From positions 1 to 64,000 of the forward strand of contig RFGF01000058.1 in the NCBI GenBank assembly GCA_003695915.1: DNA of 64,000 nucleotides, read 5' to 3'. The notes under the pieces were generated by a model. It saw nothing but the letters and a program-made list of their open reading frames with translations. It ran no database searches and had not been told where the DNA came from. Source of the DNA: Nitrospirota bacterium. GTDB lineage: Bacteria; Nitrospirota; Nitrospiria; Nitrospirales; UBA8639. Shown here piece by piece: positions 1 to 64,000 of the stretch (the first letter of the stretch is position 1; each line of letters starts with the position of its first letter). Both the position numbers and the translations under genes were made by a program.

Positions 1-105
1 CAGGTGCGGGCCCGAGCCAAGATTGGCTTGAAGAATCTCATGTACAATTTTCAGCGGTGTTTCGTGCTTCGGGTATCGCCTCCAAGAGGAGCTGTGTGCT
101 ATTGA
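1..105 (+). mobile_element. C-terminal tail of an IS5/IS4-type transposase, cut by the window edge
   Basis: A 34-codon frame is open from base 1 and ends in TGA at 103-105. Its translation begins QVRARAKIGLKNLMYNFQRC, which resembles the extreme C-terminus of IS5-like DDE transposases, where a basic helix is followed by a K-x-G-x-x-N-x-x-Y-N-x-x-R pattern. The last dozen residues (PPRGAVCY end) do not look conserved, so the tail may be altered. The DDE core would lie upstream of the window, so I cannot say whether the element is intact. No terminal inverted repeat was recognised downstream. The family call rests on pattern memory only. Confidence 0.45.
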
Positions 106-619
106 GGACAAGGCGAGCGAACATGGGGGCACCGTACTTTGCCCTCCCTTTTTCACGGCCAAACTTGGTCACTCCATCATCCCGAGTGACCCAAACATCC
201 AAAACTTCACGTTGTTAGAGGCCCCCATTAAAGACTGTGAGGTATCTTTGGGCACCGGTTTAGGAGGAAGATGGACGCGAGCTATACGGTTGAACGTAAC
301 AATCGCATGCTGTCCTTATCATCGGCTCCTATATTTTTCTTCGCTACCTTAAGCACATCGACGCTCTCAACCCGGAATGCGATCCGCCGACACCATACCA
401 AATGGTGGCAAACATCGACAATGAATGCCTTGCATCAGCGCTGCAATGCGCTCGTGACCTTCTGGGAGATTTATGGTACATGAAGAAATAGCGACAGATA
501 TGCTCTTTGCTGGCTCCTCGCTCGCATCGATCAGGACAGAGATTGAAAGAAAAACACGGATTCATCCCAAAAGAGACATTAACCGATAAACGATCATTCG
601 CCTCCAAGAGTTGTGAGCC
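106..619 (+). other. Gene-poor region with possible decayed coding sequence
   Basis: There is no intact gene here. Two stop-free stretches in different plus frames abut: one is open from 32 to the TAA at 350-352, the other from 300 to the TAG at 489-491. The second ends in protein-like sequence (LGDLWYMKK end). They could be pieces of one frameshifted gene, but I do not recognise the product. An ATG frame at 271-483 uses a third phase and its serine/threonine/histidine-rich translation looks random. The context, between a transposase tail and a normal gene, fits insertion-site debris. Confidence 0.3.
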
Positions 620-1195
620 ATGTCCGCGACGCCGATCCTCTATTGCAGTCACTGTGGGGCCAAAGTCGAATACCGCATCCCGCCGGGCGAAACCGTCGTC
701 CGAGCCGTATGCCCAGCCTGCCATATTATTCACTACCAAAATCCCAAAATCGTCGCCGGATGTATCGTCGAATGGCAGGGAGATATCTTGCTCTGTCGCA
801 GAGCCATCGAACCGCGGCGAGGGTTATGGACCATTCCCGCAGGCTTTATGGAATTGGGAGAAAGCACGGAAGAGGCAGCAGCCAGAGAAACACTCGAGGA
901 GGCCAAAGCCGTAGTTGACATCTACTCGCTATATGCCGTGTTCAGCCTTCCCCATGTCGGGCAAGTCTATGTCGTGTTTCGTGGGCGACTCCGCACATCT
1001 GAGTATGGCGTCGGAGAGGAAAGTCTCGAGGTACAAATGACGAGCCTGGACAAGATTCCCTGGAACGAGCTTGCTTTCCCTGTCATCCGTGAAATTTTAG
1101 AGCGATATGTTAAAGATCGCGAGCAACCACACAGCGGGGCCCATTTTGCTTCACTTTCTCCATCTTCGCCTTCCCACCCTTATGAGGATGCCTGA
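620..1195 (+). CDS. Nudix hydrolase with N-terminal zinc ribbon
   Basis: This is a 191-residue nucleoside-diphosphate-X hydrolase. The N-terminus carries a zinc-ribbon with Cys9/Cys12 and Cys31/Cys34, as in the YjhB/NudC-like group. The Nudix box spans about residues 73-95 (GFMELGES, then RETLEEAKA). It has the G-x5-E-x7-RE-x2-EE catalytic pattern, with the usual final Gly replaced by Lys, which is common in this subgroup. The fold should hydrolyse a nucleotide-sugar, NADH-like or ADP-ribose substrate in the cytoplasm with Mg2+; the exact substrate cannot be read. The C-terminal 30 or so residues (Ser/Pro/His-rich) are poorly conserved and overlap the 3' end of ogt on the other strand by 86 bases, so the true stop may be a late acquisition. 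Confidence 0.85.
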   Translation: MSATPILYCSHCGAKVEYRIPPGETVVRAVCPACHIIHYQNPKIVAGCIVEWQGDILLCRRAIEPRRGLWTIPAGFMELGESTEEAAARETLEEAKAVVDIYSLYAVFSLPHVGQVYVVFRGRLRTSEYGVGEESLEVQMTSLDKIPWNELAFPVIREILERYVKDREQPHSGAHFASLSPSSPSHPYEDA

Positions 1196-1718
1196 AGATC
1201 TCGCTCGTCTTCACATGCGACTCCGATAACGCCGCAAGCACGCGGCGCTCATGGGCCAATAACGCTTGCTTAATGGCGAGTCCCCCGCCGTAGCCTACAA
1301 GGGCACCGGTTTTCCCGATCACCCGGTGACAAGGAATGACAATGGAAATTGGATTGTGCCCGTTCGCAGCCCCTACAGCTCTCATCGCCCTCGGTCGGCC
1401 AATACGTGATGCGATTTCGCTATACGAAACGGTCGTACCGTACGGAATGGTTCGCAATGCCTGCCAAACCCGCAGCTGAAACGGCGTGCCTTCCGGTGCC
1501 AACGGCAACGTAAATTCTCGAAGCTGGCCCGCAAAATACAGGTTCAACTGTTCGACTGCTTCCTCAAATGGGCGGACCGTTCGAACCCACGTAGCCAGTG
1601 GCGTTCGGGGATGCGGACCAGCCTGGAAATCGATCACTTTCAATCCCGTTGAATCGCCGGCGATTAACAACTCGCCAACTGGGCTGGGAATGATGCAATA
1701 CTGAAACGGTTCGTTCAT
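1110..1718 (-). CDS. ogt: Methylated-DNA--protein-cysteine S-methyltransferase
   Basis: A 202-residue suicide enzyme that takes methyl groups from O6-methylguanine in DNA. The N-terminal ribonuclease-H-like domain (residues 1-75) is followed by the DNA-binding and catalytic domain. The latter has the helix-turn-helix with the arginine finger (GRPRAMRAVG, around 107-116) and the active-site PCHRV motif, whose acceptor is Cys130. I start at the ATG at 1718, preceded by AAGGT, rather than the upstream codon at 1763. The family normally ends soon after the active-site region (about residue 160). The extra basic tail here (KGGKAKMEKVKQNG) overlaps the Nudix gene tail to tail and may be unconstrained. 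It faces away from the Xre regulator across about 85 bases. Confidence 0.92.
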   Translation of the reverse strand: MNEPFQYCIIPSPVGELLIAGDSTGLKVIDFQAGPHPRTPLATWVRTVRPFEEAVEQLNLYFAGQLREFTLPLAPEGTPFQLRVWQALRTIPYGTTVSYSEIASRIGRPRAMRAVGAANGHNPISIVIPCHRVIGKTGALVGYGGGLAIKQALLAHERRVLAALSESHVKTSEIFRHPHKGGKAKMEKVKQNGPRCVVARDL

Positions 1719-1762
1719 GCGGCCTACCTTAGTGAAACCTCGATGATTCCGCAACTCGTACA

Positions 1763-1791
1763 TAGACAGTCTGATCTCTCTCGGGTATGAT
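1763..1791 (+). promoter_or_regulatory. Sigma-70-type promoter for the Xre regulator
   Basis: TAGACA (1763-1768), a 17-base spacer and TATGAT (1786-1791) make a near-consensus promoter. The start codon at 1804 lies only 12 bases after the -10 box, so the transcript should begin about 5 bases before the ATG. No Shine-Dalgarno fits in that space, which suggests a nearly leaderless mRNA. This is inference from sequence only. Confidence 0.5.
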
Positions 1792-1803
1792 TCGGCTTCG
1801 ACT

Positions 1804-2265
1804 ATGAAGCCATCCCATCACATACAAGCATGGCGACATACTCGCGGCTATTGTCTGAAAGACTTGGCTGATGAAGTGGGGATCCCCATCAGCCAGCTCG
1901 AAGCCATCGAACAGGAAACCCAGGATCCGCCGCTCACCCTCCTCCATCAAATCGGTTCCGCTCTCGGGATTCCGACAAGTTGGCTGGTAATCCATCCTAA
2001 AGTCATCCAATTCCTGCAGAATGATAAAGATGAGGCAGCTTCCGTCAGCTCTCATCGAGAGTCGATGACGCTGGATTATGTCTGGCGAGGATTTCGCGAA
2101 CAAGAAGAGCTCTATCTCCAGCTCGCAGCGTTGATCCACCACGGAGACCCTAAATTGATCCGTGCCGCCGCGATCAATTTACAGAGCTTACTCAAACAAG
2201 CCCGAACGGCGGCACTTCCTTGGCAATCTCGTCCCTCTGGACACTTCGAACCGCCAAGCGATTAG
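1804..2265 (+). CDS. Xre-family helix-turn-helix regulator
   Basis: A 153-residue cytoplasmic DNA-binding protein. Residues 7-62 form a Cro/CI-type helix-turn-helix (LKDLADEVGIPISQLEAIEQ, then the LHQIGSALGIPTSWL segment). The C-terminal half is predicted helical, contains WRGFREQEELYLQLAALI, and is probably for dimerisation or sensing; I recognise no ligand domain. The tail is polar. The gene stands alone, divergent from ogt, so autoregulation or control of ogt is possible but not shown. The start ATG is close behind a good -10 box and has no ribosome-binding site. Confidence 0.75.
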   Translation: MKPSHHIQAWRHTRGYCLKDLADEVGIPISQLEAIEQETQDPPLTLLHQIGSALGIPTSWLVIHPKVIQFLQNDKDEAASVSSHRESMTLDYVWRGFREQEELYLQLAALIHHGDPKLIRAAAINLQSLLKQARTAALPWQSRPSGHFEPPSD

Positions 2266-2475
2266 GCGGATCCTGCGATCCGCATTTGGCAAAGGTTTCA
2301 CCGATTAGCTACCAGTTCAACACCTGTGCTCCTGCACTCCGATGAATACACGCTTATCGGTTGTGCATCACATGAAAGAATGCCGGGCAAAAGACAGCCC
2401 GTATACCGGATTGCCAGGCATACGGGCTAGCAGATCTGAAGGGCGGTCCATCGCCCATGTTGTGATGAACGCAGA

Positions 2476-2850
2476 TCAGGCGCAGGCGGGAAGAACGGTC
2501 CTGACCGTGGCGAGAAATTCATCGATGGTAAATGGCTTTTGCAACCGGCACACCGGTGCAAGAACGCGATCGAGCGCCTTGTCGTCCTCTTCACAAGAGG
2601 GGATCGTGCCGGATATCGCAATGACCGGTGCATCGGGCCAACGTTGGCGGAGGGATTGCACGGATTCGACCCCGTCGTGCTCCAAGGTCACCAAATCCGC
2701 AATCACCACCGAGGCTGAACGATTGGCGTCCCGTTCTAACACTTCGCGCCCATTGGACGCTTCCACGACATCATAGCCTTCGGACTGCAGCATCAAGGCT
2801 AGCGAATCACGGACTTCTTCGTCATCGTCGATCAGAAGAACACGTTTCAT
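2476..2850 (-). CDS. Single-domain response regulator (receiver only)
   Basis: A 124-residue CheY-like receiver with no output domain. It shows the acidic cluster Asp8-Asp9-Asp10, the phosphoacceptor Asp52 (VVIADL), the conserved Ser in VIAISG and the Lys of LQKPF. The start is fixed by a strong AAAGGAGG six bases before the ATG at 2850; the open frame upstream of that is a Cys/Arg-rich read-through without family similarity. No kinase is adjacent, so it is an orphan receiver that may act by protein contact, or relay for one of the several kinases in this window (no link is visible). A 210-base gap separates it from the convergent Xre gene. Confidence 0.88.
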   Translation of the reverse strand: MKRVLLIDDDEEVRDSLALMLQSEGYDVVEASNGREVLERDANRSASVVIADLVTLEHDGVESVQSLRQRWPDAPVIAISGTIPSCEEDDKALDRVLAPVCRLQKPFTIDEFLATVRTVLPACA

Positions 2851-3231
2851 AGCTTGCCTCCTTTGCTGCCTTCCTCTGCATCCCCACCTCTGCCTCTGCA
2901 CAACAAACATCATCTTATTCTTGGAAACATAGCAAGAGGCGCACCAGGCACTATTGATAGAAAAGCGTAGCATTTACAATAAGTTAGACGAACGGCATTG
3001 AAGGAGATCAGACACTAACGTGTAGGCGCTTTCCTTCACATCGCGAAGGAATAAATCCTTCACTTCGGATCGAGTGATGCTCGGATGGGGCAAGCTGTTT
3101 CACATCAAGTGGGGTAGAGCAAGGCCAACAGTACCAGTTTTTTCGAGTCTTAACGCCGTTGTGATACGATGGGCTTTCAAATGCTTTTCGATGCATTTCG
3201 ACCACACAAATAACACACTTGCCTCTAGCCA
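2851..3231. other. Intergenic region without recognisable gene
   Basis: These 381 bases separate the receiver gene (leftward) from the broken ATPase gene (rightward) and must hold both promoters. Short frames on either strand have no protein-like character. I see no clear -35/-10 pair, tRNA or strong hairpin. Confidence 0.4.
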
Positions 3232-4861
3232 ATGGACATGACAATTACGCTCAAGAATTACCGGTGCTTCGAGCAGCCGGCGAGGATTGATTTGCGAAAA
3301 GGATTGACCGCGCTGATCGGTGTCAATAACTCTGGAAAGTCCACGTTGTTGCGGTTTTTCTACGAGTTTCGATCTTTCTGGGGGAATCTCCAAAGTCCCT
3401 TTCTCGACTTGATTGGAGGGAAAAGCGTTCATCTCCCACCAATTCATGGCATCCAAGACCCACGCTCCGTTTTCTGCGATAACAATGACCGGGACATGGA
3501 AATCATCGTGGAGATCGATCCCGATGATAAAGAACAGATCGGTCTGGCCGATGTACCGCTCGTCACAAAAGCCCACTTCGTGATATCGAGGAATCCACTT
3601 CAGTATACGGGACGCTTTTATAGCGGCTATGATGCAAGCCAACAAGTCCACGCACCCTCGCTCAGTTTTGATTCCAGCGGGCTGTTGCTTTCACACGGAC
3701 AGGTTATTGCCGATCCCAGAAGACTGTTGGAGACATTTCGAGCCCTTGCCGGATGTGTCTATCTCGGCGCCTTTAGAAATGCGTTGGATCTTCAGGGCAA
3801 TCAGTCGCAATATTACGATATCGCGATCGGTCGTACGCTGGTTTCGAATTGGAAATCATGAAAGTCCGGTCCATACAAAGCCCATAATCAAAAAGCTATT
3901 GCCCTGACAGAAGATTTGCGGAAGCTGTTCGGCTTTCGAAGCCTGGAAATCAACCCGACTCAGGACGATTCGACGTTTCAGGTGATCATCGATGGAAAGC
4001 CGTATCTTCTCCATGAACTCGGCGGCGGCTTTGCCCAATTCCTCGTCGCTTTGGCGAACGTCGCGTTGAGAAATCCGCCCCCTTACATCCTGATCGACGA
4101 ACCCGAACTCAATTTGCATCCCTCCCTGCAGTTAGATTTTCTGACGACGCTCGCCTCCTATGCTACCGAAGGCGTGGTCTTCGCCACCCACAACCTCGGG
4201 CTGGCGAGAGGACGAGCGAACACTATTTATTCCGTCCAAATCGATGCAGGCAGGGGCAGCCTGATCCGCCCCTTCGAACAGACACCCAGGCTCGCCGAAC
4301 TCATGGGCGAACTCCAATGGAAGCTATCAAGCGCTGGGATTCGACACCGTGCTCTTGGTCGAGGGCGTCACCGACGTGTTGACCATTCAACAATTTCTCC
4401 GTTAATTGGGGAAGGACCATCGAATCCTCATCGTGCCCTTGGGCGGGAGCGCGCTGATCAACAACACCAACCAAGCCTGCATTGCGCTGCAGGAACTGAC
4501 GAGAATCAGCTCCGAAATCTTCGTTCTGATCAACAGCGAAAAAGATCGGGAAGATGCCAAGGTCGATCCGTCGAGGCAACATTTCAAGAAGAAATGCGAG
4601 GATCTTAACATCACATGCCATATCTTGGAGCGTCGGGCCCTCGAAAATTACCTTTCCGACCGAGCGGTCAAAACCGTCAAAGGAGAGAAATATCGCAGCT
4701 TGGAGCCGTTCGAATCATTGAGACAGCTCTTTCCGTCATGGGCCAAAGAAGAAAATTGGCGAATCGCCCGAGAAATGAAACCTGATGAATGGCAAAAGAC
4801 AGATTTGGGCAAGTTTTTGATTGACCTTCAACCGCCAAACAGCCTGCTCGCACATTATTAG
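3232..4861 (+). pseudogene. Broken AAA ATPase with C-terminal TOPRIM-like domain (OLD/PARIS-like)
   Basis: Read through its lesions, this gives about 540 residues of an overcoming-lysogenisation-defect-like protein. The N-terminal ABC-type ATPase has Walker A GVNNSGKST (residues 30-38), signature-like LHELGGGFAQ, Walker B YILIDEPELNLHPS and the H-loop FATHN. After it, VLLVEGVTDV and FVLINSEKD match the acidic E...DxD pattern of TOPRIM nucleases, followed by an ERRALENYL motif. The lesions are an in-frame TGA at 3859-3861, a +1-type shift near 4315-4325 and an in-frame TAA at 4403-4405. The DxD position reads N-x-E, so a metal-binding residue is probably also lost. Such proteins normally serve in phage defence. 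No UvrD (Gabija GajB) partner is adjacent. Independent lesions favour true decay over sequencing error. Confidence 0.75.
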
Positions 4862-5272
4862 CCTTAACATGAGCGCGATGCGTTGCGCATCTCATCATAG
4901 ACATCCTCCCGAGCCGGTCATGCGACTAACCGACAACCCGACTCGCCCATGGGGACCACGCCCCTATCACCGTCCACCATGTCCGTTTGTCGATGAATCA
5001 AATCGTGTGGAATTCCATAAATTCCATAGGCGAACCTATCCTTCTGCCAAAGAGGCCCCACGGGCCGGACACACCTATCCCGGCAAGACCTGTTTCTCTC
5101 ATCCAAATTGCGCGAGCACTCATGCTGCTTCGAAACGTAGTTGGAGCATTGCCCCCGCTCTTGGCGTTGGATTGCCGGATCGAGGATCAGCAGCGCGCCC
5201 ATGGTGGAGTGACCTTTTGATCCGATTGGTGGAACGAGATCGAAGAATTGGTGTAACCAAATACGACGAGTC
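4862..5272. other. Intergenic region without recognisable gene
   Basis: These 411 bases lie between two convergent 3' ends. Several long frames exist on both strands (for example 4821-5300 plus and 4918-5463 minus), but their translations are low-complexity or Arg/Pro/His-rich and disagree with each other, so I do not call a gene. I see no terminator with a T-run. Confidence 0.4.
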
Positions 5273-5752
5273 TTACGGAGAGGAGGACGACTGTTCTTGA
5301 GGATGCGCTTCGCTGGCTGTCTCGCCGGCGTTGACTGAAGGCTCTTCGTCTTGCTCGTCTTCGGCGACCTCTTCTTCCGGCTCCTCGAACCATTTGACGA
5401 GCATTTCTTCCCACCACACGGCATCCACGTCTTCCCCGGGATCGACGCCCAATAGCGCGACATCCTCCTGAGTAAACGAAGGATCCACGACCTGGGGATT
5501 GAAGCGTGCGCGATCGATCACTTCTTGAGTGGCAAATCCGCCGACGATCCACGAGGGCGGATCCGCACGGCGGGATTTGTAGGCCTGAAGCTTGAGTTTG
5601 AGGTAGAGGAAGAGTTTTTGTTGTTTTTCATCGAGAAACCCTTTGGGGGGCAGACTCAGGGTTTTTTCGATTTTCTTCCGCCAATGGCGGTCGTTATATC
5701 GAGACGTGATCAATTGGAGCACTTTCGCTCCGTCAGTGGCATCGAGCGGCAT
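5273..5752 (-). CDS. Conserved-looking hypothetical protein with acidic tail
   Basis: A 159-residue cytoplasmic protein that I cannot name. The N-terminal 60 residues are basic and helical (SRYNDRHWRKKIEKTLSLPP, then KQQKLFLYLKLKLQAYKSRR). The middle contains PPSWIVGGFATQEVIDRARF. The last 45 residues are strongly acidic (EEPEEEVAEDEQDEE), ending in a Ser/Gln/Pro run. The charge split suggests a protein- or nucleic-acid-binding adaptor, but no function is shown. The ATG at 5752 has GGGAGA eight bases upstream; the in-frame GTG at 5767 would overlap that site. It lies 62 bases after the hydrolase gene on the same strand and is likely cotranscribed with it. Confidence 0.65.
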   Translation of the reverse strand: MPLDATDGAKVLQLITSRYNDRHWRKKIEKTLSLPPKGFLDEKQQKLFLYLKLKLQAYKSRRADPPSWIVGGFATQEVIDRARFNPQVVDPSFTQEDVALLGVDPGEDVDAVWWEEMLVKWFEEPEEEVAEDEQDEEPSVNAGETASEAHPQEQSSSSP

Positions 5753-5814
5753 GACCCAATCTCCCACCGATTAATATGCGCATCGTCTTTTTCTCTCGCA
5801 ACTGCGCGTGGTCT

Positions 5815-6525
5815 TCAGGATCGGAGATGCTGGTCGAAAAACCGCAACATCCGCGACCAGGCATCCTGCGCCTCGGCAGGTTTATAGACATCCGGGCGCG
5901 TGTCGTTGAAAAAAGCATGAGGACACCCCGGATAGGTTTTGACTTCGCCAGGTTTGTTGTATTTTTTGAGCGCCGCTTTCAATCGCTCCACATCTGCTTT
6001 TGTAATCCATCCATCATCTTCGCCATAAATGTAGAGAACCGGCGCACTAAGCTGTTGAAGGGGAGTGTCCGGATTCGGGATAGGTCCATAGAAGGGCACA
6101 GCAGCTTTGATGTCGGTCGTCACACAGGGCAGCATCAACGCATAACCCCCACCCATGCAAAAACCCGTGATCCCAAGACGATTGGGATCGACCTCGGGTC
6201 GGGTTTTAAGATAGGCCAGGGTCGCTTTGAGATCCTTCAACCCGTCTTCTTGGGCGAGACTGTTCATCAATCGCCCGGCTTCGTTGGGATCGGCCGTGAC
6301 TTTGTGCCCCAGCCGCGAGTACAGATCGGGCGCAATCGCCACGTACCCTTCTCGCGCCAACCGCCTGGCGATATCCTTGATGTGATCATTCAGCCCCCAC
6401 CATTCCTGAACGACGATTACCGCCGGTGCACGCGACACGCCGTGAGGAATCGCCACATAGGCTCTGAGCGTGACGCCTTCTCCTGGATACTCGACCATTT
6501 CCTCCCGAATGGGTTGCTCTGCCAT
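5815..6525 (-). CDS. Dienelactone hydrolase family protein
   Basis: A 236-residue alpha/beta hydrolase of the carboxymethylenebutenolidase type. The Cys-Asp-His triad is visible: nucleophile Cys123 in GFCMGGG, Asp171 in YGEDDGW and His203 in CPHAFFND. The N-terminal IVVQEWWGLNDHIKD is characteristic of the family and includes the Glu that pairs with the nucleophile. Length is normal. No signal peptide is present, so it is cytosolic. In soil bacteria the family opens dienelactones from chloroaromatic breakdown, but there are no aromatic-degradation genes here, so a general esterase role is more likely. Its start has GGAGG seven bases upstream. It sits between the TldE gene and the acidic-tailed unknown. 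Confidence 0.9.
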   Translation of the reverse strand: MAEQPIREEMVEYPGEGVTLRAYVAIPHGVSRAPAVIVVQEWWGLNDHIKDIARRLAREGYVAIAPDLYSRLGHKVTADPNEAGRLMNSLAQEDGLKDLKATLAYLKTRPEVDPNRLGITGFCMGGGYALMLPCVTTDIKAAVPFYGPIPNPDTPLQQLSAPVLYIYGEDDGWITKADVERLKAALKKYNKPGEVKTYPGCPHAFFNDTRPDVYKPAEAQDAWSRMLRFFDQHLRS

Positions 6526-6556
6526 GTACCTGCCTCCATGATTGGATAGATTGACT

Positions 6557-7933
6557 TCACTCTCCCGCTACCATCATTTCACGAATTTTGATGGTGGGAC
6601 TGGCAATCCGTCCTCGAAACACTAAATCATTTCCTACGATTTCAATGTCTGCAAATATCCGTTTTAAGTTTCCTGCAATGGTGATTTCTTCGACCGGATA
6701 GGCGAGTTCTCCGTTTTCAATCCATATGCCGACAGCTCCACGGGAATAATCGCCGGTCACCATGTTGACCCCAAACCCGATCAATTCCGTCACATACAAG
6801 CCTTGCTTCACCGATCGAAGAATGTCCTCCGGCGAGGCCGATCCCGGCGCGAGATAAAAATTCGTCGGCGCGACGGTCGGCGATTCGCCGATGCTACGAG
6901 CGGCATTGCCCGTCGACGGCATCCCCAACTTGCGTCCTGAATAAGTATCCAACAAATAATTGACGAGCACTCCTCGTTCGACCACCGGCGTCTTCCGGGT
7001 CGGCAGCCCTTCTCCATCGAACGGGCGGGAGCCGAGCCCTCCAGGCAATCGTCCATCGTCGTAAATATCGATAAACTCAGGAGCGAGGGATTTTCCCAAT
7101 TGGCCAATCAGGAAGGACGCGCCTTTATAAACGGCATAACCGGACACAGCACTGGCCAAATGTCCCAGCAGACTCCTGGCCGTCTCGGGATCGAACACAA
7201 CGGGCACTTTTTGAGTCGGTATTTTGCGAGCACCGAGACGTCGGACCGTTCGACGGGCAGCTTCTCGGCCCACGGTCTCCGGGGGATCGAGCGCACGAAA
7301 TTTTCGACCCACCGTATACCAGGCATCGCGCTGCATCCCTTTCCCCTGGGGATCGACTGCGACAGGCGTTACGGACAACGAATAACTAGAACTCCGATGC
7401 GCGCCGATGAACCCGTGCGTATTCGCCAGCAACACAGCGCTATGACCAGCCGCGCAGTCGGCTCCCTCGGAATTCGTAATGCGCAGGTCAGCCTGCATGG
7501 CCGCGTCTTCGGCTTGACGGGCCAGGCGAATCTCTTGATCGATGGTCAACGTCGTCGGATCGTAGACATCTAAATCCGGGAAATCTTTGGCCATCAGTTC
7601 CGCATCCGGCAATCCCGATGACGCATCTTCGGCCACGGCCTTGGCCATCGCACAGGTATCCGCCACAAGCCGCTCGAGCGAAGCTTCCGTCAGATCGGAT
7701 GTGGAAGCGCTCGCCGATCGTTGTCCAAAAAAGATACGCAAGCCCAATCCTTTTTCCCGCGCTTTGGACAGGCGTTCCACTTGGCCTAATCGAACCTGTA
7801 CCTCGACCGAATCGCCCTCGGCGATCATGACCTCCGCGGCATCCGCCCCTTGCGCACGTGCCTGCGCCAAGATCCGTTGGGCCAACCTCGTCAAGTGATC
7901 GGATTCAAAGAGGGAAAGAGATGCGTCGCTCAT
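6557..7933 (-). CDS. pmbA: TldE/PmbA metalloprotease subunit (inactive partner)
   Basis: A 458-residue protein of the TldD/PmbA family. It keeps the family core (VPVVFDPETARSLLGHLASA, then RPFDGEGLPTRKTPVVERG, NAARS and FGVNMVTGDYSRGAVGIWIENG) but lacks the HExxxH zinc motif, as expected for the TldE partner. With TldD it forms a heterodimeric protease that unfolds and cleaves small peptides, known in E. coli for microcin B17 maturation and CcdA turnover. I start at the ATG at 7933 (MSDASLSLF), because the 53 codons upstream overlap tldD and are Arg-rich noise. The 65-base gap after tldD and shared strand imply one operon. Confidence 0.9.
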   Translation of the reverse strand: MSDASLSLFESDHLTRLAQRILAQARAQGADAAEVMIAEGDSVEVQVRLGQVERLSKAREKGLGLRIFFGQRSASASTSDLTEASLERLVADTCAMAKAVAEDASSGLPDAELMAKDFPDLDVYDPTTLTIDQEIRLARQAEDAAMQADLRITNSEGADCAAGHSAVLLANTHGFIGAHRSSSYSLSVTPVAVDPQGKGMQRDAWYTVGRKFRALDPPETVGREAARRTVRRLGARKIPTQKVPVVFDPETARSLLGHLASAVSGYAVYKGASFLIGQLGKSLAPEFIDIYDDGRLPGGLGSRPFDGEGLPTRKTPVVERGVLVNYLLDTYSGRKLGMPSTGNAARSIGESPTVAPTNFYLAPGSASPEDILRSVKQGLYVTELIGFGVNMVTGDYSRGAVGIWIENGELAYPVEEITIAGNLKRIFADIEIVGNDLVFRGRIASPTIKIREMMVAGE

Positions 7934-7998
7934 GGATGGTGCCGAGAAGGAGCTGGGCGAATACCGATCATCACATGTGTTCACACGCTGGGTATCGC

Positions 7999-9438
7999 CT
8001 ATGACGCGACCGTCCCTCCCACGGTGATTTCGTCCACACGAATCGTGGGGAGGCCGACACCGACCGGAACGGATTGTCCGTCTTTTCCGCACGTGCCGAT
8101 CCCTTCATCCAGCCTGAGGTCGTGTCCGACCATCGAGACCTTCCGGAGGATTTCCGGGCCGTTTCCGATCAAGGTAGCCCCTTTGATCGGTGCCGTGACC
8201 CGGCCGTCTTCGATGAGATACGCTTCGCTTGCCGAAAAGACGAACTTTCCACTGGTGATATCCACCTGCCCGCCGCCAAAGGAGACGGCATACAGGCCTT
8301 TTTTGACCGACCGGAGAATATCCTCGGGTTCGGATTCGCCGGCCAACATAAACGTGTTGGTCATTCTCGGCAGAACCACACTCCGAAAATCTTCTCGCCT
8401 GCCGTTTCCCGTGAGTGGAATCCCGAGCAATCGTGCGTTCAGGCGATCGGTCATGTAGGCACGAAGGATCCCCTTTTCGATGAGCACGGTCGAGGAGGTC
8501 GGCGTGCCTTCGTCATCGATGTTGAGCGATCCTCGACGAAAGGGGATCGTGCCGTCATCGACGATCGTACAGACTTCCGAGGCCACCTGTTGCCCGATGA
8601 GCTCACTGAACGCCGAGGTTTTCCGGCGGTTGAAATCGGCTTCCAGCCCATGGCCGATCGCTTCATGGAGTAAAATGCCAGGCCATCCGCTTCCCAAAAC
8701 CACGGGCATCACGCCCGCCGGGGCATCGACGGCCTCCAGATTGAGGATGGCCTGGCGGGCGGCTTCGCGCGCATAGCGGCGGGCCCGATCCTCTTCGAAA
8801 TAAAACGCAAACTCGACGCGTCCACCTCCGCCATAGGTCCCGCTTTGTCGGTTGCCTTTGTCTTCGGCGATACAGGTGACCTGCAGGCGGGACAAGGGTT
8901 GGACATCCCCAATCAAAAGCCCTTCAGAATTGACCACCAAGATCACTTTGTGTTCCGTGGAGAATGAGGCCATGACATTGCGAATGCGCGGATCATAGCG
9001 ACGGGCTTCCTGATCGATGAGATGCAAGAGGTTCACGCGTTCGGCGGTTGCGATCTCTGTCAACGGTCGTTTCAAGGGATACAGGTTATGGGGAAGCGGC
9101 TGACGATGCGTGACCGCGATCGGCGTCTCGCCTTGAGGCGAGTTCGCAATATACCGAGCCGTCTCTGCGGCAATGGCCAAATCTCGTGGGGAGAGTTCAT
9201 CGGAATAGGCGAAGCCGGTTTTTTCTCCGGCGATCGCCCGAACGCCTGCCCCCTGCGAAATGCTCTTCACCGCCCGCTTGACAATCCCTTCCTCCATGGA
9301 AACCGATTCAGCGGTGCAGGACTCGAAATAGATATCGGCATAATCGACATCGCGAGCCTTGACTCGTCCGAGCGCCTCCTGAATTTGTCGTTCCTGAAGC
9401 GAAAAATAGGAGAGATCGACCACCGCCGTGGGTTCCAT
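7999..9438 (-). CDS. tldD: TldD metalloprotease
   Basis: A 479-residue catalytic subunit of the TldD/TldE protease. The zinc-binding HExxxH motif is present as HEAIGH (about residues 258-263), followed further on by the third-ligand region FVFSASEAYLIEDG. The N-terminal domain contains VDYADIYFESCTAESVSMEEG, which shapes the substrate tunnel. Length matches the family. The ATG at 9438 has AAGG nine bases upstream, which suits it better than the GTG two codons earlier. No peptide antibiotic or toxin-antitoxin genes are nearby, so the substrate is unknown; the pair is often a housekeeping pair in Nitrospirota (recollection, not checked). Confidence 0.93.
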   Translation of the reverse strand: MEPTAVVDLSYFSLQERQIQEALGRVKARDVDYADIYFESCTAESVSMEEGIVKRAVKSISQGAGVRAIAGEKTGFAYSDELSPRDLAIAAETARYIANSPQGETPIAVTHRQPLPHNLYPLKRPLTEIATAERVNLLHLIDQEARRYDPRIRNVMASFSTEHKVILVVNSEGLLIGDVQPLSRLQVTCIAEDKGNRQSGTYGGGGRVEFAFYFEEDRARRYAREAARQAILNLEAVDAPAGVMPVVLGSGWPGILLHEAIGHGLEADFNRRKTSAFSELIGQQVASEVCTIVDDGTIPFRRGSLNIDDEGTPTSSTVLIEKGILRAYMTDRLNARLLGIPLTGNGRREDFRSVVLPRMTNTFMLAGESEPEDILRSVKKGLYAVSFGGGQVDITSGKFVFSASEAYLIEDGRVTAPIKGATLIGNGPEILRKVSMVGHDLRLDEGIGTCGKDGQSVPVGVGLPTIRVDEITVGGTVAS

Positions 9439-9722
9439 GTTCACATACCTTCTGCGAGTGAACCTTGAACTCGTCTCAGATTGTCATCATATACATTCGA
9501 ATGGATTCGAGTATAGCCGATGTCCCCCTCGTACGCAATTTTCCGGTTAAAACCAGGGAGCCATCTCATGACCTTTCGATCACATCAGCTCGGATAAGAG
9601 CCGACGCGAGCAGAACTCTCGCATCACCAATCTCTTCTACGCCCGCGAGAGGCTTTTTCGTTTGACAAGAGAGGGGCCCCTGATTAGACTGCTTTCACGA
9701 AAACCCCACACCATCAAGGAGG
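9439..9722. other. Divergent promoter region between tldD and uppS
   Basis: About 285 bases with no gene. It must hold the leftward tldD promoter and the rightward promoter of the uppS block. An inverted repeat (CTCTCGC around 9614 with GCGAGAG about 23 bases later), followed by GCTTTTTCG, could form a weak hairpin upstream of uppS, but the long loop makes this uncertain. I do not see a convincing -35/-10 pair. Confidence 0.35.
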
Positions 9723-9761
9723 ATGGGTTCGTCTTGTAACGTCCCCGACACGAGTGCATGA
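9723..9761 (+). CDS. Possible 12-codon leader peptide overlapping the uppS start
   Basis: A minute frame encodes MGSSCNVPDTSA. AAGGAGG at 9716-9722 lies directly before its ATG, so the spacing is tight (about three bases from AAGG). Its TGA at 9759-9761 overlaps the uppS ATG at 9758 in the ATGA arrangement typical of translational coupling. uppS itself has no Shine-Dalgarno, and its frame is closed by a TAA at 9737-9739, so uppS cannot start further upstream. I therefore propose that ribosomes load at this leader and reinitiate on uppS. The peptide need not have a function. Confidence 0.4.
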   Translation: MGSSCNVPDTSA

Positions 9762-10555
9762 GCAACCTCCAAGTTGTTCCTTCCGATCACGTCACGGACT
9801 CGGAACTTTTTCGCCAACTTGATCCACAACGGATACCGGTCCATATCGCCATGATCATGGATGGAAACGGGCGCTGGGCCGAATTGCGCGGATTGCCTCG
9901 AATCTCCGGGCATCGTGAGGGACTTTCAGCGCTTCGGGAGGTACTGGATACCTGCCATCAACTCGGAGTTCGGATCGTCACGATTTACGCGTTCTCTTCG
10001 GAAAATTGGAACCGGCCACCGCATGAAATCGAGTTGCTGATGAACTTGCTGGAAGAATATCTGCAGCGGGAACGGTCGCACTTCCTCGAACACCGCATTC
10101 GCTTCTTTCCCATCGGACAGTTGGAGAAATTGCCTGCTTCGGTCTCTACCTTGGTCCATGAAGTGGCAGAAGAAACGCGGCATTTCACCGAACGGACGTT
10201 GACCGTTGCGTTGAGTTACGGAGGACGCGCCGAAATTCTCGACGCGATTCAGCGTCTCGCTTACGATGTAGAATCTGGAACGCTCCGTCCGTCGCAGATC
10301 GACGAGTCGCTGTTCACCCGCTATCTAGCCACCGATGGGCTCCCCGATCCTGATTTGCTGATTCGCACGAGCGGAGAAACGCGAATCAGCAATTTCCTGC
10401 TTTGGCAGATCGCCTACACCGAATTATATTTCACCAAAACGTTATGGCCCGACTTTCGACGCCAGGAACTCATGCGTGCGATCTTGGACTATCAACGGCG
10501 TGAACGGCGTTTTGGGCGCGTGTCCCATTCCCTTTCCCGTCAGAGCCCCTCGTGA
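9758..10555 (+). CDS. uppS: Undecaprenyl diphosphate synthase
   Basis: A 265-residue cis-prenyltransferase that adds eight isopentenyl units to farnesyl diphosphate to make the C55 lipid carrier for peptidoglycan and O-antigen. The diagnostic MIMDGNGRWA motif includes the catalytic Asp35. IYAFSSENWNRP and the C-terminal pair LIRTSGETRISNFLLWQIAY (carrying the diphosphate-binding Arg and Ser residues) follow. Length is normal. The ATG lacks its own ribosome-binding site and overlaps a short leader frame. The 3' end overlaps the cdsA GTG by four bases. UppP, the recycling phosphatase for the same carrier, is encoded at 56604. Confidence 0.97.
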   Translation: MSNLQVVPSDHVTDSELFRQLDPQRIPVHIAMIMDGNGRWAELRGLPRISGHREGLSALREVLDTCHQLGVRIVTIYAFSSENWNRPPHEIELLMNLLEEYLQRERSHFLEHRIRFFPIGQLEKLPASVSTLVHEVAEETRHFTERTLTVALSYGGRAEILDAIQRLAYDVESGTLRPSQIDESLFTRYLATDGLPDPDLLIRTSGETRISNFLLWQIAYTELYFTKTLWPDFRRQELMRAILDYQRRERRFGRVSHSLSRQSPS

Positions 10556-11445
10556 GCAGGGAGATCGATCAGTCTCCTCCATCATCTTCTCGCCCACCGG
10601 CTGAATGGCAGGAGGCTCCCCCGCGTCGCCTCGATCCGCGCCGGTTGTACCCCGCGCTTGTCTTTATTCCGCTTTTCTTCGCCCTCGTTCAATATCTGCC
10701 CCCGATGGCGTTTGTCGTGTTTGTCTGTCTGGCAGCGAGCTTCGCCTTATGGGAATTCTATACCGTGTATTTTGGCGGCCACGTGCCGCGATCGTTGCTG
10801 GCTTTTGGTCTCCTCGGGCTCGCGACTCTGTTTGTGATGACGGATCGCGCATTGGCCGAACCCCTTTTAGCCGGCTGTTTTCTCTTGACGGTGGCCACCT
10901 TGCTCGGATTTCTCATTAACCCTGCTTATTTCAAGGATGCGCTCCCTCGTTCGTTGGCTAGTGTGTTAGGCATCTGTTACATCGGCGGGTGTTTGGCGCA
11001 CCTCGTGTTGATCCGTCAACTCCCGGCAGGGCCTGAGCTGGTCTTTTTTGTGATCGTGACCACCTGGCTTGCCGACACCGGCGCCTATTATGTAGGCGTG
11101 TTAGCCGGACGAACGCCTTTGGCTCCTTGGATCAGTCCTCGCAAAACCGTCGAGGGATTGTTCGGAGGCATGCTCGCTGCAGTTGCAGCAGCTCTTTTAT
11201 GCATCATCTGGTTCGTGCCGGAATTGACGCTGCTCGACGGACTTCTGCTCGGTTTGGTCCTCACCATTGTAGGTCTCATGGGCGACCTAGCCGAGTCGGT
11301 TTTCAAGCGATTATCCGGCGTCAAGGATTCCAGCGGACTGATTCCCGGTCATGGCGGCGTGCTCGATCGACTGGATAGCTTACTCTTGACGGCACCGAGC
11401 TTTTATTATTATGTGGTCCTCGTGAAGCATTCCCCTGCCCTCTAA
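10552..11445 (+). CDS. cdsA: Phosphatidate cytidylyltransferase
   Basis: A 297-residue integral membrane enzyme that makes CDP-diacylglycerol from phosphatidate and CTP, the branch point of phospholipid synthesis. About eight hydrophobic helices lie between residues 30 and 290. The family signature is clear near the C-terminus: SGVKDSSGLIPGHGGVLDRL followed by DSL, together with the upstream DTGAYYVG and SPRKTVEG segments. The start is a GTG that overlaps the uppS stop (GTGA), so translation should be coupled. The N-terminal 30 residues are Pro/Arg/Ser-rich and cytoplasmic. uppS-cdsA-dxr-rseP-proS is a common bacterial order. Confidence 0.96.
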   Translation: MSREIDQSPPSSSRPPAEWQEAPPRRLDPRRLYPALVFIPLFFALVQYLPPMAFVVFVCLAASFALWEFYTVYFGGHVPRSLLAFGLLGLATLFVMTDRALAEPLLAGCFLLTVATLLGFLINPAYFKDALPRSLASVLGICYIGGCLAHLVLIRQLPAGPELVFFVIVTTWLADTGAYYVGVLAGRTPLAPWISPRKTVEGLFGGMLAAVAAALLCIIWFVPELTLLDGLLLGLVLTIVGLMGDLAESVFKRLSGVKDSSGLIPGHGGVLDRLDSLLLTAPSFYYYVVLVKHSPAL

Positions 11446-11476
11446 GGGGGACCACCTCTGTAATGGAGCATAACCG

Positions 11477-12637
11477 ATGAAACGCATCGTGATTCTTGGA
11501 TCGACCGGATCGATCGGCGAGAGCACCCTCGATATCGTGAGGAAGTTTCCGGATCGCTTTTCCGTGCTCGGCTTGACGGCAGCAACCAACGACCAAAAGC
11601 TCGAACATCAGATCCGCTTGTTTCGCCCCAAGGTGGTAGCCTTGTCATCGGAATGCGCGGCCCGCCAACTCCGCCGGCGATTGGGCAAGCACCCCGTGGA
11701 TATTTTGAGCGGCGAACAGGGATTGTGTGCGGTGGCCAGTTTGCCGGAATCCGATCTCGTGATTTCAGCCATCGTCGGAGGAGCAGGACTCCTGCCTACC
11801 ATGGCTGCGCTGCGCGCAGGGCGCGCTGTGGCGCTCGCGAATAAAGAACCCATGGTGATGGCCGGCGAGCTCATGCAGCGAGAAGCTCACCGGCAAGGCA
11901 TCCGGATCTTTCCTATTGACAGCGAGCACAGTGCGATCTTCCAGTCGATGGAGGGACATCGCCTCTGCGATGTTCGCCGCATCGTTTTGACCGCGTCGGG
12001 CGGACCGTTTTGGGACTGGACAAGGGAAGAACTGGCCCATGCGACGCCAGACCAAGCCTTACAACATCCCAATTGGAAAATGGGCGCCAAGATTACAGTC
12101 GATTCAGCCACCCTGATGAACAAGGGGCTCGAGGTCATTGAAGCTCGTTGGCTCTTCGACATGACCCCAGACCGCATCGACATGGTGATCCACCGGGAAA
12201 GCATCATTCATTCTCTGGTAGAATATTGCGACGGTTCGGTCATCGCGCAATTGGGACATCCCGATATGCGAACGCCGATTGCCTATGCATTGAATTATCC
12301 CGAGCGCGTCCCATTGCTTCCCCAACCGTTGGATTTAGGGAAAATCGGAACATTGACATTTTCTCCACCGGACTTTGAAAGGTTTCCCTGTCCCAAGCTC
12401 GCGTATGCCGCGTTAGAACACGGGGGGGCATTGGCTCCGGCATTGAACGCCGCCAACGAAGTGGCCGTCCAAGCGTTTCTCGAACGCGGGTTGCCGTTTT
12501 TGCACATACCGACTGTGATCGAAGACACCATGCAATCGTGCACGCATCGATCCCCCACTTCGATCGAAGAAGCGCTAGCTGTCGATCGATGGGCTCGAAC
12601 GCACGCGTCTGCGATTGCCAAGCGATATCTCACGTGA
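11477..12637 (+). CDS. dxr: 1-deoxy-D-xylulose 5-phosphate reductoisomerase
   Basis: A 386-residue cytosolic enzyme that converts DXP to methylerythritol 4-phosphate with NADPH, the committed step of the MEP isoprenoid route that feeds UppS. The NADPH loop GSTGSIGEST is at residues 7-16. The metal and substrate residues lie in ANKEPMV, PIDSEHSAIFQ, TASGGPF and the later KITVDSATLMNKGLEVIEA region. Length is standard. The ATG has GGAG eight bases upstream. It lies 31 bases after cdsA, so the same operon is likely. Confidence 0.97.
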   Translation: MKRIVILGSTGSIGESTLDIVRKFPDRFSVLGLTAATNDQKLEHQIRLFRPKVVALSSECAARQLRRRLGKHPVDILSGEQGLCAVASLPESDLVISAIVGGAGLLPTMAALRAGRAVALANKEPMVMAGELMQREAHRQGIRIFPIDSEHSAIFQSMEGHRLCDVRRIVLTASGGPFWDWTREELAHATPDQALQHPNWKMGAKITVDSATLMNKGLEVIEARWLFDMTPDRIDMVIHRESIIHSLVEYCDGSVIAQLGHPDMRTPIAYALNYPERVPLLPQPLDLGKIGTLTFSPPDFERFPCPKLAYAALEHGGALAPALNAANEVAVQAFLERGLPFLHIPTVIEDTMQSCTHRSPTSIEEALAVDRWARTHASAIAKRYLT

Positions 12638-12727
12638 CGTGGTTTCCTGCTCACCGATCTCTGGCCCCTGCACCAGGAGAGGTCATCTGAGGCGGGAATC
12701 GAGATTTTTTACCTAGTTGATCTACCC

Positions 12728-14098
12728 ATGGCTCTCTCTCCGGATTTTTTATACCTGCTCGCTCAAAAGCTCTGGTGGTTTCTGGTCGTCTTGGGGGTAC
12801 TGGTGGCCTTCCACGAACTCGGCCATTTTCTCGCAGCCCGCGCCGTGGGAGTCAAAGTGCTCAAATTTTCGATCGGGTTCGGCCCGAAACTCTTGGGCCG
12901 CCGCGTCGGTGAAACCGAATACGTGCTTTCGGTCATTCCTTTGGGCGGGTACGTCAAGCTCTTCGGAGAAGACGGATCCGAGGCCATCGACCCTCACGAG
13001 CGCCAACGGTCGTTTGCCCATCAATCGATCCCTAAAAAAATGCTCATTGTCGGGGCGGGTCCAGGATTTAATTTTTTGTTGAGCTATGTGATTTTCACAG
13101 TCTGGCTGGCGACAGGCTCTCCGCTCTTCGTTCCCTCGTTTTCGGATCTCCTACCGACAGTTCAAGCGATCAGCCCAGGCTCTCCCGCCGATCGTGCGGG
13201 ACTTCACGTGGGCGATCGGATCGTCACAGTGAACGGACAAGACATCGCAACTCAGAATGATTTGTACGCCATCGTTGCCCAATCCCGCGGAGAACCTCTG
13301 ACCATCGAGGTGATCCGTAGCGGGAAAACCATGACGTTTCGGGTAACACCAGAGGCCCGTACATTTCCTAACGAACCCGAGCCCGTTTATGTCCTCGGCA
13401 TCGAAGAGCCCCCTCCGGTGGTCACTGGTGTGATGCCTGACTCTCCGGCTGAAGTCGCAGGGCTGGAAGTCGGCGACCGTATCGTGGAAATCGAAGGACG
13501 TCCGATTCATACCTGGGTAGAAATGACGGAAATCGTCAGAGGAAACCCCGGCCGGCCGCTTCGATTTGTCGTTCAACGCCATGGGGAACGCCGCGCCGTG
13601 ACCGTCACCCCTGCCCCGACCACCGTCACGGTAGATGGGCAATCTCAGACGATCGGACGCATCGGCATCATGGGGCCAGGACGATCTGCAGTGCAATCGG
13701 AATCTCCCTTTTGGGCCCCCTGGGATGGGCTCAAAGCCACCTGGGCCTGGTGCGAATTGACCGTCGTCGGCGTATATAAAATGTTCACCGGCGAGATTTC
13801 GTCCAAAAACATCGGCGGACCGATTATGATCGCCAGCGTATCCGGAGAAGCCGCCGAGCAAGGCCTGTCGAACGTGTTGTTTTTAATCGCGATTCTGAGC
13901 ATCAATCTTGGGATATTGAATCTGCTCCCCATCCCGATTCTCGATGGCGGACACTTGGTCTTCTTCGCATACGAAGCGATCGCTCGGCGCCCGTTGGGCG
14001 AACGTCAACGCGAAGTGGCGCAACAAATCGGCCTGGCGCTCTTGATCTCCATTATGCTCTACGCATTCTGGAACGACTTCATGCGGCTGTTGGAATAA
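12728..14098 (+). CDS. rseP: RseP-type site-2 intramembrane metalloprotease
   Basis: A 456-residue inner-membrane zinc protease that cuts single-pass anti-sigma factors and signal-peptide remnants. The zinc site HELGH is at residues 29-33 in the first helix. Two PDZ domains (about 120-205 and 220-305) lie in the periplasmic loop, with the motifs SPADRAGLHVGDRI and SPAEVAGLEVGDRI. The third ligand motif, PIPILDGGHL, is near the C-terminus. Two PDZ domains match E. coli RseP rather than the shorter forms. No anti-sigma gene is adjacent. The start lacks a strong ribosome-binding site, but nothing better exists upstream. Confidence 0.95.
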   Translation: MALSPDFLYLLAQKLWWFLVVLGVLVAFHELGHFLAARAVGVKVLKFSIGFGPKLLGRRVGETEYVLSVIPLGGYVKLFGEDGSEAIDPHERQRSFAHQSIPKKMLIVGAGPGFNFLLSYVIFTVWLATGSPLFVPSFSDLLPTVQAISPGSPADRAGLHVGDRIVTVNGQDIATQNDLYAIVAQSRGEPLTIEVIRSGKTMTFRVTPEARTFPNEPEPVYVLGIEEPPPVVTGVMPDSPAEVAGLEVGDRIVEIEGRPIHTWVEMTEIVRGNPGRPLRFVVQRHGERRAVTVTPAPTTVTVDGQSQTIGRIGIMGPGRSAVQSESPFWAPWDGLKATWAWCELTVVGVYKMFTGEISSKNIGGPIMIASVSGEAAEQGLSNVLFLIAILSINLGILNLLPIPILDGGHLVFFAYEAIARRPLGERQREVAQQIGLALLISIMLYAFWNDFMRLLE

Positions 14099-14166
14099 AG
14101 CTTGACATGCCACTCGGGTCTTGGGTATGCCCAAGCAGCACGTCAGCCTCGATGAATTCGACACCT

Positions 14167-15882
14167 ATGCGCACCTCTGAGTTGTTCGTTCCCACGCTCC
14201 GCGAAGATCCTGGCGAAGCCGAGGTACCAAGCCATCGCTTGATGCTGCGAGCCGGAATGATCCGCAAAGTCGCGGCAGGCATTTATACGTATCTTCCGCT
14301 CGGGCTCCGAGTCATTCGAAAAATCGAACAGATCATCAGAGAAGAATTGCTCCGCGCAGGTGCTCAGGAACTGCTCATGCCCATTCTCTCTCCGGCTGAA
14401 CTCTGGCGCGAAACGGGGCGCTGGGATTTCTACGGCAAAGAGCTTTTTCGATGTCGGGATCGCCACGATCGAGAATTTTGTTTGGGACCGACTCACGAGG
14501 AGGTGGTCACGGATTTGTTTCGCCGTGAAGTGCGCTCCTACCGTCAGCTCCCTTTGACCGTTTTTCAAATCCAGACCAAGTTTCGCGATGAAATTCGACC
14601 CAGATTCGGGCTCATGCGGGCACGAGAATTCATCATGAAGGATGCCTACAGTTTTGACGCCGAGATGACCGGAGCTGCAAAAAGTTATCAAGCCATGTAC
14701 GACGCGTATCATCGCATTTTCGAGCGCACCGGCCTGCGATTTCGCGCAGTGGAAGCGGACACGGGGTTGATCGGCGGCACCTCATCGCACGAATTCATGG
14801 TTTTGGCCGACACCGGAGAAGAACTGATCGTCTACGACCCTCACGGAACCTATGCCGCCAACGTCGAACGTGCGGAAGTGCCCCCTCCGACAGAAATATC
14901 CATCGAGCCACTCCAACCGTTACAAAAAGTTCATACTCCCGGCGCAAAAACTGTCGAAGAAGTATGCGCGCTGTTGGGAGCGACCCCGGATCGATTGGTC
15001 AAAACGCTGTTGTATACCACCGATCGCGGCACGGTTGTGGCTGTATTGATTCGAGGCGATCATCAAGCGAACGAAATCAAAATCAAGCGGTACCTTGGCG
15101 TGCACGACCTGGCTCTCGCCGATGCCGAAACCGTGCAGGCCATCACGCATGCTCCGCCGGGATTTGCCGGTCCTATCGGATTATCCCACGTGCGGATTCT
15201 CGCAGATCACGCCATCCGGGCCATGCGCAACATGATTGTCGGCGCGAACGAAGCCGACGCGCATTACATCAATGCCAACTGGGATCGCGATTTCCAGGTG
15301 GAGGCCTTTGCCGATTTTCGTCAGGCTCGAGCCGGCGACCCAACGCCCGACAGAACCGGCACACTCCATTGCGCACGGGGGATCGAAGTCGGCCATGTCT
15401 TTATGTTGGGAACGAAATATAGCGAAAAAATGGGGGCCACGTTTTTGGATGCGCATGGATCCGAACATTTTGTGATCATGGGATGCTACGGGATCGGCGT
15501 GGGCCGAACCGTCGCTGCCGCCGTCGAACAAAACCACGACGACAAAGGGATCATCTGGCCCATTCCCATTGCGCCGTTTCACGTCCATTTGCTCCCCGTA
15601 ACGCCCTCCGATGCCATCGCGCATCTCACCGAAACGCTCTACCATGACCTTCAACGAGCCGGGATCGACGTCTTGTGGGACGATCGGGATGAGCGGGCTG
15701 GAGTCAAGTTCAACGACGCCGATTTGCTCGGGATTCCCTATCAGATCATTCTTGGCGATAAAGGGCTTGCGCAAGGCACTGTCGATCTCAAGGAACGCAA
15801 GACCGGCCGCATTGAAAAGCTGAGCCCATCCAGTTTGATTTCCTCATTGGTCGATAAGCTCTCTATGGGAGCGAAGGCCTAG
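14167..15882 (+). CDS. proS: Prolyl-tRNA synthetase, bacterial type with editing domain
   Basis: A 571-residue class II synthetase that charges tRNA-Pro. It opens with MRTSELFVPTLREDPGEAEV, the standard start of the long bacterial form; the codons before 14167 have no family similarity. Motif 2 (FRDEIRPRFGLMRAREFIMK) and motif 3 (YGIGVGRTVAAAVEQ) are intact. The insertion (INS) editing domain that hydrolyses Ala-tRNA-Pro fills about residues 225-390 (for example KTVEEVCALLGATPDRLVKT). An anticodon-binding domain ends the protein. A tRNA-Pro(CGG) gene lies at 31608 in this window. It follows rseP by 68 bases. Confidence 0.96.
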   Translation: MRTSELFVPTLREDPGEAEVPSHRLMLRAGMIRKVAAGIYTYLPLGLRVIRKIEQIIREELLRAGAQELLMPILSPAELWRETGRWDFYGKELFRCRDRHDREFCLGPTHEEVVTDLFRREVRSYRQLPLTVFQIQTKFRDEIRPRFGLMRAREFIMKDAYSFDAEMTGAAKSYQAMYDAYHRIFERTGLRFRAVEADTGLIGGTSSHEFMVLADTGEELIVYDPHGTYAANVERAEVPPPTEISIEPLQPLQKVHTPGAKTVEEVCALLGATPDRLVKTLLYTTDRGTVVAVLIRGDHQANEIKIKRYLGVHDLALADAETVQAITHAPPGFAGPIGLSHVRILADHAIRAMRNMIVGANEADAHYINANWDRDFQVEAFADFRQARAGDPTPDRTGTLHCARGIEVGHVFMLGTKYSEKMGATFLDAHGSEHFVIMGCYGIGVGRTVAAAVEQNHDDKGIIWPIPIAPFHVHLLPVTPSDAIAHLTETLYHDLQRAGIDVLWDDRDERAGVKFNDADLLGIPYQIILGDKGLAQGTVDLKERKTGRIEKLSPSSLISSLVDKLSMGAKA

Positions 15883-16024
15883 CATCATTGTCTTTCCGGA
15901 CACCGATCAAACGACCCGCTTGCGACCGATTCGTCTGCCTCATAACGCTTTAATTTAGGCGATACTTTGCCTGCCTGCTTACCTGGTACAATTGGGCTGA
16001 TGAAAACATGAGCATCGGGTTACA

Positions 16025-16052
16025 TTGACAAAAGATTTCATGCGATGATACG
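16025..16052 (+). promoter_or_regulatory. Possible sigma-70 promoter before the DUF151 pair
   Basis: A perfect TTGACA (16025-16030) is followed after 16 bases by GATACG, a poor -10 box. It sits about 80 bases before the first DUF151 start, in the 249-base gap after proS. The -35 is convincing and the -10 is not. Confidence 0.3.
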
Positions 16053-16131
16053 GTAGCTTTCGATTTCAGAAGTCATCGTTTTTATTCAGCCTGTGCCTGG
16101 ATGGCAACGAGAGGACAGGATTGAGGGCTAT

Positions 16132-16587
16132 ATGCTCGTTCAGATGAATGTTCGGGGATTGTTGTTTGACCCTTACAACAATGCATATATCGTCATTCTC
16201 CGCGATGAAGAAAATGCGGAGATGCTCCCGATTTGGGTAGGCAAAGCGGAAGCGAGCGCCATCAGTTTCGCATTAGAGCGTATCGCTCCTCCCCGACCGA
16301 TGACTCATGACTTGATGAAAGCGATATTGGACAGTATCGATGCGAAAGTCATCAGCGCAGTGGTCACCGATCTCAAAGAGAATACATACTTCGCCAAGAT
16401 TCATTTGCTCTACGGTGATTCCGAGTTTGCTGTCGATTCCCGTCCAAGCGATGCCATAGCGGTGGCGTTGCGTACCGAGGCGCCGATTTTTGCCACATCA
16501 GAGGTGCTCCATAAGCAAAGCTCGGAGGAGCTCGAGCGATGGTTGGAAAATTTGAAGCCTGAAGATTTCGGAAAGTTCGAAACCTGA
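16132..16587 (+). CDS. Bifunctional nuclease (DUF151) family protein, copy 1
   Basis: A 151-residue protein of the DUF151/BFN family. The signature segments are present: LPIWVGKAEASAI, PPRPMTHDLM, then ENTYFAKIHL and the strongly conserved SRPSDAIAVALRTEAPIFA. Plant members have been reported as bifunctional nucleases, but most bacterial members are uncharacterised, so the activity here is an inference. It is cytosolic. I start at the ATG at 16132, with GAGGG four to five bases upstream; the GTG at 16093 adds 13 residues without family similarity. A paralogue follows 119 bases downstream. Both precede the ribosomal protein genes rplM-rpsI. Confidence 0.88.
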   Translation: MLVQMNVRGLLFDPYNNAYIVILRDEENAEMLPIWVGKAEASAISFALERIAPPRPMTHDLMKAILDSIDAKVISAVVTDLKENTYFAKIHLLYGDSEFAVDSRPSDAIAVALRTEAPIFATSEVLHKQSSEELERWLENLKPEDFGKFET

Positions 16588-16616
16588 ACGCCCCTTCTTT
16601 TCGGTGCCGTCCTCTC

Positions 16617-16650
16617 CGGCTATCACATTCCGCATCAAGCCAGATAGCCG
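16617..16650. repeat. Inverted repeat between the DUF151 paralogues
   Basis: CGGCTATC (16617-16624) and GATAGCCG (16643-16650) form a perfect 8-bp stem with an 18-base loop. No T-run follows, so this is not a classical terminator. It could be a weak attenuator or processing site between the two genes. Confidence 0.35.
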
Positions 16651-16706
16651 CCTTCCGTTCAAAGGACGAGAGAACCCGACACAGGGGCAACGCCAAATGC
16701 GCGACT

Positions 16707-17177
16707 ATGGAACGTGAACACCATTTGATTCCTTTAAAAGTCCACGGCGTCTTAGTGGATCCAAACACGGATACACAAATCGTGGTTCTGCGCGACGACG
16801 GGAACACGGAAGTCTTGCCGATTTGGGTCGGCACAGCAGAAGGAACCTCCATTCGATTGGCTCTCGAAGGGATCGTCCCCCCTCGCCCAATGAGTCATGA
16901 TCTGATCACCAGTTTCGCTCAGCATTTGGGATTCACGGTCACGAAGGTGATCATCACCGAAGTCAAAGAGAATACCTATTATGCTGTGCTTCATCTCACA
17001 GCCAATGGAATCGAACGAGTTATCGACTGTCGACCAAGCGATGCCATTGCCGTGGCCGTTCGAACCAAAAGTCCTATTTATGTCACGGCAGAGGTGCTGG
17101 AACGAAAAAGCAGCGAGCATCTCGATGCTTGGCTAGCGAAACTAGACTTGAAACATTCTGATCAATCCGAGTCGTAA
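16707..17177 (+). CDS. Bifunctional nuclease (DUF151) family protein, copy 2
   Basis: A 156-residue paralogue of the preceding gene. It shares the segments LPIWVGTAEGTSI, PPRPMSHDLI, KENTYYAVLHL and RPSDAIAVAVRTKSPIYVTAEV. The two differ most at the N-terminus and in the central strand, so the duplication is old rather than recent. It ends 27 bases before rplM and is likely read with it. Function is as uncertain as for copy 1. The pair may form a hetero-oligomer, but nothing in the sequence proves that. Confidence 0.88.
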   Translation: MEREHHLIPLKVHGVLVDPNTDTQIVVLRDDGNTEVLPIWVGTAEGTSIRLALEGIVPPRPMSHDLITSFAQHLGFTVTKVIITEVKENTYYAVLHLTANGIERVIDCRPSDAIAVAVRTKSPIYVTAEVLERKSSEHLDAWLAKLDLKHSDQSES

Positions 17178-17204
17178 TGTCGAATTTTTATGAGGCAGGG
17201 ATCC

Positions 17205-17633
17205 ATGCGAACGTATCACGCTAAGCCTTCCGAAATTCATCGAAACTGGTATCTCGTCGATGCGGAAGGGCGAACGTTGGGGCGACTGGCTTCCCGCGTC
17301 GCTCTGATGCTTCGAGGAAAACACAAACCGCTGTTCACACCGCATGTCGATACAGGCGACCATGTGGTGATTATTAACGCATCGAAGATCGCTTTGACCG
17401 GAAACAAACTCAAAAAGAAAGTCTATTATCATCATACAGGATTCCCTGGAGGCCTCAAAGCCATTTCCGCTGATCGTCTTCACGCAAAGAAGCCCACGGC
17501 ACTTGTTCAGAAGGCTATCCTAGGAATGTTACCGAAAACCCCGCTCGGCAAAAAAATGGGGAAAAAGCTCCGCGTCTACGCCGGCCCGGATCATCCCCAT
17601 CAAGCTCAACGCCCGGTTTTGCTCGAACTCTAG
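17205..17633 (+). CDS. rplM: 50S ribosomal protein L13
   Basis: A 142-residue early-assembly protein of the large subunit. It reads [20 protein letters not shown] at the start, then the [33 protein letters not shown] and [10 protein letters not shown] segments that define L13, and [10 protein letters not shown] at the end. I choose the ATG at 17205 over one five codons upstream because it matches the family start and has AGGG before it. rpsI follows after 69 bases, the classical L13-S9 operon order. Confidence 0.97.
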
Positions 17634-17702
17634 AAAACATTTTTTGTTTTTTACGAAGGTGACATTTATCTCGAGTAAAAGTAACAAAGAGGCTTGTGCA
17701 CT

Positions 17703-18095
17703 ATGGTCGAAACTCGTCAGTATGCCACAGGAAAACGCAAATATGCCGTAGCCCGAGCGTGGCTCTCGCCGGGCACCGGAACCATCGAAGTGAATGCGCG
17801 TCCCTTTGAACGCTATTTTCCTCGACTGGCTCATCGGGGGCAAATTCTTTCCCCGTTCGAAGTGACGGGCACTCTCGGGCAATTCGATGTCCGTGCAACG
17901 ATTTCAGGAGGAGGGGCATCCGGCCAGGCCGGGGCTTTGCGCCACGCCATTGCCAGGGCCCTCATGCAATATAACCCATCGTTCAGGGATCCTCTCAAAA
18001 AGCAGGAACTGCTCACCCGCGATTCCCGCGTCAAAGAGCGGAAGAAGTATGGCCAAAAAGGTGCGCGGCGGCGCTTCCAATATTCAAAGCGCTAA
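17703..18095 (+). CDS. rpsI: 30S ribosomal protein S9
   Basis: A 130-residue small-subunit protein whose C-terminal tail reaches the P site. The motifs [39 protein letters not shown] and the basic end [16 protein letters not shown] are typical, including the invariant final Lys-Arg. The ATG at 17703 has AAAGAGG about ten bases upstream. The 273 bases that follow, up to argC, hold no gene and no clear terminator that I can see. Confidence 0.97.
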
Positions 18096-18368
18096 CGCAA
18101 CCAGCATAGGTTTGTTGTTGGCCAAGCAATAGATTGCTGATCCGGAAGAATGTATCGTTTCGTCGTGCTGGGAATTCTTCAGGACAGTTGTTTGGTTTAG
18201 TCTCTCTTCTACAAAAAATCAAAAAAATCGAGCTCTTCTCCAAGAGATGTCGCCACGCACTCAGCATGCGTTATCCATGTCGAGCATCTGACGTCGCATT
18301 CGTTCAAATGCATCCGAACAAACGCAGGCTCAGGAATGCTACCTTATCAAAAATAGGCTGCCAGTGTT

Positions 18369-19448
18369 ATGGATGAAAAAATACGAGTCGGGGTAATCGG
18401 CGCCAGCGGCTATACGGGGGGCGAGTTGTTGCGCCTCTTGTCCTGTCATCCGAACGTGGCATTGAGCGCCGTCGCAGCCTCAGAACGATCAAGCGGAAAA
18501 GCGATCCCTGCGCTCTTTCCCAATCTCACGCACCTCGCTCAGTACACAATTGAGGCGCTCGATCCCAAACTAATCGGTCAGCGTGTGGATGTCGTATTCC
18601 TCGCACTTCCTCATACAACGTCATGGGAAGTCGCCTCAGCGTTTCTCGATCTCGGCAGACGAGTGATCGACCTGAGCGCCGATTATCGTTTGAAAAACCC
18701 ACAGCTCTACGAGACATGGTATCAGATTGCTCATCCTTTCCCGGACCTTCTGACCGAAGCCGTGTATGGCCTGCCGGAACTCCATCGTGATGCAATCCGC
18801 CATGCACGACTCGTCGCCGTTCCTGGCTGTTATCCTACAGCTGCAATTCTTCAATTGGCTCCTTTGGCTGCACGCAGCTTGATTGAACGCGATGGAATCG
18901 TCATCGATGCTAAATCCGGTGTTTCCGGTGCCGGACGCACACCCGCACCAGCCTATCATTTTCCTGAAGCCCATGAAGCCATGCACGCCTACAAAATTGG
19001 CAGCCATCGTCACACACCGGAAATCGAGCAGGAATTGGGTCAATTGTTTGAGACCTCTTCCTTACATAAGGATGCCAGCAAGGAGGTCAGGCTCAATTTT
19101 ACTCCCCACCTCGTTCCCATGAATCGCGGCATCCTCAGTACGGCCTATGCTCGTCCCCTTGTGCCTCTTTCATCGAACGAGCTTTTGACCCGATATGAAA
19201 CATTCTATAAACAAGAACCGTTCGTTCGGGTCTGGCAGGAGCCTGATCGTGTCAATCCTTCTCACGTTCACGGGGCCAATTTTTGCGATCTTTCCGTCTG
19301 TTATGACCAAAGAACCGGCTATGTGGTCACCCTCGCAGCCTTGGACAACTTGGTGAAAGGTGCCGCCGGACAAGCGATTCAGGTTATGAATATCATGCTA
19401 GGATTGCCTGAGACCTCAGGATTGACCATGCCGGGACTGTTTCCTTAG
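18369..19448 (+). CDS. argC: N-acetyl-gamma-glutamyl-phosphate reductase
   Basis: A 359-residue NADPH-dependent enzyme, the third step of arginine synthesis. The N-terminal Rossmann motif GVIGASGYTGGELLRLL is at about residues 9-25. The catalytic Cys sits in VAVPGCYPTAAILQL. KSGVSGAGRTPAPAYHF and SHRHTPEIEQEL supply substrate contacts. Length is normal for the long ArgC type. argJ follows after 54 bases on the same strand, so the two make acetylated ornithine precursors together. The ATG has only a weak upstream AGG. Confidence 0.96.
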   Translation: MDEKIRVGVIGASGYTGGELLRLLSCHPNVALSAVAASERSSGKAIPALFPNLTHLAQYTIEALDPKLIGQRVDVVFLALPHTTSWEVASAFLDLGRRVIDLSADYRLKNPQLYETWYQIAHPFPDLLTEAVYGLPELHRDAIRHARLVAVPGCYPTAAILQLAPLAARSLIERDGIVIDAKSGVSGAGRTPAPAYHFPEAHEAMHAYKIGSHRHTPEIEQELGQLFETSSLHKDASKEVRLNFTPHLVPMNRGILSTAYARPLVPLSSNELLTRYETFYKQEPFVRVWQEPDRVNPSHVHGANFCDLSVCYDQRTGYVVTLAALDNLVKGAAGQAIQVMNIMLGLPETSGLTMPGLFP

Positions 19449-19502
19449 TCCTGATGTTCATCGTTTTCCTTCCATGTTGGTGATCGTCCAACCGATAGGC
19501 CA

Positions 19503-20711
19503 ATGGTGAAATTTTCTCGAGGAGGCGTCACAGCCCCTTCCGGCTTTCTTGCAGCGGGAATTCATTGTGGAATCAAGCCCTCCCCGCTTCTCGACTTGGC
19601 CGTGATAGCCTCCGAGGTTGCCGGACCTATCGCCGGAGTTTTCACAACTAACCGATTTCCCGCTGCCCCGGTGATTGTGGATCGCCTGCATCTCCGACAC
19701 AAAACCGGGCGTGCCGTTATTATCAATAGCGGAAACGCCAATGCTTTTACGGGTGCCCAAGGCCTTGCCGATGCAAAAGAAATGGCCCAATTGACTGCCG
19801 ACTTCTTGGGGTGTCCGCATTACCAGGTGTACGTCGGCTCTACGGGGGTCATCTGTCCCCGTCTTCCCATGCCTTGCATTCGCGAACATCTGCCTCGGCT
19901 CATGGCCCGTCTCCGAAAAGGCGGACACCGGGAGGCTGCCACAGCCATCCTGACCACTGATACCAAAGTCAAAGAAGTGGCCATTGTCACCAAGCTTCAG
20001 GGGACGACCATCACCGTCGGCGGGATGGCCAAGGGAGCCGGCATGATTCATCCGAATATGGCGACGATGTTGGCATTTTTAACGACCGATGCCATGCTGC
20101 ATCAACCTGCTTTACAGCAAGCCCTGTCGCAAGCTGTCGAAAGATCGTTCCACTGTATTTCCGTCGATGGAGAAACGAGTACCAACGATACCGTGTTGTG
20201 TTTGGCGAACGGATCAGCCGGAACCGCCATCCTTGATCCACGATCCCCCGACATGGCGCGATTTCAACAGGCGCTCAACGAAGCCTGCCTCGCCTTGGCT
20301 CTTCAAATCGTCGACGATGGGGAAGGAGCAACCAAACGCGTGGAATTCCGGATCACGGGAGCGCAGACGACATCCGAGGCCAAATGCATTGCAAAAACGC
20401 TGGCAACCTCGCCATTGATCAAAACGGCCTTGTTCGGAGAAGACCCGAATTGGGGGCGGATCATTGCCGCAGTCGGCAGGGCCGGACCTCGAGTTCGTAG
20501 TGAGGACTTTGCCTTGGCGTTCGACGATGTCATTGTCGTCCATCCCGGCATGAAGATCACACCGGACGCTGAACGACGAGTTCGCCGAATCATGCAAAAA
20601 AAGCGGTTTACGATCCAGGTGACCGTGGGACGGGGTTCGGCTGCAGCAACGATCTGGACCACCGATCTCTCGTATGATTACGTCAGAATCAATGCCTCGT
20701 ATCGATCATGA
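19503..20711 (+). CDS. argJ: Ornithine acetyltransferase / N-acetylglutamate synthase
   Basis: A 402-residue self-cleaving enzyme that moves the acetyl group from N-acetylornithine to glutamate and closes the cyclic arginine route. The autoproteolysis site is intact in KGAGMIHPNMATML, with nucleophile Thr188. INSGNANAFTG near residue 75 and the C-terminal EDPNWGRIIAAVGRAG are family hallmarks. Whether it also makes acetylglutamate from acetyl-CoA (bifunctional form) cannot be read with certainty. The stop is 30 bases from the convergent prsR stop, with no room for a separate terminator. Confidence 0.96.
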   Translation: MVKFSRGGVTAPSGFLAAGIHCGIKPSPLLDLAVIASEVAGPIAGVFTTNRFPAAPVIVDRLHLRHKTGRAVIINSGNANAFTGAQGLADAKEMAQLTADFLGCPHYQVYVGSTGVICPRLPMPCIREHLPRLMARLRKGGHREAATAILTTDTKVKEVAIVTKLQGTTITVGGMAKGAGMIHPNMATMLAFLTTDAMLHQPALQQALSQAVERSFHCISVDGETSTNDTVLCLANGSAGTAILDPRSPDMARFQQALNEACLALALQIVDDGEGATKRVEFRITGAQTTSEAKCIAKTLATSPLIKTALFGEDPNWGRIIAAVGRAGPRVRSEDFALAFDDVIVVHPGMKITPDAERRVRRIMQKKRFTIQVTVGRGSAAATIWTTDLSYDYVRINASYRS

Positions 20712-20741
20712 TCCGTCGTGCTGGACCGCCTTTTTGCCTGT

Positions 20742-22172
20742 TTATCTTTTCGTTTTAATCTGGTATCGCCCCAACAGATCATGAAGCGTTGGACGACTCA
20801 CGCCGAGCAGCGTGGCAGCCTTGGAAATATTTCCGTTCGTCTTTTTCAATGTCTTCTCGATGACCTGCCGTTCGACCGCTTCGCGAGCTTCCTTCAACGT
20901 CATGCCTACCCTGACATGACCGACATTGTCTAAATCTAAGTCTTCCGGCGTTAGCCTCACATTGTCAGACAGCGTCACCGCTCGTCGAATTCGGTTTTCA
21001 AGCTCCCGAACGTTCCCCGGCCAATCATAGCGCTCCATAGCCGAGATCGCTTCTCGTGTAAATCCGGTGATCTTGCGACCGGCTTCTTCGGCGTATCGTT
21101 GCAACAGCGATTGGGCCAAGAGGAGAATATCGTCACCGCGCTCACGAAGCGGAGGCATCGCAATGGTCACGGTGTTTAACCGATAATAAAGGTCTTCGCG
21201 AAACCGTCCTTCCTTCAGCGCTTGCCACAGATCGGTATTGGTTGCAGCCAAAACCCGCGTATCCACAGGAATCTCTACGCGCCCACCCACTCGTTCAATG
21301 CAATGGTCCTGTAACACTCGTAACAATTTCACTTGAAGGGCCGTAGACATTTCACCGACCTCGTCGAGAAACAGCGTTCCACCCTGTGCCAATTCAAATC
21401 GTCCACGGCGCTGAAGATGCGCACCCGTAAATGCGCCCTTTTCATGCCCGAACAATTCGCTTTCCAACAAGGTTTCGGGAATCGCTCCGCAGTTAATGGC
21501 GACGAAGGGCCCGTCTCTGCGCGCGCTGTGTCGATGAATGGCTCGCGCGACCAGTTCTTTCCCCGTTCCGCTTTCTCCGACGATCAAGACCGGAATATCG
21601 GACTCTGCCACACGTCGCACAAGGTCGAAGACCTTCAGCATAGGCGGACTGGCTCCGATCATTTCTTGAAAACCTTGTCGCCGGTCCCGTTCGACAAGTG
21701 CCTGATACTCCGTTTCGATTTGGTACAAATAGGCCGCGCGCTGAAGAATCACTTTCAACACCTCGATCTGCACGGGCTTTTCGATAAAATCATATGCGCC
21801 CAATTGAACGGCCTTCATCGCATTGGCTCGCTCGTGATTCCCTGTTAACACGACGACTTTCGCACGTCGATCGTGCGACAACAAGGCCTCCAAGGTCTCC
21901 AATCCCTCCGTCACACCGTTGGAATCCGGCGGCAGTCCAAGATCGAGGATCACGAGCGCAATCGGCTCCTGTTGAAAAATTTCTATTGCCTGTTCTCGAT
22001 TAGTGGCCTCAAACACCGTGTAGTGTGCTTTCAGCCCCCATCGTAACTGTTCACGAATCTCCGGATCGTCATCGACCAGCAAAACTGACGGCAATGGCCC
22101 CGATCCCTTAATCGAATCTTTATCCTCGCTTGCTCGATCTGGCACAAAACGACTCGACATGGGCGTACTCAT
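20742..22172 (-). CDS. prsR: PrsR-type sigma-54 response regulator of the exosortase system
   Basis: A 476-residue NtrC-family activator. The receiver domain (about 28-145) has phosphoacceptor Asp77 (VILDLGLP). The AAA+ domain has Walker A GESGTGKE, the sigma-54 contact loop GAFTGA and Walker B GTLFLDEVGEM. The C-terminal Fis-type helix-turn-helix is NISKAATLLGVSRPTLHDLL. Position and sequence match PrsR, which with PrsK controls PEP-CTERM/exosortase genes in many bacteria. Its ATG overlaps the prsK stop (ATGA). It should drive sigma-54 promoters, and a candidate lies at 26426-26440 before the exosortase gene. Confidence 0.88.
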   Translation of the reverse strand: MSTPMSSRFVPDRASEDKDSIKGSGPLPSVLLVDDDPEIREQLRWGLKAHYTVFEATNREQAIEIFQQEPIALVILDLGLPPDSNGVTEGLETLEALLSHDRRAKVVVLTGNHERANAMKAVQLGAYDFIEKPVQIEVLKVILQRAAYLYQIETEYQALVERDRRQGFQEMIGASPPMLKVFDLVRRVAESDIPVLIVGESGTGKELVARAIHRHSARRDGPFVAINCGAIPETLLESELFGHEKGAFTGAHLQRRGRFELAQGGTLFLDEVGEMSTALQVKLLRVLQDHCIERVGGRVEIPVDTRVLAATNTDLWQALKEGRFREDLYYRLNTVTIAMPPLRERGDDILLLAQSLLQRYAEEAGRKITGFTREAISAMERYDWPGNVRELENRIRRAVTLSDNVRLTPEDLDLDNVGHVRVGMTLKEAREAVERQVIEKTLKKTNGNISKAATLLGVSRPTLHDLLGRYQIKTKR

Positions 22173-24268
22173 GATGATTCTCCATCGACTGTCGGCAAAG
22201 TAATGATCACACAGGTTCCCCGTCCCTCTTGACTCTCGATGCGAATCGATCCGTGATAACGTTCAATAATTTCCTTACACTGATACAAACCAATCCCCAT
22301 TCCGCTTTCTTTGGTAGACTGGAAGGGATGAAACAGGGACGCCAATCGAGCTGGAGGAATGCCTGGCCCCGTATCTTTGATCGTCAACAGAACGGTTTTC
22401 CCGCATTGCTCGGTTCGCACTTCGATCACCCCGTCTCCTTGTACCGCCTGTTGCGCATTAACCAAGAGATTTAGCAGCACTTGCTTCAACTGTTCCGGCA
22501 TCAGCGCAACCGGTGCCAAATGGGATCCGAGTTGTGCGATCGGCTGGACTCCTTGTCCGTTCATCAATTCCAGCGTGTCCTGAATCACTGCGTTCACATT
22601 AGTCCGATGCGAACCCGTCGCATCGCTTTCTGCAGAACCTTTTAGCCGGTCCGAAAGCTTCTTCATGAGCTCTGTCATCCGATGAGCCGTTCTCGCCACG
22701 GTCCGAATCACCGATTCGTGAAATTCCGGATCGTGACCATACTCTTGGGCATTCTGAACGACCAAGGACAACCCCCCAGCGAGATTTTTTAAATCATGTA
22801 TATAAAATGCCGCAAACTGGGTCACCGCATCCCATTTCGCGCGAGCGGCCCGATCCTCCATCAGTTTAGCTTGGACCAATAGCATGGCGACATGATAAGC
22901 CATCACACGGCATAAATCGACGTCATCGACTTCATACGGACGGCCCTGCGCCTCGGAACTCAGGGTGACAAATCCGATGATATCCTTTCTGGTTTGGAGA
23001 GGGACACACAAAATAGCTTTCGTCAAATGCAAAAATTCTCGCAAGACAGGGTTCTGTTCTTCATCGCAATGGAGAAATTGGACCGGCTCACCCTGTTCAC
23101 GGAGAATACAAAGCAAAGGATGTGCCGAATCAAGGGGATACGGAGCCGGTTCAGTATTGACGGTTCGCACTTGATGATAACGGCCATCCACCTCGAATCG
23201 CATCCAAATGCCGATACGTGGAGCGCCAAATGTGCGACTGAGCAGCAGCAGATACTGATCCAGAATTTGGTCCGTCGTTTCGCATGCGGCAAACGCCTCC
23301 GTCATCTCGAGCCACTTTGCTCGATAATCATGTTTGGACCGTAAAAAGTGTCGCCCGACAAACTGTTTCAATCCCATCCGCGCTTGACGGGACACCGCGA
23401 CCGTCACCAGCCCAACAGCCGCAACGAAGAACACTAGCAGACCTAATGCTTCCCCGATGGCCCAATCCGAACGCCGAATCACTTCTGCAACCACGCCAAC
23501 GAAGATGAGATAGCCCCCGACCAGAAAAAACGTCAACGAGGTATACAGTGCCTGATGCGAGATAGTCAGTTTCTGGCTGATCTCTCGCACCCGCCATCGT
23601 GCAAACCCGATGGTCATCAATCCGACACAAAGTGCTGTCGCAAGCCCGTTGACCCAGGCATAGGTCATATTCCATACCGGCAGTAACAGGAGCTGGGTCG
23701 CTTGGGCGATGGCGACCCCTGCAATCCCGCCAAAGCCGATAAGGATAAACTTTAACTGGTACCGAAGCGGGTCGCGCAGCGCCCGCAAGAAATGCTCGAG
23801 GTCAGCAAGCGACCACACTAATCCGAGCAAAATCGCTCCCCAAATCATCCGTCCCCACGGATCGACAAACATAACCTGTTCGGAGCTTCCCGTGAGCTGC
23901 ATGAAACCATGCGGAATGATCTGGATTGCAACGGCCAACCCCATAGCGGCTAGGAGCATGAGCGCACAACGTCGCCGACGCTGTCGCGCACTCTCCAGGC
24001 CAGCTTGAACAGCAAGGCCGAGTGTCAGATACGAAAGCGAGACCGGAAGGATCATTTCGCCCAGCAAAGCCATCTGTCGCCACCACAGGATCTTTGAACC
24101 GTATCCCATGGCCATTGCATTCGATACATGAATCCAGGCCAGCACGCCCAAAACCACAATAGCCGCCCGCGAGAAAGGATCGCTCGATCGCTTCCACACC
24201 AAAAGGATCGCAAGCAGGCCCGCTGCACTTGCACCGACAAGACAGGGCCATGGGCCAGCAACGAACAT
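22169..24268 (-). CDS. prsK: PrsK-type membrane histidine kinase
   Basis: A 699-residue kinase. The N-terminal third is an integral membrane region of about eight helices. A GAF domain follows (around 315-460, for example RIGIWMRF and LCVPLQTRKDIIGFVTLSS). The phosphoacceptor His lies in YIHDLKNLAGGLSLVVQNA. The ATPase domain has N-box LLNLLVNAQQAV, DTGPGIP and GMGIGLYQCKEII. This layout is that of PrsK, partner of PrsR. The HDLKN form of the H-box is typical of this group. It starts six bases after the epsI stop and overlaps prsR, so the whole set is one operon. Confidence 0.88.
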   Translation of the reverse strand: MFVAGPWPCLVGASAAGLLAILLVWKRSSDPFSRAAIVVLGVLAWIHVSNAMAMGYGSKILWWRQMALLGEMILPVSLSYLTLGLAVQAGLESARQRRRRCALMLLAAMGLAVAIQIIPHGFMQLTGSSEQVMFVDPWGRMIWGAILLGLVWSLADLEHFLRALRDPLRYQLKFILIGFGGIAGVAIAQATQLLLLPVWNMTYAWVNGLATALCVGLMTIGFARWRVREISQKLTISHQALYTSLTFFLVGGYLIFVGVVAEVIRRSDWAIGEALGLLVFFVAAVGLVTVAVSRQARMGLKQFVGRHFLRSKHDYRAKWLEMTEAFAACETTDQILDQYLLLLSRTFGAPRIGIWMRFEVDGRYHQVRTVNTEPAPYPLDSAHPLLCILREQGEPVQFLHCDEEQNPVLREFLHLTKAILCVPLQTRKDIIGFVTLSSEAQGRPYEVDDVDLCRVMAYHVAMLLVQAKLMEDRAARAKWDAVTQFAAFYIHDLKNLAGGLSLVVQNAQEYGHDPEFHESVIRTVARTAHRMTELMKKLSDRLKGSAESDATGSHRTNVNAVIQDTLELMNGQGVQPIAQLGSHLAPVALMPEQLKQVLLNLLVNAQQAVQGDGVIEVRTEQCGKTVLLTIKDTGPGIPPARLASLFHPFQSTKESGMGIGLYQCKEIIERYHGSIRIESQEGRGTCVIITLPTVDGESS

Positions 24269-24274
24269 GAGAGA

Positions 24275-25072
24275 TTAGAACGATGGACTAGGAGGATCGG
24301 GCATGTAGCGGAGCAAGACCGGCCACAGATCCTGAAGAAACGATACGCCAACGCTCACAGCAGACTCCGGGGTTGTGACAACCGGAATCGAGATCCGAAC
24401 CAGCGCCCCGTCCGTGCGATTACGGGTAATCGCATCCCAAATCAAGTACGCTTTCGCCCAATATTCATTGGCAATCACGCGCCCGCGATCGTGATACCAA
24501 TATAAAATGACCTGACGATCCAGCCCTTTTTGAATCAACACATTGTTAATCGTAATGGTTCGGCCATCGGGGACGGGTATCGTCAACGGGCGAGAATCTA
24601 TAATCTGCCATCCGGCGCCAGGCAAACAATTCTTCGGAGAATGATAGGTCACTCCCGTTCGCTGACTCTGATAATAGCCCACATAGAGCCAAACCGGCTG
24701 AATCGCTTCTTCACCTTCATCAAGAAGCGTGTTCAACCGGACATTCCGAACTCGAGGCACGCGCTCGATCGGTTGCAGATCCTGGTCTGTTGTCAATGCG
24801 TCACTTCTCAATGCACCGGGCAGTACCCTGCGTTCCCCATCTAGCGGGCGCGTTCTCCGATAGACGCGCATCATGTAATCATCCAATCGCAGAACAGCGA
24901 GAACCCGTTCATCTAGCCCGACTTCTCTCCCCTTCCAATGGCCCTGGAGATCGAACGGAAATTCCACAAACGGTCGCTTCGGAGGTACCGACTCTTCTTG
25001 GGAGAGGACTTCCAGCGCTCCCCATGTCCAGCCGAGCATGAGCGTAGCAATGACAAATGGCCAAACTGGCAT
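24275..25072 (-). CDS. epsI: EpsI-family exosortase-associated protein
   Basis: A 265-residue protein with one N-terminal membrane helix (MPVWPFVIATLMLGWTWGAL) and a large extracytoplasmic domain. The EpsI signature is visible in WLYVGYYQSQRTGVTYHSPKNCLPGAGW. That segment carries the conserved H-x-P-x-x-C-x-P-G motif, and YWYHDRGRVIANEYWAK follows. EpsI domains sit beside or are fused to exosortases and are thought to aid polysaccharide export or sorting; the exact role is unknown. I use the ATG at 25072, with GGGAG nine bases upstream; the longer frame overlaps xrt and is not protein-like. Confidence 0.88.
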   Translation of the reverse strand: MPVWPFVIATLMLGWTWGALEVLSQEESVPPKRPFVEFPFDLQGHWKGREVGLDERVLAVLRLDDYMMRVYRRTRPLDGERRVLPGALRSDALTTDQDLQPIERVPRVRNVRLNTLLDEGEEAIQPVWLYVGYYQSQRTGVTYHSPKNCLPGAGWQIIDSRPLTIPVPDGRTITINNVLIQKGLDRQVILYWYHDRGRVIANEYWAKAYLIWDAITRNRTDGALVRISIPVVTTPESAVSVGVSFLQDLWPVLLRYMPDPPSPSF

Positions 25073-25124
25073 CCCACATTCTCCCACGTCAGTTTTGGCA
25101 ATCGGCTTTTTGGATCGTCGCCGA

Positions 25125-26030
25125 TCAATTCGATGCAGAGCGCCGTGAGCTACCCACTCGCGACAACACGGTCCCACACCCCACGAGCAGTGCAAACGCG
25201 ACCACGAACACGATCCAACCTTCGAAGGTGTGGTAAAACCCTTGTGCCGCTTCGGCTCCCCACAGATGCGCAATGATGCCAGTCCCGCTTACTCGACAAG
25301 CATTGGCGAGAATTGCGATCGGGATGGTCAATCCCACCAACACCCAACGCTTCCAATGCTCGCGCTGGGAGAAATATCCATAAACCGTCCCCAGCGCCAG
25401 CAAGGACAAGAGCGAACGCAGTCCGCTGCAGGCCTCGGCGACTTCCAACGTCGCTCCTGCGAGCACGATCAAATTTCCTTCGCGAAGGACCGGGATGCCG
25501 AGCGAGAATAAACAGAACGCGGCCGTTTTTGCTGCGAACAATTGCAAAGGAAACGCCAAGGCATTCACCACAATTGCCGGAAGCGGAACCATAAAGACTA
25601 AAAACCCGATCGGAAAACTCAAGAGCCGCAAGCAATCCCAGCCATAAATGAGCAACACCAATCCTGCGAGCTCGATCATCAGCGACATACGCTGGGTATA
25701 GAGTTCTGCTCCAATTGTTCCAACGATTAACAAACTCAACCCACAACCCAGCAAGCCGACACCCCATATCGAAGGACGCTTCAGGCAACGGCCTAATCGT
25801 TCGCGCCGCTCCCAAAGAAAGTACCCCGAAAGTAGCGGAACGAGGAACCCGTGAGAATAATCAGGATCTCGATACCAATCGTGCACCATGTCACCGACGA
25901 TATCGTGATAGAGCAAACCGAGAAATCCGGCAATCAGCGATCCGAACGCCGTTCTCCATACTCTGGAGAGCCGCTTTTGATCATCTGCCAGCATTTCTAG
26001 AGGTATTGAGCGCAACGGCTGAGTGTTCAT
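25125..26030 (-). CDS. xrt: Exosortase (Xrt family transpeptidase)
   Basis: A 301-residue polytopic membrane protein. The catalytic triad is present: Cys201 in EACSGLRS, Arg246 in NACRVSGTG and His267 in HTFEGWIVF. YSHGFLVPLLSGYFLWERR near residue 59 and FMVPLPAIVVNALAFPLQ are family landmarks. Exosortases cut and anchor proteins that carry a PEP-CTERM tail, usually in organisms making extracellular polysaccharide. I see no PEP-CTERM protein in this window, so the substrates lie elsewhere. The gene is first in the xrt-epsI-prsK-prsR operon and has an unusually long upstream region. Confidence 0.93.
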   Translation of the reverse strand: MNTQPLRSIPLEMLADDQKRLSRVWRTAFGSLIAGFLGLLYHDIVGDMVHDWYRDPDYSHGFLVPLLSGYFLWERRERLGRCLKRPSIWGVGLLGCGLSLLIVGTIGAELYTQRMSLMIELAGLVLLIYGWDCLRLLSFPIGFLVFMVPLPAIVVNALAFPLQLFAAKTAAFCLFSLGIPVLREGNLIVLAGATLEVAEACSGLRSLLSLLALGTVYGYFSQREHWKRWVLVGLTIPIAILANACRVSGTGIIAHLWGAEAAQGFYHTFEGWIVFVVAFALLVGCGTVLSRVGSSRRSASN

Positions 26031-26230
26031 GACCACCAATTCGGCAAGACGAACACAATGTGGTATAGGAACAGAGTACCAAGTCGGTCTCAAAAAAAGA
26101 AGTCGGCTCGACAGTCTCTTTCATCGATCACAAGAGACCCACGATTCCCGCTCGCTGTTCGTTAGCAGCAAGTGTAAGGAACGATCATTTCATTCGGTAG
26201 AATGAAGACAAGTCTTAAAAATAACGGAAC

Positions 26231-26248
26231 CTTACGACAAATCGTAAG
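26231..26248 (-). repeat. Hairpin in the xrt upstream region (1)
   Basis: CTTACGA and TCGTAAG form perfect 7-bp arms around CAAA. The hairpin lies about 200 bases before the xrt start, within the presumed transcript from the sigma-54-like promoter. It could be an RNA hairpin or a dyad operator. Confidence 0.4.
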
Positions 26249-26294
26249 ACGGCCTCGGCAAACGCTTCAATCGATGCTTACTATTCGGCAAGCA

Positions 26295-26316
26295 AGCGGT
26301 TTTTACAAAAACCGCT
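26295..26316 (-). repeat. Perfect 22-base palindrome in the xrt upstream region (2)
   Basis: Arms AGCGGTTTTT and AAAAACCGCT are perfectly complementary over 10 bp around the two bases AC. The short spacer fits a DNA operator for a dimeric regulator better than an RNA hairpin. If transcribed leftward, the arms would still pair and end in a U/A-rich stem. It lies between the candidate sigma-54 promoter and xrt, and 152 bases from the end of glrR. Confidence 0.5.
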
Positions 26317-26425
26317 CGATTACCGGAAACGTCAGATCATTTGGCGGGAATGCAATCCTCGATGAGGGCCTTTCGCAACTCAGTCACTCTCAAACAAGCA
26401 ATTTATCCAGCAGTCACGTCGACAT

Positions 26426-26440
26426 ACACACCTCGTGCCA
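26426..26440 (-). promoter_or_regulatory. Candidate sigma-54 promoter for the exosortase operon
   Basis: On the minus strand the sequence is TGGCACGAGGTGTGT. The -24 element TGGCACG is perfect. The -12 element reads GTGT instead of TTGC, so the essential GC dinucleotide is G-T. The GG-to-G spacing of ten is right. It points at xrt, leaving a leader of about 385 bases, and the operon encodes its own sigma-54 activator (PrsR). The weak -12 box keeps confidence low. Confidence 0.35.
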
Positions 26441-26467
26441 CGCCCCTCGCCGGTTACTTGAGAGCCG

Positions 26468-27862
26468 TTATTCCGATAATATCTGTCGCATAGAGGGCGT
26501 TCGTTCTTGTTGGGTATTGGAGGGATGCAGTCCATATTTCTTTAACAACTTATAGAAATCGGCGCGATAACGACCGGCAATTTGTGCGGCACGCGAAATA
26601 TTGCCCTCCGTAATTCGTAATAACTCTTTGAGATACTCGCGTTCAAACGCTTCCTTGGCCTCGGTCAGCGGTTGCAACCTGCTCTCTACTTTAGAGGACG
26701 CCATAGGGATCAAATCCAATGTGATCAGATCCGTGGAGGCCATGACCACTGCCCTCTCAATGGCGTTTTCCAGCTCTCGCACATTTCCCGGCCATGAATA
26801 CGCCATCAAGGCCTGCATGGCCTCGGGCTTAAATCCTTTAATCTGTTTGTGCAGCCGTTGGCAACTCTGTTCCAGAAAGAACTGCGCCAAAGATGGAATG
26901 TCTTGGCGACGTTCGCGCAAGGGAGGAATGCGCAGAGGGACAACCTGAATACGATAGAACAAATCCTCACGGAACCGACCTTCACGCACAGCCTGCTCCA
27001 AATCTTTATTGGTAGCCGCCAGAATCCGAACGTCGACTTTCACAGGCGTTTGCGAGCCCACCGGCAACACTTCGCGTTGCTGAATCGCACGCAATAATTT
27101 TCCTTGAAGCGCGAAGGGCATCTCGCCGATTTCATCGAGAAACAGCGTGCCTTTGTCTGCGCTCTGGAAGAGACCGCGCTTGTTTTGATAGGCCCCCGTA
27201 AATGCGCCTTTTTGATGCCCAAACAATTCGCTTTCAAAGAGACTTTCCGGAATCGCCGCACAATTGACCGCGACAAACGGCTTTTTAGCCCGAGGACTGT
27301 TGCAGTGAATCACCCGAGCGATGACTTCTTTGCCAGTGCCGGTCTCCCCAGAAATACACACCGTCGCATCGGTGCCTGCGACACGGGCTACTTGCTGTAA
27401 GAGCGCCTGCATTTCCGGGCTTCTCGCCACCACCTTGTCCAATCCGTAGAGTTCGTTGACGAGCATTTGCAGGCGATGGATTTCTTGACTCATGCGCTTT
27501 TGCGCAAGCGCCTTGTCGATACTGTCCAACAATTCGCGATCGTCAAAGGGTTTTGTCAGGTACCCGTAAGCCCCTTTCTTCATCGCTTCGACGGCATTCG
27601 GGATGCAGCCATGGGCCGTGATAATCACCACGGGCAGATTGGCATGCAAAAGATGAAGTTCCTCCATCAACCCCACTCCGTCCACATCCGGCAAGCGGAG
27701 ATCGAGGATCGCAAAATCAAATGTCTCCTCTTGCGCCCGGCTCAACGCGTCTTCTCCTGTCCCGCACACCGTGACGGCGAACCCCATGGATTTGAGGCGC
27801 ATTTTGAGCAAGGTTGATAAACTCGGATCGTCATCGACAACGAGAATGCGTTCGTCTGCCAT
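26468..27862 (-). CDS. glrR: GlrR/QseF-type sigma-54 response regulator
   Basis: A 464-residue NtrC-family activator. The receiver has phosphoacceptor Asp54 (FAILDLRLPDVDG) and switch Lys in YLTKPF. The AAA+ domain shows GETGTGKE, GAFTGA and TLFLDEIGEM. The Fis-type C-terminus reads NISRAAQIAGRYRADFYKLL, very like GlrR of enterobacteria. It is the last gene of a kinase-lipoprotein-regulator set in the same order as glrK-qseG-glrR. In E. coli GlrR drives sigma-54 promoters for envelope-stress small RNAs; targets here are unknown. It starts 14 bases after the upstream stop. Confidence 0.85.
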   Translation of the reverse strand: MADERILVVDDDPSLSTLLKMRLKSMGFAVTVCGTGEDALSRAQEETFDFAILDLRLPDVDGVGLMEELHLLHANLPVVIITAHGCIPNAVEAMKKGAYGYLTKPFDDRELLDSIDKALAQKRMSQEIHRLQMLVNELYGLDKVVARSPEMQALLQQVARVAGTDATVCISGETGTGKEVIARVIHCNSPRAKKPFVAVNCAAIPESLFESELFGHQKGAFTGAYQNKRGLFQSADKGTLFLDEIGEMPFALQGKLLRAIQQREVLPVGSQTPVKVDVRILAATNKDLEQAVREGRFREDLFYRIQVVPLRIPPLRERRQDIPSLAQFFLEQSCQRLHKQIKGFKPEAMQALMAYSWPGNVRELENAIERAVVMASTDLITLDLIPMASSKVESRLQPLTEAKEAFEREYLKELLRITEGNISRAAQIAGRYRADFYKLLKKYGLHPSNTQQERTPSMRQILSE

Positions 27863-27876
27863 GTTTCATCCCTTCA

Positions 27877-28668
27877 TCATGATCCGTTCGCTGGAAGGTT
27901 CGTCTCAGCCTCCGGCGCAGGAGTCATCTTCTCCGATGGTCTGGTCGGAGGGGCCTTTTCTTTGAGTTCCTGATCGATCCGCCGCAGGGCTTCGAGTTGT
28001 TTCGTCAATTCTTGTACTCGCTTTTCGCTTTGCCGGAGTTCCTGTTCCACAGCCTCCCGCAATGCAGCTTGTTTTTTCAGTTGTTCGAGTTGCTTCGTCA
28101 GCTCCGCAATCGTCCGTGTCAACTCCGCCACTTTCTTGTCCCGAAGTTTCACTTCCTGTCGAAGCACCGTGAGCGACTCTGGCTCAGGTTGGGTATCCAA
28201 TCCTCCGACGGCCAATTCCCGCTCGACGATCTCGCGAACTAACCGACGCGCGACATCCGTATCGTCGGCATGGTTGATCGGGGACCGAACGATATCCAGC
28301 AACCACAACCAAAACCGGCTTCGAATCGCCAGAGGCGTATCCGGCTGAACCGCCACCACTTGACAAAAATGATGAGCGGCTAATTCCTGATCCTTGTACA
28401 ACATCGCCAAGGCACGAAGAAAATGCGCTCGTTGACACACCTGAGGCTCTTGACACGTGCGCAGCTGCTTTTCCTGCGCCTCAGCGATGGCTTGGAAAAA
28501 GGGTTGATCCTCCGGAAGCGGTGTGAAGAGCGCATGAAATAACGGCCGAGTCTGGTGCTCGGATCGAGTGAGGCGGGACGTCGCTCCCAACTCTCCACCC
28601 CATCCACACGCCGCTCCCAATTCAAGGCTCACGATTCCCAACAGGAACCATACGGCATGGCGTATCAC
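27877..28668 (-). CDS. QseG-like secreted coiled-coil protein between kinase and regulator
   Basis: A 263-residue exported protein. The N-terminal hydrophobic segment (RHAVWFLLGIVSLELGAAC) ends in a Cys at residue 21. The LGAAC lipobox is imperfect (Gly at -3), so it is either a lipoprotein or a type-I signal product. Residues 35-150 are helical, with several Cys residues and an HFLRALAMLYKDQE repeat-like helix. Residues 155-240 form a long coiled coil (heptads such as AELTRTIAELTKQLEQLKKQ). The tail is Pro-rich. Its place between glrK- and glrR-like genes and its partly similar size make it the counterpart of QseG, the outer-membrane lipoprotein that tunes GlrK. Sequence similarity to QseG itself is weak by eye. 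Confidence 0.6.
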   Translation of the reverse strand: MIRHAVWFLLGIVSLELGAACGWGGELGATSRLTRSEHQTRPLFHALFTPLPEDQPFFQAIAEAQEKQLRTCQEPQVCQRAHFLRALAMLYKDQELAAHHFCQVVAVQPDTPLAIRSRFWLWLLDIVRSPINHADDTDVARRLVREIVERELAVGGLDTQPEPESLTVLRQEVKLRDKKVAELTRTIAELTKQLEQLKKQAALREAVEQELRQSEKRVQELTKQLEALRRIDQELKEKAPPTRPSEKMTPAPEAETNLPANGS

Positions 28669-28674
28669 AATCGT

Positions 28675-30171
28675 TTACCCATTCCGTGCCATTGTCTTGT
28701 CGGTGGAGGATTTCTTCCGATTCGGGATCACGATGTGCATGATCGTTCCTTTGCCAACCTCGCTCTCCGCCCAAATTTTCCCGCCATGCGCTTCGATGAC
28801 CCGCTTGGCCAGATGTAGCCCAATCCCGCTTCCGACGTAAGCCCGGCTTTCTGGACTTTTCCCTTGATAAAAGCGCTCGAACACATGAGGCAGATCGTCT
28901 TCTCCGATGCCCGGTCCGGTATCCGTCACAGCAATATGCAAACCGTGATTGTGCGGTTCTGACCGAACGGTCACGATCGCTCCAGAGGGACTGAACTTGA
29001 CGGCATTCGACAAGAGATTTTCCAAAACCTGCTCAATACGGGGTCCGTCCACCTCCTGCAAGCGAGCCCGATCGTCGGTCAATTCGGTCAAGAGCTTGAC
29101 ACCCTTCCGTTCCGCCAAAAATCGCATTTTGTCCACGGCCCGTTGGATGAGTCGATTGAGATCCGTAGTCGCGAAATGATAAGCCAGCATATCCGCTTCC
29201 ATCCGAGACAAATCCAGCAAATTTCCGATCAACCGATTCAATTGCTGGCTGCTTTCCAACAAGATGGTAAGCGTTTCCCGTTGATCCTTGGTGAGCGGGC
29301 CTGGTATACCATCGAGGAGCAGTTGCGTGCCTTCGCGAATCGACGTGAGTGGCGTTCGAAGTTCATGAGAGATATTTGCCAAGAATTCTGATTTCATCTG
29401 ATCCAATTGCTGCAATTTGGTCCCCATCCAGTTGACGGTTTCTACCAGTTCCCGCAATTCATTGGGCACCGTCACGGGGATGGGCCGTCCAAATTGGCCT
29501 TGACCGATTCGCTTAATCTGATCTTGCACTCGCCGAATAGGCCGAAGGATACTATAGCTGGCCACACCGGCCAAGCCAAGCCCTAACAACAGTGCGGCCA
29601 TCATCAGTTGTCTCGTAATGGCCTCAGCCCGAACCGAGCGCAAATGAGATTCACTCAAAATCCCTCCGACACTGGCCTCTTGAAAGGAAATATACGCATT
29701 GATCGCCTCTGTCATGGCATCGATGAGGACATCCCGGCGATTTTCATAGTCCGCTAGCGCCGCAGGCGAACGATCACTCTGTTCCACTCCCTTGCTCAAA
29801 AACAACGTCTGGAATTCTTCATGGAGTTGGCGGGTTCGCTCTAACAAGTCTCTGGCTTTTTGGGAAGTTTCTTGTTCCAAGAGCGCCGTCAAAGTCTTGC
29901 GAAAATTTTCAGCCTCTTGCAGGAATTCTTTGAGAAGAGCCGTGTCCCGAAGAACCAAATATTGTTTGTCGCTCTTGAGCTGAGAATACAAGCTGGAGAT
30001 CAGTCGCTTAGCGGTTTCGACAGCGGGAAAATGGTAGGTCGCTAGTTCCGCTCCCAATTCCGTCAGTACGCGGAGCTGATTCAAAATATACAAATTAACG
30101 GCAACGACGAGTGCAAGCACTGCGATGTAGCCGAGAGCCAGCCGCCAAAAAATAGAAAGTCGGGCAAACAT
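28675..30171 (-). CDS. glrK: GlrK/QseE-type sensor histidine kinase
   Basis: A 498-residue inner-membrane kinase. Transmembrane helices at about 11-31 and 190-210 flank a helical periplasmic four-helix-bundle-like domain. HAMP covers 210-262. The H-box SHELRTPLTSIREGTQLL has His269, and the SIREGT continuation is typical of GlrK. The ATPase domain shows NLLSNAVKFSPSGA, DTGPGIGEDD and GSGIGLHLAKRVIEAHGG. It ends six bases before the QseG-like gene, so kinase, lipoprotein and regulator form an operon. The signal is unknown; the family is linked to cell-envelope state. Confidence 0.88.
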   Translation of the reverse strand: MFARLSIFWRLALGYIAVLALVVAVNLYILNQLRVLTELGAELATYHFPAVETAKRLISSLYSQLKSDKQYLVLRDTALLKEFLQEAENFRKTLTALLEQETSQKARDLLERTRQLHEEFQTLFLSKGVEQSDRSPAALADYENRRDVLIDAMTEAINAYISFQEASVGGILSESHLRSVRAEAITRQLMMAALLLGLGLAGVASYSILRPIRRVQDQIKRIGQGQFGRPIPVTVPNELRELVETVNWMGTKLQQLDQMKSEFLANISHELRTPLTSIREGTQLLLDGIPGPLTKDQRETLTILLESSQQLNRLIGNLLDLSRMEADMLAYHFATTDLNRLIQRAVDKMRFLAERKGVKLLTELTDDRARLQEVDGPRIEQVLENLLSNAVKFSPSGAIVTVRSEPHNHGLHIAVTDTGPGIGEDDLPHVFERFYQGKSPESRAYVGSGIGLHLAKRVIEAHGGKIWAESEVGKGTIMHIVIPNRKKSSTDKTMARNG

Positions 30172-30337
30172 CTTTCAACACCGAATGAGCAGCGTGCCCA
30201 TTACCTTGGGCGCCACGAGCCTGTCCGAGCTTGTTGTTTTTCATGGACGAGCCTTGGTATCAAGCTCGGCACAGCCTTTGGCGACTGTGGCTCTTTCTCC
30301 CCGTTCACTCCGTGCGCACATTGTAGAAGCCATGGGG

Positions 30338-30772
30338 TCAAATGCCAATGGTCTTGTTGATCTCCTCGCGGAGCCGGTCTCGGTGCGTGCGCATCCAATC
30401 ATCCAAAGCAGGGAACAAATACTTCAGCGCTTCCGTGAACGGATCAATCATCACATCGCGCCGTTCCGAGAACAGCCCCTCCCGATTGCCGATTTCGAGC
30501 TTCTGATCAGCAATGGCGCGACACAACATCTGATTCACGCGCAGTTGCTGTCCTGGCGTGCCTCCTGTCAACCCCAAGATTTGGGATTTCAAATAGTCCA
30601 ACTCATGATCAATCGATACTTTGACGCGGACACTCTGCGGAGCCGGCCAGTGCGGGCGTTGCACGACATAGTCATACGAAAACGCTCGCTCATAAGGTTC
30701 CCGATACGGCCCCATCACATCGAGAATCGAAAACTCGTTGGACATGTGTGTCCCCGATTGCTTAGGATCCAT
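30338..30772 (-). CDS. Hypothetical cytosolic protein
   Basis: A 144-residue protein that I cannot name. It contains FSILDVMGPYREPYERAFSY near the start and ends in a helical segment (LKYLFPALDDWMRTHRDRLR). There is no membrane helix, Cys motif or nucleotide-binding loop. The ATG at 30772 is preceded by GGAGG ten bases upstream and overlaps the rhodanese stop by 11 bases; a later ATG at 30745 is an alternative. The overlap implies coupled translation with the rhodanese gene. A 166-base gap without features separates it from glrK. Confidence 0.6.
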   Translation of the reverse strand: MDPKQSGTHMSNEFSILDVMGPYREPYERAFSYDYVVQRPHWPAPQSVRVKVSIDHELDYLKSQILGLTGGTPGQQLRVNQMLCRAIADQKLEIGNREGLFSERRDVMIDPFTEALKYLFPALDDWMRTHRDRLREEINKTIGI

Positions 30773-31394
30773 CGTCTGACTGCCTCCGCGATTTTGACTC
30801 AATGGAAATGAGTGGCATCGCAGCTTGCCCAATAGTCTCACCGGGCCAACGATTCAACCCGTCACGAATGTTGTACAAGTTCATGTACCCCTGACGACTG
30901 AGATAGTCGCACGCCAAGCGACTCCGATCGCCGGCTTGGCAATAGACAAAAACTTTTTCGATCGTCAGAGGAATTTCCGACCAGCATCGTTTATCCAATT
31001 CTTCCACAGGAATGAGTGCGGCACCAGGCACATGCCGCATGGCATACTCCTTTGCCGTCCGCACATCGACGATCATGATTTGATCTGGCTTGGTCGCTTG
31101 CTCATGCGCAATCATTCGAGCCGCTTCTTCGGCCGAAACGTCGTGGTACAGCCGACCCTGCCGAATGAGTTCGTTCGAAACCGGTCTCCCTGAAGCCACA
31201 GCCGCCAGTTGCAGGCGTAAAGATTCTAGAGCTTCGACCAGTTGGCTGGAAAAGCGATCGAGCTTTTGGGATGCGTAATACTCATTGCGCTTGATGCCCT
31301 GAAGGTCTTTTGTCAATTTTCTTATCCACAGAAGGGCCCAGACCGCAAGACCGCTGCCGACTAGTCCTCCTAAACCTATCCATTCTCCCATCAT
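30762..31394 (-). CDS. Membrane-anchored rhodanese-domain protein
   Basis: A 210-residue protein with one N-terminal membrane helix (LGGLVGSGLAVWALLWI), a short coiled stretch (FSSQLVEALESLRLQLAAV) and a C-terminal rhodanese domain from about 85 to 195. The active-site Cys is in VFVYCQAGDRSRLAC, a CxxGxRS loop. YDVSAEEAARMI-like and VDVRTAKEYAMRHVPGAALI segments complete the fold. It should carry sulfane sulfur at the inner membrane face. Whether it serves the sulfur-carrier cluster at 39-44 kb is speculation. The GTG/ATG start region has two adjacent Met codons (31394 and 31391). Confidence 0.82.
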   Translation of the reverse strand: MMGEWIGLGGLVGSGLAVWALLWIRKLTKDLQGIKRNEYYASQKLDRFSSQLVEALESLRLQLAAVASGRPVSNELIRQGRLYHDVSAEEAARMIAHEQATKPDQIMIVDVRTAKEYAMRHVPGAALIPVEELDKRCWSEIPLTIEKVFVYCQAGDRSRLACDYLSRQGYMNLYNIRDGLNRWPGETIGQAAMPLISIESKSRRQSDDGS

Positions 31395-31607
31395 ACGGCC
31401 CGTCTACCACGAACGCCAAACAAAAACCGACCATCCATCGAATTGCTGAGCGCCAACTCTTTTAGCCGAGAGCGTGTCCCAGGATACCGATTGATTCGCC
31501 AACGCCCGGGGACATTCAGACCATGAGGATTGTGGCACTCGCCGGAGGCATCAAAATGGGTCCGCCATCCCAAGAAGGAGAAGAGGATCAATCGAAGAGA
31601 AAAATCA

Positions 31608-31684
<77 letters not shown>

Positions 31685-31697
31685 ATCATCCGCAGAA

Positions 31698-32801
31698 TCA
31701 GTTGAAGGAATCGAATGGCAGACCGTGGGCTTCCGCAACAGCCCGACAAGTCACTTTGCCTTGCCTCACATTGATCCCCGTTGCGAATCCAGGGTCCTCC
31801 GTGAGAACTCGTTCAATCCCCTGGTCAACCAGCCGGACTATATAAGGTAGTGTCGCATTGGTCAAGGCCAGCGTGGACGTCCGGGGCACGACTCCTGGAA
31901 TATTGGGCACGGCATAGTGGAGGACCTCGTGAACCCAATAGACAGGATCCGAATGCGTGGTGGGACGAGTGGTTTCTACGCATCCCCCTTGATCCACTGA
32001 GACGTCCACGATCACAGCCCCCGGCTTCATCCGTTGGATCGAGTCCCGCGCCACCAATCGCGGGGAGCGCGCCCCGGGCACCAGAACCGCTCCGATGACA
32101 AGATCCGCATCCACGACAGCACGTTCAACCATCACCGGTGTGGCCACTCGCGTATTGACACGCCCCTGGTACAGTTCATCCAAATGTCGGAGTTGTTCAA
32201 CCGAAATACTGATGACCGTCACTTGAGCCCCCATGGCCACGGCCACGCGCGTGGCGGCTGATCCAACATTCCCTGACCCTAAAATCACGACCTTCCCTGA
32301 TTCCACCCCTGGCACTCCTCCCAACAACACACCGCGACCTTTTTGGTGTTTCTCCAAATAATGCGCCCCGATCTGGATGGACATGCGTCCGGCTATGTCG
32401 CTCATTGGCTGAAGAATCGGAAACCGGCCATGGGCATCTTGGATCATCTCATAGGCAATGGCTGTGCAGCGCGAGGCCACCAACGCTTCCGTCAGTTCCT
32501 TCGAAGCCGCCAGATGCAAATAGGTCATCAACACATGGCGAGCATGCAAGAGCGAATATTCCTGTGGCTGCGGTTCTTTCACTTTCACGATCAACTCCGC
32601 TTCTGCATAGAGTTGTTCAGGCGAGGGAACGATTTTGGCTCCGGCGTCGCGATATTCTTGATCAACAAAACCGCTCCCTTCTCCGGCATGTGTTTCGACG
32701 AGCACCGTCTTTCCCTTGGCTGTCAGCACCTGAACAGCATCGGGAGTCAACGCGACCCTGAATTCATGATCCTTAATTTCTCGTGGAATCCCGACAATCA
32801 T
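31698..32801 (-). CDS. ald: Alanine dehydrogenase
   Basis: A 367-residue NAD-dependent enzyme that interconverts alanine with pyruvate and ammonia. The start [20 protein letters not shown] is diagnostic and includes the substrate Arg. [10 protein letters not shown] carries the catalytic Lys. The NAD motif [17 protein letters not shown] is near residue 170, and the C-terminal [20 protein letters not shown] is conserved. Length is normal. It is cytosolic and soluble. The tRNA-Pro gene follows closely. It is divergent from the ferredoxin gene across 179 bases. Confidence 0.96.
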
Positions 32802-32980
32802 CTGCGATTAGACCCTTCCCTCTGGCACGCTTGCTCGTTCGATCATGTCCATCTCCCTCCAATCGTATCCGCTCAAACCGGGTCTCATGGAATTCCCTAG
32901 ACACTCCCGGAAAGGCTCATGTAAGATGCTGGCCGAAATCGTCGAACATGTGAGCCGCTTTCTTCGCAAGAATTGTAACA

Positions 32981-33322
32981 ATGGGCGGATTCAAGCACCA
33001 TATCTTCGTGTGTATTAACCAACGCCCCAAAGGTGATCCTCGAGGCTGTTGCGCCGATCATGGTTCCGAACGTTTGCATGCGTGTTTCAAACACGAGGTC
33101 GAACGGTTAGGGCTCCGGGGCATCGTACGCGCCAATAAAGCCGGGTGCTTGGATCACTGTGAATATGGGCCCAGCGTCGTGATCTACCCCGAGGGCGTGT
33201 GGTACTGGGTTGGATCCGAATCCGATGTTCGTGAAATAATGGAACGTCATATCTGCCAAGGACAAATTGTAGAACGGCTGCTCATGCCGGGACATCATCC
33301 GCCTTCATCTTCGACTCCCTAA
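32981..33322 (+). CDS. Thioredoxin-like [2Fe-2S] ferredoxin
   Basis: A 113-residue small ferredoxin of the NuoE-like thioredoxin fold. Cys11 (HIFVCINQR), Cys23 or Cys24 (RGCCAD), Cys56 (KAGCLDHC) and Cys60 supply the cluster ligands in the C-x(11-12)-C-x(n)-C-x3-C pattern. EYGPSVVIYPEGVWY follows, as in this group. It is cytosolic. The electron partners are not shown by the neighbours, though a second ferredoxin lies 670 bases downstream. The ribosome-binding site is weak. Similar genes are widespread in cyanobacteria and Nitrospirota (general knowledge). Confidence 0.88.
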   Translation: MGGFKHHIFVCINQRPKGDPRGCCADHGSERLHACFKHEVERLGLRGIVRANKAGCLDHCEYGPSVVIYPEGVWYWVGSESDVREIMERHICQGQIVERLLMPGHHPPSSSTP

Positions 33323-33429
33323 CAGGAGCGCTCCCTGCTGACCATTCAATGGTTGCGGCGACTTTTTCATTGGTGCGCAAGATCGAACATCCACATAGCA
33401 CGATTGGGCAAATTTGTTAGGCAACATAG

Positions 33430-33888
33430 ATGAGTAGCGAGAAAATCGACAAACAGATGATTGAAGCACGAAAAGCCAAATGGGATGCTAACCAAGCCAA
33501 AGTGGCATTCCTGCAAGCTCTTCCATGGATTCTCGGATCATGGGAGGAGACGATCGGTCGCACGATCGAACAGGTCATTCCTATCCCCGAGGTGTCTCAT
33601 TCGGTGGCGCTCGTCTTTACAGACGGCTCTATGATCGTCGCTCCACATCCAATTTCCGAACCTCAAACCCTGACCAAAGGCTTCCTCGCAGGTCGAGGCG
33701 CCCTGGAGTCTCGTCACGCAGATACGTTTGCCACGTACGATTTATTGGACCGCCACGACAAAGCCGCGAGTCGAACGGCGCGCCTGCACAACATTCTGGG
33801 GGCGATTCGCAATAACGTCGATCAGATCCCTGAACTCAAAGCGCACCTCCGCGCCCTTGTCCATGAATGGGAGACCAAGCAAGAATAG
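33430..33888 (+). CDS. Hypothetical protein, 152 residues
   Basis: I do not recognise this protein. The N-terminal 30 residues are helical and basic (KQMIEARKAKWDANQAKVAF). The centre looks like a small beta domain (SVALVFTDGSMIVAPHPISE). The C-terminal half is helical (SRTARLHNILGAIRNNVDQI). There is no signal peptide, membrane helix or Cys. Codon use resembles the neighbours. It lies between two ferredoxin genes on the same strand and may share their transcript. Confidence 0.65.
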   Translation: MSSEKIDKQMIEARKAKWDANQAKVAFLQALPWILGSWEETIGRTIEQVIPIPEVSHSVALVFTDGSMIVAPHPISEPQTLTKGFLAGRGALESRHADTFATYDLLDRHDKAASRTARLHNILGAIRNNVDQIPELKAHLRALVHEWETKQE

Positions 33889-33987
33889 CTGACCTACCTC
33901 CTCCCGAAAGGTCCGATGGAGGGGAGACGGAGCCGATCGGGTTCGTCATCTCGTGTGGTCAAATGTTGTCAAAAGTGGTGATATCTG

Positions 33988-34272
33988 ATGAACATGCTCG
34001 ATATCTTTTCGAAAGCGCTCTTTGAAGGAGTCACGCCGATGATGATAACTCGCGATCACCTCGTCCGGCACCCAGACCGGTGTACGCACAATGCGATTTG
34101 CATCCCTATTTGTCCAACAGGGGCATGGGTTTCGACACCACCATACAAATTTGATGCCTCGCGGTGTCTTGAATCCTGTCGGCTCTGTCTCGATGCATGT
34201 CCATCTCAAGCGATTTATGCTGTTTTTCGCAAAGGCGACAAACTTTTGAAGCCTTCCTCCGAATCCCGCTAA
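33988..34272 (+). CDS. Small 4Fe-4S-type ferredoxin-like protein
   Basis: A 94-residue protein with two Cys-rich segments. The first is CTHNAICIPICPTGA (C-x5-C-x3-CP) and the second CLESCRLCLDACPSQAI (C-x3-C-x2-C-x3-CP). The second can bind a [4Fe-4S] cluster with the usual CP. The first lacks the normal C-x2-C-x2-C spacing, so its cluster is uncertain. The ending is basic. The last four bases overlap the stop of the convergent squalene synthase gene. The redox partner is unknown. Confidence 0.75.
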   Translation: MNMLDIFSKALFEGVTPMMITRDHLVRHPDRCTHNAICIPICPTGAWVSTPPYKFDASRCLESCRLCLDACPSQAIYAVFRKGDKLLKPSSESR

Positions 34273-35309
34273 GCCAATCGTTTTCGGAGGGATCCCCAAT
34301 ACGCTGTCCCGACATATCCACACCCTCCTGTCAACGTGGTCGCCGCGACAATGCGATAGACTTCGCCTCTCGAAATTTTAATGGGTTCCGCCGGCGCCAA
34401 AATCGTGGGCGCCTCCCATAATTTGTGCAGGGTACGGAGGCCGATCAATAACGGCCACATGCACGCCAAACGAAGTCTGATCTCAGCACGGGGAATCATC
34501 ATCGTGTAGAGCCACCCATGATCAAGATGATCGCGAGCCGTGAGGATCAACCGCCGGAAAATAGGGCGGAAGGCTGAATCGGCTTTACCGTCCAAGAGAT
34601 CCTGTGGACTTAGCCCAACTTCGGCGAGCAGGCTGGCTGGGATATAACAGCGACCGCGTCGAACATCCTCGGGAAGATCGCGCAAGACGTTGATCAATTG
34701 GAGCCCCTTGCCGAACCGGATGCCTTCTCTCGCCATCGCCTGACGATCCCATCCTGATAATCTCGGGCGATGTCTGCACATCATTCGTGTCCAAAACTCG
34801 CCGACGCATCCGGCAACAGCGTACGTATAATAATCCAACTCGGCCATCGATGGCAGAGCCGTCACAGTGGTCTGGCCATTGACTTCCGGGAATTGACAGA
34901 GATCGAAGATCATGCCATCGATGAGCGTCGGCAACAGACGTGCAATATCCTGTCGATCGGCTGGCAGCAATCGCTCATAAATCTCAAAGCCGTGCACCAA
35001 TTCCTCCAACAATGCCCGCTCGCTCGCACGTTGGAATCGATCGATCACGAGCTGTCGAATGGCAACCAAATTTTCGACGTCGATCTTCGAGGCAATAAAG
35101 CACTGCTTGAACTGTCGAAGACACCCTAAGCGCGTGCAATGATCCAGAGATCCCGCATCCGCGATGGTGTCCGCGGTTCGGGCGAAGATATAGGCAAGCC
35201 CTACTTGATCCCGAACGTTTGAAGGCAAGACGGCCAGCGTCAGATAGAAGGAGCGCGAGACTCGCCGCAAGATCTCGCGAAGCAATAGACGATCTGACGA
35301 ATGATCCAT
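34269..35309 (-). CDS. Squalene/phytoene synthase family enzyme
   Basis: A 346-residue trans-isoprenyl diphosphate synthase that joins two prenyl diphosphates head to head. The first Asp-rich motif is FARTADTIADAG and the second is LQLINVLRDLPEDVRRGRCYIP. SRSFYLTLAVLP near the start is typical of bacterial squalene synthases. Length and the C-terminal hydrophobic stretch fit farnesyl-diphosphate farnesyltransferase rather than HpnC/HpnD. I start at the ATG at 35309 (MDHSSDRLLL), without a visible ribosome-binding site; a start further upstream would overlap the cupredoxin gene. Downstream carotenoid or hopanoid genes are not in the window. The cupredoxin gene ends 11 bases upstream. Confidence 0.85.
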   Translation of the reverse strand: MDHSSDRLLLREILRRVSRSFYLTLAVLPSNVRDQVGLAYIFARTADTIADAGSLDHCTRLGCLRQFKQCFIASKIDVENLVAIRQLVIDRFQRASERALLEELVHGFEIYERLLPADRQDIARLLPTLIDGMIFDLCQFPEVNGQTTVTALPSMAELDYYTYAVAGCVGEFWTRMMCRHRPRLSGWDRQAMAREGIRFGKGLQLINVLRDLPEDVRRGRCYIPASLLAEVGLSPQDLLDGKADSAFRPIFRRLILTARDHLDHGWLYTMMIPRAEIRLRLACMWPLLIGLRTLHKLWEAPTILAPAEPIKISRGEVYRIVAATTLTGGCGYVGTAYWGSLRKRLA

Positions 35310-35320
35310 AAACGAATTGG

Positions 35321-35809
35321 CTAACGAACGAGAATGTGGCCTTCCATTCCTTCTTCCCGATGATTCGGGAAGAACAACAACTCTTCGTCGCAATAGAACG
35401 GATAGACCCCAGGCTGCGAAAGGGTAAAACGAACCGTCGTCGTATCCCCGCCGCCTAGGGATACCTCCACGAGGTGAAGCCCCGATGGCGTATCGAGCAC
35501 AAAGCTGTGCGGCACTAGGAACGATTCATTCCGAAGCGTCAATTCCACGGGCTTGCCTCGTTCAACGACCAACTGATTCGGCCGAAACTCGTAACTGTCC
35601 ATGACAATGATCGCTCGTTGCACGCCATCCGGATCAGGGACCAGCGCCAACGACTCTTGTGCCGACACAAGCCCTGCGTTCAGTAACACGAGCCCGCATC
35701 CGATTTTTCCTAAACAAGAGAAGTACGCGAGGTGGCCAATGGCCGAACCCGCACAGACCCATGCTAAAGATGCATGACCGAGTCGCCATAAAAACCAAGG
35801 CCATTCCAT
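35321..35809 (-). CDS. Membrane-anchored cupredoxin-domain protein
   Basis: A 162-residue protein. Its N-terminal 55 residues contain two hydrophobic segments (WFLWRLGHASLAWVCAGSAI and FSCLGKIGCGLVLLNAGLV), after which VSAQESL looks like a cleavage or linker region. The cupredoxin fold occupies about 65-162. Candidate copper ligands are the His of VPHSF, the Cys of PFYCDEE, the His of PNHREE and the Met of GMEGH. The C-to-H gap (about nine residues) is longer than in plastocyanin, so the site may be atypical. It probably carries electrons or copper outside the membrane. It is cotranscribed with the squalene-synthase-like gene. Confidence 0.75.
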   Translation of the reverse strand: MEWPWFLWRLGHASLAWVCAGSAIGHLAYFSCLGKIGCGLVLLNAGLVSAQESLALVPDPDGVQRAIIVMDSYEFRPNQLVVERGKPVELTLRNESFLVPHSFVLDTPSGLHLVEVSLGGGDTTTVRFTLSQPGVYPFYCDEELLFFPNHREEGMEGHILVR

Positions 35810-36110
35810 TGCTTCTAGAGGCTTGACCACATCCCAAAAATCGTCAATGTCAAAAACACTTGCACAATTTTCGGTACTATGCGGTACAATAAGTCATCCC
35901 CACGGACAACTCAACTCGAGTGCCTCGCGCAATACAAACAATCATGCACACGAGGCGAGCATACGGGACGAGATACCAGGGGAACCATCACGCAAACTGA
36001 TCACGACGCATGGTCAGAGGCAAGTTCATCGAGAGGTTTATCTGTCATCAACATGCATCGATGAATGAATCAATGGATTGGTTGAACCATTTTTCAGGAG
36101 AGTAAAGCCT
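35810..36110. other. Divergent intergenic region between the cupredoxin gene and htpX
   Basis: This stretch has no gene. It contains TTGCAC at 35860-35865 and TACAAT at 35885-35890, spaced 19 bases apart, a possible weak promoter for htpX. The repeat GGTACTATGCGGTAC overlaps that -10 region and could be an operator. Short frames here have no protein character. Confidence 0.3.
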
Positions 36111-37001
36111 ATGTTGAAAAAACTCAAAGGTATTGGATTGCTGATCCTGTCCAATATTTTGATCTTTGTGACGCTGTCGATCACCTTTACGATTCTTGCC
36201 GATTTTATCTTGCCCGCGTTCGGCATTCATATTCGCGGAAGCATCGATCAAGGAGTCTTGTTTTTTGCCGTCCTGTTTGGATTCGGAGGCGCTTTTGCGA
36301 GCCTGCTGTTCTCCAAAACCATTGCAAAAATGATGATTCAGGGCTATCGGATCGAGCGCCCCCGAAATCATGCCGAAATGGTCGTCTATGAAACCGTTCA
36401 CAAGATCGCCCAGCGCTTGAACATTGAACCTCCGGAAATCTGGATCTACGACTCACCGGATCCCAATGCCTTTGCTACCGGTCCGTCAAAAAACAATTCC
36501 ATGGTGGCAGTTTCGACAGGGTTGATTCAAAATCTCAACGAACACGAAGTCCGTGCGGTCCTGGCTCACGAAATGGGCCATGTCTATAACGGAGATATGT
36601 TTACCACCACTGTGCTGGCCGGCTTGCTGAACACGTTTGTGTACTTGCTCGCTCACTGGATCTCCAGGCAAATTGCAGAACGCAATGAAGCGTTGGGGTT
36701 TATGGCCTATTTTTTCCTGGTCAACGTGCTGGCCATTCTGGCGTATATTCCGATCAATTGGTTTTCGCGACACCGGGAATTTGCCGCCGATCGATTTGCC
36801 GCCAACACCGTAGGGAAACAGTACATGATTTCAGCCCTGCAAGCCATCGATCGGTGGGTCAAGAGTACCCAATTTCAGTATCAGACGGATGATGCCCTCG
36901 CGACCATGAAAATCTCTGGTCGAACCTCCAGTTTCATGAAACTGTTTGCCACCCATCCTCCTATCGAGGCACGCGTAGCCGCATTACAACAACTTCCCTA
37001 A
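36111..37001 (+). CDS. htpX: HtpX membrane zinc metalloprotease
   Basis: A 296-residue M48 protease that removes damaged inner-membrane proteins. Two N-terminal helices (about 9-32 and 48-68) precede the cytosolic catalytic region with the HEMGH motif (His153, Glu154, His157). Two further hydrophobic segments (170-190 and 205-225) follow. The third ligand is Glu in HREFAADRFAA. The ATG at 36111 has AGGAG ten bases upstream, whereas the codons before it are not conserved. A strong terminator follows. E. coli htpX is under envelope-stress control; the regulation here is not evident. Confidence 0.95.
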   Translation: MLKKLKGIGLLILSNILIFVTLSITFTILADFILPAFGIHIRGSIDQGVLFFAVLFGFGGAFASLLFSKTIAKMMIQGYRIERPRNHAEMVVYETVHKIAQRLNIEPPEIWIYDSPDPNAFATGPSKNNSMVAVSTGLIQNLNEHEVRAVLAHEMGHVYNGDMFTTTVLAGLLNTFVYLLAHWISRQIAERNEALGFMAYFFLVNVLAILAYIPINWFSRHREFAADRFAANTVGKQYMISALQAIDRWVKSTQFQYQTDDALATMKISGRTSSFMKLFATHPPIEARVAALQQLP

Positions 37002-37041
37002 ATCCACCGTTCCAACCAGCGGAAAATGTCAACCGCGAGCC

Positions 37042-37070
37042 AAAGGGGGAGCAAGCACTCCCCTTTTTTT
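37042..37070 (+). terminator. Rho-independent terminator after htpX
   Basis: A stem of ten pairs (AAAGGGGGAG with CTCCCCTTTT, one G-U) closes on a six-base loop CAAGCA and runs into TTTTTTT. It starts 41 bases after the htpX stop. This is the clearest intrinsic terminator in the window. Confidence 0.88.
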
Positions 37071-37201
37071 GTCACTCACCCCGCTGATTCAAGACTCCAG
37101 AGGCGCAGAGAATTTCCCGTATTCACACTTATCAGAGCATCTTTCTTCACTTTGGACAACCCTTAAGCTCACATTGAGAGCACGTGGAAAGGAATAGAAA
37201 G

Positions 37202-38230
37202 ATGTCGGAACGTTCAGCTCACCATTCAGAAACGAGCTTCACGTCACACTCTGTCACACCCGAGCGGATTCTCCAAATTGCCAGCGGATTTATGGCTGCC
37301 AAACATCTCTTTGCCGCAAACGAAATCGGTTTGTTCGACGCTCTCGCACAAGGTCCAGCCACCTTGGCAGAACTTGGGTCCCGGTTACGGCTTCCTCTTA
37401 AGACACTCCGCATTATTGCCGATGCGCTGGTCTCGTTGGGCCTCATTACCAAAACCGACACTATCTACCGGCATAGCGCAGTTTCGGAAGCGTTTCTCTC
37501 CGGCCACGGATCGCAAGATCTTCGTCCCTTCCTGACATTTTGGAACCGGCTTAGCTACCCCAATTGGCTGCGCTTCGAAGAAGCCGTTCGAGGACGTTCG
37601 TCTCCACAAGCCCAAACCACTTGGACACCGCAAGAGATGGAACTTTTTTCGAAAGGCGTCGAGGCGGTGACAGCCGGCACGGCAGAAGCCCTTGCCCGCA
37701 CATTCGACTTTTCATCTTTCACACGGTTGCTCGACATCGGTGGGGGAACCGGGTCCTTCCTCATACCGATACTCGGACACTATCCGCATCTCCGCGCCAC
37801 ACTGTTTGAGCTTCCGACTGTGATCTCGATTGCCGAAGCTCGCCTTCATCCCCTTCCCGTGAGCGAGCACATTACATGTATCGCTGGCGACTTCTTGGTC
37901 GATTCTTTGCCAGAGGGACACGATATCGTGCTGATCGCCAATGTCCTGCATTTACTGTCACCTGAGCATTGCCTTCGTTTGCTGGAGCAGACTCGCCATT
38001 CGGTCGCTGTCGGCGCGCATGTGCTGCTTGTGGATTTTTGGACGGATTCCACGCATACACAACCGACATTTGCTGCCCTCATGGCCGGAGAATTTTTCTT
38101 AGTGACGGGAGAAGGGGACGTCTACAGCGTCGCTGAGGCCACAGATTGGCTCATTCGCACAGGGTGGGACCTGGTTGGGCATCAAGCTCTCACCGGTCCA
38201 GCCAGCCTAATTGTGGCCAAAGCCAGATAG
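37202..38230 (+). CDS. SAM-dependent O-methyltransferase-like protein
   Basis: A 342-residue methyltransferase with the two-domain plan of plant-type O-methyltransferases and bacterial AcsF/CrtF-like enzymes. A winged-helix dimerisation domain covers about 20-105 (EIGLFDALAQGPATLAELGS and the LPLKTLRIIADALVSLGLI segments). The SAM site is LLDIGGGTGSFLIPILGHYP. VLHLLSPEHCLRLLEQ and the C-terminal sheet complete the fold. The substrate is unknown; carotenoid, quinone or natural-product hydroxyls are possible. The ATG at 37202 follows AAGGAA. It stands alone behind the htpX terminator. Confidence 0.82.
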   Translation: MSERSAHHSETSFTSHSVTPERILQIASGFMAAKHLFAANEIGLFDALAQGPATLAELGSRLRLPLKTLRIIADALVSLGLITKTDTIYRHSAVSEAFLSGHGSQDLRPFLTFWNRLSYPNWLRFEEAVRGRSSPQAQTTWTPQEMELFSKGVEAVTAGTAEALARTFDFSSFTRLLDIGGGTGSFLIPILGHYPHLRATLFELPTVISIAEARLHPLPVSEHITCIAGDFLVDSLPEGHDIVLIANVLHLLSPEHCLRLLEQTRHSVAVGAHVLLVDFWTDSTHTQPTFAALMAGEFFLVTGEGDVYSVAEATDWLIRTGWDLVGHQALTGPASLIVAKAR

Positions 38231-38447
38231 GCCACCTGCGCCGTGAGGAAAGCGTATCGCCGAGGATATGAGCCGACCGGTTGAACAATGATCGTCACAC
38301 AGAGATCAAGCGGAGCCTGGCAGCACAGGTTCGGTTCATCCGAGTCTCATCCGAGGCTTTGCCTCTGTTTGACCCTCTTGCCAGATCGGAGGCCTGCAGC
38401 CTACGATGTGACCAGTGCTCGCATACCCTGAATCGCTCCCATTAAGT

Positions 38448-39179
38448 ATGACCACCCGGTATAGTCTTTCGGAGATTCGCGATCGTTTGGCCAATGCCCG
38501 CTCGGTGACGGTCTTGACCGGGGCCGGAATCTCTGCCGACAGCGGAATCCCGACCTTCCGCGGAGCCGACGGCCTATGGAAGAACTACCGGCCTGAAGAA
38601 TTGGCTTCACCCGACGCGTTCGCACGCAACCCAGCACTGGTCTGGGAATGGTATAATTGGCGCCGTGAATTGATTGCTGCAAAGCAACCCAATGCGGCCC
38701 ACACAGCCTTAGTAACCCTCGAACACCGAGCGGAAAATTTTTGGTTGATCACGCAAAACGTCGATGGCTTGCACCGCGCCGCCGGTTCACGCAAGCTTTC
38801 TGAAATACATGGCAACATCTGGAAAGTACGGTGCACGCAATGCGGAATTGTCGAAGACAATCATGCCGTTCCCATCCCTATTCCCCCGACCTGTTCTTCT
38901 TGCGGAGGGCTGTTACGTCCTCACATTGTGTGGTTCGGAGAATCGTTAGCGCGGGAGGATATCGAACGCAGTCTGCACGCTTTGCGATCGTGCGAGATTC
39001 TGTTGATCATTGGTACATCCGGCGTCGTCTATCCGGCCGCCTCATTCGCCTCCGTTGCAAAAGAACAGGGAGCCCTTGTCGTCGAAGTTAATCTTGATCC
39101 GACTTCTCATACATCGCTCGTAGATGCCTCCTTTCACGGACGCGCTAAGGACCTCGTCCCCCTGCTTGTTCCAGGCTAG
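38448..39179 (+). CDS. cobB: Sirtuin NAD-dependent protein deacylase, class III type
   Basis: A 243-residue Sir2 protein that removes acyl groups from lysines using NAD. It has GAGISADSGIPTFRG, the catalytic His in SEIHGNIWKVRC, TQNVDGLHRAAG and the zinc Cys pairs CTQC and CSSC. The WEWYNWRRE segment supplies the Tyr-x-x-Arg pair that binds the carboxyl of succinyl or malonyl groups, so desuccinylase activity is likely besides deacetylation. I start at the ATG at 38448 (MTTRYSLSEI). It ends 85 bases before the thiS-like gene, but a promoter-like sequence lies in between. Confidence 0.93.
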   Translation: MTTRYSLSEIRDRLANARSVTVLTGAGISADSGIPTFRGADGLWKNYRPEELASPDAFARNPALVWEWYNWRRELIAAKQPNAAHTALVTLEHRAENFWLITQNVDGLHRAAGSRKLSEIHGNIWKVRCTQCGIVEDNHAVPIPIPPTCSSCGGLLRPHIVWFGESLAREDIERSLHALRSCEILLIIGTSGVVYPAASFASVAKEQGALVVEVNLDPTSHTSLVDASFHGRAKDLVPLLVPG

Positions 39180-39194
39180 CGTCTCCACGTTTTC

Positions 39195-39223
39195 TTGACT
39201 CGTTTACGAACGGTTTGTTACGT
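39195..39223 (+). promoter_or_regulatory. Possible promoter of the sulfur-carrier cluster
   Basis: TTGACT (39195-39200), a 17-base spacer and TTACGT (39218-39223) precede the thiS-like gene by 41 bases. The -35 is good and the -10 is poor. It is the only candidate between cobB and the cluster. Confidence 0.3.
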
Positions 39224-39264
39224 TTTTTTGTTTGTAGTTTCCTGTCGATTCAGGGAGTGTCCAG

Positions 39265-39474
39265 ATGCAATTAACGATTAACGGCAAATCCGAAACCCTT
39301 GATGTCAGTACGGTTTTAGACGTGCTCAAGGCCAAAGATATCGATCCGCACGTGGTCGCCATCGAACTGAATTCTCGTATGATCGAACCCGAACACATCG
39401 CGACAACCAAAGTCCAGGACGGCGACACGTTGGAATTCTTGTTTTATATGGGTGGAGGTACGTTCTGTTCCTGA
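39265..39474 (+). CDS. ThiS-like sulfur-carrier protein with residues beyond the diglycine
   Basis: A 69-residue beta-grasp protein. The ThiS pattern is seen in MQLTINGKSETL, VVAIELNSRMI and VQDGDTLEFLFYMGGG. A normal ThiS ends at Gly-Gly; here GGG (63-65) is followed by Thr-Phe-Cys-Ser before TGA. Adenylation needs a free terminal Gly, so these four residues must be removed, as the JAMM protease HcyD does for HcyS in Wolinella. A JAMM protease is encoded at 43928. The start has GGGAG seven bases upstream. There are no other thiamine genes here, and cysM overlaps its 3' end, so a role in cysteine rather than thiamine synthesis is more likely. Confidence 0.85.
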   Translation: MQLTINGKSETLDVSTVLDVLKAKDIDPHVVAIELNSRMIEPEHIATTKVQDGDTLEFLFYMGGGTFCS

Positions 39475-40391
39475 GACTCGCGGACATCACGCACGGGATC
39501 GGTCGGACGCCGCTCGTCCGACTGAATCGGCTGTCCCCGCCTGGCGGCGCCGTTATTTATGGCAAGGCCGAATTTTACAATCCTGGCGGAAGCGTCAAGG
39601 ACCGCATCTGTTTGAATATGATCGATGAGGCCGAGCGACAGGGTCAGCTCAAGCCTGGAGGAACGATAATCGAACCGACGAGCGGGAACACCGGAATCGG
39701 TCTCGCCCTCGTATCCGCGGTCCGGGGATACAAACTGATTCTGGTCATGCCGGAGGGAATGAGCCTGGAACGGGCGAGCCTCTTGTCGTCGTATGGTGCA
39801 CAATTGGTGCTGACTCCGGCTCGAGAGGGCATGAAGGGGTCCATCAAAGAGGCAGAAACTATTCGTAGTCAAAATCCCGAATATTTTATGCCGGATCAAT
39901 TTTCCAATCCTGCCAATCCTGCGATACATCGACGCACAACGGCCATAGAAATTTTGGAGGCATTAGACGGCCGAGTCGATGCCTTCGTCGCCGCAGTGGG
40001 AACGGGAGGGACCATCACGGGATGTGGTGAAGTGTTCAAGGAAAAAAATCCGGCGACCAAAATAGTCGCCGTCGAACCAGCCACCTCGCCGGTGCTTTCC
40101 GGCGGTGAACCCGGCCCCCATAAAATTCAGGGGATTGGCGCGGGGTTTGTGCCAAAGGTCTTGAATCGAGCCATTGTGGATGAAATCATAACCGTCACCG
40201 ATGAAGAAGCCTACCAAACCACCAAACAGCTCGCCAAAAAAGAAGGATTGTTGGTGGGCATATCAGCAGGTGCCAACGTGTTTGCTGCGCAAAAAGTGGC
40301 CGCAACCTTGAGTCCGGAACACACGGTCGTGACGGTCTTGTGCGATACAGGGGAACGCTATCTCAGTATCGAAAAATATTTTAATATTTAA
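39465..40391 (+). CDS. cysM: Cysteine synthase (PLP-dependent, CysK/CysM family) with probable CTG start
   Basis: A 308-residue enzyme if started at CTG 39465. It reads FLRLADITHGIGRTPLVRLN, then NPGGSVKDR with PLP Lys45, TSGNTGIGLA and GTGGTITGCGEVF. All are standard for beta-replacement enzymes that make cysteine from an activated serine and a sulfur donor. The first in-frame ATG (39612) would delete the PLP lysine, so the real start is upstream. No ATG, GTG or TTG fits there. CTG at 39465 lies five bases after GGTGGAGGT, the diglycine codons of the thiS-like gene, and overlaps that gene by ten bases. Beside carriers and MoeB enzymes it should use a protein thiocarboxylate as donor, like mycobacterial CysM. 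Confidence 0.85.
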   Translation: MFLRLADITHGIGRTPLVRLNRLSPPGGAVIYGKAEFYNPGGSVKDRICLNMIDEAERQGQLKPGGTIIEPTSGNTGIGLALVSAVRGYKLILVMPEGMSLERASLLSSYGAQLVLTPAREGMKGSIKEAETIRSQNPEYFMPDQFSNPANPAIHRRTTAIEILEALDGRVDAFVAAVGTGGTITGCGEVFKEKNPATKIVAVEPATSPVLSGGEPGPHKIQGIGAGFVPKVLNRAIVDEIITVTDEEAYQTTKQLAKKEGLLVGISAGANVFAAQKVAATLSPEHTVVTVLCDTGERYLSIEKYFNI

Positions 40392-40463
40392 GAGCAAACG
40401 GAATGCATATCCTGCGATTTCGACCGGCTGAGCGAAGATGACGATCAGAGGATCGATTGGATC

Positions 40464-41291
40464 ATGAACTTTTCCGAAGAACAAATTACACGATATAGCC
40501 GACATATTCTCCTCCCGGAAGTCGGTGGCAAGGGACAGGCAAAGCTCCGCAAAGCTCGCGTGTTTATCGTAGGGGCTGGAGGATTGGGATCGCCTGCCGC
40601 ACTGTATCTGGCAGCGGCCGGCATCGGAACCATCGGACTCATCGATAGCGATCGGGTCGATCTGTCCAACCTTCAGCGACAGATCCTTCATCATACCCCC
40701 GATGTCGGCCGTTCCAAGGTTCAATCCGCCAAAGAAAAAATCCATGCCTTGAACCCCGATGTCACGGTCGAAACCTACGAGGAGCGGCTCATGCCACACA
40801 ACGCCATCAAATTGATTCAGTCCTATGATGTCGTCATTGACGGTGTGGATAATTTCCCGGCCAAGTTTTTAATCAATGATGCCTGCTTTTTCGCCGACAA
40901 ACCCTTGGTTCACGGTGGCATTCTCCGGTTCGATGGTCGGGTCTTTACGATCGTTCCTGGCCAATCAGCATGTTTTCGGTGCATCTTTCGACAACCCCCA
41001 CCACCGGGCGCTGTAGCGAGCTGCCAAGAAGCGGGAATCATCGGGGCCGTGGCCGGGATTATTGGCACCCTCCAAGCGACGGAAGTGCTCAAACTGATCT
41101 TGGGCATTGGACGCCCCTTAACCGATCGACTGCTCGATTTTGACGCACGCACGACAACATTTCGAGAAATTCGCACGTCGCGGAATCCTCGGTGTCAACT
41201 TTGCGGATCCCACCCGACCATTACCGAGCTATTCGAGCATGTACCGGAAACGTGTCGTTTTGAACCATCGGCAGGAATCCCCGTCCCGTGA
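40464..41291 (+). CDS. moeB: MoeB/ThiF-type carrier-adenylating enzyme 1
   Basis: A 275-residue E1-like enzyme that adenylates the C-terminal glycine of a sulfur carrier. RYSRHILLPEVGGKGQAKLR opens it, VFIVGAGGLGSPAALYLAAAG is the ATP loop, and DLSNLQRQILH follows. The zinc Cys pairs are CFRC and CQLC. The candidate catalytic Cys is in ASCQEAGIIG. It has no C-terminal rhodanese domain, so sulfur must come from elsewhere. It lies 72 bases after cysM, which suggests pairing with the thiS-like carrier. A second copy at 43137 is about 60 percent alike by eye. Confidence 0.9.
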   Translation: MNFSEEQITRYSRHILLPEVGGKGQAKLRKARVFIVGAGGLGSPAALYLAAAGIGTIGLIDSDRVDLSNLQRQILHHTPDVGRSKVQSAKEKIHALNPDVTVETYEERLMPHNAIKLIQSYDVVIDGVDNFPAKFLINDACFFADKPLVHGGILRFDGRVFTIVPGQSACFRCIFRQPPPPGAVASCQEAGIIGAVAGIIGTLQATEVLKLILGIGRPLTDRLLDFDARTTTFREIRTSRNPRCQLCGSHPTITELFEHVPETCRFEPSAGIPVP

Positions 41292-41387
41292 ACAGGCACC
41301 AGTATGAGAGGATTCATTGCCTACATCCATGGGGTCCATTGGAAGGCGGCATACGCCTAGGGTGAGTGGGAGGTGAGGGAACGACCG

Positions 41388-42626
41388 ATGCCGAAGATGC
41401 AAGCGTTGAGTTGTCGGGAATGCGGGAAAGAGTATCCCACCCGCGATCTGCATGTCTGTGAGCTCTGCTTTGGGCCTCTCGAAGTCAAATACGACTATGA
41501 GGCGATCAAGGGGCGCATTTCCCGCGCCAAGATCGAATCCGGTCCATATAGCTTATGGCGCTATCACGATTTGCTGCCTGTCGAAGGGGAACCGACCGTG
41601 GGGTTGTATGCCGGGTTTACGCCGCTCATCCGCGCGCGGAACTTGGGTGCCTTCTTGGGGATCGACGAGTTGTACCTCAAAAACGATTGCGTCAATCATC
41701 CCACCCTCTCGTTCAAAGATCGCGTCGTGGCCGTCGCGCTGACCCGTGCGCGAGAGTTGGGATTTGAAACCGTTGCCTGTGCTTCTACCGGCAATTTGGC
41801 GAATTCCGTTGCTGCGCACGCCGCGGCTGCGGGCATGCAATGCTATGTCTTTATTCCAGGCGATCTCGAAGCCGCCAAAATTCTGGGGAATTTGATCTAT
41901 CGTCCCAATGTCGTCGAAGTCGAAGGTACCTACGACGATGTCAATCGGCTCTGTAGTGAAATCGCCGGCGAGCATCGGTGGGCATTCGTCAACATCAATA
42001 TTCGTCCATATTATGCCGAAGGCTCGAAAACTCTCGCCTTCGAGACCGTGGAACAATTAGGCTGGCGTGCTCCCGATCAGGTCGTAATTCCCATGGCCTC
42101 AGGGTCGTTGCTCACCAAAATCTGGAAAGGCCTGAAGGAATTCGAAAAGCTCGGACTCCTCGATCACGTTCCCACGAAATTGAATGGTGCCCAAGCCGAG
42201 GGATGCTCACCCATTGCGACCGCGTACCGACAGGGACGCGATTTCTTCAAGCCCGTCAAACCTCAAACCATCGCCAAATCCTTGGCCATTGGCAATCCAG
42301 CCGATGGATATTATGCGTTGAAGGCCACAGCGGAGAGCAAAGGAGCGATGGAGACGGTGACCGATGACGAAATAGTGGATGCCATTAAACTCCTGGCGCA
42401 AACTGAAGGCATTTTTGCCGAAACCGCTGGGGGGGTCACGATTGGCGTACTTCGCAAGCTCGTCAAACAAGGCGTCATTCGTCGCAACGATGTCACGGTT
42501 GCCTACATCACGGGGAACGGGCTGAAAACCCAAGAAGCCGTCATCGATGCTGTCGGTCGCCCCATTCGTATTCAGCCAAGCCTGACGCACTTTACCAAAA
42601 CATTCGGCCTCAAGGAGGGTGCATGA
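41388..42626 (+). CDS. thrC: Threonine synthase-like PLP enzyme with N-terminal zinc ribbon
   Basis: A 412-residue fold-type II PLP enzyme. The N-terminal ribbon has Cys9/Cys12 and Cys24/Cys27. PLP Lys110 is in HPTLSFKDRVV, and CASTGNLANSVAAHAAAAG binds the phosphate. The family makes threonine from O-phosphohomoserine. I start at the ATG at 41388, after a GGGAGG-containing leader. Its TGA overlaps the ATG of the CysO-like carrier (ATGA), and it is locked in one translationally coupled unit with carrier, NIL protein, MoeB and JAMM protease. That context raises the possibility that it accepts a thiocarboxylate to turn phosphohomoserine into homocysteine. This is inference; plain threonine synthase remains the default. 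Confidence 0.85.
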   Translation: MPKMQALSCRECGKEYPTRDLHVCELCFGPLEVKYDYEAIKGRISRAKIESGPYSLWRYHDLLPVEGEPTVGLYAGFTPLIRARNLGAFLGIDELYLKNDCVNHPTLSFKDRVVAVALTRARELGFETVACASTGNLANSVAAHAAAAGMQCYVFIPGDLEAAKILGNLIYRPNVVEVEGTYDDVNRLCSEIAGEHRWAFVNINIRPYYAEGSKTLAFETVEQLGWRAPDQVVIPMASGSLLTKIWKGLKEFEKLGLLDHVPTKLNGAQAEGCSPIATAYRQGRDFFKPVKPQTIAKSLAIGNPADGYYALKATAESKGAMETVTDDEIVDAIKLLAQTEGIFAETAGGVTIGVLRKLVKQGVIRRNDVTVAYITGNGLKTQEAVIDAVGRPIRIQPSLTHFTKTFGLKEGA

Positions 42627-42898
42627 TTACTGTTCGCATTCCAACCCCCCTTCGGACCGTCACGGGGGGACAGAGTGAAGTGCAGGTAGAGGGATCCACC
42701 GTTTCCGAGATGATCGAGAAATTGGCGGAGGTCCATCCGGGCATCAAAGAACGCCTCTATGACGAACGCGGCGAAGTTCGTCGGTTCATCAACATTTATG
42801 TCAATGAGGAGGATATCCGTTTTCTCACAGGCAAAGACACGCCATTGAAAGACGGAGACGAAGTTTCGATCGTTCCGGCGATCGCCGGAGGTGGCTAA
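42623..42898 (+). CDS. cysO: CysO/MoaD-like sulfur-carrier protein
   Basis: A 91-residue ubiquitin-like protein close to mycobacterial CysO. Shared stretches are RIPTPLRTVTGGQSEVQVEG, then GIKERLYDERGEVRRFINIYVN and KDGDEVSIVPAIAGGG. CysO ends in AGG; this one ends in AGGG, one glycine more, so trimming may be needed or the last Gly may itself be the acceptor. Its ATG overlaps the thrC stop and its TAA overlaps the next ATG (TAATG). As a carrier it would hold a C-terminal thiocarboxylate made by the MoeB enzyme and pass sulfur to a PLP enzyme. Confidence 0.88.
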   Translation: MITVRIPTPLRTVTGGQSEVQVEGSTVSEMIEKLAEVHPGIKERLYDERGEVRRFINIYVNEEDIRFLTGKDTPLKDGDEVSIVPAIAGGG

Positions 42899-43137
42899 TG
42901 GCGAAATTACGGTTCCACATCCGCTATCCCGAAGAAAAAATCCCCGAACCGATCTTGTACGAGATCGGGCACGAGTACAAAGTCGTGACCAGTATTCGAC
43001 GCGCCGATGTCCGAGAAACGACCGGATGGTTGGATGTCGAATTCACCGGCGAACCTGACGAGATCGAACGCGCAATCGGCGGCCTTCGGCAAAAAGGATG
43101 CATCGTCGACCCGATTGAGCTCAATGTGGTGGAATAA
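42898..43137 (+). CDS. NIL-domain protein
   Basis: A 79-residue protein consisting of one NIL (ferredoxin-fold, ACT-like) domain: MAKLRFHIRYPEEKIPEPIL, then VVTSIRRADVRETTGWLDVE and a C-terminal strand. NIL domains otherwise cap methionine ABC transporter ATPases (MetN), where they bind methionine. In sulfur-carrier clusters stand-alone NIL proteins recur, so a sensing or binding role for methionine, homocysteine or the carrier is plausible but unproven. It overlaps both neighbours by one base (TAATG at each end). Confidence 0.82.
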   Translation: MAKLRFHIRYPEEKIPEPILYEIGHEYKVVTSIRRADVRETTGWLDVEFTGEPDEIERAIGGLRQKGCIVDPIELNVVE

Positions 43138-43952
43138 TGACGGACTTCACCGACGAACAAATCCAGCGATATAGTCGGCATATTATTTTGCCAGAAGTGG
43201 GAGGAAAAGGACAGAAAAAGCTCCGGCAGGCCAAAGTACTGATTATCGGAGCGGGAGGGCTCGGTTCGCCGGCGGCATTGTATTTGACGGCCGCAGGGAT
43301 CGGGACACTCGGGTTGGTGGATGGCGACGTCGTCGATCTGTCCAATCTCCAGCGCCAGGTTCTCCACACAACCGACCGCATCGGCGCTCCCAAGGTCGAA
43401 TCAGGACGTCAATTGCTCGAAGCGCTGAATCCCGATGTCAACCTCGTGTTGTATCCCGAGCATGTCGGGGCGCCCAACATTCTCGATCTTCTCGCCGACT
43501 ATGATCTCGTGCTGGATGGCTCCGACAATTTTTCGACGCGGTTTTTGGTCAACGATGCTTGCTACTTTGCGAAGAAGACGTTGATCTCTGGGAGCATTTT
43601 TCGGTTCGAAGGACAACTCTTAACCATCAAACCTCATGCGGGCTATCCTTGCTATCGATGTCTCTATCCCGAACCACCGCCTGCAGGGTTGGTTCCCAAT
43701 TGCCAGGAAGCCGGAGTGCTCGGCGTTTTGGCTGGAACGATTGGCATTCTCCAAGCCAATGAAGCAATCAAAGAGATTTTGGGCATCGGAGAATCACTGG
43801 CGCGCCATTTGCTCCTGTACGATGCGTTGGACATGTCCTTTCGAAAGGTAGCACGCCCCAAGGATCCGGCTTGCCCATTGTGCGGAACATCACCCACGAT
43901 CACCACGATTCAGGACACATTGGTCTCATGCAGTCTGCAAACCCAGCCCTGA
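43137..43952 (+). CDS. moeB: MoeB/ThiF-type carrier-adenylating enzyme 2
   Basis: A 271-residue paralogue of the enzyme at 40464. It shares RYSRHIILPEVGGKGQKKLR, the ATP loop VLIIGAGGLGSPAALYLTAAG, DLSNLQRQVLH, zinc pairs CYRC and CPLC, and the catalytic-loop Cys in PNCQEAGVLG. It is coupled to the NIL gene by TAATG and overlaps the JAMM protease start by 25 bases. Linkage suggests it serves the CysO-like carrier, while copy 1 serves the ThiS-like carrier. No rhodanese or sulfurtransferase domain is attached. Confidence 0.9.
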   Translation: MTDFTDEQIQRYSRHIILPEVGGKGQKKLRQAKVLIIGAGGLGSPAALYLTAAGIGTLGLVDGDVVDLSNLQRQVLHTTDRIGAPKVESGRQLLEALNPDVNLVLYPEHVGAPNILDLLADYDLVLDGSDNFSTRFLVNDACYFAKKTLISGSIFRFEGQLLTIKPHAGYPCYRCLYPEPPPAGLVPNCQEAGVLGVLAGTIGILQANEAIKEILGIGESLARHLLLYDALDMSFRKVARPKDPACPLCGTSPTITTIQDTLVSCSLQTQP

Positions 43953-44458
43953 CCATTCCGCATACGATCTGGAACGAGATGATCGCCCATGCCAAAGAAT
44001 GCGCTCCCCATGAATGCTGTGGAATGTTAGCCGGAACCGATGGCACGGTTCTGGCTCATTATCGCATAACAAATATTTTACAGAACCTCACCGACCAAGA
44101 ATTGTCTCGTTTCGACGGAGCCAAATTACGCGACCTCCAATGCCTCTTGCCCGAAGAACGCGCAGACATCGCTTTTCAAATGGATGCTCGAGAAATGGCG
44201 CTTGCGCAAAAAGATATTCGGGCCAAAGGATTTCAACTCCAAGCTTTCTATCATTCCCATACCTCCAGTCCGGCTCGCCCTTCCCAAACCGACATCACGA
44301 TTGCTATGGAATTTGAAAGCTACCGAGAAAAACTCGGGATACCGCAACCGCTCCACATTATCATTTCACTGGCGGACGAGGATCGTCCGGATATCAAAGC
44401 GTTTCGTATTGCCGATCACGCCTCGGTTGAAGTTCCGCTGGCGTGCGAAGGAAAATGA
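43928..44458 (+). CDS. mec: JAMM/MPN+ metalloprotease (Mec-type carrier-processing enzyme)
   Basis: A 176-residue zinc protease. The JAMM residues are all present: Glu29 in HECCGMLAG, His109 and His111 in YHSHTSSPARPSQTD, and Asp122 (H-x-H-x10-D). In mycobacteria the Mec+ enzyme frees cysteine from the CysO-cysteine adduct; in Wolinella HcyD trims the carrier. Here it could do both: release the amino acid and cut the tail of the ThiS-like carrier. I start at the ATG at 43928 (MQSANPALTI), which overlaps moeB copy 2; the longer frame reads through that gene. It closes the coupled unit. Confidence 0.9.
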   Translation: MQSANPALTIPHTIWNEMIAHAKECAPHECCGMLAGTDGTVLAHYRITNILQNLTDQELSRFDGAKLRDLQCLLPEERADIAFQMDAREMALAQKDIRAKGFQLQAFYHSHTSSPARPSQTDITIAMEFESYREKLGIPQPLHIIISLADEDRPDIKAFRIADHASVEVPLACEGK

Positions 44459-44569
44459 GTCATAGCACATGTCTTCGCAAGTCCGAAACGGTCTTGAGAA
44501 CCATCAGCGTGTGCAGAAAGCTGACAGCGTTCATTAGATTGTTCGTCTATTCCAGCAGAGGAGCGCGTT

Positions 44570-44929
44570 ATGTTCGATCGAAGCCGCATCACCATCCTTG
44601 GCCTTGTTCTCTTCGCTACCATGTGGCTTGTAGATGGGAATTTCACGCAGGCCCAAACGAGCGGACCGACAAAAAGCTTTTTCAGCCCCATCATACGACT
44701 TGAACCGGAAAAGGGGTTTTTTCTCATTTCCACCGGGTCCGGCATTCTATGGGTCCAAGTCGAAGACCATGTGAAAGAACATCTGAAGACATTGGCCAAG
44801 GGAGACATGATCGACGTCGTTGTCGAATTTCGCCCCAACAATCTACCTCCACTGCTCAAATCCTGGAAGCTGGCACGCAGCGAGTCCCCTTGCAAAATCT
44901 TTGATGGGAAAACCTGTCGAACGAAGTAG
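44570..44929 (+). CDS. Small secreted protein of unknown function
   Basis: A 119-residue exported protein. The signal peptide is clear (ITILGLVLFATMWLVDG, probable cleavage after TQA). The mature part of about 88 residues has alternating strands (FFLISTGSGILWVQVEDHVK, then DMIDVVVEFRP), which may be an OB-like barrel. Two Cys near the C-terminus (CKIFDGKTC) could form a disulfide. GAGG lies eight bases before the ATG. I know no name for it. It follows the sulfur cluster by 111 bases and is probably separate. The next 246 bases hold no gene that I can see. Confidence 0.7.
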   Translation: MFDRSRITILGLVLFATMWLVDGNFTQAQTSGPTKSFFSPIIRLEPEKGFFLISTGSGILWVQVEDHVKEHLKTLAKGDMIDVVVEFRPNNLPPLLKSWKLARSESPCKIFDGKTCRTK

Positions 44930-45175
44930 GTCGGCCGCCAAACGGCTCGGATCAAACCTCATGCTCGCCTCATGCTCGGCCATCAGGAGGCGGTCGCGTG
45001 ACTTCGGTAGAAACCCTATTGATCCGAGATCCCTGAGAGCTCGCACCGCTGTGCCCATGGAAGCATAGCTGACCTTCGAGAGCCGGCATCTTGTTCTGCC
45101 TACTCATGCGAGCCGACGAAAAGTGCGTCTCATCTCGTTAGGTTCAATTGAAAGCGAACCGCGTGTGTACTTCCT

Positions 45176-45958
45176 GTGACATACACTGAGACTGCGTTGG
45201 TCTTCACCAACCCATTCGGGCACCGCACCGCGGGGGTGCTCGCGACCCCTGTGCTTCCCACTGACACCATGGTCATTCTTTGCCATGGATTTCTTTCCGA
45301 TAAAAACAGCCAGACAAACCGCCAGATCACCGATCTCCTGGTGGCTCGCAATATTGCCACGTTGCGATTCGATTGGTTCGGGTGCGGCGAGTCCGACGGC
45401 GATTTCGCTGAAATCACCATCTCCATCTGTCGTGAGCAATTGCTCCGCGTAATCGCCGATGCCCGCGCTCGAGGCTATACGCGACTGGGGCTCATAGGAT
45501 CGAGCTTTGGAGGGCTGATCGCGCTCTTGATCGCACCGCACGTTTCAGACGTCGTCGCCTTGGGATTGAAGTGCCCAGTCCCTGATTTTCCGGAAATGCT
45601 CAGGCTTCGCTTTGGCTCATCCTCGATGGAAAACTGGAAAAACGCGGGCGCGATTGCCATCCCGGTGCTCGACGGCATACCCCCGATTCGATTGCAGCAC
45701 CGCTTCTATGAAGACGCTCTGACGCACAATGCGTATCAGGCAGCCCATGCCCTTTCCGTTCCGACGTTTATCGTCCATGGCGATCGGGACCAAATCGTCC
45801 CTGTTCATCAAATTCACGACTTGATGCGTTCGCTATCTGGTGATCGCCACCTTCTTCTTCTCGCTGGAGCAGATCATCAATTTGCTAGACCCAACGATTT
45901 CAGGAAAATGACGGCGTCACTCGCCGAATGGATGACTCGGACGTTGACGACATTCTGA
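45176..45958 (+). CDS. Alpha/beta hydrolase
   Basis: A 260-residue serine hydrolase. The nucleophile elbow is GSSFGG, the acid is in VHGDRDQIVP and the His is in GADHQFARP. The oxyanion region VILCHGFLSDKNSQTNRQI is near residue 33, and LRFDWFGCGESDGDF follows. This pattern matches the esterase/acylaminoacyl-peptidase-like group. There is no signal peptide. The start is a GTG without a good ribosome-binding site, so it is less certain than the rest. The substrate is unknown and the neighbours do not help. Confidence 0.82.
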   Translation: MTYTETALVFTNPFGHRTAGVLATPVLPTDTMVILCHGFLSDKNSQTNRQITDLLVARNIATLRFDWFGCGESDGDFAEITISICREQLLRVIADARARGYTRLGLIGSSFGGLIALLIAPHVSDVVALGLKCPVPDFPEMLRLRFGSSSMENWKNAGAIAIPVLDGIPPIRLQHRFYEDALTHNAYQAAHALSVPTFIVHGDRDQIVPVHQIHDLMRSLSGDRHLLLLAGADHQFARPNDFRKMTASLAEWMTRTLTTF

Positions 45959-46043
45959 TCAGAGCCCCCATCGTGTTACAATTCGCACATCCCTCGTAAA
46001 CGCCAGACTGAAACCTATTTATTCATCAAACAGTGACTCTTTC

Positions 46044-46516
46044 ATGGTTACGGCGCCGCAGAACGGCTTTCGCAATGAGCAATGGGAAGTGCTTCGGGTT
46101 TTCTATCCCTGGTACAAAGAAGAAGTCTTCCGCCGTCGTGAACAAATGATGTGACTGACGGCCTTTGCCTGTGCTTTTTTCGATCTGCTCCTCGTCACCA
46201 TCATGGCGGTAACTCCCAATCGGACTCCTCATTTCACCGTTCGTCTCTTTGCCATCACAGGAGGCGCACTGTTTTTCGCCATTTTCATCTCCTTGATCCT
46301 CCAGCAGCGAGATCGACCTCGAATCGCCGAACACACGCTCATTGAAATGGAGCAGGGTTTGGACTCTACGACGAAGGTCTCGACTTGGTCGGGAAAGCGC
46401 TTCATCCGAAGGATTGGCACACCGCATGGCTCAGCGACCGAAGCGTCACCGTGTACATCACCGTGATTACGGCTTTAACGACACTGGTCATCGCGTCTGT
46501 GCGGGTGCGTCCATGA
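46044..46516 (+). pseudogene. Broken small membrane protein gene
   Basis: The ATG at 46044 starts MVTAPQNGFRNEQWEVLRVF and continues YPWYKEEVFRRREQMM before a TGA at 46152-46154. The same frame stays open after it: a hydrophobic stretch (LTAFACAFFDLLLVTIM), then a second one (LFAITGGALFFAIFISLIL). Near 46355 the reading must shift to give GLYDEGLDLVGKALHPKDWH and a third hydrophobic end (VTVYITVITALTTLVIASV) that stops at 46514-46516. Together this makes a three-helix protein of about 157 residues that I cannot name. Two lesions in one short gene argue for decay. It sits between a hydrolase and the carbonic-anhydrase-like gene. Confidence 0.65.
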
Positions 46517-46559
46517 CCTATCACACCTCAACCTTTCATGGATCGTTGAGCACTTCCTC

Positions 46560-47084
46560 ATGCTAAAATCTTTTCGCGGCATCATGCCGACCATCGCTCC
46601 GAGCGCGTTTGTGGACGACACCGCTATCGTCATCGGCGACGTCGTGATCGGAGCGGATTCCAGCGTCTGGTTTCAGACCGTCATTCGGGGCGACGTTCAT
46701 TTCATCCGAATTGGACACCGAACGAACATCCAAGATCTGTGTTTGCTTCATGTGACTCATGGCACACATCCGCTGATGATCGGCGACGATGTCACCATCG
46801 GTCATCACGTTGTGCTCCATGGCTGTACCATCAAGGATCGTGTTTTGGTCGGCATGGGCGCCGTCATTATGGACGGTGCCGTGATCGAAGAGGATTGCGT
46901 TGTTGGAGCCGGTGCATTGGTCACAGCGCGCACACATGTCCCGCCAAAGAGTCTTCTTCTCGGCTCGCCCGCACGAGTGAAACGTACCGTCACCGACGAA
47001 GAGCTAGCCTGGATTCGGGAATCGGCTACGCACTATGTGCACTATGCCCGACAATACATGGCGGATCGCGATAATCGTTCTTAA
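46560..47084 (+). CDS. Gamma-carbonic anhydrase family protein (YrdA-like)
   Basis: A 174-residue left-handed beta-helix hexapeptide protein. Repeats such as AIVIGDVVIGADSSVWFQTV and the next coils are clear. The zinc ligands His64 (LLHVTHG), His82 and His87 (GHHVVLHGC) are present, matching the gamma-carbonic anhydrase/CaiE/PaaY group. Many YrdA-type members show little anhydrase activity, so CO2 hydration is not certain. The C-terminal helix ends the trimer. The start ATG at 46560 has no strong ribosome-binding site; the one at 46584 is an alternative. Confidence 0.9.
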   Translation: MLKSFRGIMPTIAPSAFVDDTAIVIGDVVIGADSSVWFQTVIRGDVHFIRIGHRTNIQDLCLLHVTHGTHPLMIGDDVTIGHHVVLHGCTIKDRVLVGMGAVIMDGAVIEEDCVVGAGALVTARTHVPPKSLLLGSPARVKRTVTDEELAWIRESATHYVHYARQYMADRDNRS

Positions 47085-47131
47085 TCCCACACCGAAAACG
47101 CCACCTATGCCTTGTTCCTTTTTGGTACGGT

Positions 47132-48571
47132 CTATCGAAAAAAGGCGAGCAACATCAACGAAAACAATAAATTGTTGAGACTATGGCCGAGCATCCCGGG
47201 CCAGAGACTTCCTGTCTTTTCGTAGGTCCAGGCCCAGAGGAAGCCGCTCCAGAGCACCGTAACAAACCCGATGAGACTGTATCCATGAGCCACGGCAAAC
47301 AGGGCTGCGCTGACCAACGCTGCCGGAATCCATGCCAACACGACCCGGCACGTCGCAAACACCACGCCCCGAAACACGCATTCTTCAAAAAACGGGGCAA
47401 GCACGACATATTCAGCAAGGACGAGGCCTACTTGGGGAATATCACCCCAGGCCAGATGGGGTTCGAACCAATCGGTCCAGTGTAGAGAGCAACCGATCGC
47501 CCCGGCCACGAATCCGATCGTCCATCCTCCGAGCAAATTCAGGGCGATAACGACACCGACCCACATAACTAGTGTCCATCCGGCTCCCCGTTGCACCCGC
47601 AGACCAAACTGGCGTATGCTGGAAAGCCCGTGCGGGCAGAACACAAACCAAACGGCTAATCCCAGCACCGGGAGGTGCAGGGCAAAGAGACTGAACAATT
47701 GCAAGAGATCCTGATCCAAGGGCAAAGAGAGGAGTCCGAACAACAGCAGCGCTGAAATAGCGCCGCCGCGAACGACCACCGCTACACCGTCTTGCCATGG
47801 CCATGCGGGCGGCAACGATTTGTGCGCCACCACGACGAGCCCTTCGGATCCGTGTCTGAACCATTGAATGCCAAGATAGCCGGCACCGGCTATCCCTAAC
47901 AGGATCACGAACCCCTCGAGGACCGTGAATGCGCGCACACGCCAGAGCAGTTTGTCTTCCCGGCCACGCGCATCCTGTTCTACCATCGCCAACCTGACCG
48001 AATCGCCTTTGCGCTCAGCCAATCGCCTAGCGACCTGGGTATAAAACCAAGTATGCGAAACAGTTTCCGCCAGCAAAGCCTGTAACTCATTCGATTTCGC
48101 TTCATCGACCTCGCGGCCGAGATAGGCCACTGCGAGCATGTCGTGCCAAATCGACAACGGAGGACGACGATGCTCCCACCCTGCCGTCAAACGGCGCAAT
48201 CGGTCCAGTTGTTCCGTCTCCCCGTAAAGTACTGCCAATTCGAAAGCAGCTTGGGATGAGCCGAGTTGCGTATGGAGTTGCTCATACCAATCGATCATGT
48301 CGGCCGCGTACCCCTTACCGCTCAGCACACGATACACATGTTGTTCCCATTTCGGTAGGCGTGCAATCGCAGCTTCCAGATCGAGGCTTCGACTCACCAC
48401 TAGCCGAAGCGCACGATCAGGATACGGAATACGATCCAAGGGGGAGATGGACGTCGAAGCCCACACCAACAACCCGATACTCAACGCCACAATCAATCCG
48501 CATATTCCCGTCCATACCCAGGAAAACGACGAAGCTGTCATGAGGCTATCGTTTTGGATGTCGTCAGGCAT
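47132..48571 (-). CDS. CPBP-family intramembrane glutamic protease
   Basis: A 479-residue membrane protein. One N-terminal helix (about 18-38) precedes a soluble helical domain of about 170 residues that looks TPR-like (QAAFELAVLYGETEQLDRLR). Seven or so helices follow. The CPBP (Abi) motifs are FFEECVFRG (EExxxR), VAHGYSLIG and LGHSLNNLLF near the C-terminus. The family includes CAAX-prenyl proteases and bacteriocin-immunity proteins; the substrate here is unknown. The ATG at 48571 is chosen over the GTG just before it; no clear ribosome-binding site is seen. A soluble domain before the protease core is less usual. Confidence 0.82.
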   Translation of the reverse strand: MPDDIQNDSLMTASSFSWVWTGICGLIVALSIGLLVWASTSISPLDRIPYPDRALRLVVSRSLDLEAAIARLPKWEQHVYRVLSGKGYAADMIDWYEQLHTQLGSSQAAFELAVLYGETEQLDRLRRLTAGWEHRRPPLSIWHDMLAVAYLGREVDEAKSNELQALLAETVSHTWFYTQVARRLAERKGDSVRLAMVEQDARGREDKLLWRVRAFTVLEGFVILLGIAGAGYLGIQWFRHGSEGLVVVAHKSLPPAWPWQDGVAVVVRGGAISALLLFGLLSLPLDQDLLQLFSLFALHLPVLGLAVWFVFCPHGLSSIRQFGLRVQRGAGWTLVMWVGVVIALNLLGGWTIGFVAGAIGCSLHWTDWFEPHLAWGDIPQVGLVLAEYVVLAPFFEECVFRGVVFATCRVVLAWIPAALVSAALFAVAHGYSLIGFVTVLWSGFLWAWTYEKTGSLWPGMLGHSLNNLLFSLMLLAFFR

Positions 48572-48714
48572 CACGTCATGCCAAACTCGCTATCGATACA
48601 GTCATACATGTCCTAGGAGATGGATATCGGCAAGCGGTCCCTTCCATGCGTGACACGTTCGATGAGCTTCGCTTACAATGAAACGCTTTCAATCTCTTTG
48701 TCCCTGCTCCTTCT

Positions 48715-49938
48715 ATGCCCTCATGGACTCCCCCAACGCGGCTCTTGTTAGGACCCGGCCCTAGCATGGTCCATCCTCGGGTCTTGCGTGCCATGGCTTC
48801 CCCATTGATTGGACACCTCGATCCACGATTTCTCGAGCTCATGGATATCATTCAAGAACAGCTTCGATGGCTGTTTCACACGCGCAACGCGTTTACCATC
48901 GCCGTCTCCGGGACTGGTTCGGCCGGAATGGAAACAGTCATCGCTAATCTCGTTGAACCGGGAGATTCGATTATTGTGGGTGTCAATGGGGTGTTCGGCG
49001 AGCGAATCGCAACGATGATTCAACGCTGCGGTGGTCAACCGATTCGCATCGACGCGCCCTGGGGTTCCCCAATCGCTCTCGAACACATCGAATATCATCT
49101 GACGCATGGCGCTCCGATAAAGGCCCTCGCCATCGTTCATGCTGAAACCTCGACAGGAGTGCTCCAACCTTTAGCAGAACTGGGACGGCTCTGTCGCGCC
49201 CACGATGCCCTCTTCATCGTCGACGCTGTCACCTCGTTGGGGGGCATCCCTTTGGACGTCGATGCCTGGCACATCGATGCGTGCTACAGCGCTACGCAAA
49301 AATGCTTGAGCTGTCCGCCTGGCCTCGCCCCGTTGACGCTGAGCGATCGCGCACTGGCGGCCATTCGGTCACGAACCACCCCATGCCACAGTTGGTATTT
49401 GGACTGCCTGTTGGTCGCCGATTATTGGGCTGACAGCAAACGCACCTATCATCATACGGCTCCCATTTCCATGTTGTATGCCTTGTGTGAAGCACTCTGT
49501 CTGATTCAGGAAGAAGGGCTCGAGGCTCGTTTTGCACGTCATCGCCGACACAGCATGGCCCTCCTGGCCGGACTCGAAACGCTGGGATTTCACCCGCTGC
49601 CTCCTACCGACTATCGTCTCCCCTCCCTCACCTGCGTACAACTGCCTCCTAATCTTGACGAGCAACGCATCCGTCAGCAGTTATTAGAGGAATATGGGAT
49701 TGAAATCGGAGCGGGTCTCGGACCATTGTCCGGGAAAGTCTGGCGCATCGGCCTGATGGGAGAATCATCACGAATCGAGTACGTGTTCACGCTTTTGCTC
49801 GCCTTGGAGGAGGTGCTGTCCCAGGCAGGCGTCAAGTACCGCCCCGGCGAAGCTATTCTCGCAGCCGCACAAGGCTATCAGCGTCTTATTGCAACCGATT
49901 ACCTGCGTGATTCCGAGAATCTCCAAACTGGGATATAA
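48715..49938 (+). CDS. Alanine-glyoxylate / serine-pyruvate aminotransferase family enzyme
   Basis: A 407-residue class V aminotransferase. It opens with [18 protein letters not shown], the group's signature. PLP-binding features are [29 protein letters not shown] and the Schiff-base Lys196 in [13 protein letters not shown]. It should transfer amino groups between small amino acids and 2-oxo acids, for example serine or alanine to glyoxylate. The C-terminal 20 residues extend slightly past the usual end. It is divergent from the protease gene over 143 bases. It could feed serine to the cysteine route, but that is conjecture. Confidence 0.92.
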
Positions 49939-50159
49939 CTCAACATAGCGGCGCCGGCCGAATCCAGATATCTTGAGAACGCAAGAATTCGTCCATGCCG
50001 CCGATGTCGTCAAATAAACCTTGCTATTTTCGGCAAATTTTTCCATGATATAGACAGATCCTATACCCAAGCGCTATGCTTGGCTGCTTTCATAGCCAAT
50101 CCATGGATAATCATAAAAAAACCAGCGGATGCTCCGCTTCATCGACAAGGAGGGTGAGA

Positions 50160-50594
50160 ATGTCCGAGACAAAAACAGCAGCCATGTTCAGCGGGGAAAA
50201 GTCAAACGGCCTCGTGCTCGTCGTAGACGATGAACCAGATGTTCGTAAAGTCGTCCGGATGACCTTGGAGAAAGCCGGGTACGATGTCATCGAAGCCGAA
50301 GACGGCGAAAAGGCCATTGAAGCGATTAAGAAAGACGAAAATCCCTTGTTATTGGACGTCGCCATCATGGATATCCGTATGCCGAAAGTCAACGGGGTAG
50401 AGGCCATCGCCTGGTTCCAACAACAGTTTCCTCGGGTTCCTATCATCGTGTTGACCGGATTTCCCGATGTGGAAATGGCCACATCCTTTCTGAAACACGG
50501 TGTGGTCGATTATCTCGTCAAACCAGTCGAAGCGGAGAAGCTCAAAGCGGCGGTCGCCAAAGCGATGGAGCAGCGAGAAATTCATCGGTTATAG
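50160..50594 (+). CDS. Response regulator receiver protein
   Basis: A 144-residue CheY-like protein. Asp23-Asp24 and phosphoacceptor Asp71 (VAIMDIRMPKVNG) are present, with the Thr in IIVLTGF and Lys in LVKPVEAEKL. There is no output domain. I start at the ATG at 50160 behind AAGGAGGGTGAGA; the frame upstream is Cys/Ser-rich read-through. It lies 238 bases before two histidine kinase genes on the same strand and is the natural receiver for them. PVE instead of PF after the Lys is a variation seen in some families. Confidence 0.88.
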   Translation: MSETKTAAMFSGEKSNGLVLVVDDEPDVRKVVRMTLEKAGYDVIEAEDGEKAIEAIKKDENPLLLDVAIMDIRMPKVNGVEAIAWFQQQFPRVPIIVLTGFPDVEMATSFLKHGVVDYLVKPVEAEKLKAAVAKAMEQREIHRL

Positions 50595-50675
50595 GTTATA
50601 ATAAATTTTTAGGATCTGAGTGATTCACGACGATTTGTGCATGTTTTCTGACATCGCGCGAGTTTACCCCTTGTT

Positions 50676-50694
50676 CATTTCCTAAGGGGAAATG
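50676..50694 (+). repeat. Hairpin after the receiver gene
   Basis: CATTTCC and GGAAATG form a perfect 7-bp stem around TAAGG, about 80 bases after the stop. No T-run follows. With the next hairpin it may form the end of the receiver transcript or a structured leader of the kinase operon. Confidence 0.4.
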
Positions 50695-50705
50695 CCTTCA
50701 TATGT

Positions 50706-50740
50706 GCGCGGTCTTTGGATCTCCCAGGACCGCGCTTCTT
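50706..50740 (+). terminator. Candidate terminator between receiver and kinase genes
   Basis: GCGCGGTC (50706-50713) pairs perfectly with GACCGCGC (50728-50735) around a 14-base loop and is followed by TTCTT. The stem is strong and the T-run weak. It would cut the receiver gene off from the kinases, which start about 95 bases later. Confidence 0.45.
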
Positions 50741-50832
50741 CAAAACGGCACTGCTGGCCCCGCCGCATCTACGCTTTCCTCTCCCACCCATCTTTGACTG
50801 TAGGTTAACGACAAGGGCACACGGGTCTAGCC

Positions 50833-51864
50833 ATGAATAATCACGCCGCAATACGGTTGGTCATCCTCGGCGGAGGCAAAGGCGGGACAGCGTTGCTCGA
50901 GCTGTTTTCTCATCTTTCCGGTGTCACTGTCGTTGGTCTCGCCGACATCAACCCAGCCGCTCCTGCTGTCTCCTATGCTGAACAATTACATATTCCATTC
51001 TTCTCGGATCCGATTGAAGCGATCAGGCAACCCGGGATCGATCTCATTATCAACGTGACCAATGATCCGGCCCTCGACCACCTCATTCAAGAATATAAAC
51101 ATCCGGAGACCGAGGTGCTCAGTGGAGCAGCGTCTAAATTATTGTGGCAGCTGGTCCAACAAGAAGCCCAAACCCAGGTCCAATTGCTGCAAGCCGAAAA
51201 GCTGGCCAGCATGGGAACCTTTGCTGCCGGCATCGCCCATGATATCAACAACCCTTTGTATGTGATTCAGGGCTTTGCCGAAAACATTCTTGAGGAAACG
51301 AATCTCGATGTCATTCATGAACAAGCCAAGAGCATCTTGGACGCAGCCAAACGCATTCAAGCCATTTGCCTCAATATCACGCAGTATGCCCGAGCCTCTG
51401 TGGCTATCGATGCCACACCGGTGGAATTGCATACCAAAATCGAGGAGGCCTTAAAAATCGCCAGGTACGCCACGACCCTCCAAGACTTGACCATCGTGCG
51501 CAACTACAACGGACCATTGGAAATCATGGCCAAGCCCCAGGAAATTCTGCAAGTCTTCGTCAATCTCCTCACCAACGCCATCCAGGCTATGAACGGACGG
51601 GGTACGCTCACCATCACCACATGGAAAGAGAAGCAATGGGCGAAAGTGGCCATCCGCGATACCGGTTGTGGGATCCCGCCCGAACACCTGGACAAGATCT
51701 TTGAGCCGTTTTTTACCACCAAGCCGCCAGGGATCGGCACGGGGCTGGGTCTTCATAATGTTCGATGGATCGTGAAAAAATATTTTGGACATATCACCGT
51801 CGACAGTCAGGTCGGCAAGGGCACTACGTTTACGCTCGAGTTTCCCCTGATTGGTACGCATTGA
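50833..51864 (+). CDS. Histidine kinase with N-terminal NAD(P)-binding-like domain
   Basis: A 343-residue soluble kinase with no membrane helix. Residues 1-105 look like a Rossmann domain: strand-loop [19 protein letters not shown] (glycine-rich G-x-G-x-x-G-like), VVGLADINP at the end of strand two, and DLIINVTND. The kinase core follows: [12 protein letters not shown] with His136, [32 protein letters not shown] and [19 protein letters not shown] nucleotide-binding fold in the sensor position suggests that NAD(P)H, NAD or another dinucleotide, or cell redox state, tunes the kinase. The Gly pattern is real, but ligand binding is inferred. The next gene starts 11 bases later. Confidence 0.83.
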
Positions 51865-51874
51865 AGTTGTCGGC

Positions 51875-54352
51875 ATGGATCTCACCGTAACAGCGGCAGC
51901 CACACCACGGCGGAGAACAGGGTTAAAGCGCAAGCTCGTTTTGTCCATGTTGCTCGTGGGTGTGTTGCCTTTAGCGATCGGTCTGGTCATGGCTTTTTGG
52001 CAGGGGACCCAAGAAATCCGCCAAGTCAACGGGGCGAGTTTTCAGGCCTTGGCCACCTCCACGGCCAAGCGCATCGATCTGATCATCACGGATGAAATCA
52101 GCCACACCTCCCATCTTGCCACCGACGTTCATCTTATCCAGGAGCTCGAGCGTCGGCGCGATCTCCTCGCTGACATTCCGGCCGAAGAGCTCGCCATTTT
52201 GATCGATCGCGAGCGCCAACGCTGGGAGGCACAAGACCCTTCATTGGTCAAACCATTGACGCAAGGCTCCATCGCCCAGATCCTCCATCGCTATTATGGA
52301 GGCACCTACACCGATCCTGGCCATCCGGTCCCCGTCGTCGCGCGTTCGGCGACACGCGCATTGATCGTGACCGATCTCGCTGGGCGCCTAGTGGCCAGCC
52401 TAGATAGCAATGTGGACTATGTCCATGTCCAAGAAGCCTGGTGGCAGGGCGCTTTTCATAACGGCGTCGGTCAACCCTATCTCGGCCCATTGACGTTCGA
52501 TCCGCGATACCAACGCTACGTCATAGCCATGGCACTGCCCATTATGGATAGCCTTCGGTATCAGGCGATTGGTGTGTTACTGCGTGTGTACGACGCGAAA
52601 GAATTTTTTGCCCCCTCGGTGGATACGATTCGGTTCGGGAAAACCGGGCATGTGATGCTGATCGATAGTCGTGGAGCGGTGCTCAGTTGCCCGATCCTTC
52701 CCACGGGCACCACCCTATCGGATCCCGAACTCATCCGGCTGGTGACCCCGATGCGCAAAGGATGGGTATTGGCTCCCAGCGACGGACACGGGGGGACGGA
52801 TGCGTCCATCATCGGGTATGCGCCCTTGCCCAATGCGAGCCGAATCACCCGAAACTCGTCCGGGGTGACGTTGCACATGTTCGTCTGGCAGTCCTCGGAA
52901 GAACTCTTTGCACCGATCAAACATTTGTTTACATGGATCACGGTCTTCGGGATGCTGTCGGTCGGACTCCTGATCGCCTTGGGGGCAATTGCCGCGACAC
53001 GCATCGTGACCCCGATCAAACGCTTGCAAGAAGCCGCACAGCTCATCGGCCGAGGAGAACTGCAAACGCCGATCTCGCTCACGACCGGCGATGAACTGGA
53101 AGAACTGGCCGAAGAAATGAACCGCATGCATCGGCAACTTTCTGCGGCGTTTGCCGGTCTTGAAAGCCAGGTGGAATTAAAAACCCAGGAAGTCCAATAT
53201 CTGCAGGAATCGACCGCACAAATTTTGGATAGCATCCCCGACCCCATCATCATGCTCGATCAGGAAGGGCGCGTCCAATATGTCAATCGTGCTGGCAAAG
53301 ATGCGTTGGGTGTGGAGACCGATGGGGCTCTCGAGGGACAACCCTTATCGGCTTTGCTTCACACGGACGACAGCACACACCGCAAGCTCCAATACGAACT
53401 CGAAATGCTCACGACAGCCACCGTCGGAAGATCCGGAGTTGCTGGCTCGACAAGCTCGAGCGCGGTTGCATTGCGTGATCCGCTGTCACCCCCTCCCGAT
53501 GTGAGCGTGGGAACCTTGCGGAACGAAATCCATGTCAACCATCGGACCTATCGATACGAGTGGTTTACCGTCAGGGGTCGGGCTGGCCAGCAACCCCGCG
53601 TGGGATTGGTGTTACGCGATATCACCGATGAAAGCCGATTGCAGGAACAGCTCATCCAAGGCGAAAAGTTAGCCAGCCTCGGCGTGCTGAGTGCCGGCAT
53701 CGGACATGAGCTCAACAACCCTCTCGTCGGGGTGATTGGCTTAGGAGAGGCTATTCAAGAGGAAACCGATCCTGAGCAAATCCGTGAGTATGCCAAAACG
53801 ATCGTGCATCATGGGCGCCGGATGGCCTCCATTATTCGAGACTTCACCGGACAAGGCACCGTTCCGGCAACCGAAATGCTTATGTCTGTAGACATCAACG
53901 AGCAACTCCAACATGCCCTGCGCGCCGCCCAACAAGCCAATCCCAGCGAAGGTATTACCGTTCAGACAGATTTTGCCGATCTCCCAGCCATCCGAGCCAA
54001 TCCCATCGAATTAAGCCAAGCATTTATGAACATCATGACCAATGCCCTCCAGGCGATGCAGGGACAAGGCACCCTGGAAATTTCCACTCGACTGCAGGAC
54101 GGAACCATTCGCGTCGTGATTCGCGATACCGGACCCGGTATTCCACGTGCCCATCTTTCTAAAGCGTTCGATCCGTTTTTTACCACCAAGCGACAGGGCG
54201 AAGGCGCGGGACTGGGATTAACCATTGCCCGCCGAATCATCACCAAATATGGTGGACAAATTCACCTCGAGAGCGAAGTGGGTCAAGGCACCACCTGCAC
54301 CATTCTCTTTCCAGCCCCGCCAAAAGCCATTGCGTCACAAGGAGGCACCTAA
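51875..54352 (+). CDS. Large membrane histidine kinase with Cache, HAMP and PAS domains
   Basis: An 825-residue kinase. A first helix at about 23-45 (KLVLSMLLVGVLPLAIGLVM) and a second near 350-372 flank a double-Cache-type sensor. HAMP (370-425) and a coiled stretch follow. A PAS domain (about 455-590, with QILDSIPDPIIMLDQEGRVQ) leads to the H-box in AGIGHELNNPLVGVIG, N-box IMTNALQAMQGQG and GAGLGLTIARRIITKYGG. The H-box type (GHELNNP) is like that of NtrB-like kinases. I start at the ATG at 51875, ten bases after the stop of the preceding kinase. It is followed by a haem protein gene three bases later, so they should act together. Confidence 0.87.
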   Translation: MDLTVTAAATPRRRTGLKRKLVLSMLLVGVLPLAIGLVMAFWQGTQEIRQVNGASFQALATSTAKRIDLIITDEISHTSHLATDVHLIQELERRRDLLADIPAEELAILIDRERQRWEAQDPSLVKPLTQGSIAQILHRYYGGTYTDPGHPVPVVARSATRALIVTDLAGRLVASLDSNVDYVHVQEAWWQGAFHNGVGQPYLGPLTFDPRYQRYVIAMALPIMDSLRYQAIGVLLRVYDAKEFFAPSVDTIRFGKTGHVMLIDSRGAVLSCPILPTGTTLSDPELIRLVTPMRKGWVLAPSDGHGGTDASIIGYAPLPNASRITRNSSGVTLHMFVWQSSEELFAPIKHLFTWITVFGMLSVGLLIALGAIAATRIVTPIKRLQEAAQLIGRGELQTPISLTTGDELEELAEEMNRMHRQLSAAFAGLESQVELKTQEVQYLQESTAQILDSIPDPIIMLDQEGRVQYVNRAGKDALGVETDGALEGQPLSALLHTDDSTHRKLQYELEMLTTATVGRSGVAGSTSSSAVALRDPLSPPPDVSVGTLRNEIHVNHRTYRYEWFTVRGRAGQQPRVGLVLRDITDESRLQEQLIQGEKLASLGVLSAGIGHELNNPLVGVIGLGEAIQEETDPEQIREYAKTIVHHGRRMASIIRDFTGQGTVPATEMLMSVDINEQLQHALRAAQQANPSEGITVQTDFADLPAIRANPIELSQAFMNIMTNALQAMQGQGTLEISTRLQDGTIRVVIRDTGPGIPRAHLSKAFDPFFTTKRQGEGAGLGLTIARRIITKYGGQIHLESEVGQGTTCTILFPAPPKAIASQGGT

Positions 54353-54355
54353 TCC

Positions 54356-54967
54356 ATGCAGATTATCGCCGTGATGACAAGCAAGCGTGGCCTGCTCATC
54401 GGCTGTGCTCTTCTCGTTGTCGGATCCGCACTGATGTTGTCGCAGGGATACAGTAAAACGTCCCAGACTATCCCGCACCTCCATCCCCGTCTGGTGGCCG
54501 ATTACCTGCACGCAGTCATCGAAGCGGATCGCACCGTCTATACTACACATGTGGTGAATCGTCTGCAAAACCAAGGGATCATCATGGCTGCGGAAGATTG
54601 GGAACAGCGCAATGCGTTGCCGCTGCCTGCCCAACTCCTCCAATACGCCGGCCGGCTCGTCGCGGAAAAAGGGCATGGGATTCGATACCGACTGATCAGC
54701 CTCTGGCCCATTTATCGGCGTAATGGCCCAGCGACCGCGTTCGAACGGAATGGCTTGGAAACCGTCATGGCCAATCCCGATGAACCGTTTACAGGAATCG
54801 TGACCAGCGGCAAAAAACGCTTTTTTCAAGCCATCTATGCCGATCGTGCGATTGCCGAAGCCTGTGTGGTCTGCCACAACACGCACCCGCTCAGTCCGAA
54901 GCGCGATTTTGCCTTGAACGATGTCATGGGCGGGATTGTCATCACTATTCCCTTGCCTGACTCATGA
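54356..54967 (+). CDS. Tll0287-like (DUF3365) haem-binding protein
   Basis: A 203-residue protein. One N-terminal hydrophobic segment (LLIGCALLVVGSALMLSQG) exports or anchors it. The DUF3365/Tll0287 domain fills the rest: LHAVIEADRTVYTTHVVNRL, then NPDEPFTGIVTSGKKRFFQA and near the end the c-type haem motif CVVCH (Cys170, Cys173, His174), followed by NTHPLSPKRDFALNDVMGGI. Such haem-PAS-like modules act as gas or redox sensors. Its place three bases after the Cache kinase suggests that it presents signal to that kinase in the periplasm. AGGAGG lies ten bases before the ATG. Confidence 0.87.
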   Translation: MQIIAVMTSKRGLLIGCALLVVGSALMLSQGYSKTSQTIPHLHPRLVADYLHAVIEADRTVYTTHVVNRLQNQGIIMAAEDWEQRNALPLPAQLLQYAGRLVAEKGHGIRYRLISLWPIYRRNGPATAFERNGLETVMANPDEPFTGIVTSGKKRFFQAIYADRAIAEACVVCHNTHPLSPKRDFALNDVMGGIVITIPLPDS

Positions 54968-55044
54968 CCCAACGTTTCGGCTATGATGGAGCGTGACAGC
55001 ACAATGGATCCACGATCGTTTTCACCCGACAAGAGGATACGGAC

Positions 55045-56535
55045 ATGATCTTTCCCTGGACGAAGAAAACCGATGCCCAGACACCCACCGCGGATGACAG
55101 TGCCCCCTTCTCCAATTACCGTATGACGGTACGCGTGGAGTTGGCTCAGCGAACAGGGGTGTTTGCCCAAGTCGCCACCGCGTTGGCTGAAGAAGGTGCC
55201 AGTCTCGGAGCCGTCGATCTCGTCTCCGCCACACGTACCAAGGTCATCCGCGATATTACGTTCGATGCCAAAAGCGAGGAACATGCCAAACGGGTGCTGG
55301 AACGTCTCAATCAACTGCCCGATGTTCGTGTCATCGCCGCGTCGGACCAAATTTTCATTCTCCATCTCGGTGGGAAAATTCGCGTCAGCGGCAAATTCCA
55401 GATTAAAACGCGCAATATCTTGTCCATGGCCTATACCCCGGGCGTGAGCCGCGTCGTGAAGGCCATCGCGGAAGATCCCGCGAAGGCTTACACGTTCACT
55501 TGCAAAGGCAACAGCATCGCGGTGGTGACAGACGGGTCTGCGATTCTCGGATTAGGTGACTTGGGACCTGAGGCTGCGCTTCCAGTCATGGAAGGAAAAG
55601 TCTTGCTGTTTCAGCAATTCGCCGGCATCGATGCCTGGCCCATCTGCCTGCGGGTTCGTCATCCCGACGACATCGTTCATACGATTCTGGCGCTCTCGCC
55701 CGGCTTCGGCGGGATCAACCTCGAAGATATCAGTTCTCCGCGATGCTTCGAAATCGAACGCCGGCTGCAAGCCGCCTTGGACATTCCCGTGATGCACGAC
55801 GATCAACACGGAACGGCAGTGGTCATCCTTGCGGCGTTGACCAATGCCTTAAAGGTCGTTCGGCGACAGCTGGATCAAGTCACCATCGTGGTCATCGGCC
55901 TCGGCGCAGCCGGTACGGCTTGTTGCAAGCTGTTGCTGGCTGCTGGCGTTCAGCACCTGAAGGGGTGCGATCGCAAAGGGTTGGTCATGGATGAGGATGC
56001 CGAGACCCTTCGGAATCATCGTCATGCACTGCACGAATTCATCCGGTACGACGAGCCGAAAGGCACGCTTCGCGAGGCCTTGACGGGCGCTCACGTGGTC
56101 ATCGGACTGTCGACCGGAAACGTCTTGACTCCGGACGACCTCGCCGTGATGGCCCCCGATGCGATTGTGTTCGCCTTAGCCAACCCCGAACCCGAAATCT
56201 CGCCGGAATTGGCGCTCCCGCACTGCCGTATTTATGCCAGCGGTCGATCCGATTATCCCAACCAATGCAACAACCTTCTCGCGTTCCCCGGCCTCTTTCG
56301 CGGCGCACTGGACGTTCAAGCGAAAACCATCAATGAAGCCATGTACCTCGCAGCCGCGCATGCGCTCGCATCCATTATTCCCGAGGCAGCGCTCAGCGAA
56401 GAACATATCGTCCCGAGCGTGTTCGATAAAAAAGTCGTTCCTCAGGTTGCCGAAGCCGTAGCCAAAGCCGCGATCACCAGCGGTGTCGCCAGACGAAAGA
56501 AAAAAGATCTCGAGGAGGAGGTGCCCCCTGCGTGA
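55045..56535 (+). CDS. NAD(P)-dependent malic enzyme with N-terminal ACT domain
   Basis: A 496-residue enzyme that decarboxylates malate to pyruvate. An ACT domain occupies about 25-105 (MTVRVELAQRTGVFAQVATA). The catalytic region shows SMAYTPGVSRVVKAIAEDP, KGNSIAVVTDGSAILGLGDL, VMHDDQHGTAVVILAAL and the NAD loop VVIGLGAAGTACCKLLL. GRSDYPNQCNNLLAFPGLFRG is typical of the short bacterial type. The ACT domain should give amino-acid feedback, possibly by an aspartate- or branched-chain-family product. A basic tail (RRKKKDLEEE) ends it. AGAGG precedes the ATG. Confidence 0.93.
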   Translation: MIFPWTKKTDAQTPTADDSAPFSNYRMTVRVELAQRTGVFAQVATALAEEGASLGAVDLVSATRTKVIRDITFDAKSEEHAKRVLERLNQLPDVRVIAASDQIFILHLGGKIRVSGKFQIKTRNILSMAYTPGVSRVVKAIAEDPAKAYTFTCKGNSIAVVTDGSAILGLGDLGPEAALPVMEGKVLLFQQFAGIDAWPICLRVRHPDDIVHTILALSPGFGGINLEDISSPRCFEIERRLQAALDIPVMHDDQHGTAVVILAALTNALKVVRRQLDQVTIVVIGLGAAGTACCKLLLAAGVQHLKGCDRKGLVMDEDAETLRNHRHALHEFIRYDEPKGTLREALTGAHVVIGLSTGNVLTPDDLAVMAPDAIVFALANPEPEISPELALPHCRIYASGRSDYPNQCNNLLAFPGLFRGALDVQAKTINEAMYLAAAHALASIIPEAALSEEHIVPSVFDKKVVPQVAEAVAKAAITSGVARRKKKDLEEEVPPA

Positions 56536-56556
56536 AGATGGGAAACGCTAAGGTTT

Positions 56557-56580
56557 GAGGCATCGCGCGAAGGGTGCCTC
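56557..56580. terminator. Hairpin between convergent malic enzyme and uppP genes
   Basis: GAGGCATC (56557-56564) and GGTGCCTC (56573-56580) pair over 8 bp with one G-T. The loop is eight bases. There is no T-run on either side. It may serve as a two-way stop for the facing genes, but this is weakly supported. Confidence 0.35.
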
Positions 56581-56603
56581 CCAATGGGAGTTCATTCGCC
56601 TCG

Positions 56604-57413
56604 TTAACCGAGGTAGCTCCAAAGAATCGCCGCTAACCCAACCGGCCAGAGGTAATACGCAAAGAGATAAAACCGATCCTGCTGCACGAGTCGAAGAATC
56701 AACGAGATCGAGGCATAACCAACGACCCCGGCCGTGACCATGCCGATCAGAACCGTGCCCAGAGCCACGTTCATATGATCGAATGCCTTGGTCATCTCCA
56801 ACAGCGTGGCACCCAAAATAGCCGGAATCGAAATCAATAAAGAAAAGCGGACAGCCAACTCCCGATCCAATCCCAGCATCAACGACCCAGCAATGGTCGA
56901 TCCCGAACGGGAAACCCCGGGCAAGACAGCGAGCCCTTGAACGATCCCGATCACCAGCGCATGCTTGGGTGTCATCTCGTGGATGCCTTTGGACGCACGA
57001 TCCGCCCGTCCGATCCACAGCACCAATCCCGTAATGATCAACAGGAAACCCACGATATCGGGGCGTCCGAACACCTCGATCCCCAGCGACTCGATGCCCA
57101 GCCCGATGAAAGCCGTCGGAATCGAGGCCAAGACAACGTAGCCGATGGTTCGACGCTCGGCACCGGCAAACACGCTGGGCTGGTTCACCGACCGTCCCAG
57201 GAGCCCGTATCCCAAGGCCAGGAGATCATGGCGAAAATACAGCACGATGGCCGCGAGGGTCGCACAATGTAGCATCACGTCGAAGAGCAAATTCGAATCG
57301 TCGAGTTGTCCCCACCAATTCTGAAGCAACACCAAATGTCCGGACGACGAAACGGGGAGAAACTCGGTCAGGCCTTGCACGATCGCAAGGATGATGGCTT
57401 CGCGATCACTCAT
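56604..57413 (-). CDS. uppP: Undecaprenyl-diphosphatase
   Basis: A 269-residue membrane phosphatase (BacA family) that recycles undecaprenyl diphosphate to the monophosphate carrier. Signature one is VQGLTEFLPVSSSGHLVLLQ and signature two PGVSRSGSTIAGSLMLGLDR, each with the catalytic Glu/Ser/Arg residues. About eight helices are present. Length is normal. It complements UppS at 9758. It is the last minus-strand gene before the rfb set, with 97 bases between it and rfbD. Loss of the enzyme gives bacitracin sensitivity in other bacteria. Confidence 0.96.
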   Translation of the reverse strand: MSDREAIILAIVQGLTEFLPVSSSGHLVLLQNWWGQLDDSNLLFDVMLHCATLAAIVLYFRHDLLALGYGLLGRSVNQPSVFAGAERRTIGYVVLASIPTAFIGLGIESLGIEVFGRPDIVGFLLIITGLVLWIGRADRASKGIHEMTPKHALVIGIVQGLAVLPGVSRSGSTIAGSLMLGLDRELAVRFSLLISIPAILGATLLEMTKAFDHMNVALGTVLIGMVTAGVVGYASISLILRLVQQDRFYLFAYYLWPVGLAAILWSYLG

Positions 57414-57510
57414 GACGATGCACGTCCCGCAGCCTCGCGCATACGGCTTCTCGCTCGAGCAACCCCCTTCTTCATCGGCGACCCAAGCGAACGGACGGTC
57501 CCGAGTCCGA

Positions 57511-58347
57511 TCACTGCCGAGCCCTCACGGCACGCGCAAAAGCCTGCACGCCTTCCTTCCACGGGGGAAGTTCGATGTGGGGATCTTGAATCGAGGTGAG
57601 TACCGCATAGCGGGGGCGTGGGGCCGGACGAGGAAAGTCGCACGTGGAAACTGGCTGAATGGTAACGGTCATTTCCAGCGCATGAAACAGCGAGGTGGCG
57701 AACTCGAACCAGCTCGTGCCACCACCGGATCCCGCCAAATGAAAGGTGCCATATGCCGTCGTGTCGATCAATTTGGCTATGGCTTCGGCCAAATGCGGGG
57801 CATAGGTCGGTGAGCCATATTGGTCGCTGACAATCCGAAGGGGCTGGCGATTGGCGAGATTCACAATGGTGTTAGGAAAATTCTGTCCGTGCACGTGATA
57901 CAGCCAAGCGGTCCGCACGATGAAATGCCGCGGGTTCAACGCCCGAATCGCCTCCTCGCCCGCCAATTTGCTCGCTCCGTACACGGAAATCGGATTCGGT
58001 CGATCGAATTCATGGTAGGGGCGTGTAGCGGTTCCATCGAACACATAATCGGTTGAAACATGGAGCAACGGAATCCCGGCGTCGCCGGTGACGAGCGCGA
58101 GATTCCGCGGACCCAACGCGTTCACGCGATACGCCTCTGTCGGATGGGATTCGGCACCGTCTACATCCGTATACGCTGCCGTATTGATCACCAACTGCGG
58201 CCTGACCGATTCGATCCCCTTCCGCACAGCGTCGAGACTCGTCACATCCACTTGCGCGAGATCCCATGCCACAATCTGATGGGTGTGCAGAACGGCTTGT
58301 ACGGCCTGCCCCAATTGCCCATTGGCGCCGGTCACGACAATGATCAT
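57511..58347 (-). CDS. rfbD: dTDP-4-dehydrorhamnose reductase
   Basis: A 278-residue enzyme that makes dTDP-L-rhamnose in the last step of the route. The NADPH motif [13 protein letters not shown] is at residues 4-16. [10 protein letters not shown], the [16 protein letters not shown] segment and the Tyr-x3-Lys YGASKLAGE follow. I start at the ATG at 58347, which overlaps the rfbC stop (ATGA); the frame upstream of it lies within rfbC. It is the final gene of the rfbB-A-C-D order. Product use: cell-wall or exopolysaccharide rhamnose. Confidence 0.95.
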
Positions 58348-58907
58348 GCCCAGGGCTCCCGATAATACGGCAAGCGATCCAACCACGCACTCAGTAAGGG
58401 GGCATCTCGATCCTTGTCGGAGAGAATCGGCTCGCTCAGAGGCCACCGAATCCCTAAGGCCGGATCATCCCACCGGATGGAGATTTGATCAACTGGCTCG
58501 TAAAAGTCCGTACATTTGTATTCCACTTCCGCGACTTCGCTCACGACGCAAAATCCATGGGCAAAACCAGGGGGGATATAGACTTGCAAGAAATTTTCGG
58601 ACGAGAGCGTGACCGACACCCAAGATCCAAAGGATGGAGATCCGCGCCGAATATCCACGGCCACATCGACGATTTCCCCGCGAATCACGCGCACGAGTTT
58701 TCCTTGCGGTTTGGCAAGCTGGGCATGGAGTCCGCGGAGCGTTCCGCGAACCGATTGAGAATGATTATCCTGCACAAATGCGGCGGGAATCCCTCGTTCG
58801 GCATATTTCCGAGCATGATAACTTTCCAGAAAAAATCCCCGGGTGTCTCGATGCACGTCAGGCTCGATCACGACCACTTCCGGCAGGCTCGTCGAATAAA
58901 CGTTCAC
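58344..58907 (-). CDS. rfbC: dTDP-4-dehydrorhamnose 3,5-epimerase
   Basis: A 187-residue cupin-type epimerase. [20 protein letters not shown] and [20 protein letters not shown] carry the catalytic His and the substrate Arg residues. [20 protein letters not shown] contains the typical second loop. Length is normal. The stop overlaps the rfbD start by four bases and the start lies 17 bases after rfbA. With RfbA, RfbB and RfbD it converts glucose 1-phosphate and dTTP to dTDP-rhamnose. Confidence 0.96.
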
Positions 58908-58924
58908 TTCTCATCACCCTCCCG

Positions 58925-59797
58925 CTACGGGCATCGACCGATTCGACGAAGGAGATACGTTCCATACCCATTGCCTTTCATGGATACGGCAATGCGCTCC
59001 ACGTCATCGGCCGTGATATAGCCGAGCGTATAGGCAATTTCTTCGGGACAGCATACCATCAACCCTTGACGATCCTGTAATACCTGAATGTACTGTGCCG
59101 CTTGAAGCAGGGATTCATGGGTGCCGGTATCCAACCAGGCAATGCCGCGACCAAGTTGGATCACGTGAAGCGCTCCAGCCTCCAAGTACGTCTTGTTGAC
59201 ATCCGTGATTTCCAATTCTCCACGTGCCGAGGGCTTGAGCGATGCGGCGATATCCAGCACATGATTATCATAAAAATACAATCCGGTCACGGCATACGAC
59301 GACGTGGGCTGACGAGGTTTTTCTTCCAATCTGATGGCGCGTCCCTGTTCATCGAAATTCACCACGCCGTACCGCTCGGGATCGCGCACTGGATAGGCAA
59401 AGATCCGGGCGCCGCTCCTGATCTCCGTCGCGGTCCGCAAATATTCCGGCAGTCCATGTCCATGGAAAATGTTATCGCCCAAGATCAAGGCCACCGAATC
59501 TTGCCCGACGAATTTGCGTCCGATCACCAAGGCCTGGGCAATGCCCCCCGGATGAGGTTGAACGGCATAATGGATGGATAAGCCTAAATGGCTGCCATCT
59601 TCCAAAAGCCGCACAAAACTTTCTTGATCGTGCGGGGTCGTAATGACCAAGAGATCCCGAATGCCCGCCAACATCAACGTCGAAAGCGGGTAATAAATGA
59701 GCGGTTTATCGTACACAGGCATGAGCTGTTTACTCACTCCCCGCGTGAGCGGATACAACCGCGTTCCCGATCCTCCTGCCAAAATGATGCCTTTCAT
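58925..59797 (-). CDS. rfbA: Glucose-1-phosphate thymidylyltransferase
   Basis: A 290-residue nucleotidyltransferase that forms dTDP-glucose. The triphosphate loop [20 protein letters not shown] is at residues 8-27 and the metal-binding region is [33 protein letters not shown] is the family second motif. Length is right for RmlA. It lies 25 bases after rfbB. The C-terminal residues [20 protein letters not shown] are conserved. Confidence 0.97.
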
Positions 59798-59822
59798 AAT
59801 CGCCGCGCTTGCTCTTCCGATG

Positions 59823-60914
59823 TCAGCCTTGCTTGTGCATCAAGCCGAGCCGTTCGCGACCGTAATTATCTGATTGGACTCTCGCACACCACTCTCGATG
59901 CTCGACATACCATTGAACCGTCACATCCAACCCCGATTCGAAATCATGTCGCGGCCGCCATCCCAGCTCTCGAGCAATTTTCGTGGCATCGATGGCATAT
60001 CGCAGATCATGACCTGGCCGATCGTCGACGAACGTGATGAGCTGGTCATATTGCGAGAGACCTTGCCGAGCCAATGCCGTATTCTGGGTTGCAGGAAGAT
60101 GCCGGTCCAAAGTCCGGCAGATGGCCTGGACGGTCTGGAGATTCGTCCGCTCTTGATTGCCTCCCAAATTATACTTTTCGCCGGGCACCCCCTTCTGTAA
60201 CACGCACCAAATCCCCTCGCAATGATCCCTGACGAACAGCCAATCCCGGACATGGTGCCCCGTTCCATACACAGGCAAAGGCTTTCCTTCGATTGCATTG
60301 AGCAACACAAGCGGAATCAATTTTTCTGGGAATTGATACGGCCCATAATTGTTGGAACAATTCGTGATGATGGTGGGCAGCCGATAGGTATGATAATACG
60401 CCCGAACCAAGTGATCGGCAGCCGCCTTCGAGGCGGCATATGGTGTATTGGGGGCATACGGTGTGTCTTCGGAAAACTTTCCTGTGGGACCGAGCGTGCC
60501 GTACACTTCATCGGTGGAGACGTGAAGAAAACGAAACTCATCGAGAAGTGATCGGGGCGCAGCACGAAGATACTGCCTGGCGCACTCGAGCAACACGAAT
60601 GTTCCCACGATATTGGTGTCAATAAACGGACCAGGATGGTCGATCGATCGATCGACATGCGACTCCGCAGCGAAATTGATCACTGCCTGCGGTCGGTGGG
60701 CATGAAAGATCGCGTCCATTGCCGCTCGGTCCGCGATATCGGCCTGGACGAATGTCACTCTAGGATCGTCCAGCACATCGTCCAAGTTGATCAGATGCCC
60801 GGCATAGGTCAATTTGTCGACGATGACCAGATTCACATCTGCCTGATCCAACAGCAGTCGGACAAAATTGGTTCCGATAAACCCTGCACCACCCGTGACG
60901 ACGAGTGTAGACAT
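59823..60914 (-). CDS. rfbB: dTDP-glucose 4,6-dehydratase
   Basis: A 363-residue short-chain-type enzyme that forms the 4-keto-6-deoxy sugar. The NAD motif [11 protein letters not shown] is at residues 8-18. HVSTDEVYG carries the catalytic Thr-Asp-Glu, and [15 protein letters not shown] the Tyr-x3-Lys. [15 protein letters not shown] and [13 protein letters not shown] complete the pattern. It is the first gene of the set, with 165 bases to glmS in which no gene is seen. Confidence 0.97.
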
Positions 60915-61079
60915 GACACAATCCCTCGAATCAGTTGATGATCAGACAGGCCCTATTGTTGAAGATGACGCCCAGATTCGAATGCCAAATTGGCCCATAC
61001 GAGACATGGCTCAGGCACATGCCTAGTGAGCGGGATTGCCGTTCATGGACGAGGCGATGAAACGGCGAGCGCGATGCGC

Positions 61080-62909
61080 TTATTCCACAGTGACGCATTT
61101 GGCGAGGTTGCGCGGTCGATCGACATCCAATCCGCGAAGCACAGCAATATGGTAGGCCAACAATTGCAAAGCCACCGCAAATAACACGGGAGAGAGCAAC
61201 GGATGAACGTGTGGAATAGGAAACACGGCTTCCGCCAAATGGGCTAATTCCTGATCGCCTTCTGTCACCAACGCGATCACCGGCGCATTTCGTGCCCGGA
61301 CCTCCATCAAATTGTTCACCGTTTTTTCGTACAACCGATCGCGAGGGGCAAGCACCACCACCGGCATCTCTTCGTCGATCAGGGCAATGGGACCATGCTT
61401 CATTTCTCCTGCCGCATACCCTTCGGCATGAATATAGGAAATTTCTTTGAGCTTGAGAGCGCCTTCCAGTGCAATGGGATAATTGATCCCCCGTCCCAGA
61501 TATAAGAAATTGCGCTTGGTATAAAATCGCTCGGCGATCGACCGCAGATCAGCTTCGCGCTTCAGAATGTGTTCGACCCGACTCGGGATCATCAGATATT
61601 GATCCAGCCACCACCGGCCTTCTTCGGCAGACAAGATTCCCCGCACACGGCCTATGTGCAACGCCAACAGATACAAGGCGATGACCTGGCCTGTAAAGGC
61701 CTTGGTGGAAGCCACACTGATTTCCGGACCGCATCGGGTATAAATGACGCCGTCCGCTTCCCGCGCCAATGTGCTGCCCACGACATTCACGATCGCCAAG
61801 ACTCGGGCCCCGTGCTTTTTGGCCTCGCGTGCCGCCTCCAAGGTATCGGCCGTTTCTCCCGATTGCGAAATGGCCACGAACAGATCGTCCTTTTGGATCA
61901 TGGGTTCGCGATAGCGGAATTCGGAGCCGATATCCACCTGCACGGGTTTTCGGATCATCTCTTCGAAGAGATATTTCCCCACAAGACCGGCATGCCACGA
62001 TGTGCCGCAGGCGACAATCCAAATGCGCCGGGCGTGAATCAGTTCTTCGGCGGTCATAGCCAAATCGGGAAGATCGGCTTCTCCCGAGTCATACCGATAT
62101 CGGCCCCGGAGCGTATCCGCAATCACCCGTGGCTGTTCATGAATTTCCTTCACCATAAAATCGGGATAGCCGCCCTTCTCGGCGGCTTCTGCATCCCAAT
62201 CGATTCTGACGAGCGGACGATCCACCGCTTGACCAGCCTCGTCCACAACCGCCAAACGCTCGGGCGTCAAGATCCCGATCTCACCGTCTTCCAAATACAC
62301 CACATCTCGGCTATGCGCCAAAAGCGGCGTGACATCCGAAGCCAGAAATGAACCCTGTTCGTTGTGCGCCATCACAAGCGGGCAACCGGATCGTGTCGTC
62401 ACGATGGTCGCCGGTTCGGCGACGGACAGCGCAGCGATCGCATAACTGCCTTGCAAATCCTGAGCGGCCTCTCTGACCGCTTGTGCCAGTGTGCGTCCGC
62501 GTGTCAGAGCAGCGGCGACCAAATGGGCAATGACCTCGGTATCTGTCTCCGAGTCGAATCGATAGCCCTGAGCCTCCAATCGATGCTTGAGCGCCAAATA
62601 ATTTTCGATAATTCCGTTGTGCACAATGACCACATCCCCGGAACGATGGGGATGGGCATTCTGCTCTGATGGACGGCCATGGGTCGCCCATCTGGTATGC
62701 CCGATGCCGATGGTCCCACCCACCGGCTGTTCAGCCAAGAGGGCATCGAGCTGACTCAACTTCCCTACGCTCCGGCGGATGATCAGCTCGCCGTTGTCGA
62801 TCACGGCGATGCCCGCAGAATCGTATCCTCGATATTCCAAGCGTTTTAATCCGTTCAACAGAATCGGTGCTGCCTGTTGGCTCCCGACAAATCCGATAAT
62901 GCCGCACAT
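61080..62909 (-). CDS. glmS: Glutamine--fructose-6-phosphate aminotransferase
   Basis: A 609-residue enzyme that makes glucosamine 6-phosphate, the entry to UDP-GlcNAc. It begins MCGIIGFVGSQQAAPILLNG, with the N-terminal Cys nucleophile of the glutaminase domain. GIGHTRWATHGRPSEQNAHP and LQGSYAIAALS follow. Two SIS sugar-isomerase domains (about 285-425 and 455-600) hold SQSGETADTLEA and EGAMKL-like EGALKLKEISYIHAEGYAAG. It ends in PRNLAKCVTVE, the conserved catalytic tail. It is beside glmU, the later enzyme of the pathway. I saw no ribozyme-like leader in the 243 bases between them. Confidence 0.97.
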   Translation of the reverse strand: MCGIIGFVGSQQAAPILLNGLKRLEYRGYDSAGIAVIDNGELIIRRSVGKLSQLDALLAEQPVGGTIGIGHTRWATHGRPSEQNAHPHRSGDVVIVHNGIIENYLALKHRLEAQGYRFDSETDTEVIAHLVAAALTRGRTLAQAVREAAQDLQGSYAIAALSVAEPATIVTTRSGCPLVMAHNEQGSFLASDVTPLLAHSRDVVYLEDGEIGILTPERLAVVDEAGQAVDRPLVRIDWDAEAAEKGGYPDFMVKEIHEQPRVIADTLRGRYRYDSGEADLPDLAMTAEELIHARRIWIVACGTSWHAGLVGKYLFEEMIRKPVQVDIGSEFRYREPMIQKDDLFVAISQSGETADTLEAAREAKKHGARVLAIVNVVGSTLAREADGVIYTRCGPEISVASTKAFTGQVIALYLLALHIGRVRGILSAEEGRWWLDQYLMIPSRVEHILKREADLRSIAERFYTKRNFLYLGRGINYPIALEGALKLKEISYIHAEGYAAGEMKHGPIALIDEEMPVVVLAPRDRLYEKTVNNLMEVRARNAPVIALVTEGDQELAHLAEAVFPIPHVHPLLSPVLFAVALQLLAYHIAVLRGLDVDRPRNLAKCVTVE

Positions 62910-63152
62910 ACAATGGCCCTACCTAAAATAAATATTGCCTTGATTATGTTCCTCGGATACTGTTGCAGCTTCCTCGTACCCTGCCTTTTCCCGAATCCGA
63001 TTTCTCGTCTCCGAATAATCTCTACAGAACTCGTTCACCCATAGATCACTCCATGCACTTTCTGAAACTCGATAGATCGTCTTCGTGAAACAGGTATCGG
63101 CGTTCGACGTGTCTTCCTCGATCCTGCTGAACTGCTGCGCACTGGGGCGAGT

Positions 63153-64000
63153 CTACGAAGTCGCACGCCGAGACCGCCTGAGGGATTTACGCTCAGGCTT
63201 CTCTTGAGATTTCGAGGGAGCCACACGGCTTCGCGCTGCTCGACGACGCGCCGCGGCACCGGGGCGAATGACTTGTGGAGCACGAGAAATGCAGAGCGCA
63301 TCCGCTGGCACATCTTGAGTCACGGTCGATCCAGCCGCAATCAGTGCGCCACGCCCGATGGTGACCGGTGCCACCAATTGCGAATCGCTTCCGACGAATA
63401 CGTGATCGTCGATGACGGTCCGATCCTTTCGAAATCCGTCGAAATTACACGTGATCGTTCCCGCTCCGATATTGACCTCGCGCCCCACGATGGCATCGCC
63501 AAGATAACTCAAATGATTCGCTTTGGTTCCCTCGCCGAGTTCCGTGTGCTTGAGTTCGACAAAATTGCCTACTCGGGAACGCACCCGAAGCCGGGACCCC
63601 GGACGCAAATGGGCAAAGGGGCCGATCGTGACCTCATCCTCGATTATCGCTTCGTTCATGACACAAGAATCCTGCACCGCAACACGGTTGCCGATGATGC
63701 TGTCCGTGATTCGCGTATGGGAACGGATCACACATTCTTCACCTATTCGGGTTCGTCCCTCCAGCATCACTTGCGGATACAGAATCGTATCGCGACCGAT
63801 GTGAACATCGCTATCGATATAGGTCGTGGCCGGATCTCGCAATGTCACACCGGCCTCCATCCATCGTGCGGCAATGCGCCGACGAAATTCCCGTTCCGCA
63901 CAGGCCAGTTGCTCTCGCGTATTGACGCCGAGACATTCCAACGGATCGTTCGTAGCCATGGCCGCGACCCGTCGTCCTTGCCTGACGGCAATCCCGATAA
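63153..64000 (-). CDS. glmU: GlmU C-terminal part (glucosamine-1-phosphate acetyltransferase region), runs out of the window
   Basis: The frame is open to base 64000, so the gene's 5' part (uridylyltransferase domain) lies outside. Visible are RQGRRVAAMATNDPLECLGV and VNTREQLACAE, the end of the uridyltransferase domain. A left-handed beta-helix follows, with acetyltransferase residues in NFVELKHTELGEGTKANHLS, GAGTITCNFDG and GSDSQLVAPV. The product is UDP-GlcNAc. The C-terminus carries an extra basic tail of about 35 residues rich in Arg/Lys/Ser (RRRAARSRVAPSKSQEKPER region), longer than in most GlmU. An ATG at 63959 is internal, not the start. Confidence 0.93.
   Translation of the reverse strand, partial: IGIAVRQGRRVAAMATNDPLECLGVNTREQLACAEREFRRRIAARWMEAGVTLRDPATTYIDSDVHIGRDTILYPQVMLEGRTRIGEECVIRSHTRITDSIIGNRVAVQDSCVMNEAIIEDEVTIGPFAHLRPGSRLRVRSRVGNFVELKHTELGEGTKANHLSYLGDAIVGREVNIGAGTITCNFDGFRKDRTVIDDHVFVGSDSQLVAPVTIGRGALIAAGSTVTQDVPADALCISRAPQVIRPGAAARRRAARSRVAPSKSQEKPERKSLRRSRRATS

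What the first reader, a model, noticed from the sequence alone, without database searches (positions are those of the whole stretch)
50833..54967. Signalling set: kinase with dinucleotide-binding-like domain, Cache kinase and haem protein
Seen: a soluble histidine kinase starts with a Rossmann-like domain (G-rich loop at residues 13-18), followed by a Cache-HAMP-PAS kinase and a CxxCH Tll0287-like protein, with 3-10 base gaps. A lone receiver precedes them. Inference: cytosolic NAD(P) state and an outside haem/redox signal may be integrated on one receiver.
Basis: partly seen in the sequence, partly recalled or inferred. Interest (0 to 1): 0.6.

Follow-up and report, generated by a model that had tools for sequence, protein, structure and literature searches.

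The report
Kinase with cofactor-binding-like sensor domain
A conserved bacterial signalling cassette holds a cytoplasmic kinase whose front end looks like the NAD-binding part of a metabolic enzyme, next to a membrane kinase, a haem protein and one receiver; the same front end also sits, largely unremarked, on gene activators and chemotaxis proteins of quite different bacteria.

Summary
Residues 1-105 of the soluble kinase (50833-51864) model as a classical NAD(P)-type Rossmann domain (pLDDT 87, pTM 0.78). The nearest solved structures are NAD(P) dehydrogenases, not receivers or PAS domains. Profile search also finds the NADH-sensing repressor Rex. The G-x-G-x-x-G loop and the acidic residue ending strand 2 are kept in 74-75 of 76 distinct homologues. 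No catalytic domain follows, so it reads as an input domain.

The set receiver / Rossmann-kinase / Cache-kinase / haem protein is kept in order in 15 of 19 loci examined from related genomes, with differing flanks. The domain also fronts a NarX-type kinase in this genome, GAF-PAS kinases elsewhere in the phylum, sigma-54 activators of Bacillota (including BkdR beside bkd operons) and soluble chemoreceptors. No Pfam family is dedicated to it.

Not shown: ligand identity, and convergence of both kinases on one receiver. The kinase cores are sisters, but their phosphotransfer helices share only 34% identity. A strong hairpin separates receiver from kinase here, although in two relatives the gap is 12-29 bp. 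The haem protein lacks Tll0287's axial cysteine. Verdict: a real new variant of two-component input.

The parts
50160..50594 (+). single-domain response regulator (receiver only, 144 aa)
   Evidence: PF00072 104.7 bits; AAGGAGG shortly before ATG 50160; orthologues mostly 142-144 aa at 64-78% identity
50706..50735 (+). stable hairpin followed by UUCUUC, possible terminator or attenuator between receiver and kinase
   Evidence: -21.4 kcal/mol, z -3.6; comparable hairpins in some but not all relatives
50833..51864 (+). soluble sensor histidine kinase with N-terminal Rossmann domain (RosHK)
   Evidence: HisKA 46.6 bits, HATPase_c 97.2 bits, PF01408 24.5 bits; no TM segment
50833..51147 (+). Rossmann NAD(P)-type input domain, residues 1-105; GxGxxG loop at 50869-50886, acidic strand-2 residue D38 at 50944-50946
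   Evidence: AlphaFold2 pLDDT 87, pTM 0.78; Foldseek top hits NAD(P) dehydrogenases; profile vs PDB: acetaldehyde DH 1e-6, Rex 2.7e-5; conservation
51124..51198 (+). long helix (residues 98-122) leading from the Rossmann domain towards the HisKA helix
   Evidence: secondary structure of the model, H98-122; HisKA begins at residue 127
51211..51396 (+). HisKA domain, phospho-acceptor H136 in GIAHDINNP
   Evidence: PF00512 residues 127-188; H136 in the 95% conserved set
51875..54352 (+). membrane sensor histidine kinase: TM, periplasmic Cache, TM, HAMP, PAS, HisKA, HATPase_c
   Evidence: dCache_1 46.6 bits vs cut-off 45, HAMP 44, PAS 42.2, HisKA 46.8, HATPase_c 96.2; TM segments 21-39 and 355-373
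54356..54967 (+). signal-anchored or secreted c-type haem Cache protein (Tll0287/DUF3365, sCache_heme); CVVCH at 54863-54877
   Evidence: PF11845 61 bits; CxxCH and no other mature-part Cys in 16 of 16 orthologues

Best explanation
A multi-input two-component cassette. The cytoplasmic kinase carries a stripped-down NAD(P)-type Rossmann domain that binds a dinucleotide, most likely NAD(H), as a ligand rather than as a catalytic cofactor. Binding changes the domain and is passed down a continuous helix (residues 98-122) into the phospho-acceptor helix, setting the kinase/phosphatase balance. The neighbouring membrane kinase reads an extracytoplasmic signal through its Cache domain, probably helped by the adjacent periplasmic c-type haem protein (redox state or NO). 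Both kinases act on the single-domain receiver of the cassette. Shown here: fold, conserved dinucleotide fingerprint, absence of a catalytic domain, gene order, sister kinase cores, haem motif. Inferred: ligand identity, helix signalling, haem protein to Cache coupling, shared receiver.
For: N-domain model is a confident Rossmann fold whose best structural neighbours are NAD(P) dehydrogenases. Profile search gives NAD-dependent acetaldehyde dehydrogenase (1e-6) and the NADH sensor Rex (2.7e-5). G13/G15/G18 are kept in 75/75/74 and D or E at 38 in 74 of 76 distinct homologues. The same domain sits on at least five kinds of signalling output, as expected of a sensor module. Cassette order is kept in 15 of 19 loci with different flanks. 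Receiver and RosHK are 12-29 bp apart in two relatives. RosHK and CacheHK cores form one clade with one other kinase among the genome's HisKA kinases. Tll0287-like proteins are c-haem Cache proteins with redox or NO roles (PMC12889525).
Against: No binding data. Rossmann domains of this kind can also bind NADP, CoA or nothing; one relative scores weakly on CoA_binding. The window's own protein has N77 where 74 of 76 homologues have G. DHp helices of the two kinases are only 34% identical, no better than with two other kinases of the genome. A terminator-like hairpin separates receiver and RosHK here. Two family-f2 relatives keep receiver and RosHK without Cache kinase or haem protein, and one relative keeps the two kinases without the others, so the parts are separable.
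Confidence: 0.5

Rival explanations
1. The Rossmann domain senses CoA or an acyl-CoA rather than the NAD redox state, so the kinase reports carbon or acyl-CoA status.
For: Closest solved relatives are acylating, CoA-dependent acetaldehyde dehydrogenases. A BkdR relative hits PF02629 CoA_binding weakly at 19.5 bits against 22.3. Relatives sit beside CoA-thioester metabolism: bkd operons, and fumarate hydratase plus succinyl-CoA ligase.
Against: The acidic residue ending strand 2, a hallmark of NAD ribose binding, is conserved; Rex, an NADH sensor, is also a hit. Neighbouring pathways are equally NAD-linked.
Confidence: 0.2
2. The domain no longer binds a nucleotide and serves as a dimerisation or protein-interaction module, for example reading a metabolic enzyme.
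For: One paralogous copy in G012 has lost the loop (GGGQRTQP, row L071) while the kinase remains.
Against: Near-invariance of exactly the cofactor-contacting positions across two or more phyla and several output types.
Confidence: 0.15
3. The two kinases are separate systems that share a neighbourhood: RosHK pairs with the receiver, and CacheHK with the haem protein signals to a regulator elsewhere.
For: Two relatives keep only receiver plus RosHK, tightly spaced. DHp helices differ between the kinases. A hairpin separates the receiver from the kinases here.
Against: All four genes stay together in 15 of 19 loci with changing flanks, the kinase cores are sisters, and no other regulator is conserved in the cassette.
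Confidence: 0.3
4. The Rossmann domain is a remnant of a dehydrogenase fusion that still acts as an enzyme.
For: Sequence and fold resemble dehydrogenase N-domains.
Against: Only about 105 residues precede HisKA; the catalytic domain present in nearly all the matched enzymes (target lengths mostly around 260-370) is absent, and the same short form recurs on all outputs.
Confidence: 0.02

Closest known systems
Rex redox-sensing repressor (NADH sensor)
   Same: Rossmann domain used as sensor of NADH rather than for catalysis (Rex function from general knowledge); profile match E 2.7e-5 to 5zz5
   Different: Rex is a DNA-binding repressor with a winged-helix domain; here the domain drives a histidine kinase
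Acylating acetaldehyde dehydrogenase N-domain (DmpF/MhpF type) and GFO/IDH/MocA oxidoreductases (PF01408)
   Same: fold, GxGxxG loop and strand-2 acidic residue
   Different: catalytic domain missing; fused to signalling outputs
BkdR, sigma-54 activator of branched-chain keto acid operons in Bacillus
   Same: homologous N-terminal Rossmann domain (L046, L049)
   Different: output is PAS-PAS-AAA-Fis instead of HisKA-HATPase; the two papers read list only the PAS and PAC domains (PMC4428206; PMC3734008)
Tll0287/DUF3365 sCache_heme proteins
   Same: PF11845 and CxxCH
   Different: stand-alone, yet lacks the axial cysteine reported for the stand-alone redox type
AtoS/ZraS-type HisKA sensor kinases
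   Same: best NCBIfam matches of the kinase core
   Different: far below their cut-offs and with a different input domain

Membership tests
NAD(P)-binding Rossmann domains | beta-alpha-beta Rossmann fold | tested here: met
   AlphaFold2 pLDDT 87, Foldseek matches prob 1.00 to NAD(P) dehydrogenases
NAD(P)-binding Rossmann domains | GxGxxG loop | tested here: met
   G13, G15, G18 in 75, 75, 74 of 76 homologues
NAD(P)-binding Rossmann domains | acidic residue at end of strand 2 (NAD preference) | tested here: met
   D38; D or E in 74 of 76
NAD(P)-binding Rossmann domains | binds NAD(H) or NADP(H) | not testable with these tools
   needs ITC, thermal shift or a co-structure
GFO/IDH/MocA oxidoreductases | C-terminal catalytic domain | tested here: not met
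   HisKA follows at residue 127
Rex | N-terminal winged-helix DNA-binding domain | tested here: not met
   no such domain in the 343 aa
HisKA sensor histidine kinase | HisKA with phospho-acceptor His and HATPase_c | tested here: met
   both kinases, above Pfam cut-offs; H136 in GIAHDINNP
HisKA sensor histidine kinase | autophosphorylation and transfer to the receiver | not testable with these tools
   in vitro phosphotransfer needed
Tll0287/DUF3365 (sCache_heme) | PF11845 match and CxxCH | tested here: met
   61 bits vs 24.1; CxxCH in 16 of 16 orthologues
Tll0287/DUF3365 (sCache_heme) | axial cysteine of the stand-alone redox subtype | tested here: not met
   no mature-part Cys beyond CxxCH in 16 of 16; subtype as described in PMC12889525
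BkdR-type enhancer-binding protein | sigma-54 AAA and Fis domains | tested here: not met
   absent from the window's proteins; present in L046 and L049
soluble kinase with PAS or receiver input | N-domain is PAS or receiver | tested here: not met

The most novel reading that the evidence does not exclude
The domain is an unnamed, widespread cytoplasmic input module derived from an NAD-dependent dehydrogenase, which reports NAD(H) state to histidine kinases, sigma-54 activators (BkdR and a regulator beside fumarate hydratase/succinyl-CoA ligase genes in Pelotomaculum) and soluble chemoreceptors alike. In this lineage it is paired with a periplasmic haem sensor so that inner and outer redox signals converge on one receiver.
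Probability: 0.35. Interest if true: 0.75.

Novelty: new variant of a known kind. Interest (0 to 1): 0.52.

Why it matters
Direct sensing of NAD(H) by a histidine kinase would be a simple, general way for bacteria to wire metabolism into two-component signalling. It would also give a testable ligand for BkdR, where the literature read here records only PAS domains. The searches made found no paper that describes this Rossmann domain as a signalling input domain in kinases, activators or chemoreceptors; that library is limited to open-licence papers. Purified 105-residue domains from several proteins could settle it quickly.

Tried and rejected
Receiver or PAS fold for the N-domain: rejected. 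Chance match to the G-rich loop: rejected by conservation over 76 distinct homologues and several outputs. Enzyme fusion: rejected because no catalytic domain follows. Sigma-54 promoter near the cassette: pattern hits in the window no more than chance (27 against 29.9 expected). Sigma-70 promoters and simple terminators: counts near shuffle level. Shared receiver from DHp specificity: identity 34%, not decisive. Plasmid-borne copies of the N-domain: none. An nxr-like reading of the gene beside the C70 haem-protein paralogue was checked and not supported. The invariant ADINPAAP in alignment A1 is partly an artefact, because ADINPAAP was one of the search seeds; in the wider set only D38, A43 and A49 are nearly invariant there.
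Full report
Observation. The window region 50160-54967 holds a receiver, a soluble kinase, a membrane kinase and a Tll0287-like protein on the + strand, as described. Internal gaps are 10 bases (51864 to ATG 51875) and 3 bases (54352 to 54356). The receiver starts at 50160 behind AAGGAGG and is followed by 238 bases that contain a hairpin of -21.4 kcal/mol (z -3.6) with a UUCUUC tail. RosHK has no transmembrane stretch; the Cache kinase has two, at residues 21-39 and 355-373; the haem protein has an N-terminal hydrophobic segment.

The N-terminal domain. Pfam already gives PF01408 (GFO_IDH_MocA, NAD-binding Rossmann) at 24.5 bits, just over its cut-off of 24. AlphaFold2 on the domain with nine distant relatives gives mean pLDDT 87 and pTM 0.78, with strand-helix alternation E7-12, H16-26, E31-37, H44-51, H60-64, E71-74, H79-88, E94-97 and a long C-terminal helix 98-122. 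Foldseek against the PDB returns NAD(P)-dependent dehydrogenases throughout the top of the list: acylating acetaldehyde dehydrogenase, dihydrodiol dehydrogenase with NAD+, myo-inositol dehydrogenase, biliverdin reductase. A profile of 27 members searched against PDB sequences finds acetaldehyde dehydrogenase (1e-6) and the redox-sensing repressor Rex (2.7e-5). In 76 distinct homologues, G13, G15 and G18 are kept in 75, 75 and 74, the strand-2 acidic residue D38 in 74 (72 D, 2 E), and T/S76-G77 in 76 and 74; the window's own copy has N77. Only about 105 residues precede the kinase helices, so the catalytic half of a dehydrogenase is missing.

Spread. In this genome a second protein (C37:78460, L009, 404 aa) has the domain on a NarX-type HisKA_3 kinase next to a NarL-type regulator, and two copies per genome are the rule in the order. 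In the phylum sample, 151 of 246 genomes have the domain, including proteins of about 1150 aa with GAF, PAS and HisKA. Outside it, a genome scan found it on sigma-54 activators of Bacillus massiliglaciei, Planococcus and Pelotomaculum. The Bacillus and Planococcus genes sit before phosphate butyryltransferase, Leu/Trp-dehydrogenase-like, butyrate kinase, lipoamide dehydrogenase and E1-alpha genes, i.e. bkd operons, which with the PAS-PAS-AAA-Fis layout identifies BkdR; the Pelotomaculum gene precedes fumarate hydratase and succinyl-CoA ligase. In the Bacillus order 64 of 81 genomes have it, nearly always in proteins of about 690 aa. In the Pelotomaculum phylum sample 46 of 149 have it, including soluble proteins of about 300 aa that end in an MCP signalling domain. 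Pfam returned no hit over the N-terminal 100 residues of the Planococcus BkdR or the Pelotomaculum activator, and only a sub-threshold CoA_binding hit for the Bacillus one. Two papers read on BkdR list PAS/PAC domains only (PMC4428206; PMC3734008), and full-text searches for BkdR with Rossmann, and for Rossmann chemoreceptors, found none. These negatives are limited to an open-licence library.

The cassette. In 19 loci taken from 18 related genomes, 15 keep receiver, RosHK, Cache kinase and haem protein in that order and orientation (14 by tblastn, one more, with a decayed Rossmann loop, by clustering). One has a fragment of the haem gene, one has only the two kinases, and two have only receiver plus RosHK. 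Flanking genes differ between groups, so the four genes travel as a unit. In the two receiver-RosHK loci the gap is 29 and 12 bases, which points to this receiver as partner of RosHK. In a tree of the HisKA kinase cores of the genome with cassette relatives, RosHK and Cache kinase form one clade together with a kinase at C70:38742, and each gene's subtree broadly parallels the other: a tandem duplication with exchanged input domains is likely. The tree was midpoint-rooted and its support values were not examined. The phospho-acceptor helices are, however, only 34% identical, about equal to the value with two other kinases of the genome (35%), so a shared receiver is inference.

The haem protein. 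PF11845 is well over its cut-off, and CxxCH is kept in 16 of 16 cassette orthologues. A 2026 preprint classes these as c-haem Cache domains: stand-alone ones with Cys/His ligation look redox-type, while a membrane-fused one without the axial Cys binds NO (PMC12889525). The cassette proteins are stand-alone but have no cysteine besides CxxCH in the mature part, an in-between type; either redox or NO sensing is open. The genome has seven PF11845 places.

How it most likely works. Inside: the Rossmann domain binds a dinucleotide, NAD(H) first choice because of D38 and the Rex match, CoA or acyl-CoA second because of the acetaldehyde dehydrogenase match and the bkd and succinyl-CoA neighbourhoods. 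The change passes by the helix 98-122 into the HisKA helix. The sequence HDINN after the phospho-acceptor resembles the E/DxxN/T motif of bifunctional kinase/phosphatases (general knowledge). Outside: the Cache domain reads a ligand or the haem partner. Both signals may meet at the single-domain receiver, whose own output is unknown. Fold, fingerprint, gene order and haem motif are shown; ligand, coupling and convergence are inferred.

Novelty and score. The parts are known kinds; the input domain is a new variant for two-component systems and seems unnamed as a signalling module. The breadth, and the fact that it includes a long-studied regulator, make it worth a direct binding test. Interest 0.52.

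That it belongs to the Nitrospirales (Nitrospirota) is my guess and no argument rests on it.

Noticed in passing
L046:5995-8055, L049:5950-7992 (and 64 of 81 genomes of that order): BkdR-type sigma-54 activators start with the same Rossmann domain; Pfam shows at most a sub-threshold hit there and two papers list only PAS domains.
   Followed up: partly
L116, L117, L118, L120, L121: Soluble chemoreceptor-like proteins of about 300 aa that consist of the Rossmann domain plus an MCP signalling domain.
   Followed up: partly
window 55045-56535: Malic enzyme with an N-terminal ACT domain starts 77 bases after the haem protein; the adjacency (cluster 4) recurs in 5 relatives, so it may share the transcript.
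   Followed up: partly
G000:C37:78460-78762 (L009, L074): Second Rossmann kinase of the genome, of NarX type (HisKA_3), beside a NarL-type regulator.
   Followed up: partly
L071 (G012:C1:2610000-2626000): A second cassette copy in one genome whose Rossmann loop is degenerate (GGGQRTQP) while the kinase and the other genes remain.
   Followed up: no
L146:14986-15666 (G000:C70): Paralogue of the haem protein (64% identity) on the same contig as the kinase closest in the core tree to RosHK and CacheHK (C70:38742), about 9 kb away.
   Followed up: partly
L056:4629-7121, L057, L058, L060: In some relatives a receiver-PAS-GAF-HATPase protein of 830-880 aa precedes the cassette receiver.
   Followed up: partly
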